From positions 1 to 50,610 of the forward strand of contig JAADGJ010000118.1 in the NCBI GenBank assembly GCA_013152435.1: 50,610 nt of DNA, in the 5' to 3' direction. Positions within the stretch are counted from its first letter, which is position 1. Every line of letters starts with the position of its first letter. Below are positions 1-50,610 of the stretch, one piece after another. The DNA is from Chloroflexota bacterium. Its GTDB lineage: Bacteria; Chloroflexota; Anaerolineae; DUEN01. Made by a program: the position numbers and the translations under genes. The notes under the pieces are model-generated. The model did not search any database. It was not told the origin of the DNA and saw nothing but the letters and a program-made list of their open reading frames with translations.

Positions 1-366
1 TGAAGGATATGCATAGGCGACGGGGTTACCGATACCCGCCGCCTGTCCCCAAATGGACGAAAAAGGCTCTGCTTCAATACAATATCTCAGCGTCTTTGTA
101 CCTTCGTGGTGAATGGTTAGATGCCCTTTAAGGGAATTCATGTCGCCCATTCCAAAAATGAGCGGAAAGCTCTTACCCCGGGCAAAGGCAGCCGATGCGG
201 GACGGAGAAGGGAGGGTTGTTATAGGTCCAAACCCCTATCACTGCTTGTTCCCGCCGGTGTGTCCTTGAGGACACGCCTATTCTGCGTGGAATGAGCGAG
301 ATGTCAGGGAGGCAATCATCTTCTGGCCGCCATCTTGCTCTTCCGGCAAGAGGGAAGGAGTCTCAA
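1..366. other. Left-edge region without a convincing gene
   Basis: No reading frame here looks like a protein. Bases 85-117 read on the minus strand give a degenerate ACCACGAAGGTACAAAG string, similar to the ACCACGAAGACACGAAG-type repeat seen between genes in many environmental bacteria. A short hairpin GTGTCC-TTGA-GGACAC lies at 260-275. The ribosome binding site of the next gene closes the region. Confidence 0.5.
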
Positions 367-687
367 ATGCCCAAATATCTGGCTCAGTGCAACTACGTCG
401 GAGAAGGCATCAAAGGGCTACTGAAAGAGGGAGGTTCCAGCCGGCGTGCCGTTGTTGAGAAGCTGGTCGAGTCGATGGGAGGAACGATTGAGGCCTTCTA
501 CTACGCCTTCGGCGAGACCGATCTCTACGTGATTGCCGATCTCCCGGACAACGAGAGCATGGCGGCAGTCGCTCTGTTGGTCGCTGCCAGCGGAGCGATC
601 GCGATCAAGACGACGGTGCTGCTCACCCCCGAAGAAGTGGACGAAGCGGTGAAGAAGACGCCGGTCTATCGCCCACCCGGACAGTAG
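367..687 (+). CDS. GYD domain protein
   Basis: A 106-residue single-domain protein of the GYD family, named after a conserved Gly-Tyr-Asp motif; the family belongs to the dimeric alpha-beta-barrel (ferredoxin-like) proteins. The sequence starts MPKYLAQCNYVGEGIKGLL and has the typical core FGETDLYVIADLPDNE followed by a hydrophobic Ala-rich helix and KTTVLLTPEEVDEAV. The reaction is unknown for most members. The start at 367 is chosen over an upstream in-frame ATG at 292 because GGGAAGGAG lies just before it and the family alignment begins here. It stands alone, followed by a GC-rich hairpin. Confidence 0.85.
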   Translation: MPKYLAQCNYVGEGIKGLLKEGGSSRRAVVEKLVESMGGTIEAFYYAFGETDLYVIADLPDNESMAAVALLVAASGAIAIKTTVLLTPEEVDEAVKKTPVYRPPGQ

Positions 688-756
688 ACAAAGGACGGTG
701 TGGGCACATGAATGGCCGTCCCAACAGGCTGCCTTTCGAAGAGCCGTGCGCGGAAC

Positions 757-794
757 CCCCGCCGTCGGCTTCGTAACACCGGCCGGCGGCGGGG
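757..794 (+). terminator. GC-rich hairpin after the GYD gene
   Basis: A 13-bp stem with one G-U pair (757-769 with 782-794) and a 12-nt loop lies 70 bp after the GYD stop codon. There is no T tract, so if it ends transcription it is not a classical intrinsic terminator. It could instead be a dispersed palindrome. Confidence 0.35.
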
Positions 795-867
795 AACTCA
801 CGAGCCTTGGGGCCTATGCGTATCAACGGACGGTGCTCTTCAGATTTGGAATTCAGGGAGCCGCACA

Positions 868-898
868 TTGCTCCTTGCAGGCATAGCCAGGATATAAT
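868..898 (+). promoter_or_regulatory. Probable promoter of the racemase-family gene
   Basis: A consensus TATAAT lies at 893-898. The best -35 match is TTGCTC at 868-873 with a long 19-bp spacer. The predicted start is near 905, giving a leader of about 70 nt before the ATG at 976. Confidence 0.5.
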
Positions 899-975
899 TA
901 TCCACACGGCTTTGATCTTCCCAACGGTGCTTCCCCCGTCCAACACCGAAATCTTCCGATAAGCGAGGGAAATGT

Positions 976-1680
976 ATGTCGAAGCACATAGGAATCGTCG
1001 CATGCAGCGCAGAAGGAGCAGCTCTTTGCTATCGCACCATCTGCATAGAAGGGGAACAATTCCTTGGGAAGCGATACGCCCACCCCGAGGTCACCATGCA
1101 CACATTCCCCTTCAGCGAGTATATGCAACACATTGAGGCAGCGGATTGGCAAAGCGTAGCGGATCTCATGCTCGCCTCCGCCGAAAAGGTGGCCGGAGCA
1201 GGGGCTGATTTCGCCATATGCCCGGATAACACCATCCACCAGGCGTTCGAGCTTATGGCCGGGAAGTCCCCTATCCCCTGGCTCCACATCGCCGAAGAAG
1301 TGGCCCATGAGGCAAAGCGCAAGGGCTACACGTGCTTGGGAATCCTGGGGACTCGCTTCCTGATGGAATCCTCCGTCTACCCGGAGAAGCTAAGCGCCAT
1401 GGATATCGCGTACAGAATCCCCGAGGCGGAGGATCGGGAGCGAATCAACGCGATCATCTTCGACGAGCTCGTGTACGGCCGGTTCTATCCTGAATCTCGC
1501 GCTTACTTCCATCAGGTCATCAGCGAATTCAAGAGCCAGGGATGCGACGCCGTTGTGCTCGGTTGTACGGAGATCCCCTTGCTGGTAACGCGAGAAGGCT
1601 CCCCCTTGCCGACCCTGGACTCTACGCGAATCCTGGCCAGGGCCGCCTTGCGGAGAGCCGTTCAGGCGACATCCGGGTGA
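976..1680 (+). CDS. Aspartate/glutamate racemase family protein
   Basis: A 234-residue protein of the Asp/Glu racemase superfamily, cofactor-independent enzymes that use two cysteines on opposite faces of the substrate. The second cysteine is clear in VVLGCTEIPLL (about residue 192). The first site reads ICPDNTIHQAF, where Asp occupies the position just before Asn-Thr that is usually Cys and the Cys lies two residues earlier. The motif keeps the substrate-binding Asn-Thr and the conserved His, so the fold is intact but the chemistry may differ from standard racemisation. No neighbouring gene suggests a substrate. The start follows GAGGGAAATGT. Length fits the family (about 230). Confidence 0.8.
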   Translation: MSKHIGIVACSAEGAALCYRTICIEGEQFLGKRYAHPEVTMHTFPFSEYMQHIEAADWQSVADLMLASAEKVAGAGADFAICPDNTIHQAFELMAGKSPIPWLHIAEEVAHEAKRKGYTCLGILGTRFLMESSVYPEKLSAMDIAYRIPEAEDRERINAIIFDELVYGRFYPESRAYFHQVISEFKSQGCDAVVLGCTEIPLLVTREGSPLPTLDSTRILARAALRRAVQATSG

Positions 1681-1767
1681 GAACGGGGAACAGGCACTTT
1701 CCTCTGTGGCCGGATGAGTCGCCCGCCGGAGCGTGAAAATTCCTATCCCATACGGAGAACATAACAC

Positions 1768-2319
1768 ATGAAACTCGTGGATAAGATCGTGGAGGTGTCG
1801 AACAAGCCCCCTTCCTCGAAGAGACGATTGGCGGCGATCATTCCCCCCATTCTTGTCTTCTTCTTTTTCTTCCCCTCCTTGCTCTTCTTGATCCCAAACC
1901 TCGTTCTGGACAGGCGACTCAACCTGCCGACGCTTCCTGGCACTCCCATCAGGGTGGCAGTCGGTTCCATCCTGATCGCTCTAGGCGTCCTCTTCCTCCT
2001 CTGGACGATCAAGGCACAGAGGGAGATCGGAAAGGGAACGCCCATGCCGTTGATGGCCACGCAGAAACTCGTGGTACAAAAGCCCTACTCCTACTGTCGA
2101 AATCCGCTGGCCTTCGGGCTGATTAACTTCTATCTGGGTATCAGCATACTCATCGGTTCGATCAGTTCCATGATCATGGTGCTCCTCTTTTCCACGATCA
2201 TCTTGTCGTACATCAAGCTCATTGAGGAGAAGGAGCTTGAGAGAAGATACGGAGACGAGTACATCGAATATAAAAAGAGGACACCTTTCATTATCCCCGG
2301 ATTGAGGCGTGAGCACTGA
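1768..2319 (+). CDS. Isoprenylcysteine/phospholipid methyltransferase family membrane protein
   Basis: A 183-residue integral membrane protein with about four hydrophobic segments (residues ~27-50, 65-83, 118-135 and 137-155). The C-terminal half carries the signature of the ICMT/PEMT-type SAM-dependent methyltransferases: KPYSYCRNPLAFG, then EEKELERRYGDEYIEYKKRT followed by PFIIP. These are the SAM-binding Arg-Asn-Pro and Glu-Glu motifs. Bacterial members methylate lipids or small molecules; the substrate here cannot be told. CGGAG lies 11 bases before the ATG. It may form a loose same-strand group with the racemase upstream. Confidence 0.8.
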   Translation: MKLVDKIVEVSNKPPSSKRRLAAIIPPILVFFFFFPSLLFLIPNLVLDRRLNLPTLPGTPIRVAVGSILIALGVLFLLWTIKAQREIGKGTPMPLMATQKLVVQKPYSYCRNPLAFGLINFYLGISILIGSISSMIMVLLFSTIILSYIKLIEEKELERRYGDEYIEYKKRTPFIIPGLRREH

Positions 2320-2516
2320 GCGTTTGAAAGCCATAGGCGTGTCTTCGGGGTCCTTTGCGCGTTGGATTCCGTTCACCTCGCATACCAGAACCTGGAGGCC
2401 GGGCAGTGCTGGCGGGTTGTCTACAAGCATAGGGCCGCTGTCGTTAGACAACCTGGCCATAGCCTTGAAATCATAACCGTTTTCCAATAAGTGTCTGGCG
2501 ATGGGGGATCAGAAGT
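2320..2516 (+). other. Intergenic, no supported gene
   Basis: The reading frame of the upstream methyltransferase stays open for 56 codons after its TGA, to a TAA at 2488-2490, but has no start, no recognisable similarity and could be chance in GC-rich DNA. No convincing promoter was found; TTGAAA occurs at 2465-2470 without a good -10. Confidence 0.4.
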
Positions 2517-3485
2517 ATGGAAGCCGAATTCGATTATGGCGAGCCCTCGCCGCGCTATACTGGAATTGCGACTTTCATGCGCACGCCACTGGTTCGCGAT
2601 CCGTCTGGGCTGGATATCGCGCTCATTGGTGTGCCCTTCGACGGCGGGGCAGAAAACCGGCCAGGTCAGCGTCACGGGCCACGCGAGATCCGCAACATGT
2701 CGAGCTTGATACGTACCACTCACCATGTCACCAGGGTTAACCCGTACAAGCTCTGTCGTATCGCCGACCTGGGCGACGTCCCAATTGCCAACGTATTTCA
2801 TATCGAGGCGAGCCACGCCGATATCACAGAGTTTTACCGCAAAGTACACGCTGCAGGCGTGGTGCCACTGAGCGCGGGGGGCGACCATTCGATCAGCCTG
2901 CCCATCTTACGCGCCATTGCCGCGGATAGACCCGTTGGCATGGTGCATATCGACGCTCACACCGACACTTGTGACGAGGAATTGGGCTCTAAGTTCACCC
3001 ATGGCACGCCCTTCCGACGGGCTGTCGAAGAGGGGCTCCTTGATCCCAAACGAACGGTGCAGATCGGAATCCGTGGTACCCAGAACTCAGAGGAGGGGTG
3101 GGATTTCTCTCTGGAATCCGGCATGCGCGTCATCTTCATGGAGGAATTTGCCAAGCTGGGTGTGGAGGCGGTGATCGCTGAGGCGCGGCGCGTGGTGGGG
3201 GATGGTCCTACTTACGTCTCCTTCGATGTAGACAGCCTCGACCCGGCATTCGCGCCTGGCACGGGGACACCCGAGGTTGGTGGGATGACCTCTCTCGAGG
3301 CACAAATGCTGTTGCGGGGCCTACGTGGCCTTGACCTGATCGGCGGCGACGTGGTCGAAGTATCGCCGCCTTTCGACCCCTCGGGAAACACAGCGCTCGT
3401 CGGCGCCACCATGATGTACGAGATCCTATGCATTTTGGCCGAAGCCGTCGTCCGACGAAGAGAGGCCACGGAGAAGATTATCTAA
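2517..3485 (+). CDS. speB: Agmatinase / ureohydrolase family
   Basis: A 322-residue binuclear-manganese ureohydrolase (arginase/agmatinase superfamily). All metal ligand motifs are present: GGDHSIS (about residues 121-127), HIDAHTDT (about 143-150) and SFDVDSLDPAFAPGTGTPE (about 235-253). Agmatinases split agmatine into putrescine and urea. Related enzymes act on guanidinobutyrate, guanidinopropionate or formimidoylglutamate, and the sequence alone does not settle which. The length matches agmatinase. The TAA stop at 3483-3485 is also the left target duplication of a MITE inserted directly behind the gene. Confidence 0.85.
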   Translation: MEAEFDYGEPSPRYTGIATFMRTPLVRDPSGLDIALIGVPFDGGAENRPGQRHGPREIRNMSSLIRTTHHVTRVNPYKLCRIADLGDVPIANVFHIEASHADITEFYRKVHAAGVVPLSAGGDHSISLPILRAIAADRPVGMVHIDAHTDTCDEELGSKFTHGTPFRRAVEEGLLDPKRTVQIGIRGTQNSEEGWDFSLESGMRVIFMEEFAKLGVEAVIAEARRVVGDGPTYVSFDVDSLDPAFAPGTGTPEVGGMTSLEAQMLLRGLRGLDLIGGDVVEVSPPFDPSGNTALVGATMMYEILCILAEAVVRRREATEKII

Positions 3486-3726
3486 CAGCGTGTCTGAAAA
3501 TTTACCGGCAAGATGTCTGAGGGACCTCCCTCAACGACCAACTCCACAGGGGGAGGTGTGGAGGGGGCCTCCCCTCCACGGAAATCCCACTTTTCCAGCC
3601 TGCACCTGCCTCTCTCGGTCCTTCCCGAAGGGTCCGGGCCGAGGCTGGGCAGATCGAAGACAAAAGAAGGGCTTTTTCCGGAGGGCCTCTCCACAGCAGA
3701 AGCAACGGCATTTTTCAGACACACTC
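3486..3726 (+). mobile_element. MITE copy 1 (241 bp, IS5/IS1031-like ends)
   Basis: Non-autonomous element. The left end CAGCGTGTCTGAAAA and right end TTTTTCAGACACACTC form terminal inverted repeats. A direct repeat TAA at 3483-3485 and 3727-3729 is the target duplication, and the left TAA is the stop codon of the agmatinase. The interior holds CCTGCC...GGCCGAG hairpin segments shared with the other copies. It encodes no protein. Confidence 0.85.
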
Positions 3727-3810
3727 TAACAGCTCGCTGAAACCGCCCTGCCAAGCGCATCAGGCGTATCACGCCCTGGACTGAGGAATTTCTTCGATGA
3801 GAAAAACGCC

Positions 3811-3840
3811 AAAAAATAGCGGCGAGCATATGCTCGCCGT
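3811..3840 (-). terminator. Intrinsic terminator of the DEAD-box helicase gene
   Basis: A perfect 20-base palindrome, CGGCGAGCATATGCTCGCCG at 3820-3839, is followed on the minus strand by CTATTTTTT. It lies about 100 bp past the helicase stop codon and is the natural end of that transcript. Confidence 0.8.
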
Positions 3841-3942
3841 TATTCTGAGAGCCCGGGAGGCGTGAACCAAAGCCGAGCCACCATCTATTTGCTGGGTTGA
3901 TCGGGCTGGCCGCTGCAAAAAGGAGCGGATCCCTCGACGCCT

Positions 3943-5166
3943 CTACCGCATGGATCGCCAGCGGTCGGCCAGACTCTGCGATCGAGTGGCATCCCGGATC
4001 AGCGCCTTCGCGGAGGGCTTCGCCCAGGAAGGCGGCGGCACGTCATAGTCGAACCCCGGCAGGGTTCTGCGCTCGATCTTGCGCCCCAGCAAGTGCTCGA
4101 TCCGATAGACCAGCGCCTCGTCGTCCGGGGTGACCAGCGTGATGGCATCGCCATCCGCCTCGGCGCGGGCCGTACGCCCGATCCGATGCACGTAATCCTC
4201 GGGGTGCTCCGGCACGTCGTAGTTGAGCACATGAGAGATGCCCTTCACATCCCACCCCCGAGCGGCGATATTCGTGGCGACCAGGACTCGATGCCTGCCA
4301 GATCGGAAGCCCTCCATGGCGGCGATTCGATCCCGCTGCTTGAAATCCCCATGGATGCACGCCGTGGCGATCCCGGCCTGACGCAGCTGCCGGGTCACGA
4401 TATTGGCCTGCTGCTTGGTCCGGGTGAAGACCAGCATACTCTGGATCTCCATCTGTTCCAGCATGGCCACCAGAAGCTTCGTCTTAAGGTGCCTGGGCAC
4501 CGGGTAAAGCGTCTGCTGGATCGCCTCGGGAGGACGGGCCAGATCGATCTTGATGTTCACCGGATCGCGTTGGAACTGGCGAGCCAGCGCCAGGATCGCC
4601 GGGGGCATCGTGGCTGAGAAGAGCATGGTCTGGCGTTGGCGAGGCATGCGGTTGACGATCCGCTTGATATCGGGCAGGAAGCCCATATCCAACATCCGGT
4701 CGGCCTCATCCAGCACGAGGACCTGCACGTCCTGGAAGCTCACGTTCCTGCGGCGCATATGGTCCATCAGGCGCCCCGGTGTGGCGACGACGATATCGAC
4801 GCCCCGACGCAGTTGATCGGTTTGCTTCTTCATCCCGGCCCCGCCGTACACGGCTACGCCGCGCAATGAGGTGCGAGCGGTGAGCTTCCGGGCTTCCCCG
4901 GCGACCTGGATGGCCAGCTCACGAGTCGGCTCCAGGATCACGATGCGGGGGTTGCGGGTTCGGGCTGGCTCTCGCAGCAGGCGATCCAGCGCCGGCAGGA
5001 GAAAAGCCAACGTCTTGCCGGTGCCCGTCTGGGCGCAGCCGACGATATCGCGCTTTTGCAGGCCGGGCGGGATCGCCCGGGTCTGAATCGGTGTCGTCTC
5101 CTCATACCCTAGGGCGCTGATCGCCTCCTGTATAGGTCCGCTTAAATCTAATTCTGTAAAGTACAT
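3943..5166 (-). CDS. DEAD-box ATP-dependent RNA helicase (RhlE-like)
   Basis: A 407-residue two-domain RNA helicase. Visible motifs in order: Q motif (GYEETTPIQTRAIP), motif I AQTGTGKT, Ia PTRELA, Ib TPGRL, motif II DEAD (VLDEADRMLDMGF), motif III SAT, then in domain 2 VFTRTK, the GDFKQ region, ATNIAARGWD and HRIGRTAR. A short basic tail follows. Such enzymes unwind RNA in ribosome assembly, mRNA decay and cold adaptation. The start at 5166 is chosen because AAAGGAG precedes it by the right distance and the Q motif follows closely; an in-frame ATG at 5301 would put the predicted promoter start and terminator inside the coding region. The gene has its own promoter, a roughly 138-nt leader with a terminator hairpin, and its own terminator at the 3' end. 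Confidence 0.93.
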   Translation of the reverse strand: MYFTELDLSGPIQEAISALGYEETTPIQTRAIPPGLQKRDIVGCAQTGTGKTLAFLLPALDRLLREPARTRNPRIVILEPTRELAIQVAGEARKLTARTSLRGVAVYGGAGMKKQTDQLRRGVDIVVATPGRLMDHMRRRNVSFQDVQVLVLDEADRMLDMGFLPDIKRIVNRMPRQRQTMLFSATMPPAILALARQFQRDPVNIKIDLARPPEAIQQTLYPVPRHLKTKLLVAMLEQMEIQSMLVFTRTKQQANIVTRQLRQAGIATACIHGDFKQRDRIAAMEGFRSGRHRVLVATNIAARGWDVKGISHVLNYDVPEHPEDYVHRIGRTARAEADGDAITLVTPDDEALVYRIEHLLGRKIERRTLPGFDYDVPPPSWAKPSAKALIRDATRSQSLADRWRSMR

Positions 5167-5233
5167 GGAACTCCTTTGATCTTCCTCACGTTCATGCAGG
5201 CATTTGACCTGCGGATTCGCGTTGGTTCGAGTG

Positions 5234-5271
5234 TTATAAAAAACCGCCCCGATTGCGTGAATCGGAGCGGT
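5234..5271 (-). terminator. Leader terminator (candidate attenuator) upstream of the helicase
   Basis: On the minus strand CCGCTCCGATT-CACGC-AATCGGGGCGG forms an 11-bp stem (one G-U) followed by TTTTTT and TATAA. It sits about 33-68 nt after the predicted transcription start and about 70 nt before the helicase ATG, inside the 5' leader. No gene upstream on this strand needs ending here. AATCGG at 5290-5285 could pair with CCGATT of the left arm (5265-5260) as an alternative structure. Confidence 0.8.
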
Positions 5272-5310
5272 AAGGGATGCCAAACCGATTGACTTCACCA
5301 ACGGTACCTG

Positions 5311-5339
5311 ATTATACCCGCGAATGGGGCTGGTGTCAA
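5311..5339 (-). promoter_or_regulatory. Perfect consensus promoter of the DEAD-box helicase
   Basis: Read on the minus strand: TTGACA (5339-5334), a 17-bp spacer, TATAAT (5316-5311). All twelve bases match the housekeeping consensus. The predicted start is near 5304. Confidence 0.88.
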
Positions 5340-5422
5340 AACGGATAGGAAGGGTAACCGAACGGATTCAAATGCGCTTGACCCCCCCACCCAGGGAAGG
5401 CACAACGGACACCGGGGTCGCC

Positions 5423-5462
5423 CCGCGGCATTTCCACCATTTTGGATACGCCATCGGTCAGG
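5423..5462 (+). repeat. Dispersed repeat family B, copy 1
   Basis: CGCGGCATTTCCACC followed by ATTTTGGATACGCCATC matches two other sites in the window, 25521-25580 (same strand) and 12788-12850 (opposite strand). It lies about 110 bp before the start of an exported-protein gene. Confidence 0.6.
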
Positions 5463-5566
5463 GGGCGAAATGGCCACAGATCAGGGGATGGATGTATACT
5501 TACCGAGAGGTCAGGGAGGGCCGTCGCGAGATCGGGCATCCGGGACAACACCAAACCATGGGGTAG

Positions 5567-6163
5567 ATGATGACCAGACAGAAGATCACGTTCTTCCTCA
5601 TCGTCGGATCGGCGGTAATCCTCGTGATCGTCGCCTCGGCCCTGCATGGATGGCCAGGGGAACCATCAGGACTTCCGAGCCGGGGTACGGCAGAGCCCAC
5701 CGCCGAGGGGACGCCCTCTCCCGAGGCACTGGTCACCGAGATCCTCAGCGGTAAACGCACGTGGAACGGGCTCCAGATCGGGGTGATCAGCGTCGAAGAG
5801 GACGGGTGGCCGCTGGTGAAGGCGCAAAACCCATACAATGAGCCGCCAGCGCCCGGGAAGCGGATGTTGCTGGTCACCGTGCAGGTCGAGAAGGCGGAAG
5901 ACGCGGACGATCAGCCGGTCTCCGTCGGGGCACAAGACTTCAAGGTAGTCGGCGAACGGGGCGTCGTCTACACCACGTACGGCAAGGAGACGAGATGTGG
6001 GGTGGTGCCCGATGAACTGGACGGGGTGGTGACGCCCGATCACCCGATCAGCGGCGCCATATGCGTGCAGGTACCGGAGGACGAGAAGGACCTCGTCCTG
6101 GTGTATGAGCCGTATGTCGGGGACAAGCCGGCGGTGTACATCCCCCTACCGCCGGGGAAATGA
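5567..6163 (+). CDS. Membrane-anchored DUF4352-like exported protein
   Basis: A 198-residue protein with a basic start and one hydrophobic segment (residues ~6-27, ITFFLIVGSAVILVIVASAL) acting as signal peptide or anchor. A Pro/Thr/Glu-rich linker follows, then a domain of about 130 residues (WNGLQIGVISVEEDGWPLV to LVYEPYVGDKPAVYIPL). The immunoglobulin-like pattern (strand LLVTVQVEKAED, then DFKVVGERGVVYTTYG, then DLVLVYEP) fits DUF4352/telomeric-repeat-factor-like extracellular modules. Such proteins have no catalytic role that can be read from sequence. It is divergent from the helicase gene. Confidence 0.7.
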   Translation: MMTRQKITFFLIVGSAVILVIVASALHGWPGEPSGLPSRGTAEPTAEGTPSPEALVTEILSGKRTWNGLQIGVISVEEDGWPLVKAQNPYNEPPAPGKRMLLVTVQVEKAEDADDQPVSVGAQDFKVVGERGVVYTTYGKETRCGVVPDELDGVVTPDHPISGAICVQVPEDEKDLVLVYEPYVGDKPAVYIPLPPGK

Positions 6164-6246
6164 ACGAGGAAGGTCGCTGGCCCGGCCGCCCGTCCGGAGC
6201 CTCGGCCCGATGAGGCGGCACAGGACACGAATAGCGAGGTTGCATA

Positions 6247-6855
6247 TTGGCTTCGTACGATGACAAATATCGTCAGGAAGGCTACTACTGGGGTGTGCGC
6301 CCTTCGGCTCTGTGCTATCGGGTGCTGGCATTGATGCCCCCAGAACGGCCGTTGAGGTTATTGGACATCGGATGTGGCGAAGGTCGCAACGCCGTCTTCT
6401 TCGCCCGCAACGGCTATCAGGTCACGGCGTTCGACCTGTCGCCCGTAGGGGTCGAGAAGACCCGGCGGATGGCTCGGGAGGTGGGCGTCTCCCTGGAGGC
6501 GTTCACCGCCGATCTGTTGGAGTTCCGCCTGGAGGAGCCCTTCGATATCTTCTTCTCCACGGGCACGCTGCACTTCGTCCCCGAGGAGTTGCGAGCGGAG
6601 CTCCTCGATCATTACAAGCAGTTCACCCGCCCGGGCGGCCTCCACGCCTTCTCCGTATTCGTCCGGAAGCCGTTCATCGCCGAAGCCCCCGATGCCGACG
6701 AGGGGACTCGCCTGTGGATCTCCGGCGAGTTATTCACGCACTACCACGATTGGAAGATCGAATTCTGCACGGAGGAGATCTTCGACTGCACGTCCGGGGG
6801 CATCCCCCATCAGCACGCGGTCAACCGCATCCTCGCCAGGAAGATCCTCGCGTGA
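6247..6855 (+). CDS. Class I SAM-dependent methyltransferase (TehB-like)
   Basis: A 202-residue Rossmann-fold methyltransferase. Motif I is LLDIGCGEGRNAVFFARNGY (residues ~38-57), then the acidic strand end VTAFDLS that binds the SAM ribose, then FTADLLEF and FDIFFSTGTLHFVP. The GEGRNAVFFARNGY form resembles tellurite-resistance TehB-type and thiopurine-type methyltransferases. The substrate is unknown. The start is a TTG at 6247 preceded by GCGAGG; no in-frame ATG lies nearby upstream of motif I. Confidence 0.8.
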   Translation: MASYDDKYRQEGYYWGVRPSALCYRVLALMPPERPLRLLDIGCGEGRNAVFFARNGYQVTAFDLSPVGVEKTRRMAREVGVSLEAFTADLLEFRLEEPFDIFFSTGTLHFVPEELRAELLDHYKQFTRPGGLHAFSVFVRKPFIAEAPDADEGTRLWISGELFTHYHDWKIEFCTEEIFDCTSGGIPHQHAVNRILARKILA

Positions 6856-6891
6856 TGCTCCGCCGGGCAGCGATCACATAGGAATCGTTTA

Positions 6892-7146
6892 GAGCGTGTC
6901 TGAAAATTTCCCGGCAAGATGTCTGAGGGTCTCCCCCAACTCCAGATCCACAAGGGGAGGTGTGGAGGGGAGGACCCCTCCACGGAAATCCCACTTTTCC
7001 GGCCTGTACCTGCCTTTCTCGGCCCTTCCCGAAGGACCCAGGCCGAGACCAGGCAGGTCGAAGGCAAAAGAAGGGCTTTTTCCGGAGGGGCTCCGCCCCT
7101 CCGAGCCTCCCCACAGCAGAAGCAACGGCATTTTTCAGACACACTC
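6892..7146 (+). mobile_element. MITE copy 2 (255 bp)
   Basis: Left end GAGCGTGTCTGAAAA, right end TTTTTCAGACACACTC. The target duplication TTA is at 6889-6891 and 7147-7149. It lies between the two methyltransferase genes. Several open frames run through it and even into the next gene, but they are by-products of its GC-rich sequence. Confidence 0.88.
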
Positions 7147-7182
7147 TTAGATGGATCACCCGAGATGCAGGAGGAGAGAGCG

Positions 7183-7821
7183 ATGAACAGCGAGGGATAC
7201 TTCGAGCAGGTGGCCGGGCGGTGGGACGAGATGCGGCGACAGTTCTTCCCCGATACAGTCCGGGAGACGGCCCTGCTCGCCGCAAACGTGCAGGCAGGAG
7301 AGATCGCTGCGGACATCGGGGCCGGAACGGGGTTCATCACGGAAGGGCTGTTGCAACGAGGGGCAAAGGTCATCGCCGTCGATCAGTCCAAGGCGATGCT
7401 CAAGGAGATCCGGAGGAAATTCGGGCCGGTGGATTGCCGGGTCGGCGAGGCGACTCGTCTGCCGGTCCCGGATGGGACGGTGGATTACGTCTTCGCGAAC
7501 ATGTGCCTTCATCATGTGGACGTGCCACCGGAGGCGATCCGAGAGATGGTCAGGGTGCTGAGGCCAGGTGGGAAGCTGGTCATCACCGACCTGGACGAAC
7601 ACGATTTCGAGTTCCTGAGGACGGAGCAACACGATCGCTGGATGGGATTCAAGCGGGACGACGTGAGGCGCTGGTTTGAGGCGGCAGGGCTAACGCACAT
7701 CCGAATCGACTGCGTGGGCGAGGAGTGCTGTGCGGACTCAGCCTGCGGCGACGAACGCGCCAGCATCAGCATATTCCTGGCGCTGGGGACGAAGCCGTCG
7801 GGGAATCAGAAAAGCGACTAA
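7183..7821 (+). CDS. Class I SAM-dependent methyltransferase (UbiE/Methyltransf_11 type)
   Basis: A 212-residue methyltransferase: motif I IAADIGAGTGFITEGLLQRG (residues ~43-62), VIAVDQSKAML, then ATRLPVPDGTVDYVFANMCL followed by HHV, and VLRPGGKLVITDL (motif III). This is the UbiE-like pattern. A cysteine cluster GEECCADSACGDE near the C terminus is unusual for simple metabolite methyltransferases and might bind metal or a thiol-reactive substrate. That is only a suggestion. The start at 7183 has GGAGGAGAGAG in front; the frame is open upstream through the MITE, but that extension is rejected. The stop codon lies inside the terminator hairpin shared with the opposite-strand tRNA operon. Confidence 0.83.
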   Translation: MNSEGYFEQVAGRWDEMRRQFFPDTVRETALLAANVQAGEIAADIGAGTGFITEGLLQRGAKVIAVDQSKAMLKEIRRKFGPVDCRVGEATRLPVPDGTVDYVFANMCLHHVDVPPEAIREMVRVLRPGGKLVITDLDEHDFEFLRTEQHDRWMGFKRDDVRRWFEAAGLTHIRIDCVGEECCADSACGDERASISIFLALGTKPSGNQKSD

Positions 7822-7844
7822 CAGAATCAGGATCTGCTAGTCGC
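7809..7844 (-). terminator. Terminator of the rnpB-tRNA operon
   Basis: A 12-bp stem, GCGACTAGCAGA with TCTGTTAGTCGC, and a 7-nt loop is followed on the minus strand by TTTTCTG. It also lies at the very end of the plus-strand methyltransferase gene, so it could work in both directions. Confidence 0.8.
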
Positions 7845-7858
7845 CTTTCGGGGTTCAG

Positions 7859-7929
7859 CTCGGGGACGAGGACTCGAACCTCGACCAAGGGATCCAAAGT
7901 CCCCCGTCCTGCCATTAGACGATCCCCGA
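7859..7929 (-). tRNA. tRNA-Gln (UUG)
   Basis: Cloverleaf read on the minus strand: acceptor TCGGGGA/TCCCCGA, anticodon loop CTTTGGA with anticodon TTG, T arm GAGGTTCGAGTCCTC, discriminator G. CCA is not encoded. Last gene of the rnpB-tRNA unit. Confidence 0.93.
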
Positions 7930-7947
7930 CTACACGGGTACTCCTGA

Positions 7948-8021
<74 letters not shown>

Positions 8022-8033
8022 AAACAGAAAAGG

Positions 8034-8105
<72 letters not shown>

Positions 8106-8182
8106 TTGTTGGATCGGGACATGAGATAGAGATAGAGGAGAATCCTCCATCACTATCGCCTGCCCCTATCTCTATCCGCTCG

Positions 8183-8255
<73 letters not shown>

Positions 8256-8278
8256 GAACGACCAGGTGCCCGTCACGA

Positions 8279-8367
<89 letters not shown>

Positions 8368-8378
8368 AACCTGGATAC

Positions 8379-8809
<431 letters not shown>

Positions 8810-8849
8810 GTATAAGTTTCCTCGCTTGTAACGTGCCTCAGCGGGCAGC

Positions 8850-8878
8850 ATTATAGCACAGCGACCCCCATGTGTCAA
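8850..8878 (-). promoter_or_regulatory. Perfect consensus promoter of rnpB and the tRNA cluster
   Basis: On the minus strand TTGACA (8878-8873), 17 bp, TATAAT (8855-8850), with a TGC just before the -10 (extended -10). A start near 8843 is predicted. No other clear promoter was seen inside the tRNA cluster. Confidence 0.88.
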
Positions 8879-8914
8879 CTGTTATTTAAGCCTCGGAGCA
8901 TAAAATCCGCAACC

Positions 8915-9730
8915 CTATGTGTCTTCGAGCCGCCGACGCCATGCCTCCAACAGCTCGGCCAGGTCCGAAAACACCCAATCCGGCGGCGGATCCGCCGTAG
9001 CGAACTGCTCTGCCGTGGTCACCCCGCACAACACGCCGATCGTGGGCAACCCGGCCCGATGCCCCCCCACGATATCCGTCTCGTACCGATCCCCGACCAT
9101 GGCCGTCTCCTCCGGCCGGGTGCCCAACCGGGCCAACGCCAACTCGAAGATCCCCGGCTCCGGCTTGCCGATCACCTTCGCCTTCACCCCGGTGGCCACC
9201 TCCAACATGGCGATGATCGAGCCCGCCCCGGGTGCCTGTCCCTCCTCCGTAGGCAAACTGGCATCCGTGTTCGTAGCGATGAAGGGAGCCCCGCGACGGA
9301 TCGCAAAGGCGGCCTCCTTCGCCTTCTCATACGTGAACGTCGAATCGAATCCCGCCACCACATAATCCGCCTGGTCGTGACGATCCACCAGCCGGAATCC
9401 CTGATCGGCCAACGCCTCCCGGATGCCGCGCTCGCCGATGACCAGCACGGCCGCCCCCTCCGGCGCCTCCTGTCGCAGCCAGGCCGCCGTGGCCAACGCC
9501 GATGTGAACACCCGATCCTCGTCGACACGAATACCCAGACCGGCCAGCTTCTCCACATACTGGCCGGGCGTGCGACTGGAATTGTTGGTCAGAAAGAGAA
9601 ACGGCGTGCCCTCCGCCTGTAACTGAGCGATGAACTCCCGAGAGCCGGGCAACAGCTCCGTCCCGGCGTATACCACGCCATCCATGTCCAGCAGAAACGC
9701 TCGTATATCACGCAACGATCGTGCGACCAT
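8915..9730 (-). CDS. HAD superfamily phosphatase, subfamily IIA (NagD / p-nitrophenyl phosphatase type)
   Basis: A 271-residue HAD hydrolase. Motif I LLDMDGVVYAG holds the nucleophile and acid aspartates, motif II is FLTNNSSRTPG, motif III KVIGKPEPGIF and motif IV AMVGDRYETDIVGG. The C2a-type cap lies between motifs II and III (about residues 85-185). Relatives dephosphorylate 2-phosphoglycolate, sugar phosphates or nucleotides; specificity cannot be read here. Last gene of a recJ-led operon, starting 6 bases after the stop of the small membrane protein. Confidence 0.9.
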   Translation of the reverse strand: MVARSLRDIRAFLLDMDGVVYAGTELLPGSREFIAQLQAEGTPFLFLTNNSSRTPGQYVEKLAGLGIRVDEDRVFTSALATAAWLRQEAPEGAAVLVIGERGIREALADQGFRLVDRHDQADYVVAGFDSTFTYEKAKEAAFAIRRGAPFIATNTDASLPTEEGQAPGAGSIIAMLEVATGVKAKVIGKPEPGIFELALARLGTRPEETAMVGDRYETDIVGGHRAGLPTIGVLCGVTTAEQFATADPPPDWVFSDLAELLEAWRRRLEDT

Positions 9731-9736
9731 GATCTT

Positions 9737-9979
9737 CTACGACGATTCCTCCTTGTGAGATTCCGCCTCGGCGGCCGCCACATCGGACTCCACGTCCACG
9801 GCGGCCGTGGCCACCGCCCAGGCCACGATCCCCCACGCCCCGCCGGAGATCAACAAGGCCAGCAGAATGGAGACGGGATTCAGGGGCACCTGTCCCCGCA
9901 GGATCCCGACCACGGCCAACAGCAACCCCACGACGGCCGCACCCAACCCGATCTTCAGCGGAGCCGACAGTCGCCTCAT
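9737..9979 (-). CDS. Small membrane protein of the recJ operon
   Basis: An 80-residue protein with two predicted membrane helices (residues ~8-27, LKIGLGAAVVGLLLAVVGIL, and ~34-57, NPVSILLALLISGGAWGIVAW) and an acidic C-terminal tail (VDVESDVAAAEAESHKEESS). The start ATG overlaps the recJ TGA as ATGA, so translation is probably coupled. I do not recognise a family and its role is unknown. Placement between recJ and a HAD phosphatase gives no clear clue. Confidence 0.65.
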   Translation of the reverse strand: MRRLSAPLKIGLGAAVVGLLLAVVGILRGQVPLNPVSILLALLISGGAWGIVAWAVATAAVDVESDVAAAEAESHKEESS

Positions 9980-11715
9980 CCCCCCTCCTCCCCGGCCGGG
10001 CGCCAGTCCAGGACGTTCAACTGAAACTGCTGTCTGCCGTTCCATTCGTTTACCTCAAAGGTGAAGGCCAAATCGACGCGAGCGGGCATTTGATCCACCC
10101 ACTCGCCCTGCTGGAAAGCGATCGCATCGAATACCACGCGGCCGTCGCTCACCGTTAATCGCAGATGCCGCTGATCGGCCCCCACCGCCCGACAGGAACG
10201 CACGGTCACGCCATGAGCCACCAGCACCGGCTGCTCGTTCCCATGGCCGCACGGCTCGACCCGCCTCAACTGCTCGTACATATCCCGGTTCAGCTCGCTC
10301 AGCTCCACCACCGCGTCAACGTACAGCCTGGGCACCAGGTCCTCATCAGATAGCTCCTCCCGGGCAATGGCCTGGAGCCGATCCTTGAGCTCGGACAGAT
10401 GCTCATTGCGCACGGTGAACCCGGCCGCGGCCGCGTGGCCGCCATGCCGCACCAATAGATCCCGGCAGCGATCCAACGCCCGCGTGATGTTGAACTCCGG
10501 GATCGAGCGGGCAGATCCCCGGCTGACCTCTTCCTCCTGACGGACGACGATGGCTGGGCGATAGGTGGCCTCCACGATCTGCGACGCCACCAGCCCGACG
10601 ACGCCGTGCTCATAGTGGGGCGCGGCCACCAGATGCAGGTAAGCATCTTCCTCCAGCTGCATCAGCGCGTCCTCCGTGTAGCGCCGGGTGAGGTCCTGTC
10701 GCCGCTGGTTGAGCCGGTTCAGCTCCGCCGCCAACGTGAGCGCCCGAGCGGGATCGTCCGTGGTCAACAACTCGAACGCCAACATGCCGGAGGACAGGCG
10801 GCCGGCCGCGTTGATGCGAGGCCCCAAGATGTATCCGATCGTCGTGGCCGTGACCCGACCCGGCCGCACCCCGGCCTGATCCATCAGCGCCAGCATACCC
10901 CGACGCGTGGGCTCGTTCAGGCGCTCCAGGCCATGGCGCACCAGGTCACGGTTCTCGCCCAACAGCGGGACGATATCGGCCACGGTTCCCAGGGCGACCA
11001 GATCCAGGAGGTCCTGCTCCCGCAGACCGCCATCGGGGATGTCCCGGTCGTGTGCGGCGGCCCGCAGCAAGCCTCGAGCCAGATGATAGGCAACCCCCAC
11101 GCCCGCCAGCGAGTCGAACGGATAGCGGCTATCCGCCCGCTTCGGGTTGATCACCGCGCGGGCGGGCGGCAGCTCGGGCCCGATCGAATGATGGTCGGTG
11201 ATGATCATGTCCATGCCCAGGCGCTGGCCATACGCGACCTCCTCCACCGACCGGATCCCGCAATCGACCGTCACCACGACCCGGCACCCCTCCTCCCGCA
11301 GCCGCCCCAACGCGTCGAAGTTCAGCCCGTATCCCTCGTCCACCCGATGAGGGATATAGGGGCGCACATCCCCGCCCAGGGACTGCAGCGTGACCGTCAT
11401 CAGCGCGGTGGACGTGACCCCGTCCGCGTCGAAATCGCCGTAGACGGCGATGCGCTCCCCGCGGCGCAGGGCATAACGCAGCCGGGTGACCGCCTCGCTC
11501 ACGCCCGCCAGCCGATACGGGTTGTTGGAGATCTCAGAGCCTTCGAGGAAAGCCGCCGCCTCCTCGGCCGAGGTGATCCCGCGTCGGGCCAGGACGCGCA
11601 CCAGCAGCGGATGGAGATGGGATAAGCGAGCGGCGATCTCAGGCGAGGGGTCTGGGGCGATGACCCAATGTTTGGCTCGTGGCGGCACCGATTCCCCCTG
11701 CAATGTCGATGTCAT
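9976..11715 (-). CDS. recJ: Single-stranded-DNA-specific exonuclease RecJ
   Basis: A 579-residue 5'-3' ssDNA exonuclease of DNA repair and recombination. DHH-family motifs are present: YGDFDADGVTSTALM, VTVDCGIRS, ITDHHSIGPELP, then INPKR, the AGVGVAYHLARGL helix, GPRINAAGRL, and the DHHA1 motif HGGHAAAAGFTV. A C-terminal OB-fold domain (DAIAFQQGEWVD to FQLNVLDW) matches full-length RecJ. The start at 11715 is preceded by ACGGAGCGC and a promoter 25 bases upstream; an in-frame ATG further upstream lies before the -10 and is rejected. First gene of a three-gene operon. Confidence 0.95.
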   Translation of the reverse strand: MTSTLQGESVPPRAKHWVIAPDPSPEIAARLSHLHPLLVRVLARRGITSAEEAAAFLEGSEISNNPYRLAGVSEAVTRLRYALRRGERIAVYGDFDADGVTSTALMTVTLQSLGGDVRPYIPHRVDEGYGLNFDALGRLREEGCRVVVTVDCGIRSVEEVAYGQRLGMDMIITDHHSIGPELPPARAVINPKRADSRYPFDSLAGVGVAYHLARGLLRAAAHDRDIPDGGLREQDLLDLVALGTVADIVPLLGENRDLVRHGLERLNEPTRRGMLALMDQAGVRPGRVTATTIGYILGPRINAAGRLSSGMLAFELLTTDDPARALTLAAELNRLNQRRQDLTRRYTEDALMQLEEDAYLHLVAAPHYEHGVVGLVASQIVEATYRPAIVVRQEEEVSRGSARSIPEFNITRALDRCRDLLVRHGGHAAAAGFTVRNEHLSELKDRLQAIAREELSDEDLVPRLYVDAVVELSELNRDMYEQLRRVEPCGHGNEQPVLVAHGVTVRSCRAVGADQRHLRLTVSDGRVVFDAIAFQQGEWVDQMPARVDLAFTFEVNEWNGRQQFQLNVLDWRPAGEEGG

Positions 11716-11740
11716 GCGCTCCGTGCGAGAAAGCGGCTGC

Positions 11741-11769
11741 ATTATAGCCCAGCCGGAGAGAACAGGCAA
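11741..11769 (-). promoter_or_regulatory. recJ operon promoter
   Basis: Minus strand TTGCCT (11769-11764), 17 bp, TATAAT (11746-11741). The predicted leader is about 18 nt. Confidence 0.75.
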
Positions 11770-11794
11770 CGCGCCGCGAGTCCCTGGGAACCAA

Positions 11795-11823
11795 GATCCC
11801 CGGGCTTTAGAGGCCCGGGGATC
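11795..11823 (-). terminator. GC-rich hairpin between the DUF4870-like gene and recJ
   Basis: A perfect 11-bp stem, GATCCCCGGGC/GCCCGGGGATC, with a 7-nt loop, located after the stop of the DUF4870-like gene and before the recJ promoter. It lacks a T tract, so termination is uncertain. Confidence 0.45.
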
Positions 11824-11910
11824 CATCGAGGCGAGAGCCAGTATCTGCCCTCCTCACTATCGGCGGCTACGGAAACCCGCCCTGTTGAAGCGTCACCGCC
11901 AACCTGTTGA

Positions 11911-12561
11911 TCACAGCCAGCCCTGATTGCGTGCGAACTCCGTGATGAATGGGATCTCGGTTTGCTTTCCCTGATAGGCCTGGTAAGCGTAGTAGAACGC
12001 CACCAGATGCGGGAAGAAGAAGATGATCCACAGGAAAAACCCCAGACAGCCCAGGGTGACAAAGGTCAATATCAGGTAGACGATCATGGCGATGATCTCG
12101 TAGACAAACCCGACCACCCAGAAGATCGTGGAGTTGATGGCGTGGAAGCGCTGGAACGGTCGTCGCTTGTTCTCCTCCGCGATCAACAGGACCAGCGAGA
12201 CCAGGGGGATTTGAAGGATGGCCAGCCCCAACCACGCCAGCGCGGCCATCAGACGATCATCGTCCGAAACCTCCACGTCGCCTCCTCCCTCCGGCACAGT
12301 CGGGCCGGGCGCCGGTGAGGGCTTCTCGGGCTGGGCGGGCTCCTCCTCCGCCGGCTCAGCCTGAGCGGGCTCCTCCTCCGCCGGCTCAGCCTGAGCGGCC
12401 TCCTCTCCGGGCTCCCCTGTCGCAGACGGCTCCGCCTGCGAGGTCCCCTCTACGGATTCCGTGGCTTCCTCCGTCGGCTGGGCCTCCGGAGATGTCTCCT
12501 CCCCCTCAACTTGGGGCTCCTCTGCCTCAGGCAGATTCTCGTTGCGTTCCTCTTCCATCAT
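11911..12561 (-). CDS. DUF4870-like membrane protein with acidic N-terminal tail
   Basis: A 216-residue protein. Residues 1-100 are very rich in Glu, Pro and Ala and include a tandem duplication of AEPAEEEPAQ. The C-terminal 115 residues hold three to four membrane helices starting with SDDDRLMAALAWLGL and including LVLLIAEENKRRPFQRFHA and the loop YQGKQTEIPFITEFARNQGW. This matches the DUF4870 (Tic20-like) pattern of small bacterial membrane proteins of unknown function. GGGAAGGGAACG precedes a double ATG. Confidence 0.75.
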   Translation of the reverse strand: MMEEERNENLPEAEEPQVEGEETSPEAQPTEEATESVEGTSQAEPSATGEPGEEAAQAEPAEEEPAQAEPAEEEPAQPEKPSPAPGPTVPEGGGDVEVSDDDRLMAALAWLGLAILQIPLVSLVLLIAEENKRRPFQRFHAINSTIFWVVGFVYEIIAMIVYLILTFVTLGCLGFFLWIIFFFPHLVAFYYAYQAYQGKQTEIPFITEFARNQGWL

Positions 12562-12870
12562 CGTTCCCTTCCCTCCAGAAACTGATGAACCTCTTCCACT
12601 CCTCGCGATACGAGCGATATGGCCAGGCTTTCAACCGCCAGGCAGCATCACTCCATATCCGCTACGACCGCCGAGGTCGGCCAGTCATTGAATATTACGT
12701 CTAAAGGCCGCCTCGGGTTTCGCGCCCCGTCACGTCCATCATGCCACGATTGGGAGGCGAATACTTGACCGGCATCCGACCGATGGCTGACGATCGGGCA
12801 TCCAATGGGGTGGAAATGCAGCGAAACAGCCTCTGATGCCCATCGCAGGGTCTCAGAGCGCTTCCGGTCC
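12562..12870. other. Divergent intergenic region before fmt
   Basis: Open frames here (for example a Pro-rich plus-strand frame ending near 12704) are shadows of the DUF4870-like gene. A copy of repeat family B occupies 12788-12850. No other feature was seen. Confidence 0.5.
12788..12850 (-). repeat. Dispersed repeat family B, copy 2
   Basis: On the minus strand CGATGGGCATCAGAGGCTG, then TTTCGCTGCATTTCCACC and CCATTGGATGC. It aligns over about 50 bases with 25521-25573 and over its end with 5423-5453. Confidence 0.65.
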
Positions 12871-12871
12871 C

Positions 12872-12900
12872 TTGGGAACGCGGGCCGGATATGCTACAAT
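12872..12900 (+). promoter_or_regulatory. fmt promoter
   Basis: TTGGGA (12872-12877), 17 bp, TACAAT (12895-12900), preceded by TGC (extended -10). The predicted start is near 12907, 24 bases before the ATG. Confidence 0.75.
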
Positions 12901-12930
12901 CCACGGGCACGGCTTCGAGAGGAGGCGCAG

Positions 12931-13869
12931 ATGAACAAGCCGTCTCAGACTCGCGTGATCTTTATGGGGACGCCCGAGTTCTCCGTACCCAGCCTGGCCG
13001 CCCTGGTGGAGGGCGGCTACGATGTGGTCGCTGTGGTGACGCAGCCGGATCGCCCGGCCGGGCGAGGACGCAAGGTGGTCCCCTCCCCGGTGAAACAATA
13101 CGCGCTGAACCATGGCCTGAAAGTATTGCAGCCGACCAGCGTGCGGAAGCCGGAGACGGTGGCGGAGCTGGCAGCCCTGCGTCCGGACGTCATCGTGGTC
13201 GCCGCCTACGGGAAGATCCTGCCCCCCGAGGTGCTGACATTGCCCCCCAAGGGCTGCGTCAACGTCCACGCGTCCCTGCTGCCCCGCCACCGGGGGGCGG
13301 CGCCCATCGCCGCCGCCATCCTGGCCGGGGACACGATCACCGGCACCACCATCATGCTCATGGACGAGGGAATGGACACGGGCCCTATTCTGGCACAAGC
13401 CACCCTGGAAATCCAGCCGGATGACACGGCGATCACGTTGGGTCAGCGGCTGGCCCGCCAGGGCGCCGAGCTGCTCGCGGCCACGCTCCCCATGTGGCTG
13501 ACGGGGGAGATCCATCCACAACCCCAGCCCGAGGAGGGAGCGACGGTCTGTCGCCCGATCCGGAAGGAGCACGGCCGGATCGACTGGGCGCGTCCCGCCA
13601 TCGAGATCGAGCGGATGGTGCGGGCATATCAGTCATGGCCGGGCGCCTATACCTCATGGCAGGGACAGCCGCTGAAGATCCTCCGGGCGCATGTCGCGGA
13701 GGGCTCGGCGGAGCCCGGAAAGGTCATCCCGTGGGAGGAAGGAGCGGCCGTAGGCACGGGACAAGGGCTGCTGGTGCTGGAGGAGGTCCAGCCGGCGGGA
13801 AAGCGGGCCATGTCGATCCAGGACTTCCTGCGCGGCCGCCCAACGTTCCTGGAGGCCCACTTGGGATAG
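12931..13869 (+). CDS. fmt: Methionyl-tRNA formyltransferase
   Basis: A 312-residue enzyme that formylates initiator Met-tRNA using 10-formyltetrahydrofolate. The N-terminal domain shows IFMGTPEFSVPSL, VTQPDRPAGRGRK and the catalytic segment CVNVHASLLPRHRGAAPI with the Asn-His pair, then TIMLMDEGMDTGPIL holding the catalytic Asp. The C-terminal OB domain starts near IDWARPAIEIERMVRAYQ and includes PGAYTSWQGQPLKI. Length fits (E. coli 315). The start at 12931 follows GAGAGGAGGCGCAG. No peptide deformylase gene is adjacent. Confidence 0.96.
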   Translation: MNKPSQTRVIFMGTPEFSVPSLAALVEGGYDVVAVVTQPDRPAGRGRKVVPSPVKQYALNHGLKVLQPTSVRKPETVAELAALRPDVIVVAAYGKILPPEVLTLPPKGCVNVHASLLPRHRGAAPIAAAILAGDTITGTTIMLMDEGMDTGPILAQATLEIQPDDTAITLGQRLARQGAELLAATLPMWLTGEIHPQPQPEEGATVCRPIRKEHGRIDWARPAIEIERMVRAYQSWPGAYTSWQGQPLKILRAHVAEGSAEPGKVIPWEEGAAVGTGQGLLVLEEVQPAGKRAMSIQDFLRGRPTFLEAHLG

Positions 13870-13957
13870 GCCACAGGGATGGCAGCGCACCCATCCGTTG
13901 ACCGTCGGCAGCAGCTGTGCTATCCTCAGGCGAACCTACCCTGAGGAGATGCGCTTT

Positions 13958-14410
13958 ATGACATCGCCCGCCGTCGACATATCATTCCACGTGCGATACG
14001 CCGAAACGGACGCCATGGGCATCGTCCATCACGCGGCCTACATCGTCTGGTTCGAGGAGGGGCGCAGCGCGTTCATGCGAGCCTGCGGCTTCCCTTACTC
14101 CGAAGTGGAGCGACGCGGCTATTGGTTTACCGTGGCCGAGGTGCACGCCCGCTTTCACGTGCCCGCTCGCTACGACGAGCGGGTGACCGTACGCACCCGC
14201 CTGGCCGAGCTGCGCAGCCGCGGCCTCACCTTCGCCTACGAGATACGCCGTTGCGCAGACGATCAGCTGTTGGTCACCGGGGAGACCCGTCACATCTGCA
14301 TCGATCACACCGGCACGGTGCGCCGGATCCCGCAGGACCTGCTGGCCATCCTGCGCTCGGCGCCCGTTAGCCAGGCCGGAGAAGCACCCACCCAGAGGAG
14401 GGAATCATGA
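13958..14410 (+). CDS. YbgC-like acyl-CoA thioesterase (4HBT hotdog fold)
   Basis: A 150-residue hotdog-fold protein with the 4-hydroxybenzoyl-CoA thioesterase signature VRYAETDAMGIVHHAAYI followed by VWFEEGR; the Asp of TDAMG is the catalytic carboxylate. It probably hydrolyses an acyl-CoA or acyl-ACP. The start at 13958 has CTGAGGAG nine bases upstream; an ATG nine bases earlier would touch the ribosome site. The stop overlaps the RidA start (ATGA), so the two are co-translated. Confidence 0.87.
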   Translation: MTSPAVDISFHVRYAETDAMGIVHHAAYIVWFEEGRSAFMRACGFPYSEVERRGYWFTVAEVHARFHVPARYDERVTVRTRLAELRSRGLTFAYEIRRCADDQLLVTGETRHICIDHTGTVRRIPQDLLAILRSAPVSQAGEAPTQRRES

Positions 14411-14784
14411 AGGAGATCGTTCGCACGGAGAAGGCACCGCGTCCCGCCGGTCCCTATTCCCAGGGCGTCATCACCGGCGGACGGACCCTGTACGTGGCCG
14501 GCCAAGGGCCGGCGAACCCTGCCACCGGCGAGATCCCGGAGGGGATCGAGGCCCAGGTCACCCAATGTCTGGAGAACGTGAAGGCCATCGTCGAGGCGGC
14601 CGGCGCCACCATGGCCGACGTCGTCAAGGTCCACGCGTACCTGAAGGACATGGCCCACTTCCCGATCTACAACCAGGTCTACCAGCGATATTTCCCCGAG
14701 CCTTATCCGGCGCGCACCACGGTGCAATCCGATCTCTCCGGCATCCTGGTGGAGATCGATGCGATCGTAGCACTCCCGGATTAG
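14407..14784 (+). CDS. ridA: RidA family protein
   Basis: A 125-residue YjgF/YER057c/UK114 protein. RidA enzymes deaminate reactive enamine/imine intermediates released by PLP-dependent enzymes. The motifs RPAGPYSQGVI, LYVAGQGPANP, and the catalytic Arg in PYPARTTVQ with VEIDAIVAL are intact. It is placed directly before a PLP enzyme of the D-threonine-aldolase type, which fits a protective role. Starts inside the stop of the thioesterase gene. Confidence 0.92.
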   Translation: MKEIVRTEKAPRPAGPYSQGVITGGRTLYVAGQGPANPATGEIPEGIEAQVTQCLENVKAIVEAAGATMADVVKVHAYLKDMAHFPIYNQVYQRYFPEPYPARTTVQSDLSGILVEIDAIVALPD

Positions 14785-14793
14785 GAGGTCCCC

Positions 14794-15837
14794 ATGCGCC
14801 GCGATGACCTGGACACCCCCGCCCTGATCGTGGACCTGGACATCATGGAGGACAACATCCGGAGGCTCCAGGCCTACTGCGATGAGCATGGGATCCGCCT
14901 GCGCCCACATATCAAAACGCACAAGACGCCCGCCATCGCCCACATGCAGGCGCGAGCCGGGGCGCAGGGCATCGCCTGCCAGAAGCTGGGCGAGGCGGAG
15001 GTGTTCGCCGCGGCCGGCTTCGACGATATCCTGATCCCGTATAACATCGTGGGGCGGACCAAGCTGGAGCGGCTGGCACGCCTCATGCACCAATGCCACC
15101 TGATCGTGGCCGCGGACTCCATGACGACGGTGCGCGGGCTGGCCCAGGCCGCCGCCGAGGCCGGTCGGCCGCTGGACGTGATCATCGAGCTGGAGGGAGA
15201 GATCGGGCGAGCAGGCGTGCACACGCCGGAGGAGGCGGTAGAGCTGGCGCGGGCGATCGAGGACGCGCCGGAGCTACGCTATCGCGGCGTGATGACCTAT
15301 CCCAGCATGCCGGAATCCGCCCCCCGCCTGCGCGCCTTCCTGGACGCCCTGGCCGCGACGGGGCTGCCGGCGGAGATGGTGAGCGGGGGCGGCACCGGGG
15401 CGGCCTATCACTCGCACGAGATCCCGGAGCTGACGGAGATCCGCGTGGGCACCTACGTGTACAACGACTGGAACACAGTGAAGCACGGCTGGTGCACACC
15501 GGAGCAGTGCGCCCAAAAGGTGATCTGCACAGTGGTCAGCCGCCCCACTCCAGACCGGGCTATCATCGACGGCGGCAGCAAGACCTTCTCCAGCGATGGC
15601 GGCCTGCCCATGGGACGTATCGAGGAGTACCCCGACGCGGCCATCTATCGGATGAACGAGGAGCACGGCTACGTGGACATCAGCCGATGCCGCCGCAAGC
15701 CGGAGGTGGGCGAGCGGGTCACGGTGATCCCCAATCACGCCTGCCCCGTCAGCAATCTGTTCGACGTGATCTATGGGGTGCGTGGCGACCAGGTGGAGGC
15801 CATCTGGCCCATCCTGGCCCGCGGCAAGCTGCAATAG
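14794..15837 (+). CDS. DSD1-family PLP enzyme (D-threonine aldolase / D-serine dehydratase-like)
   Basis: A 347-residue fold-type III PLP enzyme with an alanine-racemase-like barrel. The N-terminal DLDTPALIVDLDIMEDNI and the PLP lysine region LRPHIKTHKTP are typical. The barrel carries VSGGGTGAAYHSH and RVGTYVYNDWNT, and the C-terminal domain has the metal-binding His-x-Cys in VIPNHACPVSNLFD. Members cleave D-threonine or D-3-hydroxyaspartate, or dehydrate D-serine with zinc; the exact substrate is open. AGGAGG lies just before the ATG and the gene follows ridA by 9 bases. Confidence 0.88.
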   Translation: MRRDDLDTPALIVDLDIMEDNIRRLQAYCDEHGIRLRPHIKTHKTPAIAHMQARAGAQGIACQKLGEAEVFAAAGFDDILIPYNIVGRTKLERLARLMHQCHLIVAADSMTTVRGLAQAAAEAGRPLDVIIELEGEIGRAGVHTPEEAVELARAIEDAPELRYRGVMTYPSMPESAPRLRAFLDALAATGLPAEMVSGGGTGAAYHSHEIPELTEIRVGTYVYNDWNTVKHGWCTPEQCAQKVICTVVSRPTPDRAIIDGGSKTFSSDGGLPMGRIEEYPDAAIYRMNEEHGYVDISRCRRKPEVGERVTVIPNHACPVSNLFDVIYGVRGDQVEAIWPILARGKLQ

Positions 15838-15850
15838 CGAACGCCGCACA

Positions 15851-16072
15851 GCGCCGGCGTGGGAGCCGGCACCGCTACGATGGGACGCCGGCGGTCTGGA
15901 ACCGCCATGCCCGGCCACACACAGCAGGCCGAGCTCCCACGCTCGGCCGCTTACCCAGCGACCGGCGCCGGCGTGGGAGCCAGCGCCGCTACGATGGGAC
16001 GTCAGCGGCCCGGACCGCCATGCCCGGCCACACGCGCAGGCCGGGCTCCCACGCTCGGCCGCACAACAGCAG
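15851..16072 (+). repeat. Tandem 114-bp repeat with inverted ends
   Basis: Two imperfect copies (15851-15964 and 15965-16072). Each begins GCGCCGGCGTGGGAGCC and ends GCTCCCACGCTCGGCCGC, so GCGTGGGAGC and GCTCCCACGC form a 10-bp inverted repeat within each unit. A related fragment, GTGGGAGCCGCTGCTGCGAA, follows at 16093-16112, right at the trmFO ribosome site. Confidence 0.8.
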
Positions 16073-16125
16073 ATCAAGACGATTAGCGACAGGTGGGAGC
16101 CGCTGCTGCGAAGGGGGATAACGAG

Positions 16126-17499
16126 GTGACGCAACCGAATCCGAACACGCTCATGGTGATCGGCGGGGGGTTGGCCGGATGTGAGGCCGCCTGGCAGGCC
16201 GCGCAGCGCGGCATTCAGGTCGAGCTGTACGAAATGCGCCCGGTGCGCCAGACGCCAGCCCACGTCACCGATAAACTGGCCGAGTTGGTCTGCTCCAACT
16301 CGCTGGGATCCAAGCTGCCCGACAGGGCAGCGGGCCTGCTCAAGACCGAGCTGCTACGGCTGGGCTCCATGGTCCTGGCCTCCGCGTTCGAGACCGCGCT
16401 CCCGGCCGGGGGAGCGCTGGCCGTCGATCGGGAGGCGTTCGCCGATCTGGTCACCCGGCGCATCGAGGAGCACCCCAACATTCGCGTCATCCGGGAGGAG
16501 GTGACCTCCATCCCCACCGATCGGCCCGTGATTGTGGCTAGCGGCCCCCTCACCTCGGACGCGCTGGCGGAGGACATCGCCCGGATCACCGGGCAGGAGT
16601 ACCTGTACTTCTTCGACGCCATCGCCCCCACCATCACGGCCGAGTCGATCAACATGGAGATCGCGTTTCGCGCCTCACGCTACGGCCGCGGCGAACAGGA
16701 GGAGGGCGATTACATCAACTGCCCGCTGAACGAAGAGGAATACAACCGCTTCGTGGATGCATTGCTGGAGGCGGAGACCATCGAGCTGCGAGAGTTCGAG
16801 CGACGCATGTGGGAGGATCCTCGCTTCTTCGAGGGCTGCCTGCCGGTGGAGATCATCGCCCGCCGGGGCCGACAGGCACTGGCGTTCGGCCCCATGCGCC
16901 CCGTAGGGCTCATCGACCCGCGCACCGGCCGCCGCCCGTACGCGGTGGTCCAGCTACGCCAGGATAACCTGGCCGGCACGCTCTACAACATGGTCGGCTT
17001 CCAGACGAACCTGAAGTGGAGCGAGCAACGCCGGGTCTTCCGCATGATCCCCGGACTGGAACACGCGGAGTTCGCCCGATATGGGATGATGCACCGGAAC
17101 ACCTTCATCAACTCCCCCACGCTGCTCCGTCCGACCCTGCAATTCCGCCAGCGGGATGACCTTTTCTTCGCCGGGCAGATCACCGGCGTCGAGGGGTACG
17201 TGGGCAACATCGGCACCGGGCTGGTGGCGGGGATCAACGCCGCCCGGCTGATGCAGGGCCAGCCCCCGCTGGTCTTCCCCCCAACGACGATGCTGGGCGC
17301 CCTCTGCCACTACATCACCCACGCCGATCCCAAGGATTTCCAGCCCATGAAGGCCAACTTCAGCATCCTGCCTCCGTTGGAGAGGCGCATCCGGAAGAAG
17401 CGAGAGCGCTACCGGGCCTACGTGGCGCGGGCGCTGGCCGATCTGGAAGCGTTCGCTCGGGAGCACGGGCTGACGCTGAACCCCACGCCAACCCTGTGA
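16126..17499 (+). CDS. trmFO: Methylenetetrahydrofolate-tRNA-(uracil-5-)-methyltransferase TrmFO
   Basis: A 457-residue flavoprotein that makes ribothymidine at tRNA position 54 with methylene-THF and FADH2. FAD-binding motif [16 protein letters not shown] at the N terminus, then the family signature [20 protein letters not shown] with the catalytic-site Cys, [26 protein letters not shown] and [13 protein letters not shown]. The start is taken as GTG at 16126, preceded by GAAGGGGG; an ATG at 16153 would remove residues just before the FAD motif, and the ATG at 16093 lies in repeat DNA. Confidence 0.93.
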
Positions 17500-17717
17500 T
17501 CGGAGTTACGCCGCCCATCCCCCTCGCGGGATAGCCTCGCACCCAGCGTTCTCCCGCGGAGGGGCTTCTCTCCCGCACTCCCCCTTTGCAAGCGCAGTAG
17601 CCGCTCACAACCCTCCCAATCGGAGGCAGCGCTTCGCGATCAACTGAGTGCCCCCGAACGGTCTTGGACGAGATCCCAGATCCCTTCAACGGTGAACCGT
17701 CACCAAGCGCGGGCATG

Positions 17718-17746
17718 TTGACGGGTCATCCAGAATTTCCTATAAT
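17718..17746 (+). promoter_or_regulatory. Promoter of the SH3 lipoprotein gene
   Basis: TTGACG (17718-17723), 17 bp, TATAAT (17741-17746). Start predicted near 17753. The MITE begins about 7 bases later, so the transcript leader would include the whole element (about 308 nt before the ATG). Confidence 0.8.
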
Positions 17747-17759
17747 AGAATCGTCTTGA

Positions 17760-18011
17760 GGCGTGTCCGAGGAATCCAGTTGCTCCTGCGACGGGGAGGG
17801 GCGGAGCCCTTCCGAAGAATGCCTTCCTTCCGCCTCTGGCCTGTCCGGCCTTGGCCCAGATCCTGCGGAGAGGGCCAAGAAAGGCAGGTGCAGGCCGGAA
17901 ACGTGCGGGCATCCGGCTCTGTGGAGGGGAATCCCCCCACAGCTCCTCCCGTGGAGCGCATGGCTGAGGGATGCCCTCAGACACCTTGGCGATAAATCTT
18001 CAGATACGCTC
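17760..18011 (-). mobile_element. MITE copy 6 (reverse, diverged)
   Basis: The plus strand starts GGCGTGTCCGAGGAATCCAG and ends AAATCTTCAGATACGCTC, matching the family in reverse orientation with more changes than the other copies. TTGA flanks it on both sides (17756-17759 and 18012-18015). It lies between a consensus promoter and the lipoprotein gene. Confidence 0.75.
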
Positions 18012-18060
18012 TTGAATCGCGTCTTCTGATTCGCCCTTGCCGCACGAAGGAGGGATCTCA

Positions 18061-19164
18061 ATGGAACGCTCATCACTTCTGATCGCCATACTGTTGGTCG
18101 GAGGACTGGCCTTCCTGGCCGGCTGCGCCGCGATGAGCCCGGAACAACTAGAGCAATTCGCGGCGGCTCGCGCCACGGATGCGGCCGCCAGCCAGGCCAT
18201 CGCGAACGCGAAGGCGACCGAAGTGGCCGCGGCAGCGCAGCTCGCCACGATCGCCGCACAACTCACCGTCACGCCGACCCTGACGATCACCGCGACGGCC
18301 ACCGTATCACCGACCATGGTGCTCACCGAAACGGCCTCTGCCGCCCCCACCCCCACACCCCCAGAGGCCTTCGTCAGCCCGGCGGGCGACGTGGCGGTCA
18401 ACGTGCGCTCCGGCCCGGGGCTGGTCTGGGAGCCATTCGCCACGCTCGCGCCGGGTCAGGAGGTTCGGATCATTGGCGTCAACCCGGATCGGACCTGGTG
18501 GCGCATCTGCTGCGTGCAGGAGGACAAGCCCGGCTGGGTCAGCGCACAGGTCACCCGCGCTCGCGGCGAAGTGGACAACGTGCCCGTGGTCCCGCCCATC
18601 CTGCCGGATGACCTGACGGCCACCTGGAGCATGCACTGGGAATGCCACTCTCGCGGCTGTAAGACCACCCAATGCGAGGGGAAGAATACCGCCCAGGCGA
18701 GCAAGGTCATCAACGAACGCTGGCTCGAAGTCGCACGCGAGGCGACGTGGGAAGACGACTGCGGGGAGACATCCACCTGGGTCGTGCTGGTGGACCGATA
18801 CTCCGGAGAGGAGGGATCCCCCCCGGAGAAAGAGGTGCTCTTCCACTTCTTTGAAGGGCCCGCCAACCTGGGGGAGGCCAATCGTACCATCACGCTGGGC
18901 GACAAAGAGATCCCCGTATGGTGCACGGAACCCCGGTCTATGGAGGAGGAACAGGGAGAGGGATGGACCGTCGTGCTGGAGGGCGAAGCGTGCTACGACC
19001 TGCGAAGCGGGGTCGCTCTCACCATGGATTACGTCAAGCGATGGCTCTTCACCGGCACGTATGAGGGGAAGGAATACGAGCGCGAGTACTTCGGAGACTA
19101 CGAGGTGTACAAGCAGGTCCTGGAGGAGACCAACCTGGAGCTTGGCTCTTCGTCGGGGCCCTGA
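18061..19164 (+). CDS. Lipoprotein with bacterial SH3 domain
   Basis: A 367-residue exported lipoprotein. A signal peptide with lipobox LAFLAGC puts the lipidated Cys near residue 22. An Ala-rich, probably coiled helix follows (EQLEQFAAARATDAAASQAI), then a Thr/Pro spacer (residues ~70-103), then an SH3b domain, VAVNVRSGPGLVWEPFATLA to DKPGWVSAQV (residues ~110-162). The C-terminal 190 residues contain several cysteines (WECHSRGCKTTQCEG, WCTEP, EACYDL) and match no family I know. SH3b domains usually bind cell-wall peptides. GAAGGAGGG precedes the ATG; an ATG 24 bases upstream would spoil the signal peptide. Confidence 0.82.
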   Translation: MERSSLLIAILLVGGLAFLAGCAAMSPEQLEQFAAARATDAAASQAIANAKATEVAAAAQLATIAAQLTVTPTLTITATATVSPTMVLTETASAAPTPTPPEAFVSPAGDVAVNVRSGPGLVWEPFATLAPGQEVRIIGVNPDRTWWRICCVQEDKPGWVSAQVTRARGEVDNVPVVPPILPDDLTATWSMHWECHSRGCKTTQCEGKNTAQASKVINERWLEVAREATWEDDCGETSTWVVLVDRYSGEEGSPPEKEVLFHFFEGPANLGEANRTITLGDKEIPVWCTEPRSMEEEQGEGWTVVLEGEACYDLRSGVALTMDYVKRWLFTGTYEGKEYEREYFGDYEVYKQVLEETNLELGSSSGP

Positions 19165-19194
19165 TCACCCGGCAGGCCGGGAGAAGAGGAGCAC

Positions 19195-19235
19195 ACAGGC
19201 TCGGGCGGTTTCGCCCGAGCCTGTTTCATCTTCTC
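19195..19235 (+). terminator. Bidirectional terminator between convergent genes
   Basis: A perfect 13-bp stem, ACAGGCTCGGGCG/CGCCCGAGCCTGT (19195-19207 and 19212-19224), GTTT loop, then TTCATCTTCT. It serves the lipoprotein gene; the minus-strand propeller gene ends at 19281 and could share it. Confidence 0.8.
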
Positions 19236-19280
19236 CATGGACGCATCCAGGCGTCGCAACCCATCCTCCCAGGATCTCCT

Positions 19281-21053
19281 CTATCGCCGGCGGATCAGCG
19301 TGGCCACGACCAGCACGAGCACCAGGAGCACGGCCAGCCCGACGACCAGGAGCCCGGTTGATCCCACCGCCCGGGATATGAGCGGCACCGGCGTGGGAGT
19401 CGGGGTCGGCATGGGGACGGGCGTCGCGGTCGGGGTGGCCGTGGGAGTCGCCGAAGGGGTCGCTGTGGGAGTCGGTGTCGGAAGCAGGGCCGCGCCGCTC
19501 ATCTCCTCCAATACGGGGGAACGGGCCGGATCCTCCGTGGTGAACACGACCTGATACTGCAGATAGCGCGCCGGGGGTCCATCCAGGCGCGCGATGTTCT
19601 CACCATCGGCGCTGGCCTCGGCCACCGGGGTCCATTCCTCCCACGTCTTGCCATCCGGGCTCATGCGAACGGCCACGGCCAGGCCCGTGCCCTCGGGCAC
19701 CCGGGCCATCCATCGCAACTCCCGCCACAGCACCGGCTGTCCCGCATCCATCGGCGGCGAGGTGAACACGCCGCGCTCGCTGTACACCGGCGGCGCCGTC
19801 GCCAGGCCGATCCGATACTTATCGCCGTCATAGCCTGAGTACCACAGACGGTACAACTCGCCATCGAACAGCACATAGGGTTCGGCCACATGGACGCTAT
19901 CCCAGCTCCCGGCGGGGCCCAGGTCCAGGATGGGGTTCTCCGCGCCCGGCCGCCAATGGATGCCATCGTCCGAGACCTCGTACCCGATCCGCCAATGCTT
20001 ACCGTCGTGCCCCTCGTGCCACATCTGATAACGCTCGCCGTCGAAGATCACGTGGGCCCGGGCGACGGAGAAGTCGTCCCAGGAGCCCAGCGGGCCGACG
20101 TCCAGCACCCAGCGATCCTCGGCCCTCCGCTCCCAGCGCAACCCATCGGGCGACCAGGCATAGCCGATCCGCAGCGTGTCCGTTCGCTCCGACCCGCCGT
20201 TGTACCACATCTCGAACTTCTCGCCGTTGAAGAGCACGGCCGGCTCGGAGATGTAGTTCGCATCCCAACGATCGTCTCGCTCCGCCACCATCAATGGGTT
20301 CCCCTCATATCGCGTCCAATGCGCACCATCGGGCGAGGTGGCGTAGTTAATGGACCAGCGCTCGAAGTCATGGGCGCTGTACCACATGCGAAACTGCTCG
20401 CCGTCGAAGAGGACGAAGGGCGGATAGACGATGTTGGCATCCGGCCCGTCGGCCGGGCCGACGTCCAGCACGGGGTTCGCCGGGTGGCGGGTCCAATCCA
20501 CGCCATCCGGCGAGGTGGCATACCCGATGCGCATGGGCGCCTTGTGACGGCCCGCGGGCGGCTCATCCCGGTTGCGGCCGGAATACCACATGTGGAAGGT
20601 CTCGCCGTCGAAGACCACCTTGGCCTCGTCCACCACGGTGGCATCCCAGGCGCCGGCCGGCCCGGTATCGAGCACCGGATTCCCCGGATATTTGGTCCAC
20701 ACGCCCGGTTGAGAGCGCAGCCGCAGGAAGCCTCGCGGGTCGTGATCGTAGGCATAAGGCGTGCCCAGCGCGTCCAGGCCGCGGGCGTCCAGGTGATCCC
20801 GCTCGCCCGCCATGAAGTCGGCCTGCGTCGTGTGGGTGAAGGTCACCACTCCGCCATTCATTCGCAAGGACAGGCGGATTGTAGGGGCCAGGCATGCCTG
20901 GCCCCTACAATGGGCATCCACGTAGCCCAACGCCGGCATCAAGGAGAGGAAAAGCGTAATGAGCGGCAAGAGTGCGAGGCGGATGCTCCACCCATAGCCC
21001 CTACGGCATCGCCCGCGATTTTTGGTAGGAGCACGGCGCCGGGCCCCTACCAT
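19281..21053 (-). CDS. Surface-anchored five-bladed beta-propeller protein (GH32/43-like repeats)
   Basis: A 590-residue exported protein. A long basic N region and hydrophobic core (LALLPLITLFLSLMPALGY) form a signal peptide. Five repeats of about 60 residues follow, each of the form WTRHPANPVLDVGP...VLFDGEQFRMWYS...IGYATSPDG, as in five-bladed glycosidase propellers. I see no confirmed catalytic triad. A discoidin-like domain (LWRELRWMARVPEGTGLAV to YLQYQVVFTTEDP), a TPTPTATPSATP-type stalk, then a C-terminal helix (LLVVGLAVLLVLVLVVATL) and RRR follow. This is a cell-surface carbohydrate-binding or -cleaving protein. The start at 21053 follows GCGGAGCG; the first codons lie in a palindromic repeat, and a second palindrome is inserted in frame at 20878-20911. 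Confidence 0.75.
   Translation of the reverse strand: MVGARRRAPTKNRGRCRRGYGWSIRLALLPLITLFLSLMPALGYVDAHCRGQACLAPTIRLSLRMNGGVVTFTHTTQADFMAGERDHLDARGLDALGTPYAYDHDPRGFLRLRSQPGVWTKYPGNPVLDTGPAGAWDATVVDEAKVVFDGETFHMWYSGRNRDEPPAGRHKAPMRIGYATSPDGVDWTRHPANPVLDVGPADGPDANIVYPPFVLFDGEQFRMWYSAHDFERWSINYATSPDGAHWTRYEGNPLMVAERDDRWDANYISEPAVLFNGEKFEMWYNGGSERTDTLRIGYAWSPDGLRWERRAEDRWVLDVGPLGSWDDFSVARAHVIFDGERYQMWHEGHDGKHWRIGYEVSDDGIHWRPGAENPILDLGPAGSWDSVHVAEPYVLFDGELYRLWYSGYDGDKYRIGLATAPPVYSERGVFTSPPMDAGQPVLWRELRWMARVPEGTGLAVAVRMSPDGKTWEEWTPVAEASADGENIARLDGPPARYLQYQVVFTTEDPARSPVLEEMSGAALLPTPTPTATPSATPTATPTATPVPMPTPTPTPVPLISRAVGSTGLLVVGLAVLLVLVLVVATLIRRR
20878..20911. repeat. Perfect 34-base palindrome inside a coding sequence
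   Basis: A perfect palindrome whose half is ATTGTAGGGGCCAGGCA, inserted in frame just after the signal peptide of the propeller protein; on the coding strand it contributes the residues CRGQACLAPTI. Confidence 0.85.
21024..21051. repeat. Imperfect palindrome at the start of the propeller gene
   Basis: GGTAGGAGCACGGC and GCCGGGCCCCTACC form a 28-base palindrome with two mismatches, of the same GTAGGGGC...GCCCCTAC type as 20878-20911. It overlaps the chosen start codon. Confidence 0.7.
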
Positions 21054-21103
21054 AGATAGACGCTCCGCCGATGGCGCGTTCTCCAACGCTCTCCCCGGTG
21101 ATA

Positions 21104-22537
21104 TCATGGTGGATAATCCCTCAGGAATTCGTAGGTGATGCGGGAGAGGTCGGCCATGAGCGTCGAGCTCAGCTCCCACTCCAGCCACACCGGCCGATAG
21201 AGATAGACGGCGATGACGTAAGGCCCGTTGGGCCCCCAGATGGCGGCCACATCGCCGTGGGTGTCGTCGATGAAGCCATGCTTATGGGCCATACGCGTGC
21301 CCTCCGGCACCCCCGCCTCCAGCAGCACGCCGATGCGCAGCCCCGCCATCCAGTCGATCATCTCCTGGCACTCGTGCGGCGTGAGCTCGCCCGGGTAAGC
21401 GGCCAGCAGCGTCCCGCCCCCCTCGGCGCACTGCACGATCATCTCCATGAGCAGCCCCATGTCCTTGGCCGTGGTCTGCATGAACGGGTCCGGCTTCGTG
21501 TCCAGGTCCTTGCGTTGGTTGGCCGGCGTGACCACGTGCGGGGGAACGCCGGAATGCTTGTCGTACGGGGCGGCGATGAACGTGTTGCGTAACCCCAGCC
21601 GGCGCATCGACTGTGTCACGATCTGCGCCCCCCGATCCGGGCTGCCATCGCCGATGATGCCCAGCAACAGATTCGCCGTGTAATTCCCGCTCAGCCGCAT
21701 GGTCTCCGAGATCAGACGGGACGTCTCCACGTCGGGCTCATCGTCCAGGTGCCGGTAGACCTCCATCAGGATGGCGATCTTCATCGTGCTCATGGCCGCG
21801 TAGGCCACCTCCTCGTTGATCCCCACCTCCCGCCGGTTGCGGATATCCCGCACCCACACGCTGGCGATGCCGGGGAAGCTATCCAGCCTGCTCTGCAGGA
21901 GCTCATGCAACAATGAGATGTCCGGCTTGGGCGGCGGCTCCTCGATGACCACCAGGTCCGCCTGGCGGTCCGTCGCCCGAGTGAGCGCGGCGATCAGGCC
22001 CGGCACAGAGGCCTGAGGATCCAACCGCTGACCGGGCTTGCCGGGAGTGATCCGCCCGGTGGCCGGAACCACACGTGGGGGCACCGGGTCTCGATCATAG
22101 CGGGCGGCAATCTTGTTCAGCCAGGCGGCCAACGCGGTCGTGTCCAGCGAGAAGCGAACGGGGACCTCAACCTGAGGAGGAGGTTGATGAGTGGCATAAG
22201 CGAAAAAGCCACGCCAGAAATACTCGCCGTGGCGATACCGTTCCGCCTCGGCGAAGATCGCCTCCAGGTCCGGCTGGAAGCCGATCTCGGAGGGCCGCAG
22301 GAGCAGATGCTGCTCCCCATAGCGGATCAGCACCGGCTGCGAGAGCGCGTCCGCTAGCGCCTGGGCAGCCTCGTCGAGGGTCCGGGCGCCGCTCAGGTCC
22401 ATCCCGGCGATGGTCACACCCCGAGGGATCGGCCCCATCTCCTGGTGATACGTCCAGAGCCGGGGCCCCAGGGAGGCGGCCAGAAAAACCGCCAGCCCCA
22501 ACAGGAACACGCGAGACCTACGCATCCATCGCCTCAC
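21104..22537 (-). CDS. Class A beta-lactamase-like serine hydrolase with N-terminal PG-binding-like domain
   Basis: A 477-residue protein with an N-terminal membrane anchor or signal (SRVFLLGLAVFLAASLG). Residues ~40-200 resemble the YoaR/VanW-associated peptidoglycan-binding-like domain (GVTIAGMDLSGARTLDEAAQ). The C-terminal domain is a penicillin-binding-protein/beta-lactamase fold: SxxK in AAMSTMKIAI, SxN in RLSGNYTAN, and the KTG-equivalent HKHG. The Lys-Thr-Gly replaced by Lys-His-Gly is uncommon. It could be a beta-lactamase or a cell-wall peptidase/esterase; the N-terminal domain argues for a cell-wall role. It follows guaA by 27 bases and is followed by the propeller gene. Confidence 0.8.
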   Translation of the reverse strand: MRRWMRRSRVFLLGLAVFLAASLGPRLWTYHQEMGPIPRGVTIAGMDLSGARTLDEAAQALADALSQPVLIRYGEQHLLLRPSEIGFQPDLEAIFAEAERYRHGEYFWRGFFAYATHQPPPQVEVPVRFSLDTTALAAWLNKIAARYDRDPVPPRVVPATGRITPGKPGQRLDPQASVPGLIAALTRATDRQADLVVIEEPPPKPDISLLHELLQSRLDSFPGIASVWVRDIRNRREVGINEEVAYAAMSTMKIAILMEVYRHLDDEPDVETSRLISETMRLSGNYTANLLLGIIGDGSPDRGAQIVTQSMRRLGLRNTFIAAPYDKHSGVPPHVVTPANQRKDLDTKPDPFMQTTAKDMGLLMEMIVQCAEGGGTLLAAYPGELTPHECQEMIDWMAGLRIGVLLEAGVPEGTRMAHKHGFIDDTHGDVAAIWGPNGPYVIAVYLYRPVWLEWELSSTLMADLSRITYEFLRDYPP

Positions 22538-22564
22538 GGCCGCGCACAGCGCCGGGCCACGGCC

Positions 22565-24109
22565 TCACTCCCACTCGATGGTACCGGGCGGCTTGGAGGT
22601 GATGTCATAGACCACCCGGTTCACGCCGGGGACCTCGTTCACGATGCGGCTGCTCACGCGGGCCAGCAGGTCATAAGGCAATCGCGCCCAATCCGCCGTC
22701 ATGAAATCGTCCGTGGTCACGGCGCGCAGCGCGATCACGTTGGCATAGGTGCGGCCGTCCCCCATGACGCCCACCGAGCGCACGGGCAACAACACGGCGA
22801 AGACCTGAGCCGTCTGACGATAGAGCCCCGCCGCACGCAGCTCCTCCAGCAGGATCGCGTCCGCCCGACGCAGCGTCTCCAGACGCTCCCAGGTCACCTC
22901 GCCCAGAATGCGGATCGCCAGCCCGGGGCCGGGGAAGGGATGGCGCCACACGATCTCCTCCGGCAGCCCCAGCGCCTCGCCCACGGCCCGCACCTCGTCC
23001 TTAAACAGGTAGCGCAACGGCTCGACAAGCTCGAACTGGAGATCGGGGGGCAGCCCGCCCACGTTGTGATGGGTCTTGATCTTCTGGGCGGCCCGGGTCT
23101 CGGCCGACGTGGACTCGATCACATCGGGATACAAGGTGCCCTGCGCCAGAAAGTCCACCTGTCCCAACGCCCGTGCCTCTCGCTCGAACACCCGGATGAA
23201 ACGAGCGCCGATGCGCTTGCGCTTCTCCTCCGGATCGGTGACCCCGGCCAGGTCGGCGAGGAACTCTTCGGTAGCGTCCACGGCCACCAGCCGCAGCCCC
23301 AACGAGCGTTGGAACGTCTCCACCACCTGCTCCGGCTCCCCCTGACGCAGCAACCCCGTGTTGACGAAGATGCACGTGAGCTGATCGCCCACCGCCCGCC
23401 CGACCAGGGCGGCCGTCACCGCGGAGTCCACGCCGCCGCTCAGCCCGCAGATGACGTGGCCGTCCCCCACCCGCTCGCGAATCCGGGCGACCGCCTCATC
23501 GATGAAGGAGCCGGGCGTCCACGTCCCCTGACAGCCGCACACGCGGTACAGGAAGTTATGCAGGATCTCACGGCCGTAACGGGTGTGTTCAACCTCCGGA
23601 TGGAACTGCAGGCCGTACCAGCCGCGGGCGACATCGCCCATGGCGGCGATGGGGGAGTTGTCCGTGCGCGCCAGGGCCGACCAACCGGGGGGCAGGGCCT
23701 CGATCCGATCGCCGTGGCTCATCCAGACCGGCTGGCGCTGGGGCACCCCCACGAAGAGGGGCACGGTGGGATCCAGGATCTCCAGATCGGCGGGGCCGTA
23801 CTCCCGCTCAGCAGCGGGGGCCACGCGCCCTCCCAGCTCGTGGGCCAGCGTCTGCATCCCGTAGCAGATGCCCAGCACGGGCTTGCCCGCCCGCAATACC
23901 GCCCGCGGCAGGCGCGGCGCGCCCGGCTCGTAGACGCTGGCCGGCCCTCCCGACAGGATGAACCCCTTAGGCGCCAACCGCTCAAACGCCTCGTCCGGCG
24001 CGTCCCAGGGGACCAGCTCGGAGTAAACGTGGGCCTCTCGGACCCGCCGGGCGATCAGTTGCGCGTACTGGGAGCCGAAATCGACGACCACGACGGCTTC
24101 ACGGGCCAT
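22565..24109 (-). CDS. guaA: GMP synthase (glutamine-hydrolysing)
   Basis: A 514-residue enzyme converting XMP to GMP. Class I glutaminase domain: [16 protein letters not shown], nucleophile Cys in [17 protein letters not shown], catalytic His-Glu in [10 protein letters not shown]. The ATP pyrophosphatase P-loop is [15 protein letters not shown], and the C-terminal dimerisation domain ends [18 protein letters not shown] as in canonical GuaA. The start at 24109 follows GGAGTGAGGGT, 4 bases after the xpt stop. Together xpt and guaA form a guanine nucleotide synthesis/salvage operon. Confidence 0.97.
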
Positions 24110-24113
24110 ACCC

Positions 24114-24686
24114 TCACTCCAGGAACTCGATGCGGCCGTTCTCCATGTTGGAGATGATGACCAAGGACTCGATCGGGATCCCCAGCGTCCCCAACAGCTC
24201 ACGGCCGCCCTCGAAGCGCTTCTCGATCACCGCGCCGATGCCCACCAGGGTCGCCCCCGCCTGCTCGACGATCCGCACCAGGGCGGCGATGGTCTGGCCG
24301 GTGGCCAGGAAGTCATCCACCAACAACACCCGATCCTCCGGCCCCAGGTACTCCGGGGAGACCAACAACTCGACCTCCCGCCCTTTCGTGTGAGACGGCG
24401 CCACGTCGCGATAGACCTGATCGGGCATGGTGATGGGCTTGCTCTTGCGTGCGTAGACGACGGGGACGCCCAGGGCCAGCGCGGTGGTCAGCGCCGGCGC
24501 GATGCCCGAGATCTCCGCCGTGATGACCTTGGTCACCCCCGCCTCGCGGAACCGATCGGCCAGCGCCCGGCCCACCTCCAACATCAACACGGGATCCACC
24601 TGGTGGTTGATGAAGCTGTCCACCTTGAGGATCCCTCGCCCCAGGTTACACCCCTCTTCCAGGATACGTTGCTTCAGAGCCTGCAC
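24114..24686 (-). CDS. xpt: Xanthine phosphoribosyltransferase
   Basis: A 190-residue type I phosphoribosyltransferase that salvages xanthine to XMP, the substrate of the guaA product encoded directly downstream. It shows [37 protein letters not shown] followed by ARK, and the PRPP-binding [14 protein letters not shown], with [15 protein letters not shown], all like Bacillus Xpt (194 residues). The start is a GTG at 24686 with AGGAGGAGGAGG upstream, giving [12 protein letters not shown]; in-frame ATGs further upstream would add about 30 residues absent from the family. Confidence 0.93.
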
Positions 24687-24694
24687 TCCGACGC

Positions 24695-24799
24695 CTCCTC
24701 CTCCTGTTGAAGCCACGCCCTCGCGTGGCTCGTGAATCCACGGCACCCGGTCGCCGATGTTCATACGCAGCATCCTGCCCAGAGCGTTGGGCTATTCTA
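24695..24799 (-). promoter_or_regulatory. xpt-guaA promoter and leader hairpin
   Basis: A probable -10 TAGAAT lies at 24799-24794 (minus strand) with a weak -35 TTGCTC 18 bp upstream. In the leader, AGCCACGC-GAGG-GCGTGGCT forms a perfect 8-bp hairpin just before the AGGAGGAGG ribosome site. No purine riboswitch core could be recognised. Confidence 0.5.
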
Positions 24800-24924
24800 C
24801 AACATGAGGCATCGGCCGAGCAAGCCTGCCGGGGCCAAGAACGGCCTTCCCAGGGCTCCAAGATCCAGATGGCCACGGGATCGCCCTCGGCAGACCCTAC
24901 GCGTGCCCACGCCCTTTGGGGAGG

Positions 24925-25054
24925 ATCGGAGGGGCTTACCCCGGGTGGAGACGATTTTCCGGCCTGCACCTGCCTTTCTCGGCCCTTCCTGAAGAGTCCA
25001 GGCCGAGGCCGGGCAAGTCGAAGGTAGAAACAACGGCATTTCTCAGACACACTT
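24925..25054 (+). mobile_element. MITE copy 7 (left part missing)
   Basis: The interior (CCTGCACCTGCCTTTCTCGG) and right end (GGCATTTCTCAGACACACTT) match the family; the left terminal repeat and about 100 bases are absent. Confidence 0.7.
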
Positions 25055-25080
25055 TATTGAGCTTCGCTTAGATGAAGCCG

Positions 25081-25112
25081 GGGCAGGGGCGATTCATGAA
25101 TCGCCCCTGCCC
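25081..25112. repeat. Perfect 32-base palindrome
   Basis: A perfect palindrome with half-site GGGCAGGGGCGATTCA. It belongs to the GGGGCGATTCATGAATCGCCCC-type dispersed palindromes, and lies in a gene-free stretch. Confidence 0.85.
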
Positions 25113-25520
25113 ACAGGTAGGTGGCGGTGGATAAATTCCTCGTCTGGGAAAAAGCCCGCAGGCGCATCCCCTTTATAGGGTCATACCCCGAGTCTTTGCA
25201 CCTGCCCATGCGTGCTCCAAGCGGACAACAGTCCGCTCTGTGTCGCCGGACTGTTGTCCGGCGGGAGCTTAGGCCATAGGCCAGAGCCCCCGCCTCAGCC
25301 GGGCAAGGCAAGGCTGAGATAAGCAATACGGAAGCGCGGCCCCGCATCTCCGGGGTGGCTCGGAGGGGCGGTAGCCCCTCCGAAGAACTCTATGTTCAGC
25401 CCTTCACCTGCCCCGTGGGGCCGGAGGCCACCGGCCAAAGCCCCAACCAGGCAGGGAAAAGGCGAGAGAAAGCGTTTTTCTGCGGAGGGGAGGCCCCTCC
25501 GCACCACTCCTGGGAGCTTG
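25113..25520. other. Gene-free stretch with further repeats
   Basis: There is no credible gene. Besides the hairpin at 25222-25260, short GC-rich inverted repeats are visible at about 25362-25382 (CGGAGGGGC...GCCCCTCCG) and 25485-25505 (GCGGAGGGG...CCCCTCCGC). The latter resemble the internal hairpins of the MITE family, but the termini do not match. Confidence 0.5.
25222..25260. repeat. 14-bp inverted repeat hairpin
   Basis: CGGACAACAGTCCG (25222-25235) and CGGACTGTTGTCCG (25247-25260) are exact reverse complements with an 11-nt loop. Each arm also contains a near-palindrome. There is no T tract. Confidence 0.7.
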
Positions 25521-25580
25521 CGACGGGCATCGTGGGCTGTTTCGCGGAATTTCCACCCTTTTGGATGCGCCACCTGATCG
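25521..25580 (+). repeat. Dispersed repeat family B, copy 3
   Basis: CGACGGGCATCGTGGGCTG, then TTTCGCGGAATTTCCACCC and TTTTGGATGCGCCACC. The end lies about 15 bases before a promoter. Confidence 0.65.
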
Positions 25581-25589
25581 GGACGAACG

Positions 25590-25618
25590 TTGAAAATCCT
25601 GGAGCTTCATGGTAAAAT
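25590..25618 (+). promoter_or_regulatory. Promoter of the lamin-tail surface protein gene
   Basis: TTGAAA (25590-25595), 17 bp, TAAAAT (25613-25618). Start near 25625, 38 bases before the ATG. Confidence 0.75.
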
Positions 25619-25662
25619 GTAGTAGTCAATCCTGGAGGACAAGCACACGTAGGAGGGCTGAC

Positions 25663-27690
25663 ATGGGTAGACGGCGTCCCACCATCGCCGGCGTGCTGCT
25701 TCTGCTCGCGTGGATGCTGACCATCCCGGGCAGCGCCGGCGCCAAACAGCCCGCGGATCCTCCCGGCTGCACGAACCTCATCGTCAACGGTGACTTCGAG
25801 CACACCGGCGGATGGTGGCTCCATGTCAGCCCCGCCACACCGGCCTACGTCCCCGCACCCAACCGCTCGGGAACCGCGATGCGACTGGGGATCACCAGTC
25901 CCCCGAACCAGGAGGCATACTCCTCCATCGAACAGACCGTCACCATCCCCGCCGACGCAGCCACCGTAGAGTTGAGATGGGACTTCTTCGCCATCGCCAA
26001 GGGCCCCGCCGACGACGACCGACAGCAGATCAAGATCCTGGACCCCATCTCCCGTGCTCCCCTTGAGATCCTATGGGATACCCGACGAAACGACCACACC
26101 TGGCTCACCGCCGCGGCGGACATGAGCATGTACAAGGGGAAGACCATCATCCTCTACTTCAACGTGTACAATGACGGCGCAGGCGCCGACGACGAGACCA
26201 CAGCGCTCTACCTGGATAACGTGAAGCTGGAGGTGTGCACGGGGGTGACCCCCACCCCAACGCCATCGTCCACCCCCTCCATCTCCACGACCGCCACCCC
26301 GCCCACGTCCACCCCCACGGCAGCCCTCCCCAACGTCGCGATCATGTACATCGAATACGATCCGCCGGGGGCCGATATCAACGGGGAATACGTGCGCATC
26401 GAAAATCTGGGAGGGACGGCCGTCAGCCTGACCGGATGGACCCTGAGCGACCAGGCGAATCACAAATACACGTTCCCTCCCTTCACTCTGAACCCGGGCG
26501 CGTCCGTGCGCGTCTGGACCGGCAGCGGCGTCAACACGGCCGCGGATCTCTACTGGGGGAGGACCACGCCCGTTTGGAACAACGGCGGCGACACAGCCTA
26601 CCTGCGGGACAGCGGAGGCGCCCTGATCGACACGTACACCTACACCCCCGTGGCCACACCCACCCATACGTTCACGCCCTCCCCCACCTCCACGAGCACG
26701 TCGACGGCTACACCTTCGGCTACGGGCACGCCTCCTACCCCCACACCGACCCCAACGCCGACGACCGCGGCCACCAGCACGCCGGTCCCCACCACCGCGC
26801 CGACCACGGCGCCCACCGCCGTGCCCGGCAACTGCACCCAACTTCTGCAAAACGGCGGCTTTGAAACGGACGGCGGCTGGCAGCTGTACCGCACCTTGTT
26901 ATGGCCCACATTCGTTGGACCACCCAATCCCGTTCACAGCGGCTCCCGGTCCGTCATGCTGGGCAACCAAAGCCAGCCGGACGCCGCCTCGTACTCCTCC
27001 ATCCGCCAAGCGGTCTTCATCCCAGCGGACGCGCAGACGGCCCGCATCGAGTTCTGGTACTGGGCTCGCTCGGACGCCCCCAACGGCAGCGACCGACAAC
27101 AGCTCCTCCTCCTCGATCCCCTCTCCTATGCCCGCATCGCGGACCTGTGGCGTCCCCATCCGTTGCACAACGAACAGAGCTGGCAACGCAAGGTCATCGA
27201 TCTGACGCCTTATCGGGGGCAGTGGGTGCTCGTCTATTTCAACGTTTACAACAACGGGGATGGTCAGCGCACCATCATGTTCCTGGACGATGTCGCCCTG
27301 TTCGCGTGTTGGGCATCCCCAACCAGCACGCCTACCCCCACAGCGACGAGCGTGAGTCCCTCCCTCCGCCCATCGACGGACATCTCCCTCGCCCGGCCCA
27401 CCCCCTCGCCGGCGGCCACCGCCCCTGTCACGCGCACGCCGACGGCCACACCGACCATCACCCGGACGCCCACCCCCAGGCCGGCCGTGACCGTGATCGC
27501 CGTCACCGAACAGCCACCCTCCTCCGCCGGCTCGGACGAGGGAACTGCCTTCTGGGACAGCATCATGGGATGGTTCCTCCGGAGGGGGCTTCCCCTCATC
27601 GGTGTATTCGCCGGTTTGCTCATCTTCTCCCTCATCCTCGTCCTCGTCTGGCTGGCCTATGGATCCAAGAGCGACGAGCCTCACCTCTAG
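25663..27690 (+). CDS. Surface protein with two jelly-roll modules, a lamin-tail domain and Thr/Pro stalks
   Basis: A 675-residue exported protein with a signal peptide (TIAGVLLLLAWMLTIPGSAGA). Module 1 (residues ~30-185, NLIVNGDFEHTGGW to ALYLDNVKLEVC) and module 2 (residues ~410-560, QLLQNGGFETDGGWQLYRT to MFLDDVALFAC) are homologous carbohydrate-binding-like jelly rolls. Between them lies a lamin-tail domain (VAIMYIEYDPPGADINGEYV, SLTGWTLSDQANHKYTFPPF). Thr/Pro-rich linkers separate the modules, and a long one precedes a C-terminal membrane helix (LPLIGVFAGLLIFSLILVLV). No catalytic site is evident; adhesion or wall binding is likely. The start follows TAGGAGGG. Confidence 0.85.
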   Translation: MGRRRPTIAGVLLLLAWMLTIPGSAGAKQPADPPGCTNLIVNGDFEHTGGWWLHVSPATPAYVPAPNRSGTAMRLGITSPPNQEAYSSIEQTVTIPADAATVELRWDFFAIAKGPADDDRQQIKILDPISRAPLEILWDTRRNDHTWLTAAADMSMYKGKTIILYFNVYNDGAGADDETTALYLDNVKLEVCTGVTPTPTPSSTPSISTTATPPTSTPTAALPNVAIMYIEYDPPGADINGEYVRIENLGGTAVSLTGWTLSDQANHKYTFPPFTLNPGASVRVWTGSGVNTAADLYWGRTTPVWNNGGDTAYLRDSGGALIDTYTYTPVATPTHTFTPSPTSTSTSTATPSATGTPPTPTPTPTPTTAATSTPVPTTAPTTAPTAVPGNCTQLLQNGGFETDGGWQLYRTLLWPTFVGPPNPVHSGSRSVMLGNQSQPDAASYSSIRQAVFIPADAQTARIEFWYWARSDAPNGSDRQQLLLLDPLSYARIADLWRPHPLHNEQSWQRKVIDLTPYRGQWVLVYFNVYNNGDGQRTIMFLDDVALFACWASPTSTPTPTATSVSPSLRPSTDISLARPTPSPAATAPVTRTPTATPTITRTPTPRPAVTVIAVTEQPPSSAGSDEGTAFWDSIMGWFLRRGLPLIGVFAGLLIFSLILVLVWLAYGSKSDEPHL

Positions 27691-27769
27691 CGGGCGAGTC
27701 CGTCTCCACGATGACGCCTTGCATCCCCGGGATCATGCCCGCCACTCTCCCCAGAGGGCAGCGGATTGA

Positions 27770-28012
27770 GAGCGTATCTGAAAATTTACCGGCACGATGT
27801 TCTGAGGGGGTCTCCCTCAACGACCGGCTCCACAAGGGGAGGTGCGGAGGGGGCCTCCCCTCCACGGAAATCCCACTTTTCCAGCCTGCACCTGCCTCTC
27901 TCGGCCCTTCCCGAAGGACCCAGGCCGAGGCCAGGCAGGTCGAGGGCAAAAGAAGGGCTTTTTCCGGAGGGGCTCCCCCCAGCAGAAGCAACAGCATCTT
28001 TCAGACACACTC
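27770..28012 (+). mobile_element. MITE copy 3 (243 bp)
   Basis: Left end GAGCGTATCTGAAAA, right end CTTTCAGACACACTC, with target duplication TGA at 27767-27769 and 28013-28015. It lies between the surface protein gene and the transglycosylase promoter. Confidence 0.88.
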
Positions 28013-28076
28013 TGAGGGACGGATGAACGTCGCCCGGGCGTCCTCCATCCGCCGACCACCCGTGCGGCAGATAGGT

Positions 28077-28105
28077 TTGACGCTCGCGAGCAGGTACGTG
28101 ATAAT
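28077..28105 (+). promoter_or_regulatory. Promoter of the transglycosylase gene, probably leaderless
   Basis: TTGACG (28077-28082), 17 bp, GATAAT (28100-28105). The expected start, 6-7 bases after the -10, falls on the A of the ATG at 28112. Confidence 0.7.
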
Positions 28106-28111
28106 GAGGCC

Positions 28112-30703
28112 ATGAGCATCCTATCTCGGGGATCCATCAGCCGCCTATGGAAGCCAGCCATCCTTCTGTTATTCATCGTCGGGGGCAGCCTGCTGGTCCT
28201 GCTCATAAGTCGCGATGGCAGCCAGGCGGACGTCCCGCCTCCGGCCTCCTCGACGGCGCTCGCTCACGCGCCCCAGCCCACCTTCACGCCCACTCCCTCG
28301 TCGACGCCGTCCTCCACTCCCACGCCCACCCCGACCGCGACGCCGAGTCCCACCGCCACGCCGATTCCCTCACAGCGCTTTGAGGAGGCGGTCCAGCTCC
28401 AGGCCGAGGGCCGATTCGACCGCGCCCGACGCCTGTTCGCCGAGGTCGTGGCGGAGGCCGGTGGCACTCCTCTGGAACACGAGGCGCGCTTCCGCCTGGG
28501 CCAATGCTACCTGGCCGACGGACACTACGGGGAGGCGGCCGCCGCCATGCTCCAGGTCCTGGAACTGGACCCGGATGCCGCCCGCCGACGACGGGCCCGA
28601 TTCCTGCTGGCGGAGGCGCTGAGAGGGCAAGGGAACTGGAACGGGGCGATCGAGGCGTATCAGGCCTACCTGGATGCGGGTGGGCTGGCTCGCGCTGAGG
28701 CATGGGAACGGATTGGGGATGCGTATCGGCAGATGGAGGAATGGGAACTGGCCGGGGACGCCTACGGCCGGGCCATCGAGGCCGCGCCGGACATCCCCAC
28801 GGCGCTGCGCCTGCGGGAGATCCTGGCCCAGATGGCGCTGGACCGCGACGACCCCGAAGCGGCCATCGCCCAATACGAGGCCATCCTGGACATCGCGCGC
28901 AATCCCGGCTATCGGGCTGAGATCCTCTACCGGGCGGGGGAGGCGCTGCGGATGGCCGGGCGAACCCGAGAGGCCATCCAACGCTACCAGGCGGCAGCCG
29001 ATACGGCGCCCACCAGCCCCTACGCCCATCGCGCCATCGTGGCCCTCCTCGACCTGGAAGCGCCCGTGGATGAATATCAGCGGGGCATCATCAACTACTA
29101 CAACGGCGTCTACGCGCTGGCAGTGGCCGCCCTGGATCGCTACGTGACAGCGAACCCCGACGCCCACAAGGGCCAGGCGTACGACTTCATGGCGCGAGCC
29201 TACCACGCGATGGGCCAATACGAGGAGGCGATCGCCGTCTGGGAACGCGTGATCGAGGAGTTCCCCCAATGTCCCTGCTGGGGGCAGGCATGGCTACGTC
29301 GGGCGGCCGCCCAGGCCGCCATGGGCGACGCCGCCGCCGCCCGCTCCGGGCTGCTCACCTTCGCGGACGATTATCCTCAACACCCGCTGGCCGCCGAGGC
29401 GCTTCGGCAGGCGGCCCGGCTGCTGGAGACGGCAGGGGACTGCCGGGCAGCGGCCGCTGCCTACCGCGACGTCCAGGCCCGCTATCCCACCTCCGCGGAA
29501 GGGAAGAAGGCGCTCTTCGCGGCCGGGATGTGCATGTACCGTCTGGAACGCTGGACGGAGGCGGCCGACGATTGGCGCCTCCTGCTGGACGCTTACTCCT
29601 TGGACACGGATGAGCTGATCGCCAAGACGCGATTGTGGCTGGGGAAGGCTCTGCTGGCAGCAGGCCAGCCGGCTCAGGCGATGGAAGCTTGGCAGCCTCT
29701 GATCGCGCAACCCGAGACATACTACGGCCAGCGCGCACGGGCGCTGGCGCGTGAGGCCGGGCTCCCCCTGAACGCGCCCCTGCCGACGGCGCCGCCTCCC
29801 GGCCCCTCCGACCAGGAGGCAGCCGAGGAGTGGCTACGAAGCTGGCTCTCGGATTCGCCGCCGGGCCCCCTCTCGCTACTGCCTCCCGAGCTCGCCCGGG
29901 ATCCGTCGCTGCTGCGCGGCCAGGAGCTGCTCGCCCTGGGGTTGGAGGACCTGGCGATCGGGGAACTGAATCGCCTTCGCCAACGTTACCAACACGACCC
30001 GCTGGCCCTGTATCGGCTGGCCCTGCGCTTTCGTGACATGGGCGTGTATCGCCTCTCCATCGCCTGTGCCGAGCGGCTCATCGCCCTCTCGCCAGGTCCA
30101 TTAGAGAGCGCGCCGCCCTTCATCCAGCGGTTGGCCTATCCCGTCTACTTCGCCGATCTCGTCGAGGCAGAGGCGGCGGAGCAGGCGCTCGACCCGCTGC
30201 TGGTCTACGCCGTCATCCGGCAGGAGAGCCTCTTCGAGGTGAGCGCGACCTCCCTGTCGGCCGCGCACGGGCTCATGCAGGTCATCCCCGCCACCGGGGA
30301 GTGGATCGCCACCCGGCTGGGCTGGCGCGATTACCGTCGGGAGCTCCTGTACCGCCCCTACGTCTCCGTGAAGTTCGGGACGTACTACCTGCGGGCGGCG
30401 CTACAGATGCTGGACGGAGACGTGATCGCCGCGCTGGCGGGGTACAACGCCGGGCCCGGCAACGCGCTCCGCTGGCTGGAGCGGGCGGGCGGCGACGATG
30501 ACCGATTCTTCGAGGAGATCACCCTCAGCGAGCCGAGAGTATATGTGCAGCGCATCCTCTCCTTCTACGCCACATACCGAAGGCTCTACGGCGCGACCAC
30601 GGCAGCCGACAGGGAGGCCCTCTGGCATCCGGCTGCCCCGCCAGCGGATCAGGCCCGGGCATCGGACTCCCCATCCGAACAGGCCCACACCCCCGAGGGC
30701 TGA
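28112..30703 (+). CDS. slt: TPR-containing soluble lytic murein transglycosylase
   Basis: An 863-residue membrane-anchored lytic transglycosylase that cleaves peptidoglycan glycan strands. An N-terminal helix (AILLLFIVGGSLLVLLI) is followed by a Thr/Pro stalk (residues ~45-88) and about 550 residues of TPR-like helical repeats (for example AFEEAVQLQAEGRFDRARRL-type and YEEAIAVWERVIEEFPQ). The C-terminal SLT domain has the catalytic Glu in YAVIRQESLFEVSATS, then AHGLMQVIPATGEWIA, AALAGYNAGPGNALRWL and YVQRILSFYATYRRLY. This is the Slt70-like order of domains. No clear Shine-Dalgarno precedes the ATG, consistent with a leaderless mRNA. Confidence 0.92.
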   Translation: MSILSRGSISRLWKPAILLLFIVGGSLLVLLISRDGSQADVPPPASSTALAHAPQPTFTPTPSSTPSSTPTPTPTATPSPTATPIPSQRFEEAVQLQAEGRFDRARRLFAEVVAEAGGTPLEHEARFRLGQCYLADGHYGEAAAAMLQVLELDPDAARRRRARFLLAEALRGQGNWNGAIEAYQAYLDAGGLARAEAWERIGDAYRQMEEWELAGDAYGRAIEAAPDIPTALRLREILAQMALDRDDPEAAIAQYEAILDIARNPGYRAEILYRAGEALRMAGRTREAIQRYQAAADTAPTSPYAHRAIVALLDLEAPVDEYQRGIINYYNGVYALAVAALDRYVTANPDAHKGQAYDFMARAYHAMGQYEEAIAVWERVIEEFPQCPCWGQAWLRRAAAQAAMGDAAAARSGLLTFADDYPQHPLAAEALRQAARLLETAGDCRAAAAAYRDVQARYPTSAEGKKALFAAGMCMYRLERWTEAADDWRLLLDAYSLDTDELIAKTRLWLGKALLAAGQPAQAMEAWQPLIAQPETYYGQRARALAREAGLPLNAPLPTAPPPGPSDQEAAEEWLRSWLSDSPPGPLSLLPPELARDPSLLRGQELLALGLEDLAIGELNRLRQRYQHDPLALYRLALRFRDMGVYRLSIACAERLIALSPGPLESAPPFIQRLAYPVYFADLVEAEAAEQALDPLLVYAVIRQESLFEVSATSLSAAHGLMQVIPATGEWIATRLGWRDYRRELLYRPYVSVKFGTYYLRAALQMLDGDVIAALAGYNAGPGNALRWLERAGGDDDRFFEEITLSEPRVYVQRILSFYATYRRLYGATTAADREALWHPAAPPADQARASDSPSEQAHTPEG

Positions 30704-30751
30704 CCCGTCCGGATCCCACATCCCGGCCCTCGCTCCCCCACTCCGACCTTA

Positions 30752-30760
30752 TGCTATAAT
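30752..30760 (+). promoter_or_regulatory. Extended -10 promoter of the methionine gene
   Basis: TGC plus TATAAT (30755-30760) forms an extended -10 without a recognisable -35. The predicted leader is about 40 nt, with no riboswitch-sized structure. Confidence 0.6.
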
Positions 30761-30806
30761 CTGGATGCCAAGACATCCCATCCCATCAAGGAGATGAAGT
30801 GGATCG

Positions 30807-32660
30807 ATGATGTTACCCTTCGTGGAACGACTGGCCCGTGGCCCCATCCTCTGCGACGGAGCGATGGGGACCCTGTTATACGAGCGCGGCGTGCCTTTCA
30901 CCCGATGCTTTGATGAGCTGAACATCTCCCAACCGGATCTGATCCTCGGCATTCACCGCGACTACATCGCGGCCGGGGCCGAGATCATCGAGACGAACAC
31001 CTTCGGCGCCAATCGGGTTAAGCTGTCCGGATATCGGCTGGCCGACCGCGTGCGAGAGATCAACCAGGCGGGCGCCGCGCTGGCCCGACGCGCCCGAGAG
31101 GAATCCGGTCGCGGGGTCTATATCGCGGGCTCCGTGGGGCCGCTCGGACAGCATCTGACCCCGCTGGGGAAGATCACACCCGACGAGGCGTATGAGATCT
31201 TCCGTGAGCAGATCGGCGCGCTGGCCGACGCGGGCGTGGATCTCATCATCCTGGAGACGTTCGGAGCCCTGGATGAGCTGACGGAAGCGGTGAGAGCAGC
31301 CCGCTCCGTCTGCGACCTGCCCGTCATCGCCTCCGTCACCTTCGCCTCCGATGGACGCACCCCCGTTGGCCATACGCCGGTGGAGGTGGTCACCACATTG
31401 CAGACGCTGGGGGTGGATGCCATCGGCGTCAACTGCAGCACCGGGCCTTCCGGCGTGTACGCGGTGGTCGAGCGGATCATGCATGTGGCAGGTGACACGC
31501 CCCTGCTGGTGCAGCCGAACGCGGGATGGCCGGAGCACCATCAGGAGCGACTCCTGTATCCCGCCTCGCCCGCCTACTTCGCCGACTATGCCCGCCGCTT
31601 CCTCCAGCAGGGCGTGTCCATCGTCGGCGGATGCTGCGGCACAACGCCCGACCACATCCGGGCCATGCGACGGTCCGTGGACGCCGTCCTCGCCGGCGTC
31701 GCCCCCAGTGAGCCGGAGGACTGGTCGATCCCGGTCCTGACGGATGTGGAGCCCCCCGCCCCACCGGTGACCCTTGGCCCAACCCGGCTGGCCGAGAAAC
31801 TCCAGCGCGGGGATTTCGTCGTCTCCGTGGAGGTGGATCCACCCAAGAGCTTCAACCCGGAGCGCGTGCTGGCCGGGGCGCGGCTCCTGCAGGAGGCCGG
31901 GGCGGACGTCATCAACGTGGCGGACAATCCCATGGCGCGCATGCGGATGAGCCCATGGGCCGTCGCGCATCTCATCCAGACGCAGGTCGGCATGGAGGCC
32001 GTGTTGCACTTCCCCACCCGGGGGCGCAACCTGCTGCGGGTCCAGGGCGACCTCCTGGCGGCCCACGCGCTGGGCGTCCGCAACGTGTTCGTCGTCATGG
32101 GCGATCCCCCCAGCATCGGGGACTATCCCCAGGCCACGGACTCCTACGACGTGGTGCCCTCCGGGCTGGTCAAGCTCATCAAGCAGGCCTTCAACCAGGG
32201 CGTGGATCAGGCCGGCGAGCCCATCGGCCAGCCGACGGCCTTCTTCGTGGGCGTGGCGCTGAACATGGACGCCCCCAACCCGGAGAGGGAAGCGAAAGTG
32301 CTGCGACGCAAAGTGCGGGCCGGGGCGGACTTCGCGCTGACGCAGCCCATCTACGACGTCGCGGTGCTACACCGCTTCATCGAGCGGTTCGGCCCTCCGC
32401 CGATCCCCATCCTGGCGGGCATCCTGCCGCTGCGCAGCATCCGCCACGCGGAGTTCCTGCATAATGAGGTGCCCGGCATCCACATCCCCGACCCTATCCT
32501 GGACCGCATGCGCCACGCGGAGGATCCGGCCGCCGAGGGGATCCGCATCGCGCAGGAGATGGTGTTGGCCGTGCGAGATCTGGTGCAGGGGATCTACCTG
32601 ATGCCACCGTTTGGCCGCTTCCACATCGCCGCCGAGGTGATCTCCGTACTGGGACGGTGA
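30807..32660 (+). CDS. Bifunctional homocysteine S-methyltransferase / methylenetetrahydrofolate reductase
   Basis: A 617-residue fusion like Bacillus YitJ. The N-terminal barrel (residues ~1-290) is a homocysteine methyltransferase: ILCDGAMGTLLYERG, ETNTFGANRVKL, zinc ligand GVNCSTGP and the Cys-Cys pair in VGGCCGTTPDHI. The C-terminal barrel (residues ~325-617) is MTHFR: VVSVEVDPPKSFNP, DVINVADNPMARMRMS, VFVVMGDPPSIGDY, GADFALTQPIYDV and IPILAGILPLRS. Together they would reduce methylene-THF and pass methyl groups to homocysteine, giving methionine. AAGGAG lies 13 bases before the ATG; the adjacent second ATG at 30810 is an alternative start. Confidence 0.93.
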   Translation: MMLPFVERLARGPILCDGAMGTLLYERGVPFTRCFDELNISQPDLILGIHRDYIAAGAEIIETNTFGANRVKLSGYRLADRVREINQAGAALARRAREESGRGVYIAGSVGPLGQHLTPLGKITPDEAYEIFREQIGALADAGVDLIILETFGALDELTEAVRAARSVCDLPVIASVTFASDGRTPVGHTPVEVVTTLQTLGVDAIGVNCSTGPSGVYAVVERIMHVAGDTPLLVQPNAGWPEHHQERLLYPASPAYFADYARRFLQQGVSIVGGCCGTTPDHIRAMRRSVDAVLAGVAPSEPEDWSIPVLTDVEPPAPPVTLGPTRLAEKLQRGDFVVSVEVDPPKSFNPERVLAGARLLQEAGADVINVADNPMARMRMSPWAVAHLIQTQVGMEAVLHFPTRGRNLLRVQGDLLAAHALGVRNVFVVMGDPPSIGDYPQATDSYDVVPSGLVKLIKQAFNQGVDQAGEPIGQPTAFFVGVALNMDAPNPEREAKVLRRKVRAGADFALTQPIYDVAVLHRFIERFGPPPIPILAGILPLRSIRHAEFLHNEVPGIHIPDPILDRMRHAEDPAAEGIRIAQEMVLAVRDLVQGIYLMPPFGRFHIAAEVISVLGR

Positions 32661-32760
32661 TATGCTGTAGAGCGAAGCCGATCGTTTCACCCCAGTCTCG
32701 ACAGGGGCATCCAACCGTGCCCCCAGGCTCGGCAACGCCCGCCGAGGAAAGGAGGCGACG

Positions 32761-33384
32761 ATGGCCGTAGTGACGATCTCTCGTGAGTTGGGTTCGGAGG
32801 GAACGCGTATCGCGGAGGAGGTCGCCCAAGAGCTGGGAGCGGTGTGCGTGGATAAGGAGGTGCTGGCGGAGATGGCGCGCCAGGCCGGGCTGCCGGTGGA
32901 GGTGATCGTTGAGGCCGAGGAGAGGCTCATGTCCCGCCCCTCCCTGGTCAGCCAGGACATGAGGGCCCTGTTCTCCAAGGGGCAGGGCACCCGGGCCGGG
33001 CCGCTGACCGAGTCCGCCTATGTGGAACAGATGGCGGAGGCGATCCGGGCCCTGGCCCAACGGGACCACATCGTGTTCATCGGGCGAGGGGCTCAGATCA
33101 TCCTCCAGGATCACCCCCACGCCCTGCACGTGCATCTATACGCCTCGCCGGAGGTGCGAGCCCGACGGATCCAGCAACGGCGCAACCTGGCCACTCTGGA
33201 CGCCGCGCTGCACATCATCCGACGCGCCGACGAGCAGCGCCGAAGCTGGTTCCGCCGATTCTTCTCCGGCGCCGACTGGAAGAGCCCGCGCTATTACCAC
33301 CTGATGATCGACACCGGCCGGGTGCCCGCGGGGCTCGCGGCCGCCATCATCGTGCAGGCGGCGCGAACCCCACCGCCGGAATGA
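32761..33384 (+). CDS. Cytidylate kinase-like family protein
   Basis: A 207-residue P-loop protein of the cytidylate-kinase-like family (Cytidylate_kin2). It begins AVVTISRELGSEGTRIAEEV, the modified P-loop typical of the family, with VCVDKEVLAEMARQAG and the LID-like FIGRGAQIILQDHPHALHVH followed by LYASPEVRARRIQQR. The physiological substrate is unknown. A very good ribosome site (GAAAGGAGGCGACG) precedes the ATG. The 100-base gap after the methionine gene has no clear promoter, so the two may be cotranscribed. Confidence 0.85.
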   Translation: MAVVTISRELGSEGTRIAEEVAQELGAVCVDKEVLAEMARQAGLPVEVIVEAEERLMSRPSLVSQDMRALFSKGQGTRAGPLTESAYVEQMAEAIRALAQRDHIVFIGRGAQIILQDHPHALHVHLYASPEVRARRIQQRRNLATLDAALHIIRRADEQRRSWFRRFFSGADWKSPRYYHLMIDTGRVPAGLAAAIIVQAARTPPPE

Positions 33385-33399
33385 TCCCCACGCGGGGAA

Positions 33400-33441
33400 A
33401 ACAAAGACGGAAGACAGGAGCCTGGCGCTCCGTCCTCCGTC
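33400..33441 (-). terminator. Terminator between convergent genes
   Basis: A 10-bp stem (33406-33415 with 33432-33441, one G-U) is followed on the minus strand by TTTGTTTT. It ends the FabL-like gene and may also act on the plus strand. Confidence 0.7.
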
Positions 33442-33467
33442 TCTCGTCCCCTGTGATCGTGCTCTCG

Positions 33468-34274
33468 CTACGCGGTGATCGCCTCGCCGCCATCCACGCG
33501 AATGACCGTGCCCGTGATCCAGGTCACGGAGGGATCGGACAGCGCTCGGATGGTATTGGCGATATCCTGCGGCGTGGTCATGCGCCCCATGGGGTTCCGC
33601 CGGGTGGCCTCCTGGATCATCTCCTCGTGGCCGGGGATCTTCCGCAACGCCGGGGTGTCCGTCACGCCCGCCTCGATGCAGTTCACCATGACGCCGTACG
33701 GCCCCAGCTCCAGCGCGAGCTGGCGGGTGTAGGCCTCCAGCGCCGCCTTGGCCGCTGAGACGGCTCCGTACGTCTTGAAGGCCCGGTAGGATCCGGCGCT
33801 CGTCATGGAGAAGATGCGACTGCCCCGGGCGAGCATATCTCGCCAGAACAGCTCCTGCACCCAATACACCAGGCTGCTCGCCATCACGTTTAGCGTCATC
33901 TCGATCTGCTTTTGCGTGATGGCCTCCTTGGGCGAGGGCGCGATGAAGGGCAGCAAGCTACCGAAGGCCAGCGAGTGCATGAGCAGATAAATCGGCTGAG
34001 GCGGATCCGACTCCTTGAGCACCTCCTGCATCCGGTCTAGCGCCTGCGCTCGCGCCTTGGGATCGGCCGCGTTCTGATTGAAGAACACCGCCCGCCGCCC
34101 CATCCCCTCGATCTCGTCGATCACGCGCTGCGCATTCGGCAGGGTAGCCCGTCGATCCAGGTGAACGCCGAAGATGTTCATCCCCGCCCGGGCCAGCTCA
34201 AGAGCCGTCGCCGCTCCGAAGCCGCTGGATGCCCCCAGGATCAATGCCCACTTTCCCTCTAGTCCGTTTCCCAT
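33468..34274 (-). CDS. FabL-like enoyl-ACP reductase / SDR family oxidoreductase
   Basis: A 268-residue short-chain dehydrogenase. N-terminal cofactor motif LILGASSGFGAATALELARA. The active site reads TYGAVSAAKAALEAYTRQLA, that is Tyr-x6-Lys, the spacing of enoyl-ACP reductases (FabI, FabL) rather than Tyr-x3-Lys of ordinary SDRs. The C-terminal half (VTDTPALRKIPGHEEMIQEA, then NPMGRMTTPQDIANTIRALS) closely resembles FabL. It would reduce trans-2-enoyl-ACP in fatty acid elongation. No other fatty acid gene is nearby. GGGAGGAG precedes the start. Confidence 0.8.
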   Translation of the reverse strand: MGNGLEGKWALILGASSGFGAATALELARAGMNIFGVHLDRRATLPNAQRVIDEIEGMGRRAVFFNQNAADPKARAQALDRMQEVLKESDPPQPIYLLMHSLAFGSLLPFIAPSPKEAITQKQIEMTLNVMASSLVYWVQELFWRDMLARGSRIFSMTSAGSYRAFKTYGAVSAAKAALEAYTRQLALELGPYGVMVNCIEAGVTDTPALRKIPGHEEMIQEATRRNPMGRMTTPQDIANTIRALSDPSVTWITGTVIRVDGGEAITA

Positions 34275-34450
34275 CGTCTGCTACTCCTCCCTGCGATCTG
34301 TGAATGGCGCAATCGGCCAGAGCGACCGATCTTTCGTTACGCTGTAACCCCAAAAACGCCCAGAAGGCGCGGTCAGTTATGTACGAAACCCCTCCCCGCC
34401 CGCCATGGAGGCGAGGTGATGAGGTCCGCACGGGGGATCACCACGCGATG

Positions 34451-34456
34451 ATTGTA
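34451..34456 (-). promoter_or_regulatory. Probable -10 of the FabL-like gene
   Basis: Minus strand TGA-TACAAT (extended -10). The start would be near 34444, giving a leader of about 170 nt that contains a short stem (GCGCC-TTCTG-GGCGT) followed by T residues, a weak attenuator candidate. Confidence 0.45.
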
Positions 34457-34489
34457 TCACACTCCACCCTCCCAGGCACATTTTCCACA

Positions 34490-34544
34490 TTCCCTCGCCA
34501 TTCCCACACATTCCCACATATTCCCACACCAGGATGTGGGAATC
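34490..34544 (+). repeat. ATTCCCACA direct repeats with inverted copy
   Basis: CATTCCCACA-type units repeat head to tail with a 10-base period at about 34500-34530, after an isolated TTTTCCACATTCC. An inverted TGTGGGAAT follows at once, so ATTCCCACA/TGTGGGAAT also forms a 9-bp hairpin. Confidence 0.7.
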
Positions 34545-34589
34545 CCCAGACTTTGGCTCTTTTCCGAAAACCTTACTGTCCTGGGGAGG

Positions 34590-34690
34590 GAGGCCGGGAA
34601 CGAAGGATCGCGGCGACGCAAGGCACGACTTTCCGTCGGTTTACGTCCAGGGGCACAACCTTACGTCGGGCGACGCGTCGCCCGTCCTTA
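34590..34690 (+). repeat. Short imperfect repeats and GGGCGACGCGTCGCCC palindrome
   Basis: GGCACGACTTTCCGTCGG and GGCACAACCTTACGTCGG are imperfect direct repeats about 35 bases apart. The second runs into a palindrome GGGCGACGCGTCGCCC. No gene is present. Confidence 0.5.
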
Positions 34691-34746
34691 CAACATGGCA
34701 GCCAGGAAAGCCATGTCCATCCGCTCCGAGCATGAGCCAGGACAAA

Positions 34747-34786
34747 TCCCACAGATTCCCACATCGGGATGTGGGAATCTGTGGGA
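34747..34786. repeat. 18-bp perfect hairpin built from the ATTCCCACA motif
   Basis: TCCCACAGATTCCCACAT, loop CGGG, then its exact reverse complement. It contains the same ATTCCCACA word as the direct repeats about 250 bases to the left. There is no T tract. Confidence 0.8.
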
Positions 34787-34827
34787 AATCGAGCCCCCTA
34801 TTTGCGGCTCTCGGGCTTCATGTCTCA

Positions 34828-35221
34828 GAGCGTGTCTGAAAATTTACCAGCAAGGTGTCTAAGGGGTCTCCCTCAACCACCAGCTCCACCGGGGGTGGTA
34901 TGGAGGGGACCTCCCCTCCACGGAAAACCCTGCTTTTCCTGCCTGCACCTGCCTTTCTCGGCCCTTTCCGAAGAACCCAGGCCGAGGCCAGGCAGGTCGA
35001 GGGCAGAAGAAGGGCTTTCTCCGGAGGGGCGGAGCCCCACCCTCTGGTTTGGCCCTTTGGGTAGCGAAGGGCAGTGCCCTTCGCTACCCATACCAAGATA
35101 CGGGATACCATAAAAGAGGCCGCATATATAGGACCTCAAAGAAAAAGGCCAAACTCCAGGGAGGGGCGGAGCCCCCCGGGCCTCCCCACGGCAGAAGCAA
35201 TGGCATTTCTCAGACACACTC
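34828..35221 (+). mobile_element. MITE copy 4 with nested insertion (394 bp)
   Basis: Left end GAGCGTGTCTGAAAA; right end CATTTCTCAGACACACTC. The left flank is TCA and the right TTA, an imperfect TNA duplication. About 130-140 extra bases lie between roughly 35036 and 35165, including a 31-base palindrome (35059-35089). Confidence 0.82.
35059..35089. repeat. 31-base palindrome nested in MITE copy 4
   Basis: GGGTAGCGAAGGGCA, central G, then the exact reverse complement of the first arm. Part of extra DNA inside the MITE. Confidence 0.8.
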
Positions 35222-35337
35222 TTAGTGATTCCTCCTTTCAGCGTTCCCCTGTCTTTCGAAGCAACGGCATTTCCGGGGGGAAAGCCTCGCCCGCTCCCAA
35301 AATTGAACCATAAATCTATTTTTAAATTTGTAAATCT

Positions 35338-35366
35338 TTGACGCCTGCGCCGGGTTGCGGTACAAT
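35338..35366 (+). promoter_or_regulatory. Promoter of the pyruvate:ferredoxin oxidoreductase operon with UP-like element
   Basis: TTGACG (35338-35343), 17 bp, TACAAT (35361-35366). The 30 bases upstream are unusually A/T rich (TAAATCTATTTTTAAATTTG), like an UP element. The predicted leader is about 150 nt; no known riboswitch was recognised in it. Confidence 0.78.
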
Positions 35367-35523
35367 GCCCTCGAAGGGATCGCCCGGCGGATCAGCAAGA
35401 GGCGCCCCGAGAGGACATAAGGGAAGAAACGGCGCGGGAAGCGCATCAGAAGCGGACACGACGGGCTCGCACGGAGATGAGGCAAGTGAACGAAATCGAG
35501 GGACAATCAGGAGACAGGAATCC

Positions 35524-37482
35524 ATGAGCGAAAACGGAACACCGAACCAGTTTCCATATCCAGGACTGCCGATCACGACCGACGGCTCCGGTGCCGTCGT
35601 CTGGGTAGAGACGCACATCACGCAGGGGGCGTGTGCTTACCCCATCACCTCGTCCACGGCCATGGGCGGAGGATACGCCGCCGCGGTGGCCAATGGGAAG
35701 AAGAACCTCTGGGACGAGCATATGGTCTTCATCGAGCCGGAGTCCGAGCACAGCTCCGCGACGGCCTGCGAGGGGTTCGCCCTGGCGGGCGGCCGCGTGA
35801 CCAACTTCACCTCCGGACAGGGGCTCGTGCTCATGAAGGAGGTGCTCTACACCATCGCCGGCAAACGGCTCCCCTGCGTCTTTCACATCGGCGCCCGGGC
35901 GCTGACATCCCAGTCGCTGAACGTCCACGCGGGACACGACGACGTGATGGCCGTATCCGACGTGGGCTGGGGCATCGTGTTCGCCCGGACCCCCCAGGAG
36001 GCGGGCGATCTGGCCCTGATCGCCCGGCGGGCGGCCGAGGACAGCCAGACCCCCTTCCTGAACGTGCAGGACGGGTTCCTCACCACCCACACGGTGGAGA
36101 ACGTGCTCCTGCCGGAGCCTGAGCTGATGAAGCAGTTCGTGGGCCGCCCAGAGGACAAGCTGATCAACCTCATGGACCCGGGCTTCCCCCTTCAGAGCGG
36201 CGTGGTGCAGAACCAGGATTCCTACATGAAGGGGAAGATCGCCCAACGGGCCTGGTACGACAGGGTGGAGGCCATATTGCAGGAGGCCATGGATGAGTTC
36301 TACCGGCTGACCGGCCGCCGCTACGGGCTGATCGACGCCTATCGCATGGAGGACGCCGAGTACGCGATCGTCGGCATGGGCAGCATGATGGAGACGGCGC
36401 GAGCGACGGTGGACTACCTGCGAGACGAGCGCGGCATTCGCGTCGGCATCGTCCACGTCACCGCCTTCCGGCCATTCCCCGGCCCTCAACTGGTGGAGGC
36501 GCTCCGCAACGTGCGCGCCTTCAGCGTCATCGAGCGCCTGGACAACCCCATGGCGCAATCCAACCCGCTGACCATGGAGATCAAGGCGGCCTTCGCCGAT
36601 GCGCTCACCGGCGCCGATCGCTATCCCGAGGTCACCCGCATCCCCACGATCTACTCCGGATCGGCGGGGTTGGGCAGCCGTGACATCCGGCCGGGCGACT
36701 TCATCGCCACCGTCACTCACATGATCGAGAACGGCCGCCGCTATTTCGTCCTGGGCATCAAGCACGAACTGGCTCTGGACAACTCCTTCGACCCGGACAT
36801 CCGCCCCAAGGGCGCCTTCTCCATGCGCGGGCACTCGGTGGGCGGCTACGGCTCGGTCACGACCAACAAGGTCATCGCCGACATCGCCGGTGAGGTCTTC
36901 GGGCTCCGAGTGCAGGCCTACCCCAAGTATGGATCGGAGAAGAAGGGGCTTCCCACCACCTACTACCTGACGATCTCCGAGGAGCCCATCCGCACGCACT
37001 GCGAGCTGAAGTACGTGGACTTCGTCCCGTTAAACGACGTGAGCGCGTTCTACACGGGCAACCCGCTGGCGGGTCTGCAGGAGGGCGGCATGGTCTTCAT
37101 CCAGACGGCCAAGACGGATCCGGCCGAGGTCTGGGCCGACGTGCCCGAGTACGCCAAGCGCATCATCCGGGAGCGGAGGATCCGGGTGCTGGCCCTGGAC
37201 GCGGCGAAGATCGCCGAGGAGGTGGCCTCCCAGCCCGACCTCCGAGTCCGCATGCAGGGCATCGTCCTGCTGGGCATTTTCCTGCGGGCGACCCCCTTCG
37301 CCGAGCGGGCGGGGATGAGCCGGGAAGAGCTGATGGCCGGCGTGGAGCGAGCGCTCCGCAAATACTTCGGCAAGCGCGGCGAGCAGGTCGTGCAGGACAA
37401 CCTGACCGCGGTGCGCCGGGGATACGAGGAAGTGTTCGAGATCCCCAAAGAGGTGATCTACGGCGAGGCCGTGACGGCATAG
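35524..37482 (+). CDS. porA: 2-oxoacid (pyruvate):ferredoxin oxidoreductase, fused alpha-gamma subunit
   Basis: A 652-residue subunit. Residues ~25-260 form the alpha pyrimidine-binding domain (GACAYPITSSTAMGGGYAAA, NFTSGQGLVLMKE). Residues ~270-400 are domain II (YAIVGMGSMMETARATVDYL, VTAFRPFPGPQLVEALR). Residues ~435-650 are the gamma domain (RGHSVGGYGSVTTNKVIADI, GGMVFIQTAKTDP). With the next gene it oxidises pyruvate or a related 2-oxoacid to the acyl-CoA, reducing ferredoxin in the cytoplasm. The start at 35524 follows an AGGAGACAGGA site; the open frame upstream includes the promoter and is rejected. Confidence 0.92.
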   Translation: MSENGTPNQFPYPGLPITTDGSGAVVWVETHITQGACAYPITSSTAMGGGYAAAVANGKKNLWDEHMVFIEPESEHSSATACEGFALAGGRVTNFTSGQGLVLMKEVLYTIAGKRLPCVFHIGARALTSQSLNVHAGHDDVMAVSDVGWGIVFARTPQEAGDLALIARRAAEDSQTPFLNVQDGFLTTHTVENVLLPEPELMKQFVGRPEDKLINLMDPGFPLQSGVVQNQDSYMKGKIAQRAWYDRVEAILQEAMDEFYRLTGRRYGLIDAYRMEDAEYAIVGMGSMMETARATVDYLRDERGIRVGIVHVTAFRPFPGPQLVEALRNVRAFSVIERLDNPMAQSNPLTMEIKAAFADALTGADRYPEVTRIPTIYSGSAGLGSRDIRPGDFIATVTHMIENGRRYFVLGIKHELALDNSFDPDIRPKGAFSMRGHSVGGYGSVTTNKVIADIAGEVFGLRVQAYPKYGSEKKGLPTTYYLTISEEPIRTHCELKYVDFVPLNDVSAFYTGNPLAGLQEGGMVFIQTAKTDPAEVWADVPEYAKRIIRERRIRVLALDAAKIAEEVASQPDLRVRMQGIVLLGIFLRATPFAERAGMSREELMAGVERALRKYFGKRGEQVVQDNLTAVRRGYEEVFEIPKEVIYGEAVTA

Positions 37483-37529
37483 GAAGTCTTTCTTGGGAAG
37501 GGCACAACGAGCGGAAGTGAGGTTAAGAT

Positions 37530-39143
37530 ATGGGTGTGGTAACGGATCGTGAGGATATCAAGAAGATCCGCACCGGTGATAACGGAGACGAGCGATACTC
37601 CGACATCATCGACGTGCAGGAGTTTTTCGACCGTGTGCTGACAGCTTACGAACAGGGCACGGCAGATGCGGAGCTGGAGGCCGACGAGGAGGTCGGCCGC
37701 AGCCTGGTTCCGGCTGGTACGGGTGCGTTGCGAGACTTCTCCTACATCGCGCCGGAGATCCCACGCTTCATCGCCGAAAACTGCGTGGGCTGCATGGAGT
37801 GCGTCACCGAGTGCCCGGACACGGCGATCCTGGGCAAGGTGGTGGAGCCGGATGTGTTGGATCAACACCTGGCGGAGGTCGAGGACGAGGCCGTCCGAGA
37901 GGACCTGCGCCAGCAGTTCGCCAAGACCACCAAGTACTACACCAGTTACGAGCGCAAGGGCCAGAAGCCCGGCCTTTTCAGCATCATGATCGATCCCACG
38001 AAGTGCAAGGGGTGCGCGGAGTGCGTGGTAGCCTGCGGCGATCACAACGCGTTGCAGATGATCCGAAAGCAGGACGATACCATCCCCACCTACCGCAAGC
38101 GGATCGAGTTCTTCCGCAAGCTGCCGGAGACGCCGGAGCGCTTCATCAACGAGCGTGTGCTGGCGGACATGATGCTGGCCGAGCGCTCGCTGCTGTACGT
38201 CGGCGGGGCGGGCTCCTGCGCGGGCTGCGGCGAGGCCACCGTGATCCGCATGATGCTGGCGGCCACCGGGTTCGTCTACGGAGCGGAGAACATCGGCATC
38301 GTGGCGGCTACGGGCTGCAACACGGTGTACGGTTCCACCTACCCCTATAACCCCTACCGGGTCTCCTGGACCAACTCGCTGTTTGAAAACGCCCCGGCCG
38401 ACGCCATGGGCATTCGCGCTCGCTGGGATCAGATGGGCTGGCAGGAGAAGCGGCTGTGGGTGCTGGGCGGCGACGGGGCCATGCTCGACATCGGATTCCA
38501 GTCCCTCAGCCGGATGCTGGCCTCCGGCATGGACATCAAGGTCCTGGTGCTGGACACCCAGGTCTACTCCAACACCGGCGGCCAAGCCTCCACCGCCACG
38601 TACACCGGCCAGAACACCAAGATGTCCGTCCACGGCAAGGCGATTGAGGGCAAGCAGGAGCAGCGCAAGGAGCTGGGGATGATCGCCATGATGCACCCCA
38701 ACGTGTTCGTGGCGCAGACCACGGCCGCGCACATCAACCACTTCTACCGGGCCATCATGGATGCGAACTCGTTCCCCGGCCCGGCCGTGGTGAACGTGTA
38801 TACCACCTGCCAGCCGGAGCACGGCGTCGCCGACGATATGTCCTTGCACCAGGCCAAGCTGGCCGTCGACTCCCGGGCATTCCCGATCTTCATCTACGAC
38901 CCGAGGAAGGGGAGCACGTTCCGAGAGCGGCTCAGCCTGCGCGGCAACCCGGCCATGAAGGAGGACTGGTACAGGAACCCCAAGACGGGCGAGGTGATCG
39001 ACTTCATCTACTTCGCTCGCACGGAGGGGCGGTTCGCCAAGCAATTCGATCAGGACGGGAACCCTTCGGAGACGCTGCTGCGGGCCAATGCGGACCGGCT
39101 GGCCAACTGGCACCGGTTGCAGGAATTGGCGGGATTGCGCTGA
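37530..39143 (+). CDS. porB: 2-oxoacid (pyruvate):ferredoxin oxidoreductase, ferredoxin-beta subunit
   Basis: A 537-residue subunit. The N-terminal ferredoxin (delta-like) part binds two [4Fe-4S] clusters through NCVGCMECVTECPD and KCKGCAECVVACGD. The beta part binds thiamine diphosphate: GAGSCAGCGEATVIR with the proximal cluster cysteines, AATGCNTVYGSTYPY, and GGDGAMLDIGFQSLSRML to VYSNTGGQ. A further cluster Cys is in VYTTCQPEHG. It follows porA by 47 bases in an operon. The two genes correspond to the single-chain NifJ-type enzyme cut in two. Confidence 0.93.
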   Translation: MGVVTDREDIKKIRTGDNGDERYSDIIDVQEFFDRVLTAYEQGTADAELEADEEVGRSLVPAGTGALRDFSYIAPEIPRFIAENCVGCMECVTECPDTAILGKVVEPDVLDQHLAEVEDEAVREDLRQQFAKTTKYYTSYERKGQKPGLFSIMIDPTKCKGCAECVVACGDHNALQMIRKQDDTIPTYRKRIEFFRKLPETPERFINERVLADMMLAERSLLYVGGAGSCAGCGEATVIRMMLAATGFVYGAENIGIVAATGCNTVYGSTYPYNPYRVSWTNSLFENAPADAMGIRARWDQMGWQEKRLWVLGGDGAMLDIGFQSLSRMLASGMDIKVLVLDTQVYSNTGGQASTATYTGQNTKMSVHGKAIEGKQEQRKELGMIAMMHPNVFVAQTTAAHINHFYRAIMDANSFPGPAVVNVYTTCQPEHGVADDMSLHQAKLAVDSRAFPIFIYDPRKGSTFRERLSLRGNPAMKEDWYRNPKTGEVIDFIYFARTEGRFAKQFDQDGNPSETLLRANADRLANWHRLQELAGLR

Positions 39144-39155
39144 TCCGGGTATAAT
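39126..39155 (+). promoter_or_regulatory. Promoter of the ABC-class ATPase gene
   Basis: TTGGCG (39126-39131), 18 bp, TATAAT (39150-39155), overlapping the end of porB. Confidence 0.6.
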
Positions 39156-39190
39156 GGCCCACTGACATCACCGGTCGGAGGGAGATCACG

Positions 39191-39221
39191 GGGGCGGGCT
39201 TTGCAAGCCTGCCCCTGTTTT
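39191..39221 (+). terminator. Terminator-like hairpin between porB and the ATPase gene
   Basis: GGGGCGGGCTT-TGC-AAGCCTGCCCC (11 bp, one G-U) is followed by TGTTTTG. It could end porAB transcripts, but it lies after the next promoter, so it could also attenuate the ATPase gene. It resembles the dispersed palindromes. Confidence 0.6.
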
Positions 39222-39241
39222 GCGTGCAGGGAGCAAACATC

Positions 39242-40975
39242 ATGCCAACACAAGACGATCTTCGCCAAACGCTGCTACGACTGGACGGGCGCGGGTATCC
39301 CGCCTACAAGGACTTGGCCCGGCGGTACGAGTTTCCCGGATTCACCCTGTTCATCGATCACGTCCAGGGCGACCCCTTCGCATCCCCCAGCCGGCTCCGG
39401 GTGCGGGTGCCCCAATCGGTCGCCCGATTCGGCGCGTCCACGTACTCCACCCGCAGCCGAGAGATCGCCTTGCGCGATTTCCTGTGCCGCCGCTTCGCTG
39501 AAGCGTGTCGCCAGCGCGCAGGGCGACGCGGGAGCGGCCGCAGCGGGCTCCTGGCCATGGATACCCCCAGCCAGGAGGTGCTGGAGCGAACCGCAGTGCT
39601 GGTGACGGCGGAGTGGGTGGAGGCCCGGTTCGTGGCCGGGCTGCCCGCCGCCGGGCGACGCATCCTGGGCCGCCAGGCCGCTGAGATGCTGTGCGAGGAC
39701 CTGCCGGCCATCGTGGAGCGGGCGCTGCTGGCCCGCAGCCAGCCGCGGGAGGCCCTCCTGGAGCATCTGCGCGTGGTCGAGGACGCCGACGCGCTGCGGG
39801 AACAACTGGACGCGCTGGGATTGGTGGCATTCGTGGCCGATGGGGCCATCTTGCCCAGGCGCAGCGGCGTCGACGATCGCCCCATGGAGCGCGGCGCGGT
39901 GCCCTTCGAGTCGCCGGAGTCGCTTCGGGTCACGGTCGAGTTGCCGCACGCCGGGCGCATCACGGGGATGGGCATCCCCCGCGGGGTCACGCTGATCGTG
40001 GGAGGCGGATACCACGGCAAGTCCACGCTGCTAGCCGCCATCGAGCGAGGGGTCTATAATCATATCCCGGGCGATGGCCGCGAGCGCGTGGTCACCCATC
40101 CGGCCGCGGTCAAAGTGCGGGCGGAGGACGGGCGCCGCATCGCCGGCGTGGATATCAGCCCCTTCATCACGAACCTGCCGTTCGGGATGGACACCCGCAG
40201 CTTCACTACCGACAACGCCAGCGGCAGCACCTCCCAGGCCGCCAACATCATCGAGGCGCTGGAGGCGGGCGCACGGGTCCTGCTGGTGGACGAGGACACC
40301 GCGGCGACCAACTTCATGATCCGCGATCACCGGATGCAGGAGCTGATCGCCAAGGAACATGAGCCGATCACTCCATTTATCGACAAGGTACGGCTGCTAT
40401 ACCGGGACTACGGCGTCTCGACGATCCTGGTTATGGGGGGCAGCGGCGATTACTTCGATGTGGCCGACACGGTGATCGCCATGGAGAATTACCGGCCATG
40501 GGACGCCACAGCGCGCGCCCGGGAGATCGCCCGCAAGTACGCAGCGGAGCGCCGTCCGGAAGGCGGCGACTCCTTCGGCACGATCACCCCTCGCATTCCA
40601 CTGCCGGACAGCCTGGACCCCAGCAAGGGGCGCCGTGAGGTGAGCCTGAAGGCGAAGGGGCTGAAGACCATCCTCTTCGGACGGGAGGAGATCGATCTGA
40701 GCGCCGTGGAGCAGTTGGTGGACGACTCCCAGGTGCGAGCCATCGCGCAGGCGCTGTATTACGCCCGTGAGAAGTATATGGACGGGCGCCGCACGGTGAA
40801 GGAGATCCTGGACGCCGTGATGCGCGACATCGATGAACAGGGGTTGGATGTGCTCGATCCACGCCGGATGGGGGATTACGCCCGCTTTCGGGCGTTCGAG
40901 CTGGCGGCGGCGCTCAACCGGCTGCGCACGCTGCGGGTGAAGGCGGCAGAGACGGCCGTGGCCCCATCCCCGTGA
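39242..40975 (+). CDS. Predicted ATPase of the ABC class (ABC_ATPase family)
   Basis: A 577-residue soluble ATPase of the COG3044-type family. Walker A is IVGGGYHGKSTLLAAIERGV (residues ~255-274), the signature-like loop is TDNASGSTSQAANIIEALEA, Walker B is RVLLVDEDTAATNFMIRD, and a switch region is ILVMGGSGDYFDVAD. The N-terminal domain (PAYKDLARRYEFPGFTLFID) and C-terminal helical part are typical. The trypanosome relative MRB1590 binds RNA, so an RNA role is possible; the bacterial function is unknown. The start at 39242 is chosen over an ATG 18 bases upstream because CAGGGAG precedes it. A tRNA-Arg gene follows. Confidence 0.87.
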   Translation: MPTQDDLRQTLLRLDGRGYPAYKDLARRYEFPGFTLFIDHVQGDPFASPSRLRVRVPQSVARFGASTYSTRSREIALRDFLCRRFAEACRQRAGRRGSGRSGLLAMDTPSQEVLERTAVLVTAEWVEARFVAGLPAAGRRILGRQAAEMLCEDLPAIVERALLARSQPREALLEHLRVVEDADALREQLDALGLVAFVADGAILPRRSGVDDRPMERGAVPFESPESLRVTVELPHAGRITGMGIPRGVTLIVGGGYHGKSTLLAAIERGVYNHIPGDGRERVVTHPAAVKVRAEDGRRIAGVDISPFITNLPFGMDTRSFTTDNASGSTSQAANIIEALEAGARVLLVDEDTAATNFMIRDHRMQELIAKEHEPITPFIDKVRLLYRDYGVSTILVMGGSGDYFDVADTVIAMENYRPWDATARAREIARKYAAERRPEGGDSFGTITPRIPLPDSLDPSKGRREVSLKAKGLKTILFGREEIDLSAVEQLVDDSQVRAIAQALYYAREKYMDGRRTVKEILDAVMRDIDEQGLDVLDPRRMGDYARFRAFELAAALNRLRTLRVKAAETAVAPSP

Positions 40976-41138
40976 ATTCGGATGCCCACGGCGACTTCCA
41001 TGCCGCCACGGGCCGGGCTCTCACCCTTGGCCCACGATAACTTCCATGAGGGATTTCCCGGCCACCTCTGCGATGTTGAGCGGGGTCCAGAGGTGGCACT
41101 TTGCCGAAATCGGCCGATTGTGGTACACTTTGTGTACT
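40976..41138 (+). promoter_or_regulatory. tRNA-Arg promoter region
   Basis: TTGCCG (41101-41106), 17 bp, TACACT (41124-41129) fits a promoter starting near 41136 for the tRNA. The rest of the gap shows no gene. Confidence 0.65.
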
Positions 41139-41213
41139 GCCCCTGTAGCTCAGTTGGACAGAGCGAGGGCTTCCTAAGCCCTGTCGTCGGGGGTTCGAGT
41201 CCCTCCAGGGGCG
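41139..41213 (+). tRNA. tRNA-Arg (CCU)
   Basis: Acceptor GCCCCTG/CAGGGGC, D arm AGCTCAGTTGGACAGAGC, anticodon loop TTCCTAA (anticodon CCT), T arm GGGGGTTCGAGTCCCTC, discriminator G. CCA is not encoded. Confidence 0.95.
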
Positions 41214-41439
41214 CCTGATATTCCTCTATCATCCACCCCACATTCCCACCATCACATCCGGTGACATGGCGGCTGACGGAATGAGGGGCGCCATGTCGAA
41301 TGAGCCAGGGTCTCGGCGAGTCCCCACGGGAATCCAGGGGCAGCCGACGAGACCTCGACACACTGACGATCGCATTTCCTCTCTTTCGCTGGAGCCTCAA
41401 GGATAACCCACGCCCCATCGCAAAGGGGATGATCAGCTC

Positions 41440-41958
41440 ATGCGCTACGCAGCCGCCGCCATCACGATAGCCATCCTCCTGGTCGGCACCCTCACCATGG
41501 CCGTGTTCGGCCAAGACGCCAGCACATCGCTCCAACCGGGCATCGCTCGTATAAGACCGCTGCAGGCGAACATCCAGCAACGGATTCCCATATCCCTCGC
41601 TATGCTCGTGCCAATCGGACCATCCGCCACGCGAACCATCACATTGCCAGTGACGCTCGAGCTCAACCTGCGGATTATCCTGACCAACACCACAGCCGCT
41701 ATCACGAAGACGAGCCCCCACAAGACCAAAGCTATATCCGAGACCCAGCCGGCCGCATGTCCCGGGGGATGCATCACCCAACCGGACCCATCGTGCGACA
41801 TCAAAGGCAACGTGAATCCGAGATCCGAGACGAAGATCTATCACACGTCCACCAGCCGCTGGTATAGCAGAACGAAAATCAGGCCAGAAGAAGGGGACCG
41901 CTGGTTCTGCACGGAGGAAGAGGCCCAAGAGGCCGGATTCAGACCCCCCAAAAAGTGA
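41440..41958 (+). CDS. Secreted protein with C-terminal sunset-type domain
   Basis: A 172-residue exported protein. Signal peptide AAITIAILLVGTLTMAVFGQ, then a module (residues ~35-90, RPLQANIQQRIPISLAMLVP and TLPVTLELNLRI) that is homologous to the next gene's N-terminal half. After a linker comes a cysteine-containing domain, PSCDIKGNVNPRSETKIYH, then YSRTKIRPEEGDRWFCTEEE followed by AQEAGFRP. This matches the small sunset-type module often found at the end of secreted nuclease-like proteins. No enzyme domain is present. The ribosome site is weak (AAAGGGG, 13 bases away). Confidence 0.75.
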   Translation: MRYAAAAITIAILLVGTLTMAVFGQDASTSLQPGIARIRPLQANIQQRIPISLAMLVPIGPSATRTITLPVTLELNLRIILTNTTAAITKTSPHKTKAISETQPAACPGGCITQPDPSCDIKGNVNPRSETKIYHTSTSRWYSRTKIRPEEGDRWFCTEEEAQEAGFRPPKK

Positions 41959-41972
41959 ACAGGAGCAAACAC

Positions 41973-42632
41973 ATGCGACGCATGATCCTCACCATCGCCA
42001 TAACCGTCCTGCTACTTAGCACCCTCGCCCTGGCTGTGTCCGGCCAGGAGGGCGATACCCCGGCCGAGCCCATTATCGCCCAAATCCAACCGCTGCTCAT
42101 CAACATCCAACAGCAAATACCCGTATCCGTCACCCTCTCCGTCCCCATCGGCCCGACCACGACTCAAACCGTCACCCTTCCGCTGGTACTCGACCTCAAC
42201 CTGCAAATCGGCCTGGCCGACACCGTCACCGCCACCATCGAGACGATCACGACAACTGAGCCCATTTCTATCACCGTAAGCGAAATGGCAGAAGAAGGCG
42301 AGGAACTAAAGGACAACCTTGGAATCCCATATGAGCTGGAGAGCACAGATGGCGTTGAGATCATCCAATGGACTGCGTCCAAGAATATCTTCGACCACTT
42401 TCAGATAGTTGGTGAGTTGCGCAACGTTGATGAGGAACACGTACTGGATTATGTGAATCTGGTTGTTAGCATGTACGACGAGGACGGGAAGTTGCTGGAT
42501 GTGGCGAGCGGTTTCATGGAACTCGACAAAGTGGAACCAGGTGGAACATCACCGTTTAGGGTAAGTACCCCAGTATCTGCGGAGGACGTAGCCCGATATC
42601 TGGTGCAAGTGGAGGCTCGGTTCGAAAAGTAA
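41973..42632 (+). CDS. Secreted protein with shared N-terminal module and FxLYD-like domain
   Basis: A 219-residue exported protein. Signal peptide MRRMILTIAITVLLLSTLAL, then the module QPLLINIQQQIPVSVTLSVP and TLPLVLDLNLQIGLADTVTA shared with the preceding protein. The C-terminal 110 residues form an immunoglobulin-like FxLYD-type domain (HFQIVGELRNVDEEHVLDYV, NLVVSMYDEDGKLLDVASGF, EPGGTSPFRV). The start at 41973 has AACAGGAG; a GTG at 41955 overlapping the upstream stop is the alternative. Probably cotranscribed with the gene before it. Confidence 0.78.
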   Translation: MRRMILTIAITVLLLSTLALAVSGQEGDTPAEPIIAQIQPLLINIQQQIPVSVTLSVPIGPTTTQTVTLPLVLDLNLQIGLADTVTATIETITTTEPISITVSEMAEEGEELKDNLGIPYELESTDGVEIIQWTASKNIFDHFQIVGELRNVDEEHVLDYVNLVVSMYDEDGKLLDVASGFMELDKVEPGGTSPFRVSTPVSAEDVARYLVQVEARFEK

Positions 42633-42693
42633 CACGAGGCAAGGCTGCACGAATGGCAGATATGGCTCCTGGCGGTGAGTCGATCCCACAGGC

Positions 42694-42722
42694 TTGCGCC
42701 TCTCACACTCCCGATGTATGAT
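42694..42722 (+). promoter_or_regulatory. Promoter of the first PEP-CTERM gene
   Basis: TTGCGC (42694-42699), 17 bp, TATGAT (42717-42722). Start near 42729, 25 bases before the ATG. Confidence 0.7.
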
Positions 42723-42753
42723 TTTTGTGCAGCGATACAGAAGGAGTGCCAAC

Positions 42754-43179
42754 ATGATGGGCAGAACGATCGCCGCCGCGATGTTCTTCGTCCTTCTCCT
42801 CAGCACGCCCGCCTTTGGGCAGCGCAATCCGTGGCCCCTCCCAAGCGATTACCCTCGTTTCCCCACCGCAGGGATGACCGAGTTTCAAGGTACGCTGGAT
42901 CAGGCCTGCGCCGGACTGCCCGTCTACATCTACGCAGGGACAGGGCCGGAGGGAGTGCTGCTAGGCAGTTCCTTAGTAAATCCAGACGGCTCTTTCTCGG
43001 TCACCCTGAACCGTCCTCTGGCCGAAGATGAAACCATGACCGTCTTCGCCGAATGCCGTGACGGGGCTTATGTCTGGGACATCTTTCACATCCCTCCTCC
43101 TATCATCCCCGAACCAACCACCCTTGTACTCGTAGGTTCTGGCCTGGGACTGCTGGCGCTGCGCCGCCTGTGGCACTAG
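42754..43179 (+). CDS. PEP-CTERM sorting domain protein (1)
   Basis: A 141-residue exported protein: signal peptide TIAAAMFFVLLLSTPAFGQ, a beta-rich central domain (EFQGTLDQACAGLPVYIYAG, LLGSSLVNPDGSFSVTLNRP, MTVFAECRDGAYVWDIFHI) and a C-terminal PEP-CTERM signal: IPEPTTLVLVGSGLGLLALR with RLWH at the end. Such signals are recognised by exosortases, which cut and attach the protein at the cell surface, often together with polysaccharide. No exosortase is in the window. GAAGGAGTGCC precedes a double ATG. Confidence 0.85.
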   Translation: MMGRTIAAAMFFVLLLSTPAFGQRNPWPLPSDYPRFPTAGMTEFQGTLDQACAGLPVYIYAGTGPEGVLLGSSLVNPDGSFSVTLNRPLAEDETMTVFAECRDGAYVWDIFHIPPPIIPEPTTLVLVGSGLGLLALRRLWH

Positions 43180-43217
43180 TTCCGTCTCGGCGTCACTTCG
43201 TGCTTCAGGAGGGCCCC

Positions 43218-43670
43218 ATGCGCTGGATGAGCATGATTGCTGGGTTCTTGGTACTCATCCTACCTCTGACCACTCACGCACAGCCCAACCCACCCTGGTG
43301 TACACCCCAAGGTACATATGTCCCTAGCGATTATAGGCCTACCCCAAAACCTCCAACTACTATAATTCAAGGTATTACAGACCACAGATGTATAAACTCA
43401 ACTATATACGTCTTCTCCGGTAAGACGCCCGATGGTGAATTACTTGGCTACAGCACTGTAGAATCGGATGGGACGTTTACCATCCACCTCTCACGTCCTA
43501 TGCGCTATGACGAAACGATACTGGTCTACGCTGACTGTCCTGACTGGTGTGTTTGGGAAGTATTTAAATGGACTGCCCCTCCCATCATCCCCGAACCGGC
43601 CACCCTCCTGCTCGTAGGCAGCGGGCTTGTGGCGCTGGGGCTAAAAGTTCTTCGTAGTCGACATCGGTAA
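43218..43670 (+). CDS. PEP-CTERM sorting domain protein (2)
   Basis: A 150-residue paralogue of the preceding protein: signal peptide WMSMIAGFLVLILPLTTHAQ, the same central domain (IQGITDHRCINSTIYVFSGK, GELLGYSTVESDGTFTIHLS, ILVYADCPDWCVWEVFKW) and PEP-CTERM tail IPEPATLLLVGSGLVALGLK with RSRHR at the end. The middle of the gene (about 43315-43410) is visibly richer in A/T than the surroundings. AGGAGGGCCCC precedes the ATG. Gap to the previous gene: 38 bases. Confidence 0.85.
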   Translation: MRWMSMIAGFLVLILPLTTHAQPNPPWCTPQGTYVPSDYRPTPKPPTTIIQGITDHRCINSTIYVFSGKTPDGELLGYSTVESDGTFTIHLSRPMRYDETILVYADCPDWCVWEVFKWTAPPIIPEPATLLLVGSGLVALGLKVLRSRHR

Positions 43671-43696
43671 TGCTTCCTTACGTTTCTGGCACTTGA

Positions 43697-43928
43697 GAGT
43701 GTGTCTGAGAAATGCCGTTGCTTCTGCTGTAGGGAGGCCCGGAGGGGCCCCGCCCCTCTGGGAAAAGCCCTTCTTCCGCCTTCAACCTGCCTGGCCTCGG
43801 CCTGGGTCCTTCGGGAAGGGCCGAGAAAGACAGGTGCAGGCCGGAAAAGCAGGGTTTCCGTGGAGGGGAGGTCCCCTCCACACCTCCCCCTGTGGAGCTG
43901 GTAGTTTCTGAGACTTCTGCTGAAATAG
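43697..43928 (-). mobile_element. MITE copy 5 (reverse, distal end truncated)
   Basis: The plus strand begins GAGTGTGTCTGAGAAATGCC after TGA (43694-43696), the expected terminal repeat. The other end degenerates after GTAGTTTCTGAGACTTCTGC and lacks the final terminal repeat. It stands directly before the broken PEP-CTERM gene. Confidence 0.78.
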
Positions 43929-43937
43929 CCTACTTAG

Positions 43938-44129
43938 GAGGCAATCCATGCCCATAATGGTATTTGGGTTTGGGATATTCTCGCAGTTGCCCCTCCCATC
44001 ATCCCCGAACCGACCACCCTCCTGCTCGTAGGCAGCGGGCTTGTGGCGCTGGGGACAGGCGTGCTTCGCGACGCACGGAAGAGGAATTCCCCCAGGAGCA
44101 CCTTGTTCCACTCCATCGACGCACATTGA
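43938..44129 (+). pseudogene. 3' remnant of a third PEP-CTERM gene
   Basis: The frame opens after a TAG at 43935-43937 and has no start codon. It reads NGIWVWDILAVAPPIIPEPT, then TLLLVGSGLVALGTGVLRDA, then 18 more residues to TGA. This corresponds to the last 45 residues of the two intact neighbours, with a longer tail. The signal peptide and central domain are missing, and MITE copy 5 occupies the place where they should be. Confidence 0.8.
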
Positions 44130-44170
44130 AAAGGGCCGGGATCATCTCCCAGCCCGGCGAATATACCATC

Positions 44171-45370
44171 TCACCCGCCCGAGTCACGAACCGGCAGATC
44201 CCCCATCGAATAGGGTTCCGGGACCCTTCGCGAGCGCGTGCTCGCCAACCGAAGCAGCATCTGCAATCCGATCAGGGACAGCCGAGGCTGGAACACCAAT
44301 AGCCGCCAGAAGGTCTTCGTCAGCTCATCTCGGGTATACCGCTCCAAAAGCCGCTGCACAGGGGGCGTGATACATCTCACCAGGCGATCATAGACGGCGT
44401 TATCCATGCGGTCGAGCAACACCCGGAGCAGCCAGTGCAGGTCCAACTCCCGCTTGAGCGCGCGCAGCTCCCGGGCATAGGAGGTCCCCCGCAACAGAGA
44501 GCGCACGGCGGCCTCCGCCCCCCACAGGCCGGTAACGGTGCCCCCCACCGTGGTGACCTTCACCTGGCCGGCCGCATCGCCCACCAGCAAAACCGGCGCA
44601 TCTCCCACACGTCCCCACGGCCGCAGGCGTGGATGGTGCATGGCGACCAGCCCGCCCTGATAGGCCAGCGGCTCCAGATCATGTCGGTCCAGGAAACGCG
44701 CCAGCAGATCCCTCGTCTCGACCTTATGGTCCCCAACCAGCCCCAAAACCCCCCGCTCCGACGACTCCGGGATCAGCCAGTAGAAGAAACGGGTGTCCTG
44801 AGCGTCAAACCAGACCTTCGTCACGGATGGATCCCATCCCGACGGCAACGGGATCTCCGCCTGCAGGATCGGCACGACGGGGGGGCGCTTGATCCCCGCC
44901 GCCGCGGCGACGTCGCTGAACGGGCCATCCGCACCGATGACCGCCCGGGCATGCACCGTTCTCTCCCGCCCATCAGCCGTGCGCAAACATAAGGCCACTC
45001 CCCTCGAGCCCACATCAAAGGCCATAAAACGGTGACTATAATGGAGGTCCGCTCCCGCCTCCTGCGCTCTTCGAGCCAGCGCCTGCGCAAACTGCCGTCG
45101 CTCGATGATCAGATCCGGCTCCCGCAGCGTGATCCGGACGGCCGCGCCCGGGGTGGCCACGGCCATCACCTGGACCTGATGAAGGACTGCCGTTTCGGGA
45201 ACCTGGGTGAAGAGGTGAGACCACCGCGGAGTCACGATCAGCGTACGACGAGGAGGCGCAATCCCCTCCCTCCTCTCGAAAATCCCCACTCGCCATCCTG
45301 CCCGGGCCAATCGCTCTGCCGCGTACAGTCCAGCGGAAGATGCCCCGATCACAGCAACGTCTAGATCCAT
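44171..45370 (-). CDS. Geranylgeranyl-reductase-like FAD-dependent oxidoreductase
   Basis: A 399-residue flavoprotein of the p-hydroxybenzoate-hydroxylase fold. FAD motif DVAVIGASSAGLYAAERLAR, then RAVIGADGPFSDVAAAAGI and the second FAD motif PVLLVGDAAGQVKVTTVGGT followed by VTGLWGAEAA, typical of geranylgeranyl reductases and digeranylgeranylglycerophospholipid reductases. These saturate isoprenoid chains of quinones, carotenoids or lipids; the substrate here is unknown. It is a single gene with its own promoter, 235 bases from the polysaccharide cluster. Confidence 0.83.
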   Translation of the reverse strand: MDLDVAVIGASSAGLYAAERLARAGWRVGIFERREGIAPPRRTLIVTPRWSHLFTQVPETAVLHQVQVMAVATPGAAVRITLREPDLIIERRQFAQALARRAQEAGADLHYSHRFMAFDVGSRGVALCLRTADGRERTVHARAVIGADGPFSDVAAAAGIKRPPVVPILQAEIPLPSGWDPSVTKVWFDAQDTRFFYWLIPESSERGVLGLVGDHKVETRDLLARFLDRHDLEPLAYQGGLVAMHHPRLRPWGRVGDAPVLLVGDAAGQVKVTTVGGTVTGLWGAEAAVRSLLRGTSYARELRALKRELDLHWLLRVLLDRMDNAVYDRLVRCITPPVQRLLERYTRDELTKTFWRLLVFQPRLSLIGLQMLLRLASTRSRRVPEPYSMGDLPVRDSGG

Positions 45371-45503
45371 ATTCCGCCTTTTCCTCCCGATAAACTCCGA
45401 TGGTAGCGTCGCACTGAACCACGGTCACGGGGCCAGGGACAAAAGCTCCCCACGCACCCCATCGGCATGCCTAATGATGCCACCCTGACGGCTGCGGTCC
45501 GGG

Positions 45504-45533
45504 ATTATAGCGTGAGAAGGCTCATACAGGCAA
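45504..45533 (-). promoter_or_regulatory. Promoter of the reductase gene
   Basis: Minus strand TTGCCT (45533-45528), 18 bp, TATAAT (45509-45504). The leader is about 127 nt. The rest of the gap 45371-45604 shows no gene. Confidence 0.65.
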
Positions 45534-45604
45534 CTTCTCATCACATGGAGGAGCGGAAGGGAAGCAGAGGCCATGGCCAACGATCACGGGATCACGGGGG
45601 AGGA

Positions 45605-46927
45605 TCATCGCGAGGGTCGAATCATCTTGTGTAACGTCACCAAACCCTCACGAGCGATATCGAACCAACGGTAAGGATAGTATAAAGGCCACAACCAATC
45701 AGGGCGCGGACGATACCGCCAACGCATGAATGTCGGATCCGGCCAAAGCACGCCCCGAATCAGACGCCAGCGCGCCCGCCGATCCAACGAGAACAGGTTG
45801 GCCCACAAGCGGGTAGCCCTCGTCTGCAAAGACGACGCCTTACGCCGCACCAGATATTCGGAGTCTGCCTCCTGGTCCTCGGCTAGGCGATCGAGGAACC
45901 CCTCGGGCAAGGGCGTCCCATAGCTCTCCGACATCCTCTGGAGCGCCGCACGAAGCGCGGCCGTCCACTGAAACGCCCGGGCCTGTTGCGCCAGCAGATC
46001 CCAGTCCAAACGCTCTCCACATCGACTCACCAGCAGGTGAAGATCATACAGCCAGAGCAGATAGGCCTGAGCTCCCCCATGCTGCAGCATCAAATGTGCG
46101 GACAGATAGAGCAGGTGAGCCGTAGGGGTTAACATGTACAAACACACGCGAGCCGCGTCCCTCTCCCCTACGCACTCGGCACCCAACGCCTCCCCATCCA
46201 CCGACAGGGGCTCCACCTGCGCCCAGAACCAGTCCAGAGGCGGGGTGCGCCAGTCCGCATCGCCCGCTACCAGATTCCAATGCAGCTCGACAACGACGTT
46301 CTCCTGAGGGCCCCCCAGCAAACGCACATGATGCCCGATGAGCCGATTGATCCCAGGGCTCACCTCCGGGATCCGCTCCTCGTATCCCAGGGACCGCATC
46401 GCCCGCATGGCCGCTTCCATGAAAGCGCGCGGGACCAACAAGTCCAGGTCGCTCAGGGGACGCAGGGCCACGGAGGGATACACGGTGGACGCCAGCGCCG
46501 CCCCCTTCAGCACCACGATGGGGAGCCTGCCGTCCGCCGTCAGGGCCTGGTCATCCGCCGACAGCTCATCCTGGAAGGCGGAGGCGATGCGCTCCAGCTC
46601 CTGATAGATCAGGGTGTTGTGAGCGGCCGTGGCATAATGCCGCCGGGCAAGCCCCCATTGTAGATCCTCCGGCCAATGATCGAGGCAGCCGGATTCCCTC
46701 AACGACCAGTACAGGAGCGGTGCCACGCCCTCCTCTCTCGCTATGGTCAGCAATCGCTCGTAATGCTCGGGGCCGAACGATGACCAGGGCACGAGATCCG
46801 CCCGCTCCGTCAGGACCAGGCGAAGCGCCGTGTAAAGGGCCTCCTCATCAGGCAACACAGAACTCCCCTCCCTCAAGCGCCCATCACCGCTCGACACCAG
46901 CTCGGGAGCCGTTCGTCCGAGGCGCAC
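45605..46927 (-). CDS. Nucleotidyltransferase family protein (NTP_transf_5 type)
   Basis: A 440-residue protein of the putative nucleotidyltransferase family common in capsule and exopolysaccharide clusters. Key segment: IVVLKGAALASTVYPSVALR followed by PLSDLDLLVP, where DLDLLV provides the metal-binding aspartates of a minimal nucleotidyltransferase. It also has VVVELHWNLV and HLLYLSAHLMLQHGGAQAYL further on. Its chemical role is not established. The GTG start overlaps the TAG of the phosphodiesterase gene by one base (TAGTG), indicating translational coupling. Confidence 0.82.
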   Translation of the reverse strand: MRLGRTAPELVSSGDGRLREGSSVLPDEEALYTALRLVLTERADLVPWSSFGPEHYERLLTIAREEGVAPLLYWSLRESGCLDHWPEDLQWGLARRHYATAAHNTLIYQELERIASAFQDELSADDQALTADGRLPIVVLKGAALASTVYPSVALRPLSDLDLLVPRAFMEAAMRAMRSLGYEERIPEVSPGINRLIGHHVRLLGGPQENVVVELHWNLVAGDADWRTPPLDWFWAQVEPLSVDGEALGAECVGERDAARVCLYMLTPTAHLLYLSAHLMLQHGGAQAYLLWLYDLHLLVSRCGERLDWDLLAQQARAFQWTAALRAALQRMSESYGTPLPEGFLDRLAEDQEADSEYLVRRKASSLQTRATRLWANLFSLDRRARWRLIRGVLWPDPTFMRWRYRPRPDWLWPLYYPYRWFDIAREGLVTLHKMIRPSR

Positions 46928-48348
46928 TAAACCAGGGGCCGACCATTACCGCTATCCGGCCCCTGCACCCCCATCAACTTCAGCACCGTCGGGGCGATGT
47001 CATACAGCCGAGCCCCCTGCACCCGCTGATGATTCCGCCTATCTCGCGGATCGTACAGGATGAACATCCCGTTCTGGGCATGGTTGCAGTCATCCGGCCC
47101 CGTATCGTTCTCAAACGTGTAGATATCCCCATGCCCCAGCGACCCCACCGATCGCCACAGCAGATCACCGAAGTAGACCATCAGATCGGGCGCCACGCCG
47201 TTCACCGCCCGATAGATCTCCTGCGGCTTGAAGACCCGGGTGCCGATATCGCTCCCGTCCGGCCCCGGGATAGCCCGGATCTTCTCGGCCAGCTCGTTGC
47301 GAAAGTCCTCATACTCCTCCGGTGGAATCACCCCTTGCGGCTCTCGGTCACGCACGTTCAGGAACACCCGGCCGTAATATCCACCGCTCCCCCAGGCCCT
47401 GGTCCGTGACCAATCGACCTCCAGATCCTCAAAGCGCACGAGCTTCCCCGGCTCCGGATCCTGCTTGAACGCCAGATATCCCTCTCTCCACAGCCATTCG
47501 TTGATGCAGATCCCACCCTCCATACGCTTGGCGCCGTGATCGGAGACGACCAGCACCACCGTGTCCCGATCGATCTTGTCCAGCCACTCACCGATCTTGC
47601 GATCGATATACACGTAATAGTCCCGAATCGCATGCTCGTAGCGGTTTCCGGGCTCGTACCGGCGGTGCTGGGGATCATGATAACTCCAGAACCCGTGATG
47701 GATCCGATCCACCCCGATCTCCATCACCATGAAGAAATCCCATGGCTTGCTGGTCAACAGGTGATCCACCACCCGGAACCGCTTCTCCGTCATGTCCCAG
47801 ATCTGCTTCAGGAGATTGTCCTTGTCGTCCGTGCGGAACTGCGGCACATCCACGTCATAATCCGGGGCGATCGAGAGCACCTCATATTTCAACTCGGCCG
47901 GATAGGCGAAATCGCTCTGAATCCCCGGCGTTAGGAACCCCGAGATCAGGTACCCGTTCAACGGCTTCACCGGGTACGTCTGCGGCACGCCGATCACCAC
48001 GGAGGTCTTCCCCGCCTCGGACAGGTAATCCCACACCCGTTTCGCCCGCACGACGTTGTTAGTGGCGATGAACATCTTATCGTAGCTGTGGTTGGCCCGG
48101 TTACGGAAGCCATAAACGCCCAGCTCCCCCGGGTCCCATCCCGACAACATGCAGGTCCACGCGGGCACAGTGATGGCCGGTATACACGAATCCAGATCGC
48201 CCCACAGGCCGTTCTCGGCCAGGAAGCGCAGGTTTGGCAACTCATCCCGCCAGCGGTCGAAGACCAGCTCCGGCGCGGCACAATCCAGGCCGATCACGAA
48301 AACCTTCCGATCCCTGCTCCTCCGCCGCAATCGATCCCAAAACCCCAT
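46927..48348 (-). CDS. Alkaline-phosphatase-superfamily phosphodiesterase
   Basis: A 473-residue member of the type I phosphodiesterase/nucleotide pyrophosphatase group. Metal and nucleophile sites: FVIGLDCAAPELVF (Asp ligand), SCIPAITVPAWTCMLSG (nucleophile Thr), MEIGVDRIHHGFW (Asp and His ligands) and VVSDHGAKRMEGGICINEWL (Asp-His), with a late His in DCNHAQNGMFIL. No signal peptide, so cytoplasmic, as in homologues found in bacterial polysaccharide loci. The start MGFWDR at 48348 follows GGAGGT closely; an ATG five codons upstream is the alternative. Confidence 0.85.
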   Translation of the reverse strand: MGFWDRLRRRSRDRKVFVIGLDCAAPELVFDRWRDELPNLRFLAENGLWGDLDSCIPAITVPAWTCMLSGWDPGELGVYGFRNRANHSYDKMFIATNNVVRAKRVWDYLSEAGKTSVVIGVPQTYPVKPLNGYLISGFLTPGIQSDFAYPAELKYEVLSIAPDYDVDVPQFRTDDKDNLLKQIWDMTEKRFRVVDHLLTSKPWDFFMVMEIGVDRIHHGFWSYHDPQHRRYEPGNRYEHAIRDYYVYIDRKIGEWLDKIDRDTVVLVVSDHGAKRMEGGICINEWLWREGYLAFKQDPEPGKLVRFEDLEVDWSRTRAWGSGGYYGRVFLNVRDREPQGVIPPEEYEDFRNELAEKIRAIPGPDGSDIGTRVFKPQEIYRAVNGVAPDLMVYFGDLLWRSVGSLGHGDIYTFENDTGPDDCNHAQNGMFILYDPRDRRNHQRVQGARLYDIAPTVLKLMGVQGPDSGNGRPLV

Positions 48349-48394
48349 CTTACCTCCGCTCATGAAACGTGTTCGATCCCCTCATCTCAAGGGG

Positions 48395-49747
48395 CTACCC
48401 CGAGTTGCGGGGCAGGACATATCGCGTATCCACGATCAGCGCGGCCCGTCGGGCGATCTCCCCCCAATCGTAGTCGCTGTGATCCGTCGCGATCACCACG
48501 CAGTCGGCCTCCGCCAGCGCCCGATCCAAGTCCGGCTCCGACGTCATCTCGAAGCCGTGATGAGAGACGCCCGGCACGTAAGGATCATGATAGCGAACGT
48601 CCGCCCCTTTCGCCCGCAACATCTCGATGATGTCCAGCGCCGGCGACTCCCGGGTATCGTCGACATCCCGTTTGTACGCCACCCCCAGCACCAACACCCG
48701 GCTTCCCTTCACCGGCTTGCCCGCCTCGTTCAACGCATCCTGAACCTTGTTCACCCAATATTGGGGCATCTCGCTGTTGATCTCACCAGCGAGCTGGATG
48801 AACCGGGCGTTGTAATTCAACGCCTTCAGCTTCCAGGATAAATAGTGCGGGTCCAGAGGAATGCAATGGCCGCCAATCCCCGGACCCGGCATGAACGGCA
48901 TGAAGCCGTACGGCTTCGTCGCCGCCGCCTCGATCACCTCCCGCACGTCCACCCCCAGCTTATCGCACATCAACGCCACCTCGTTGACCAGGGCGATGTT
49001 CACCGCACGGAAGGTGTTCTCCAGCAGCTTGGACATCTCGGCCGCGGCGGGGGAAGAGACCGGCACCACCCGCTCGATCACGGCCTCATACAAGGCGATG
49101 GCCACCCGCAGACAGGCGGGCGTCACACCTCCCACCACCTTGGGGGTGTTACGAATCGTGTAATCCGTGCGCCCGGGGTCGATCCGCTCCGGCGAGAACG
49201 CCAGGAAGAAGTCCCGACCCACGCGAAGTCCACTCCGCTCTAACGTGGGAAGCAGCAACTCCTCCGTCGTCCCCGGATACGTGGTGGACTCCAACACCAC
49301 CAGCATATCGGGATGCAAGTGCGCCGCGATGCCCTCCGCCGCCGCCAGCACGTAGCGGATGTCGGGATCCCGACTCTTGTTGAGCGGCGTGGGCACGCAG
49401 ATCAGGGCCGCCTCCGCATCGGCCAGCGCGCCGTAGTCCGTCGTTGCATCCAGGCGGGCGTCCTCCCCACGGACGGCACGGGCCAGCTCCGCGGAGGGAA
49501 CATCTCGGATGTACGACACCCCCCGCCGGATCGACTCCACCCGGGTGGCGTCCGTATCGATGCCCACCACCCGATAGCCGACCTCAACGAAGGCCATCGC
49601 CAACGGCAGCCCCACGTACCCCAGGCCCACGATGGCCACCGTCGCCTGGCGCGCCCGAAAACGCTCCATCAGGCGAAGAGCGGATTCGGGGAGCTCCGCT
49701 TCCGCTCCCACCCGCTCAGGGCCCTCCCCTTCCAACAAGCCCTCCAT
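48395..49747 (-). CDS. UDP-sugar 6-dehydrogenase (WbpA/WecC type)
   Basis: A 450-residue NAD-dependent UDP-sugar dehydrogenase making a UDP-uronic acid, probably from UDP-GlcNAc or a ManNAc derivative. The N-terminal Rossmann domain reads VAIVGLGYVGLPLAMAF, then ALICVPTPLNKSRDPDI and VLESTTYPGTTEELLLP. The middle domain has KLLENTFRAVNIALVNE and the catalytic Cys in GPGIGGHCIPLDPHYLSW; the C-terminal domain has VLVLGVAYKRDVDDTRESPA. The ATG at 49747 follows GGAGGCGGAGGGC; a GTG one codon earlier is possible. It provides an activated acidic sugar for the cluster. Confidence 0.92.
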   Translation of the reverse strand: MEGLLEGEGPERVGAEAELPESALRLMERFRARQATVAIVGLGYVGLPLAMAFVEVGYRVVGIDTDATRVESIRRGVSYIRDVPSAELARAVRGEDARLDATTDYGALADAEAALICVPTPLNKSRDPDIRYVLAAAEGIAAHLHPDMLVVLESTTYPGTTEELLLPTLERSGLRVGRDFFLAFSPERIDPGRTDYTIRNTPKVVGGVTPACLRVAIALYEAVIERVVPVSSPAAAEMSKLLENTFRAVNIALVNEVALMCDKLGVDVREVIEAAATKPYGFMPFMPGPGIGGHCIPLDPHYLSWKLKALNYNARFIQLAGEINSEMPQYWVNKVQDALNEAGKPVKGSRVLVLGVAYKRDVDDTRESPALDIIEMLRAKGADVRYHDPYVPGVSHHGFEMTSEPDLDRALAEADCVVIATDHSDYDWGEIARRAALIVDTRYVLPRNSG

Positions 49748-49768
49748 CACGCCCTCCGCCTCCGGGTT

Positions 49769-50610
49769 CTATTCCCGCCCGTCCGGCCGCTGGACCGCCT
49801 GATGATCCACATCCCGATCCTGATCCATCTCATGGGCAAGCCAATCCCGCACCCGGATCAGGGTCTCGTCCAGGGAGATGGTCGGGCGCCAGCCCAACAG
49901 GTCCTGTATCCGACGGGTGTCCGGGACCCGCCGGCGCATATCCTCAAACCCGGGCGCGTAAGCCTGATCGTATGGCACGTACACGATCGGCGAATCGCTC
50001 CCGGTGACCTCCTTCACCCGCCGCGCCAGCTCCTCGATCGTCACCTCCTCCGTGCTCCCCACATTGAACACGCGCCCCATGGCCTCGGGATGGGCGATCA
50101 ACCCCTGGATGGCCCTCACCGTGTCCAGCACGTCGCAGAAGCAGCGGCTCTGTTGCCCGTCGCCGTAGACGGTGATGGGCTCCCCGCGCAGGGCCTGCCC
50201 CACGAAACGCGGCACGACCATCCCATATCGTCCCGTCTGGCGCGGCCCCACGGTGTTGAACAGTCGGGCGATCACAACCGGCAATCCGTGCTCCCGATGA
50301 TACGCCAGCCCCAGGAACTCGTCCACCATCTTGGAGGCGGCGTAGGACCACCGGCTGCGAGAGGTCGGCCCCAGCACCACGTCGTCGTCCTCCCGGAAGG
50401 GGACCCGAATCCCCTTCCCGTACACCTCGGACGTCGACGCGAGCAACACGGGCACCCGATAGCGCGCGGCCGCCTTCAGCACCGCCTCCGTCCCCATCGC
50501 GTTCGCCTCGATGGTGTAAGTGGGGTGGCGCACGATCAGGTCGACACCTACGGCCGCCGCCAGATGGCAGATGGCATCGCACTCGCTGACCAGGCGATCC
50601 AGGACGATCT
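49769..50610 (-). CDS. NAD-dependent sugar epimerase/dehydratase (5' end outside window)
   Basis: The C-terminal 279 or so residues of an extended SDR acting on nucleotide sugars; the start and the NAD motif lie beyond the right edge. Visible: ICHLAAAVGVDLIVRHP, the catalytic region ASTSEVYGKG and Tyr-x3-Lys in WSYAASKMVDEFLGLAY, then LFNTVGPRQTGRYGMVVPRF, VYGDGQQSRCFCDVLDTVRA and RRVPDTRRIQDLLGWRPTIS. It resembles UDP-glucuronate decarboxylase and UDP-glucose 4-epimerase types. The gap to the dehydrogenase is about 20 bases, so they form an operon. Confidence 0.88.
   Translation of the reverse strand, partial: IVLDRLVSECDAICHLAAAVGVDLIVRHPTYTIEANAMGTEAVLKAAARYRVPVLLASTSEVYGKGIRVPFREDDDVVLGPTSRSRWSYAASKMVDEFLGLAYHREHGLPVVIARLFNTVGPRQTGRYGMVVPRFVGQALRGEPITVYGDGQQSRCFCDVLDTVRAIQGLIAHPEAMGRVFNVGSTEEVTIEELARRVKEVTGSDSPIVYVPYDQAYAPGFEDMRRRVPDTRRIQDLLGWRPTISLDETLIRVRDWLAHEMDQDRDVDHQAVQRPDGRE

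Follow-up and report, generated by a model that had tools for sequence, protein, structure and literature searches.

We propose that the DEAD-box RNA helicase gene in the window (the whole 50,610-nt stretch of DNA analysed here) is preceded by a transcription attenuator, and that this leader is probably a shared switch of a cold-shock and RNA-chaperone regulon. An intrinsic terminator lies between the promoter and the start codon, and the helicase leaders carry a conserved alternative pairing that excludes this terminator; for the corresponding leaders of csp genes such a pairing has moderate support. The elements to which we refer are the following, from the promoter downstream.

5311-5339, minus strand: sigma-70 type promoter, with TTGACA at 5339-5334, a 17-bp spacer and TATAAT at 5316-5311 (12/12 consensus)
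5304-5306, minus strand: inferred transcription start, near 5305, placed about 7 nt past the -10 box from the promoter position
5297-5303, minus strand: 5' strand of outer helix P1, CGTTGGT, in the minimum free energy (MFE) fold; its partner is 5226-5220
5285-5290, minus strand: antiterminator strand AATCGG, of which ATCGG is invariant in 14 leaders
5280-5282, minus strand: second antiterminator block, TGG, paired with CCG at 5270-5268 as in the nascent-RNA folds of orthologues
5243-5271, minus strand: intrinsic terminator hairpin, with 5' arm 5271-5260, loop 5259-5255 and 3' arm 5254-5243
5260-5265, minus strand: CCGATT, common to the inner part of the terminator 5' arm and the antiterminator (98.8% of antiterminator cells paired)
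5238-5243, minus strand: terminator U-tract, T6
5220-5226, minus strand: 3' strand of outer helix P1, ACCAACG, in the MFE fold, transcribed only upon read-through
5196-5212, minus strand: small hairpin GCAGG-CCTGC before the Shine-Dalgarno (SD) sequence, present in L112 and L113 too
5171-5177, minus strand: Shine-Dalgarno sequence AAAGGAG
3943-5166, minus strand: DEAD-box RNA helicase, 407 aa, with ATG at 5166 (PF00270 and PF00271)

The initial annotation had described a perfect promoter followed by an intrinsic terminator that serves no upstream gene. The promoter indeed matches the consensus at all 12 positions (TTGACA-17-TATAAT, minus strand 5339-5311), and only one other promoter in the window is equally perfect, that of the RNase P RNA. 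The terminator with its T6 tract is also present (5271-5243), but its stem has 12 bp rather than the 11 bp described, closed by a 5-nt loop. In a transcript starting near 5305 the terminator ends about 65 nt in and the helicase ATG lies about 140 nt in. The upstream neighbour is a divergent ORF on the plus strand (5567-6163), and because it reads the opposite way no upstream gene needs the terminator, as had been supposed. The leader is single-copy in its own genome. Its whole-leader fold energy is unexceptional (z = -1.6); the weight rests on conservation instead. Elsewhere in the window, a second promoter-terminator pair (39126-39213, plus strand) was rejected as ordinary, marking one gene's end before the next. 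Five tRNA genes and the RNase P RNA occupy 7859-8878 on the minus strand, with the 12/12 promoter of the latter close before it at 8878, and two similar repeat-like copies of about 240 bases (3490-3740 and 6896-7150) contain similar spurious ORFs.

In the mechanism that we propose, RNA polymerase would start at the consensus promoter and make the 5' segment (AAUCGGUUUGG) first. The emerging 5' arm of the terminator would then pair with this segment (AAUCGG:CCGAUU plus UGG:CCG), delaying or preventing formation of the terminator. Displacement of the 5' segment would let the 12-bp terminator form and end transcription after about 65 nt, whereas an antiterminator that holds would let the polymerase read through into the helicase gene. 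We infer that termination is regulated in this way. RNA chaperones or warmth would remove the antiterminator segment, and read-through would be favoured by cold, or by low RNA-chaperone or helicase activity, since under either the weaker antiterminator would persist. The products of the genes may then close a negative feedback loop.

The anatomy of the leader, its conservation and its gene set all emerge from sequence comparison. Searched with the helicase protein, 298 class genomes gave 11 new matches (66-85% identity), and two further helicases (L209 and L212, 72-77% identity) were found via the leader, making 14 orthologues with the window's own helicase included. The leader is retained in 13 of these 14 same-class orthologues, which are 66-85% identical: the promoter is followed about 10-30 nt on by a segment resembling AAGTNRATCGGTYTGGC, of which L116, L120 and L121 have a shortened or diverged form, and then by the hairpin and T-run. 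The promoter matches the consensus at 12/12 positions in L112, L113, L114, L117, L194 and L195, and L118 keeps the helicase SD directly past the terminator. The remaining orthologue, L122 (G160:C12), is leaderless, with a TTGACA-17-TATAAC promoter, the ATG about 6 nt on and no terminator. Among relatives from the window's own genus and family, those searched had no close helicase homologue. A near-identical leader is also found on three distant helicases of about 48% identity (L013, L194 and L195) with a different downstream region, which argues that the module has been kept or exchanged in one piece.

Searching 396 class genomes with a covariance model of the helicase leader (R1) yielded 16 strong matches (E < 1e-5), each immediately before a DEAD-box helicase. 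Its weaker matches led to csp and FKBP genes and to genes of ArfB-like (RF-1 domain) proteins; as leaders, matches weaker than about E = 1e-5 were discarded, being mostly plain terminators. One helicase-type leader (L222, G250:C1:4603655-4603733) stands before the gene of an ArfB-like ribosome-rescue protein with an RF-1 domain. Helicase homologues occur in viral contigs as well.

The alternative pairing of AATCGG (5290-5285) with CCGATT (5265-5260), which the initial annotation had noticed as overlapping a terminator arm, is real. In an alignment of 14 helicase leaders it is paired in 98.8% of cells, compared with 4-67% for slid controls. Comparing the hairpin across orthologous helicase leaders, as had also been suggested, gave a terminator that is paired in 95.8% of cells of that alignment. 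There is little covariation within the AATCGG:CCGATT helix because both of its strands are nearly invariant. The pairing is intact in L121, where the terminator stem has another sequence (ATCCCCCC/GGGGGGAT), and in L120, where the terminator 3' arm has diverged. In nascent RNA cut off where the 3' arm begins, most of 15 helicase leaders have the antiterminator as their MFE structure (AAUCGG:CCGAUU and UGG:CCG, with a 9-nt loop). Pairing of each 5' segment with its own terminator arm, summed over the helicase and csp families, gave -541.5 compared with -487.5 ± 14.7 for permuted combinations (0/5000), a between-family excess that may rest on few independent changes. Outer helix P1 is unsupported across the helicase leader set as a whole and supported in the csp leaders (mean z = -1.0 over 52, with 12 below -1.64). 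Premature termination under an alternative fold, as first suggested, appears well supported, with promoter, AATCGG segment and terminator kept together in 13 of the 14 orthologues.

A second group of helicase leaders in the same class (group 2; L004-L008 and L123-L150) likewise has a promoter, 5' segment, hairpin and U-tract before a DEAD-box helicase, but carries an extra pseudoknot adjoining the SD that the window's leader lacks. Specifically, this candidate pseudoknot (L004-L007 and L123-L150) consists of CCGAYGTG/CACCTCGG crossed by GCGGY/RCCGC. It is paired in 97.9% of cells, helix 2 changes from U-A to C-G in 6 of 16 sequences, and it had no Rfam match in the loci searched. A third type of helicase leader, GCTGAGAGTGCGACTTGGCTC...GAGTCAAGGAGTACTTTCAGTG, folds the SD and start codon into one hairpin and looks like a translational switch (L009, L013, L014, L139, L148, L152, L153, L156, L163 and many of L171-L197). 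Longer paralogous helicases (L018, L019, L021, L023, L024, L026 and L027) carry a conserved hairpin of their own close to the promoter; after it come TTTTGTTGCAACAGGA and more conserved sequence. In one group-2 locus a 6S RNA lies directly downstream of the helicase gene (L005, 2233-2408, minus strand).

Leaders of csp genes in these genomes differ from the helicase leader in sequence but share its design: promoter, GTAGGACGAAGTAAGTTCTGTTTCGG, hairpin CCGCCCAGACTTAC..AGTCTGGGCGG, T-run and SD. Here GUAAG..CUG would pair with CAG.CUUAC of the terminator 5' arm and loop, which is the topology of the helicase leader in other letters. A model of the csp leader (R2, E up to 5e-4) has matches in 70 of the 298 genomes. 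Among the 70 leaders for which the gene behind was read, 61 precede csp genes (57 called by pattern and L259, L308, L319 and L321 by eye), four precede FKBP-type isomerases and two RRM proteins; single cases precede a DEAD-box helicase (L311) and an RNase J-like metallo-beta-lactamase protein (L290), and one leader (L326) runs off its contig. The window's own genome has csp-type leaders on two csp genes. Outside the class, a 350-genome sample of the phylum gave one match only, before an RRM gene (L330). The class itself probably belongs to Chloroflexota: RpoB from the genome of the window shares 80% identity with class members and 76-78% with two named Anaerolineae/Anaerolineales genomes, compared with 58-71% for other phyla. 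Two loci have a csp gene and a DEAD-box helicase in divergent orientation, each with its own such leader (G051:C505 and G142:C371; L258 and L233), and a molybdenum-cofactor riboswitch lies near one csp gene (L283, 1223-1362, minus strand).

In an alignment of 87 csp-type matches, fitted to the terminator, the terminator is paired in 96.3% of cells with a covariation of 0.522 compared with 0.262 after shuffling (0/500), and covariation strongly supports this helix. The csp antiterminator is paired in 72.0% of cells compared with 70.5% after shuffling and 25-47% for slid controls, with 29 double changes where 18 are expected (4/500). Among 32 divergent csp leaders, pairing of own rather than swapped segments and arms showed no excess on permutation. 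A duplex test with shuffled segments was weak for both csp and group-2 leaders, the latter without significant excess. Because of this weak test and the null csp permutation, we claim the csp antiterminator only moderately. From these comparisons the antiterminator appears strongly supported in the helicase family, moderately in the csp family and weakly in the group-2 helicase leaders. The moderate csp result, the group-2 result and the loss of the leader in L122 all count against the attenuator reading.

Since leaders of the same design stand before csp, RRM, RNase J-like, FKBP and DEAD-box genes, we consider a shared regulon switch probable. The element precedes csp, RNA helicase and RNA-binding protein genes, as a shared element of a cold-shock regulon would, and the link to cold gains support because csp, RRM and other RNA-metabolism genes carry leaders of this design.

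The agent that moves the switch could be a protein: a cold-shock protein, an RRM protein or a helicase that binds the 5' segment or melts the hairpin, in which case temperature would act solely via protein levels. The genes behind the leaders encode RNA-binding proteins, and in the csp 5' segments the sequence itself, and not just the pairing, is strongly conserved. Moreover, CspA-family proteins of E. coli have been described as antiterminators, and CspB and CspD of B. subtilis alter read-through at terminators, reportedly favouring termination (PMC8307031). Because of these effects on terminators we treat protein control as an equally serious rival, quite plausible if a little short of probable. 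The binding is putative, however, and protein control needs identical RNA anatomy, so that sequence cannot separate it from an RNA-only version.

In the RNA-only version, the leaders would form a regulon-wide thermoswitch on termination, with no ligand or protein, in which cold slows displacement of the short antiterminator. For the window's nascent RNA the computed antiterminator share is 0.94 at 5°C compared with 0.11 at 37°C. This cold shift is not general, however: most orthologues favour the antiterminator throughout 5-50°C, and we therefore do not use the temperature effect as proof of a thermosensor. Such a thermoswitch is conceivable but rather doubtful. If it is correct, the csp, RNA-helicase, RRM and RNase J-like genes would read through together after cold shock.

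In computed stability the completed terminator exceeds the antiterminator by 10-12 kcal/mol (about 11 at 5-37°C and about 10 at 50-60°C). Because it is far more stable at all computed temperatures, the switch must be kinetic or factor-assisted. The same stability would suit a constitutive, unregulated terminator that merely lowers the output of a strong promoter. However, a fixed attenuator needs neither the invariance of ATCGG in 14 leaders, though it lies outside the terminator, nor an antiterminator that is kept where the terminator arm has changed, which makes this explanation unlikely.

The specificity of the anatomy was checked by listing promoters of at least 10/12 consensus followed 15-75 nt on by a strong terminator. 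This gave 66 cases in 963 kb of single-strand sequence from the class, which is a specificity check and no unbiased background rate, because the loci were picked by helicase or csp matches. All but three distinct listed sequences belong to the window-type leader family or to the group-2 helicase leaders. A strong promoter with a strong terminator is also the anatomy of a small RNA gene, and the terminated product of about 65 nt might act in trans, with helicase read-through as a by-product. We find this hard to credit: nearly every copy of the element lies immediately before a helicase or csp gene, the SD of the gene is kept just past the terminator in orthologues (L118), and the sequence varies while the pairing stays.

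At curated gathering scores, no Rfam family matched the leader, whether in the window, in the helicase loci or in the csp loci. A metabolite riboswitch or leader-peptide attenuator, though it would share the terminator/antiterminator logic, is very improbable given that only about 30 nt precede the terminator, that no Rfam riboswitch matches the leader, that inspection of 5305-5271 found no SD with a start codon ahead of the terminator, and that the gene set is no metabolic pathway.

Attenuators as such have long been known. The pyr operon attenuators of Bacillus subtilis likewise use mutually exclusive hairpins between promoter and gene to decide between termination and read-through, but the leader described here has a sensing segment of only about 30 nt, with no known ligand or protein, and the genes behind it belong to cold shock and RNA metabolism. 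For csp genes, regulation through the 5' UTR has been described chiefly in proteobacteria and Bacillus and is linked to cold, as in the cspA thermoregulator, the cspA leader of E. coli, which has no Rfam match to the leaders here. To our knowledge no promoter-proximal terminator has been described for the cspA leader or for the cold-shock boxes of B. subtilis; these elements act on translation or stability, or their action is unclear. The cold-shock boxes in B. subtilis csp genes are a further case of 5' UTR control tied to cold (PMC8307031). The Chlorobi-RRM motif (RF01697), a candidate cis-regulatory RNA named for RRM-protein genes (PMC2864571), comes from a different phylum, and none of the loci compared with Rfam matched it. 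Searches of full-text literature, with few subscription papers among it, turned up no comparable switch in which cold shock acts on termination.

The leader family is absent from Rfam and appears to control what would be an unusual regulon for an attenuator. One termination switch appears to join csp, RNA helicase, RRM, RNase J-like and FKBP isomerase genes, in a compact leader family whose host class is mostly uncultured. The comparison provides a ready gene list and a testable module of 65 nt, which could find synthetic use as a transcription switch that responds to cold.

Follow-up and report, generated by a model that had tools for sequence, protein, structure and literature searches.

Among described surface-sorting systems, the closest to the locus reported here is PEP-CTERM/EpsH (Haft 2006, PMC1569441), in which, according to the available part of that survey, diverse small proteins combine a signal-like N-terminus with a tail made of a PEP motif, a transmembrane segment and a basic end, several substrates occur per genome together with an EpsH-family enzyme, and paralogous expansion takes place within the genome. 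All of these features recur in the Chloroflexota genome studied here. The locus differs from the same excerpted description in that the enzyme gene lies outside any polysaccharide cluster and that Omp85 (60 genomes) and LpxC (own genome), used as proxies for an outer membrane, were not found. Archaeosortase ArtA, an enzyme resembling exosortase, likewise has a tail signal in three parts, and its haloarchaeal substrates end up lipid anchored, whereas its motif and its organisms, which are archaeal, are different (PMC7157517, in the portion available). Sortase/LPXTG systems follow the same logic, sorting proteins by their C-termini to the surface of cells with one membrane (PMC1569441, same excerpt), whereas their enzyme and motif are unrelated to exosortase/PEP-CTERM.

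The 2006 survey, in its available text, describes PEP-CTERM as confined to outer-membrane bacteria (PMC1569441), and the accessible portion of a 2025 paper continues to call exosortases Gram-negative (PMC12188702). This association between PEP-CTERM and the outer membrane has shaped models of exosortase action. For Chloroflexi, the part available of a 2022 study states that the pattern of outer-membrane genes matches that of monoderm groups, with microscopy unsettled (PMC8871954). Our literature search, which did not extend to Haft 2012 (PMC3256604), the likeliest place for one, surfaced no prior report of exosortase/PEP-CTERM in Chloroflexota or monoderms; the proteins may already have been named by NCBI automatic annotation. 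The parts of the system are canonical, and the departure from the published picture is the host lineage.

An island of small, probably exported proteins

The window, meaning the whole stretch of DNA analysed, is the entire contig C118 (50,610 bp) of a 4.97 Mb genome in 149 contigs that is 95.8% complete (Table 1). An earlier note, made from the window alone, had described an island of small exported proteins at 41440-44129. The island is real and correctly delimited, and consists of four small genes with export-like N-termini, recognised as hydrophobic and signal-like by a simple heuristic, and one dead fragment. The three PEP-CTERM ends that the note had read there were recovered in the genome search, with PF07589 above its cut-off in genes 3 and 4 and in the fragment, and the module that it attributed to two genes proved to be an N-terminal segment of ~76 aa, 53% identical between genes 1 and 2.

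Table 1. Features of the island and its surroundings, with the associated loci on other contigs (positions in the window unless a contig or locus is given).
Feature	Position	Strand
tRNA-Arg (CCT), flanking the island on the left	41139..41215	+
Gene 1, putative exported protein with a signal-like N-terminus, ending in a sunset domain; PEP-CTERM absent	41440..41958	+
Gene 2, putative exported protein: N-terminal module of gene 1 and C-terminal FxLYD domain, no PEP-CTERM	41973..42632	+
Gene 3, putative Ig-like surface protein of 141 aa; PEP-CTERM signal 43105-43167	42754..43179	+
Gene 4, putative Ig-like surface protein of 150 aa; PEP-CTERM signal 43587-43646	43218..43670	+
Copy of the dispersed ~211-bp repeat, between gene 4 and the gene 5 fragment	43696..43906	+
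Gene 5, dead remnant keeping the C-terminal part of a PEP-CTERM protein, frayed tail; signal 44001-44054	43947..44129	+
Geranylgeranyl-reductase-family FAD protein, separating the island from the polysaccharide genes	44171..45370	-
NTP_transf_5, phosphodiesterase, UDP-sugar dehydrogenase and epimerase genes, reaching the contig end	45605..50533	-
Exosortase	C37:72663-73403	
Operon: cyclase-like protein, conserved PEP-CTERM protein, similar second protein, CbiQ, CbiO, ECF S component	L044:6998-13755 (own C106)	

The C-terminal domains of genes 1 and 2 stand above their NCBIfam cut-offs (sunset, 54.8 bits against 27; FxLYD, 34.9 bits against 23). Of the 60 relatives, among which the own genome is counted, 19 carry homologues of gene 2, and nearly all of these match the FxLYD part; the N-terminal module was seen in genes 1 and 2 only, plus one weak partial match in the own genome, on C119. 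Lacking PEP-CTERM, these two genes need not belong to the exosortase pathway.

Genes 3 and 4 are paralogues with 45% identity, and each has a PEP motif, a hydrophobic helix and a basic end together with a score above a curated cut-off. Gene 3 reaches 20.0 bits with TIGR02595 (cut-off 16), while PF07589 gives 20.1 bits for the protein against a cut-off of 20.7, and 21.6 bits in the genome search; gene 4 reaches 23.3 bits with PF07589 and 18.2 bits with TIGR02595. The structural model of gene 4, obtained from an alignment of two sequences only and with a mean pLDDT of 70.8, has strands between residues 49 and 117 and, from 127 to 149, a helix that begins at the PEP motif. Its matches in the PDB are weak and fall on Ig-like surface domains (gingipain, Bap), at TM-scores of ~0.4, one of them at E<=0.001. 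Gene 5 is considered a dead fragment because it has no start codon and no signal peptide and retains only the C-terminal part: its frame opens after an in-frame stop, with no start codon ahead of the PEP motif, and its signal includes 67 nt that match gene 4 at 99% identity. We propose that the island expanded through tandem duplication and decay.

A chance origin of the signals is excluded, since PF07589 reached E<=0.01 in 0/14 control genomes and 0/41 exosortase-free relatives, and since shuffling of the tails of the open reading frames of the window, under a stricter pattern, gave an expectation of 0.21 matches against 2 observed. TIGR02595 was equally without a match at E<=0.01 in the 14 controls.

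The exosortase and the other PEP-CTERM proteins of the genome

The earlier note had placed the exosortase elsewhere in the genome and had staked its reading on the presence of this gene, which lies on contig C37. The product is a multi-spanning EpsH-family protein scoring above the cut-off of PF09721 (E=3.6e-60, 204.7 against 25.7 bits) and above that of TIGR02602 (167.4 against 105.55 bits), with the conserved C and H motifs visible (VGAQCSG, YHDYSG). None of the named Xrt subfamily cut-offs is reached; the nearest by score is exosortase A (XrtA, TIGR03109), at 162.7 against 208 bits. The following gene encodes an EpsI-like DUF3485 protein (60.7 against 26.1 bits), which lies 0.4 bits under the NCBIfam cut-off of TIGR02914 (42.4 against 42.8), and the pair is retained in all five named close relatives. 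Its neighbours are gyrB, sbcC and two genes that we read from their sequence as mutS2 and a TetR-like regulator; no polysaccharide cluster surrounds it. A same-genus genome keeps the gene order on the gyrB side, across gyrB, mutS2 and the TetR-like gene, with exosortase and EpsI 80-81% identical; the exosortase locus is therefore not a contaminant. The closest named relatives of the enzyme belong to a Caldilineae bacterium and, at 53-74% identity, to Anaerolineae bacteria, all Chloroflexota, which supports the assignment of the host to this phylum that the note had regarded as probable. Directly upstream of the exosortase, a gene with a PEP-utilising mobile domain (L042:8885-10264) had no match in the syntenic same-genus stretch.

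The genome search with PF07589 returned, besides the three places in the window, five others above the cut-off. The further PEP-CTERM proteins that the note had suggested looking for thus exist, and the genome holds eight intact ones in total, plus the fragment. Those outside the island are spread over six other contigs, with Ig-like paralogues on four of these, and the PEP motif is retained across unrelated proteins. The one on C59, additional to the PF07589 hits, is plainly paralogous to genes 3 and 4 and exceeds the TIGR02595 cut-off (19.1 against 16 bits). On C58, a CRISPR-like array of ~26 repeats (L048:219-2149) ends ~240 bp before a PEP-CTERM gene.

Distribution across Chloroflexota

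An exosortase match at E<=1e-5 is present in 29 of 400 genomes of the phylum and in 19 of the 60 sampled relatives, the own genome being counted in both; the 19 span 13 family codes. PF07589 signals at E<=0.01 follow the enzyme (15/19 exosortase genomes against 0/41 exosortase-free ones; Fisher p=7e-11, a statistic that ignores shared ancestry), as do those of TIGR02595 (13/19 against 0/41, hence 13/60 overall). Four of the 19 (G409, G128, G434, G441) are without a PEP-CTERM match at this threshold. The second set comprised 52 genomes, among them five genomes of named relatives, and some of these repeat genomes of the first set. Signals were found in 6/10 genomes with a strong full-length exosortase, in 0/1 with an intermediate match (G270), in 1/16 with weak or divergent matches, in 1/20 without exosortase and in 5/5 named relatives; G046 is the one exception to the pattern of signals occurring only with the enzyme. 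In four other Chloroflexota genomes (G444, G416, G447, G081) a PEP-CTERM gene lies close to the exosortase gene.

The exosortase tree has a supported branch (95/88) with 20 rows on one side, every one of them Chloroflexota, including row L052, which is identical to L096. The opposite side holds five Chloroflexota rows from other classes, and the phylum does not form one clade. The pattern is most simply read as an ancient system that Anaerolineae have lost many times, other classes having separate types. Some other Chloroflexota classes have long exosortase-like proteins with weak scores (open frames of ~550-810 aa; e.g. L024-L033, L041), in genomes that are mostly without PEP-CTERM hits.

A conserved PEP-CTERM protein near ECF transporter genes

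A PEP-CTERM protein of ~190 residues recurs at ten loci, each in a different genome; in one locus it has 322 residues and two copies of the domain. The nine other copies are 49-77% identical to that of the own genome. A similar second domain or protein follows in 10/10 loci, and a cyclase-like protein precedes in 9/10. Most loci are only ~3 kb long; CbiQ appears in four; CbiO is present in L044 and L138, which are the two long loci, and the ECF S component in L044. Apart from the S component, the operon of the own genome recurs in L138 (G405), and the core order is retained across the ten loci within their length. The PEP-CTERM signal is thereby tied to a cytoplasmic-membrane transporter, which is the best hint that anchoring in that membrane is its purpose. 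The idea that the PEP-CTERM protein is transcobalamin-like gained no support from solved structures (best profile match, E=0.73), and the cyclase-like neighbour matched squalene-hopene cyclases, not cobalamin carriers.

Proposed mechanism and alternatives

We propose that genes 3 and 4 probably encode substrates of the C37 exosortase, exported, cut at the tail and re-attached. By analogy with the described systems, they would leave the cytoplasm by Sec, and the PEP-TM-R tail would then hold them in the cytoplasmic membrane with the Ig-like domain outside. The exosortase, together with its EpsI-like partner, would cut at the tail, and the cut protein would be transferred to a lipid or to exopolysaccharide. 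We infer that both products may then act as small adhesive or matrix proteins. With no outer-membrane assembly genes in evidence in this cell, an outer membrane is a less likely end point than the cytoplasmic membrane (on its outer face), the wall or the capsule. Signal, enzyme, partner gene, their co-occurrence and the absence of Omp85 and LpxC are established at the level of sequence. More tentatively, it can be hypothesised that the exosortase/PEP-CTERM pathway of Anaerolineae is complete and operates in cells with one membrane, where it would anchor proteins to the capsule or to the cytoplasmic membrane on its outer face, and that one conserved substrate works for an ECF-type importer of vitamins or metals. 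The function of exosortases would then be general membrane anchoring, not delivery to the outer membrane.

The presence of PEP-CTERM in Chloroflexota, which the earlier note had called notable given the outer-membrane link, is in fact a sharper matter than it stated, as neither Omp85 nor LpxC was found. Omp85/BamA was detected in none of the 60 sampled relatives, own genome included, while 7/14 controls were positive (including E. coli, Caulobacter, a cyanobacterium and Thermus), and the search of the own genome for LpxC was negative. Judged from its genes, the lineage has an exosortase system of the canonical kind and lacks the hallmarks of an outer membrane; the missing Omp85 and LpxC are no proof of a single membrane. 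A clade with the full system but without outer-membrane assembly genes means that the rule is broken, or that Chloroflexota possess an unrecognised outer membrane. The latter, with the system delivering proteins across that membrane as in Gram-negative bacteria, is the alternative that survives best; we regard it as unlikely, given an absence of Omp85 in 60/60 genomes with a search that recognises it in half of the controls, and the lack of LpxC in the own genome.

Another explanation holds that the PEP-CTERM tails do no more than anchor the proteins in the membrane by their C-termini, the exosortase having other targets or being a relic. PEP-TM-R tails are physically ordinary tail anchors, and the 4/19 exosortase genomes without recognisable PEP-CTERM proteins would fit this explanation. 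It is nevertheless improbable: the PEP motif is kept across unrelated proteins, the signals are confined to enzyme-bearing genomes in the 60-genome sample (with G046 the exception in the second set), and tagged-protein and enzyme genes are neighbours in four genomes. Exosortase processing of genes 3 and 4 remains the preferred reading.

Genomic context of the island

Recent import of the island, or assembly contamination, from a Gram-negative bacterium is very improbable: its GC of 0.569 is below that of the window (0.641) and a tRNA gene adjoins it, but PEP-CTERM genes lie on six other contigs and Ig-like paralogues on four, the exosortase locus is syntenic in the same genus, the 20 Chloroflexota rows stand together on one side of the 95/88 branch, and the nearest kin of genes 3 and 4 apparently reside in the own genome and its relatives. 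Contamination by a Gram-negative contig is rejected on the synteny and the exosortase tree.

The earlier note had also seen a sugar-nucleotide cluster 1.5 kb away, matching the usual link between exosortase and polysaccharide. The distance holds for the NTP_transf_5 gene, which ends 1.5 kb off at 45605; the true nucleotide-sugar genes, for UDP-sugar dehydrogenase and epimerase, start only at 48395 and extend to the contig end. The link itself is weak in the window, where island and cluster may be mere neighbours. The geranylgeranyl-reductase-like and NTP_transf_5 genes have adjacent homologues in G407, a genome of the same family without exosortase or PEP-CTERM, so the closeness of island and polysaccharide genes says little. 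As an empty-site comparison, G407 provided homologues of only these two genes to the right of the island, in a different context. The link is better on C59, where the paralogue of genes 3 and 4 adjoins a Wzz/GNVR chain-length protein and a glycosyltransferase/Bac_transf protein; this arrangement is the usual exopolysaccharide association.

The ~211-bp repeat that lies within the island is found at six other places in the window (3533-3727, 6938-7147, 17755-17957, 24955-25053, 27819-28013 and 34875-35222), in pieces 71-96% identical to the island copy, and in 5/7 other stretches of the own genome examined.
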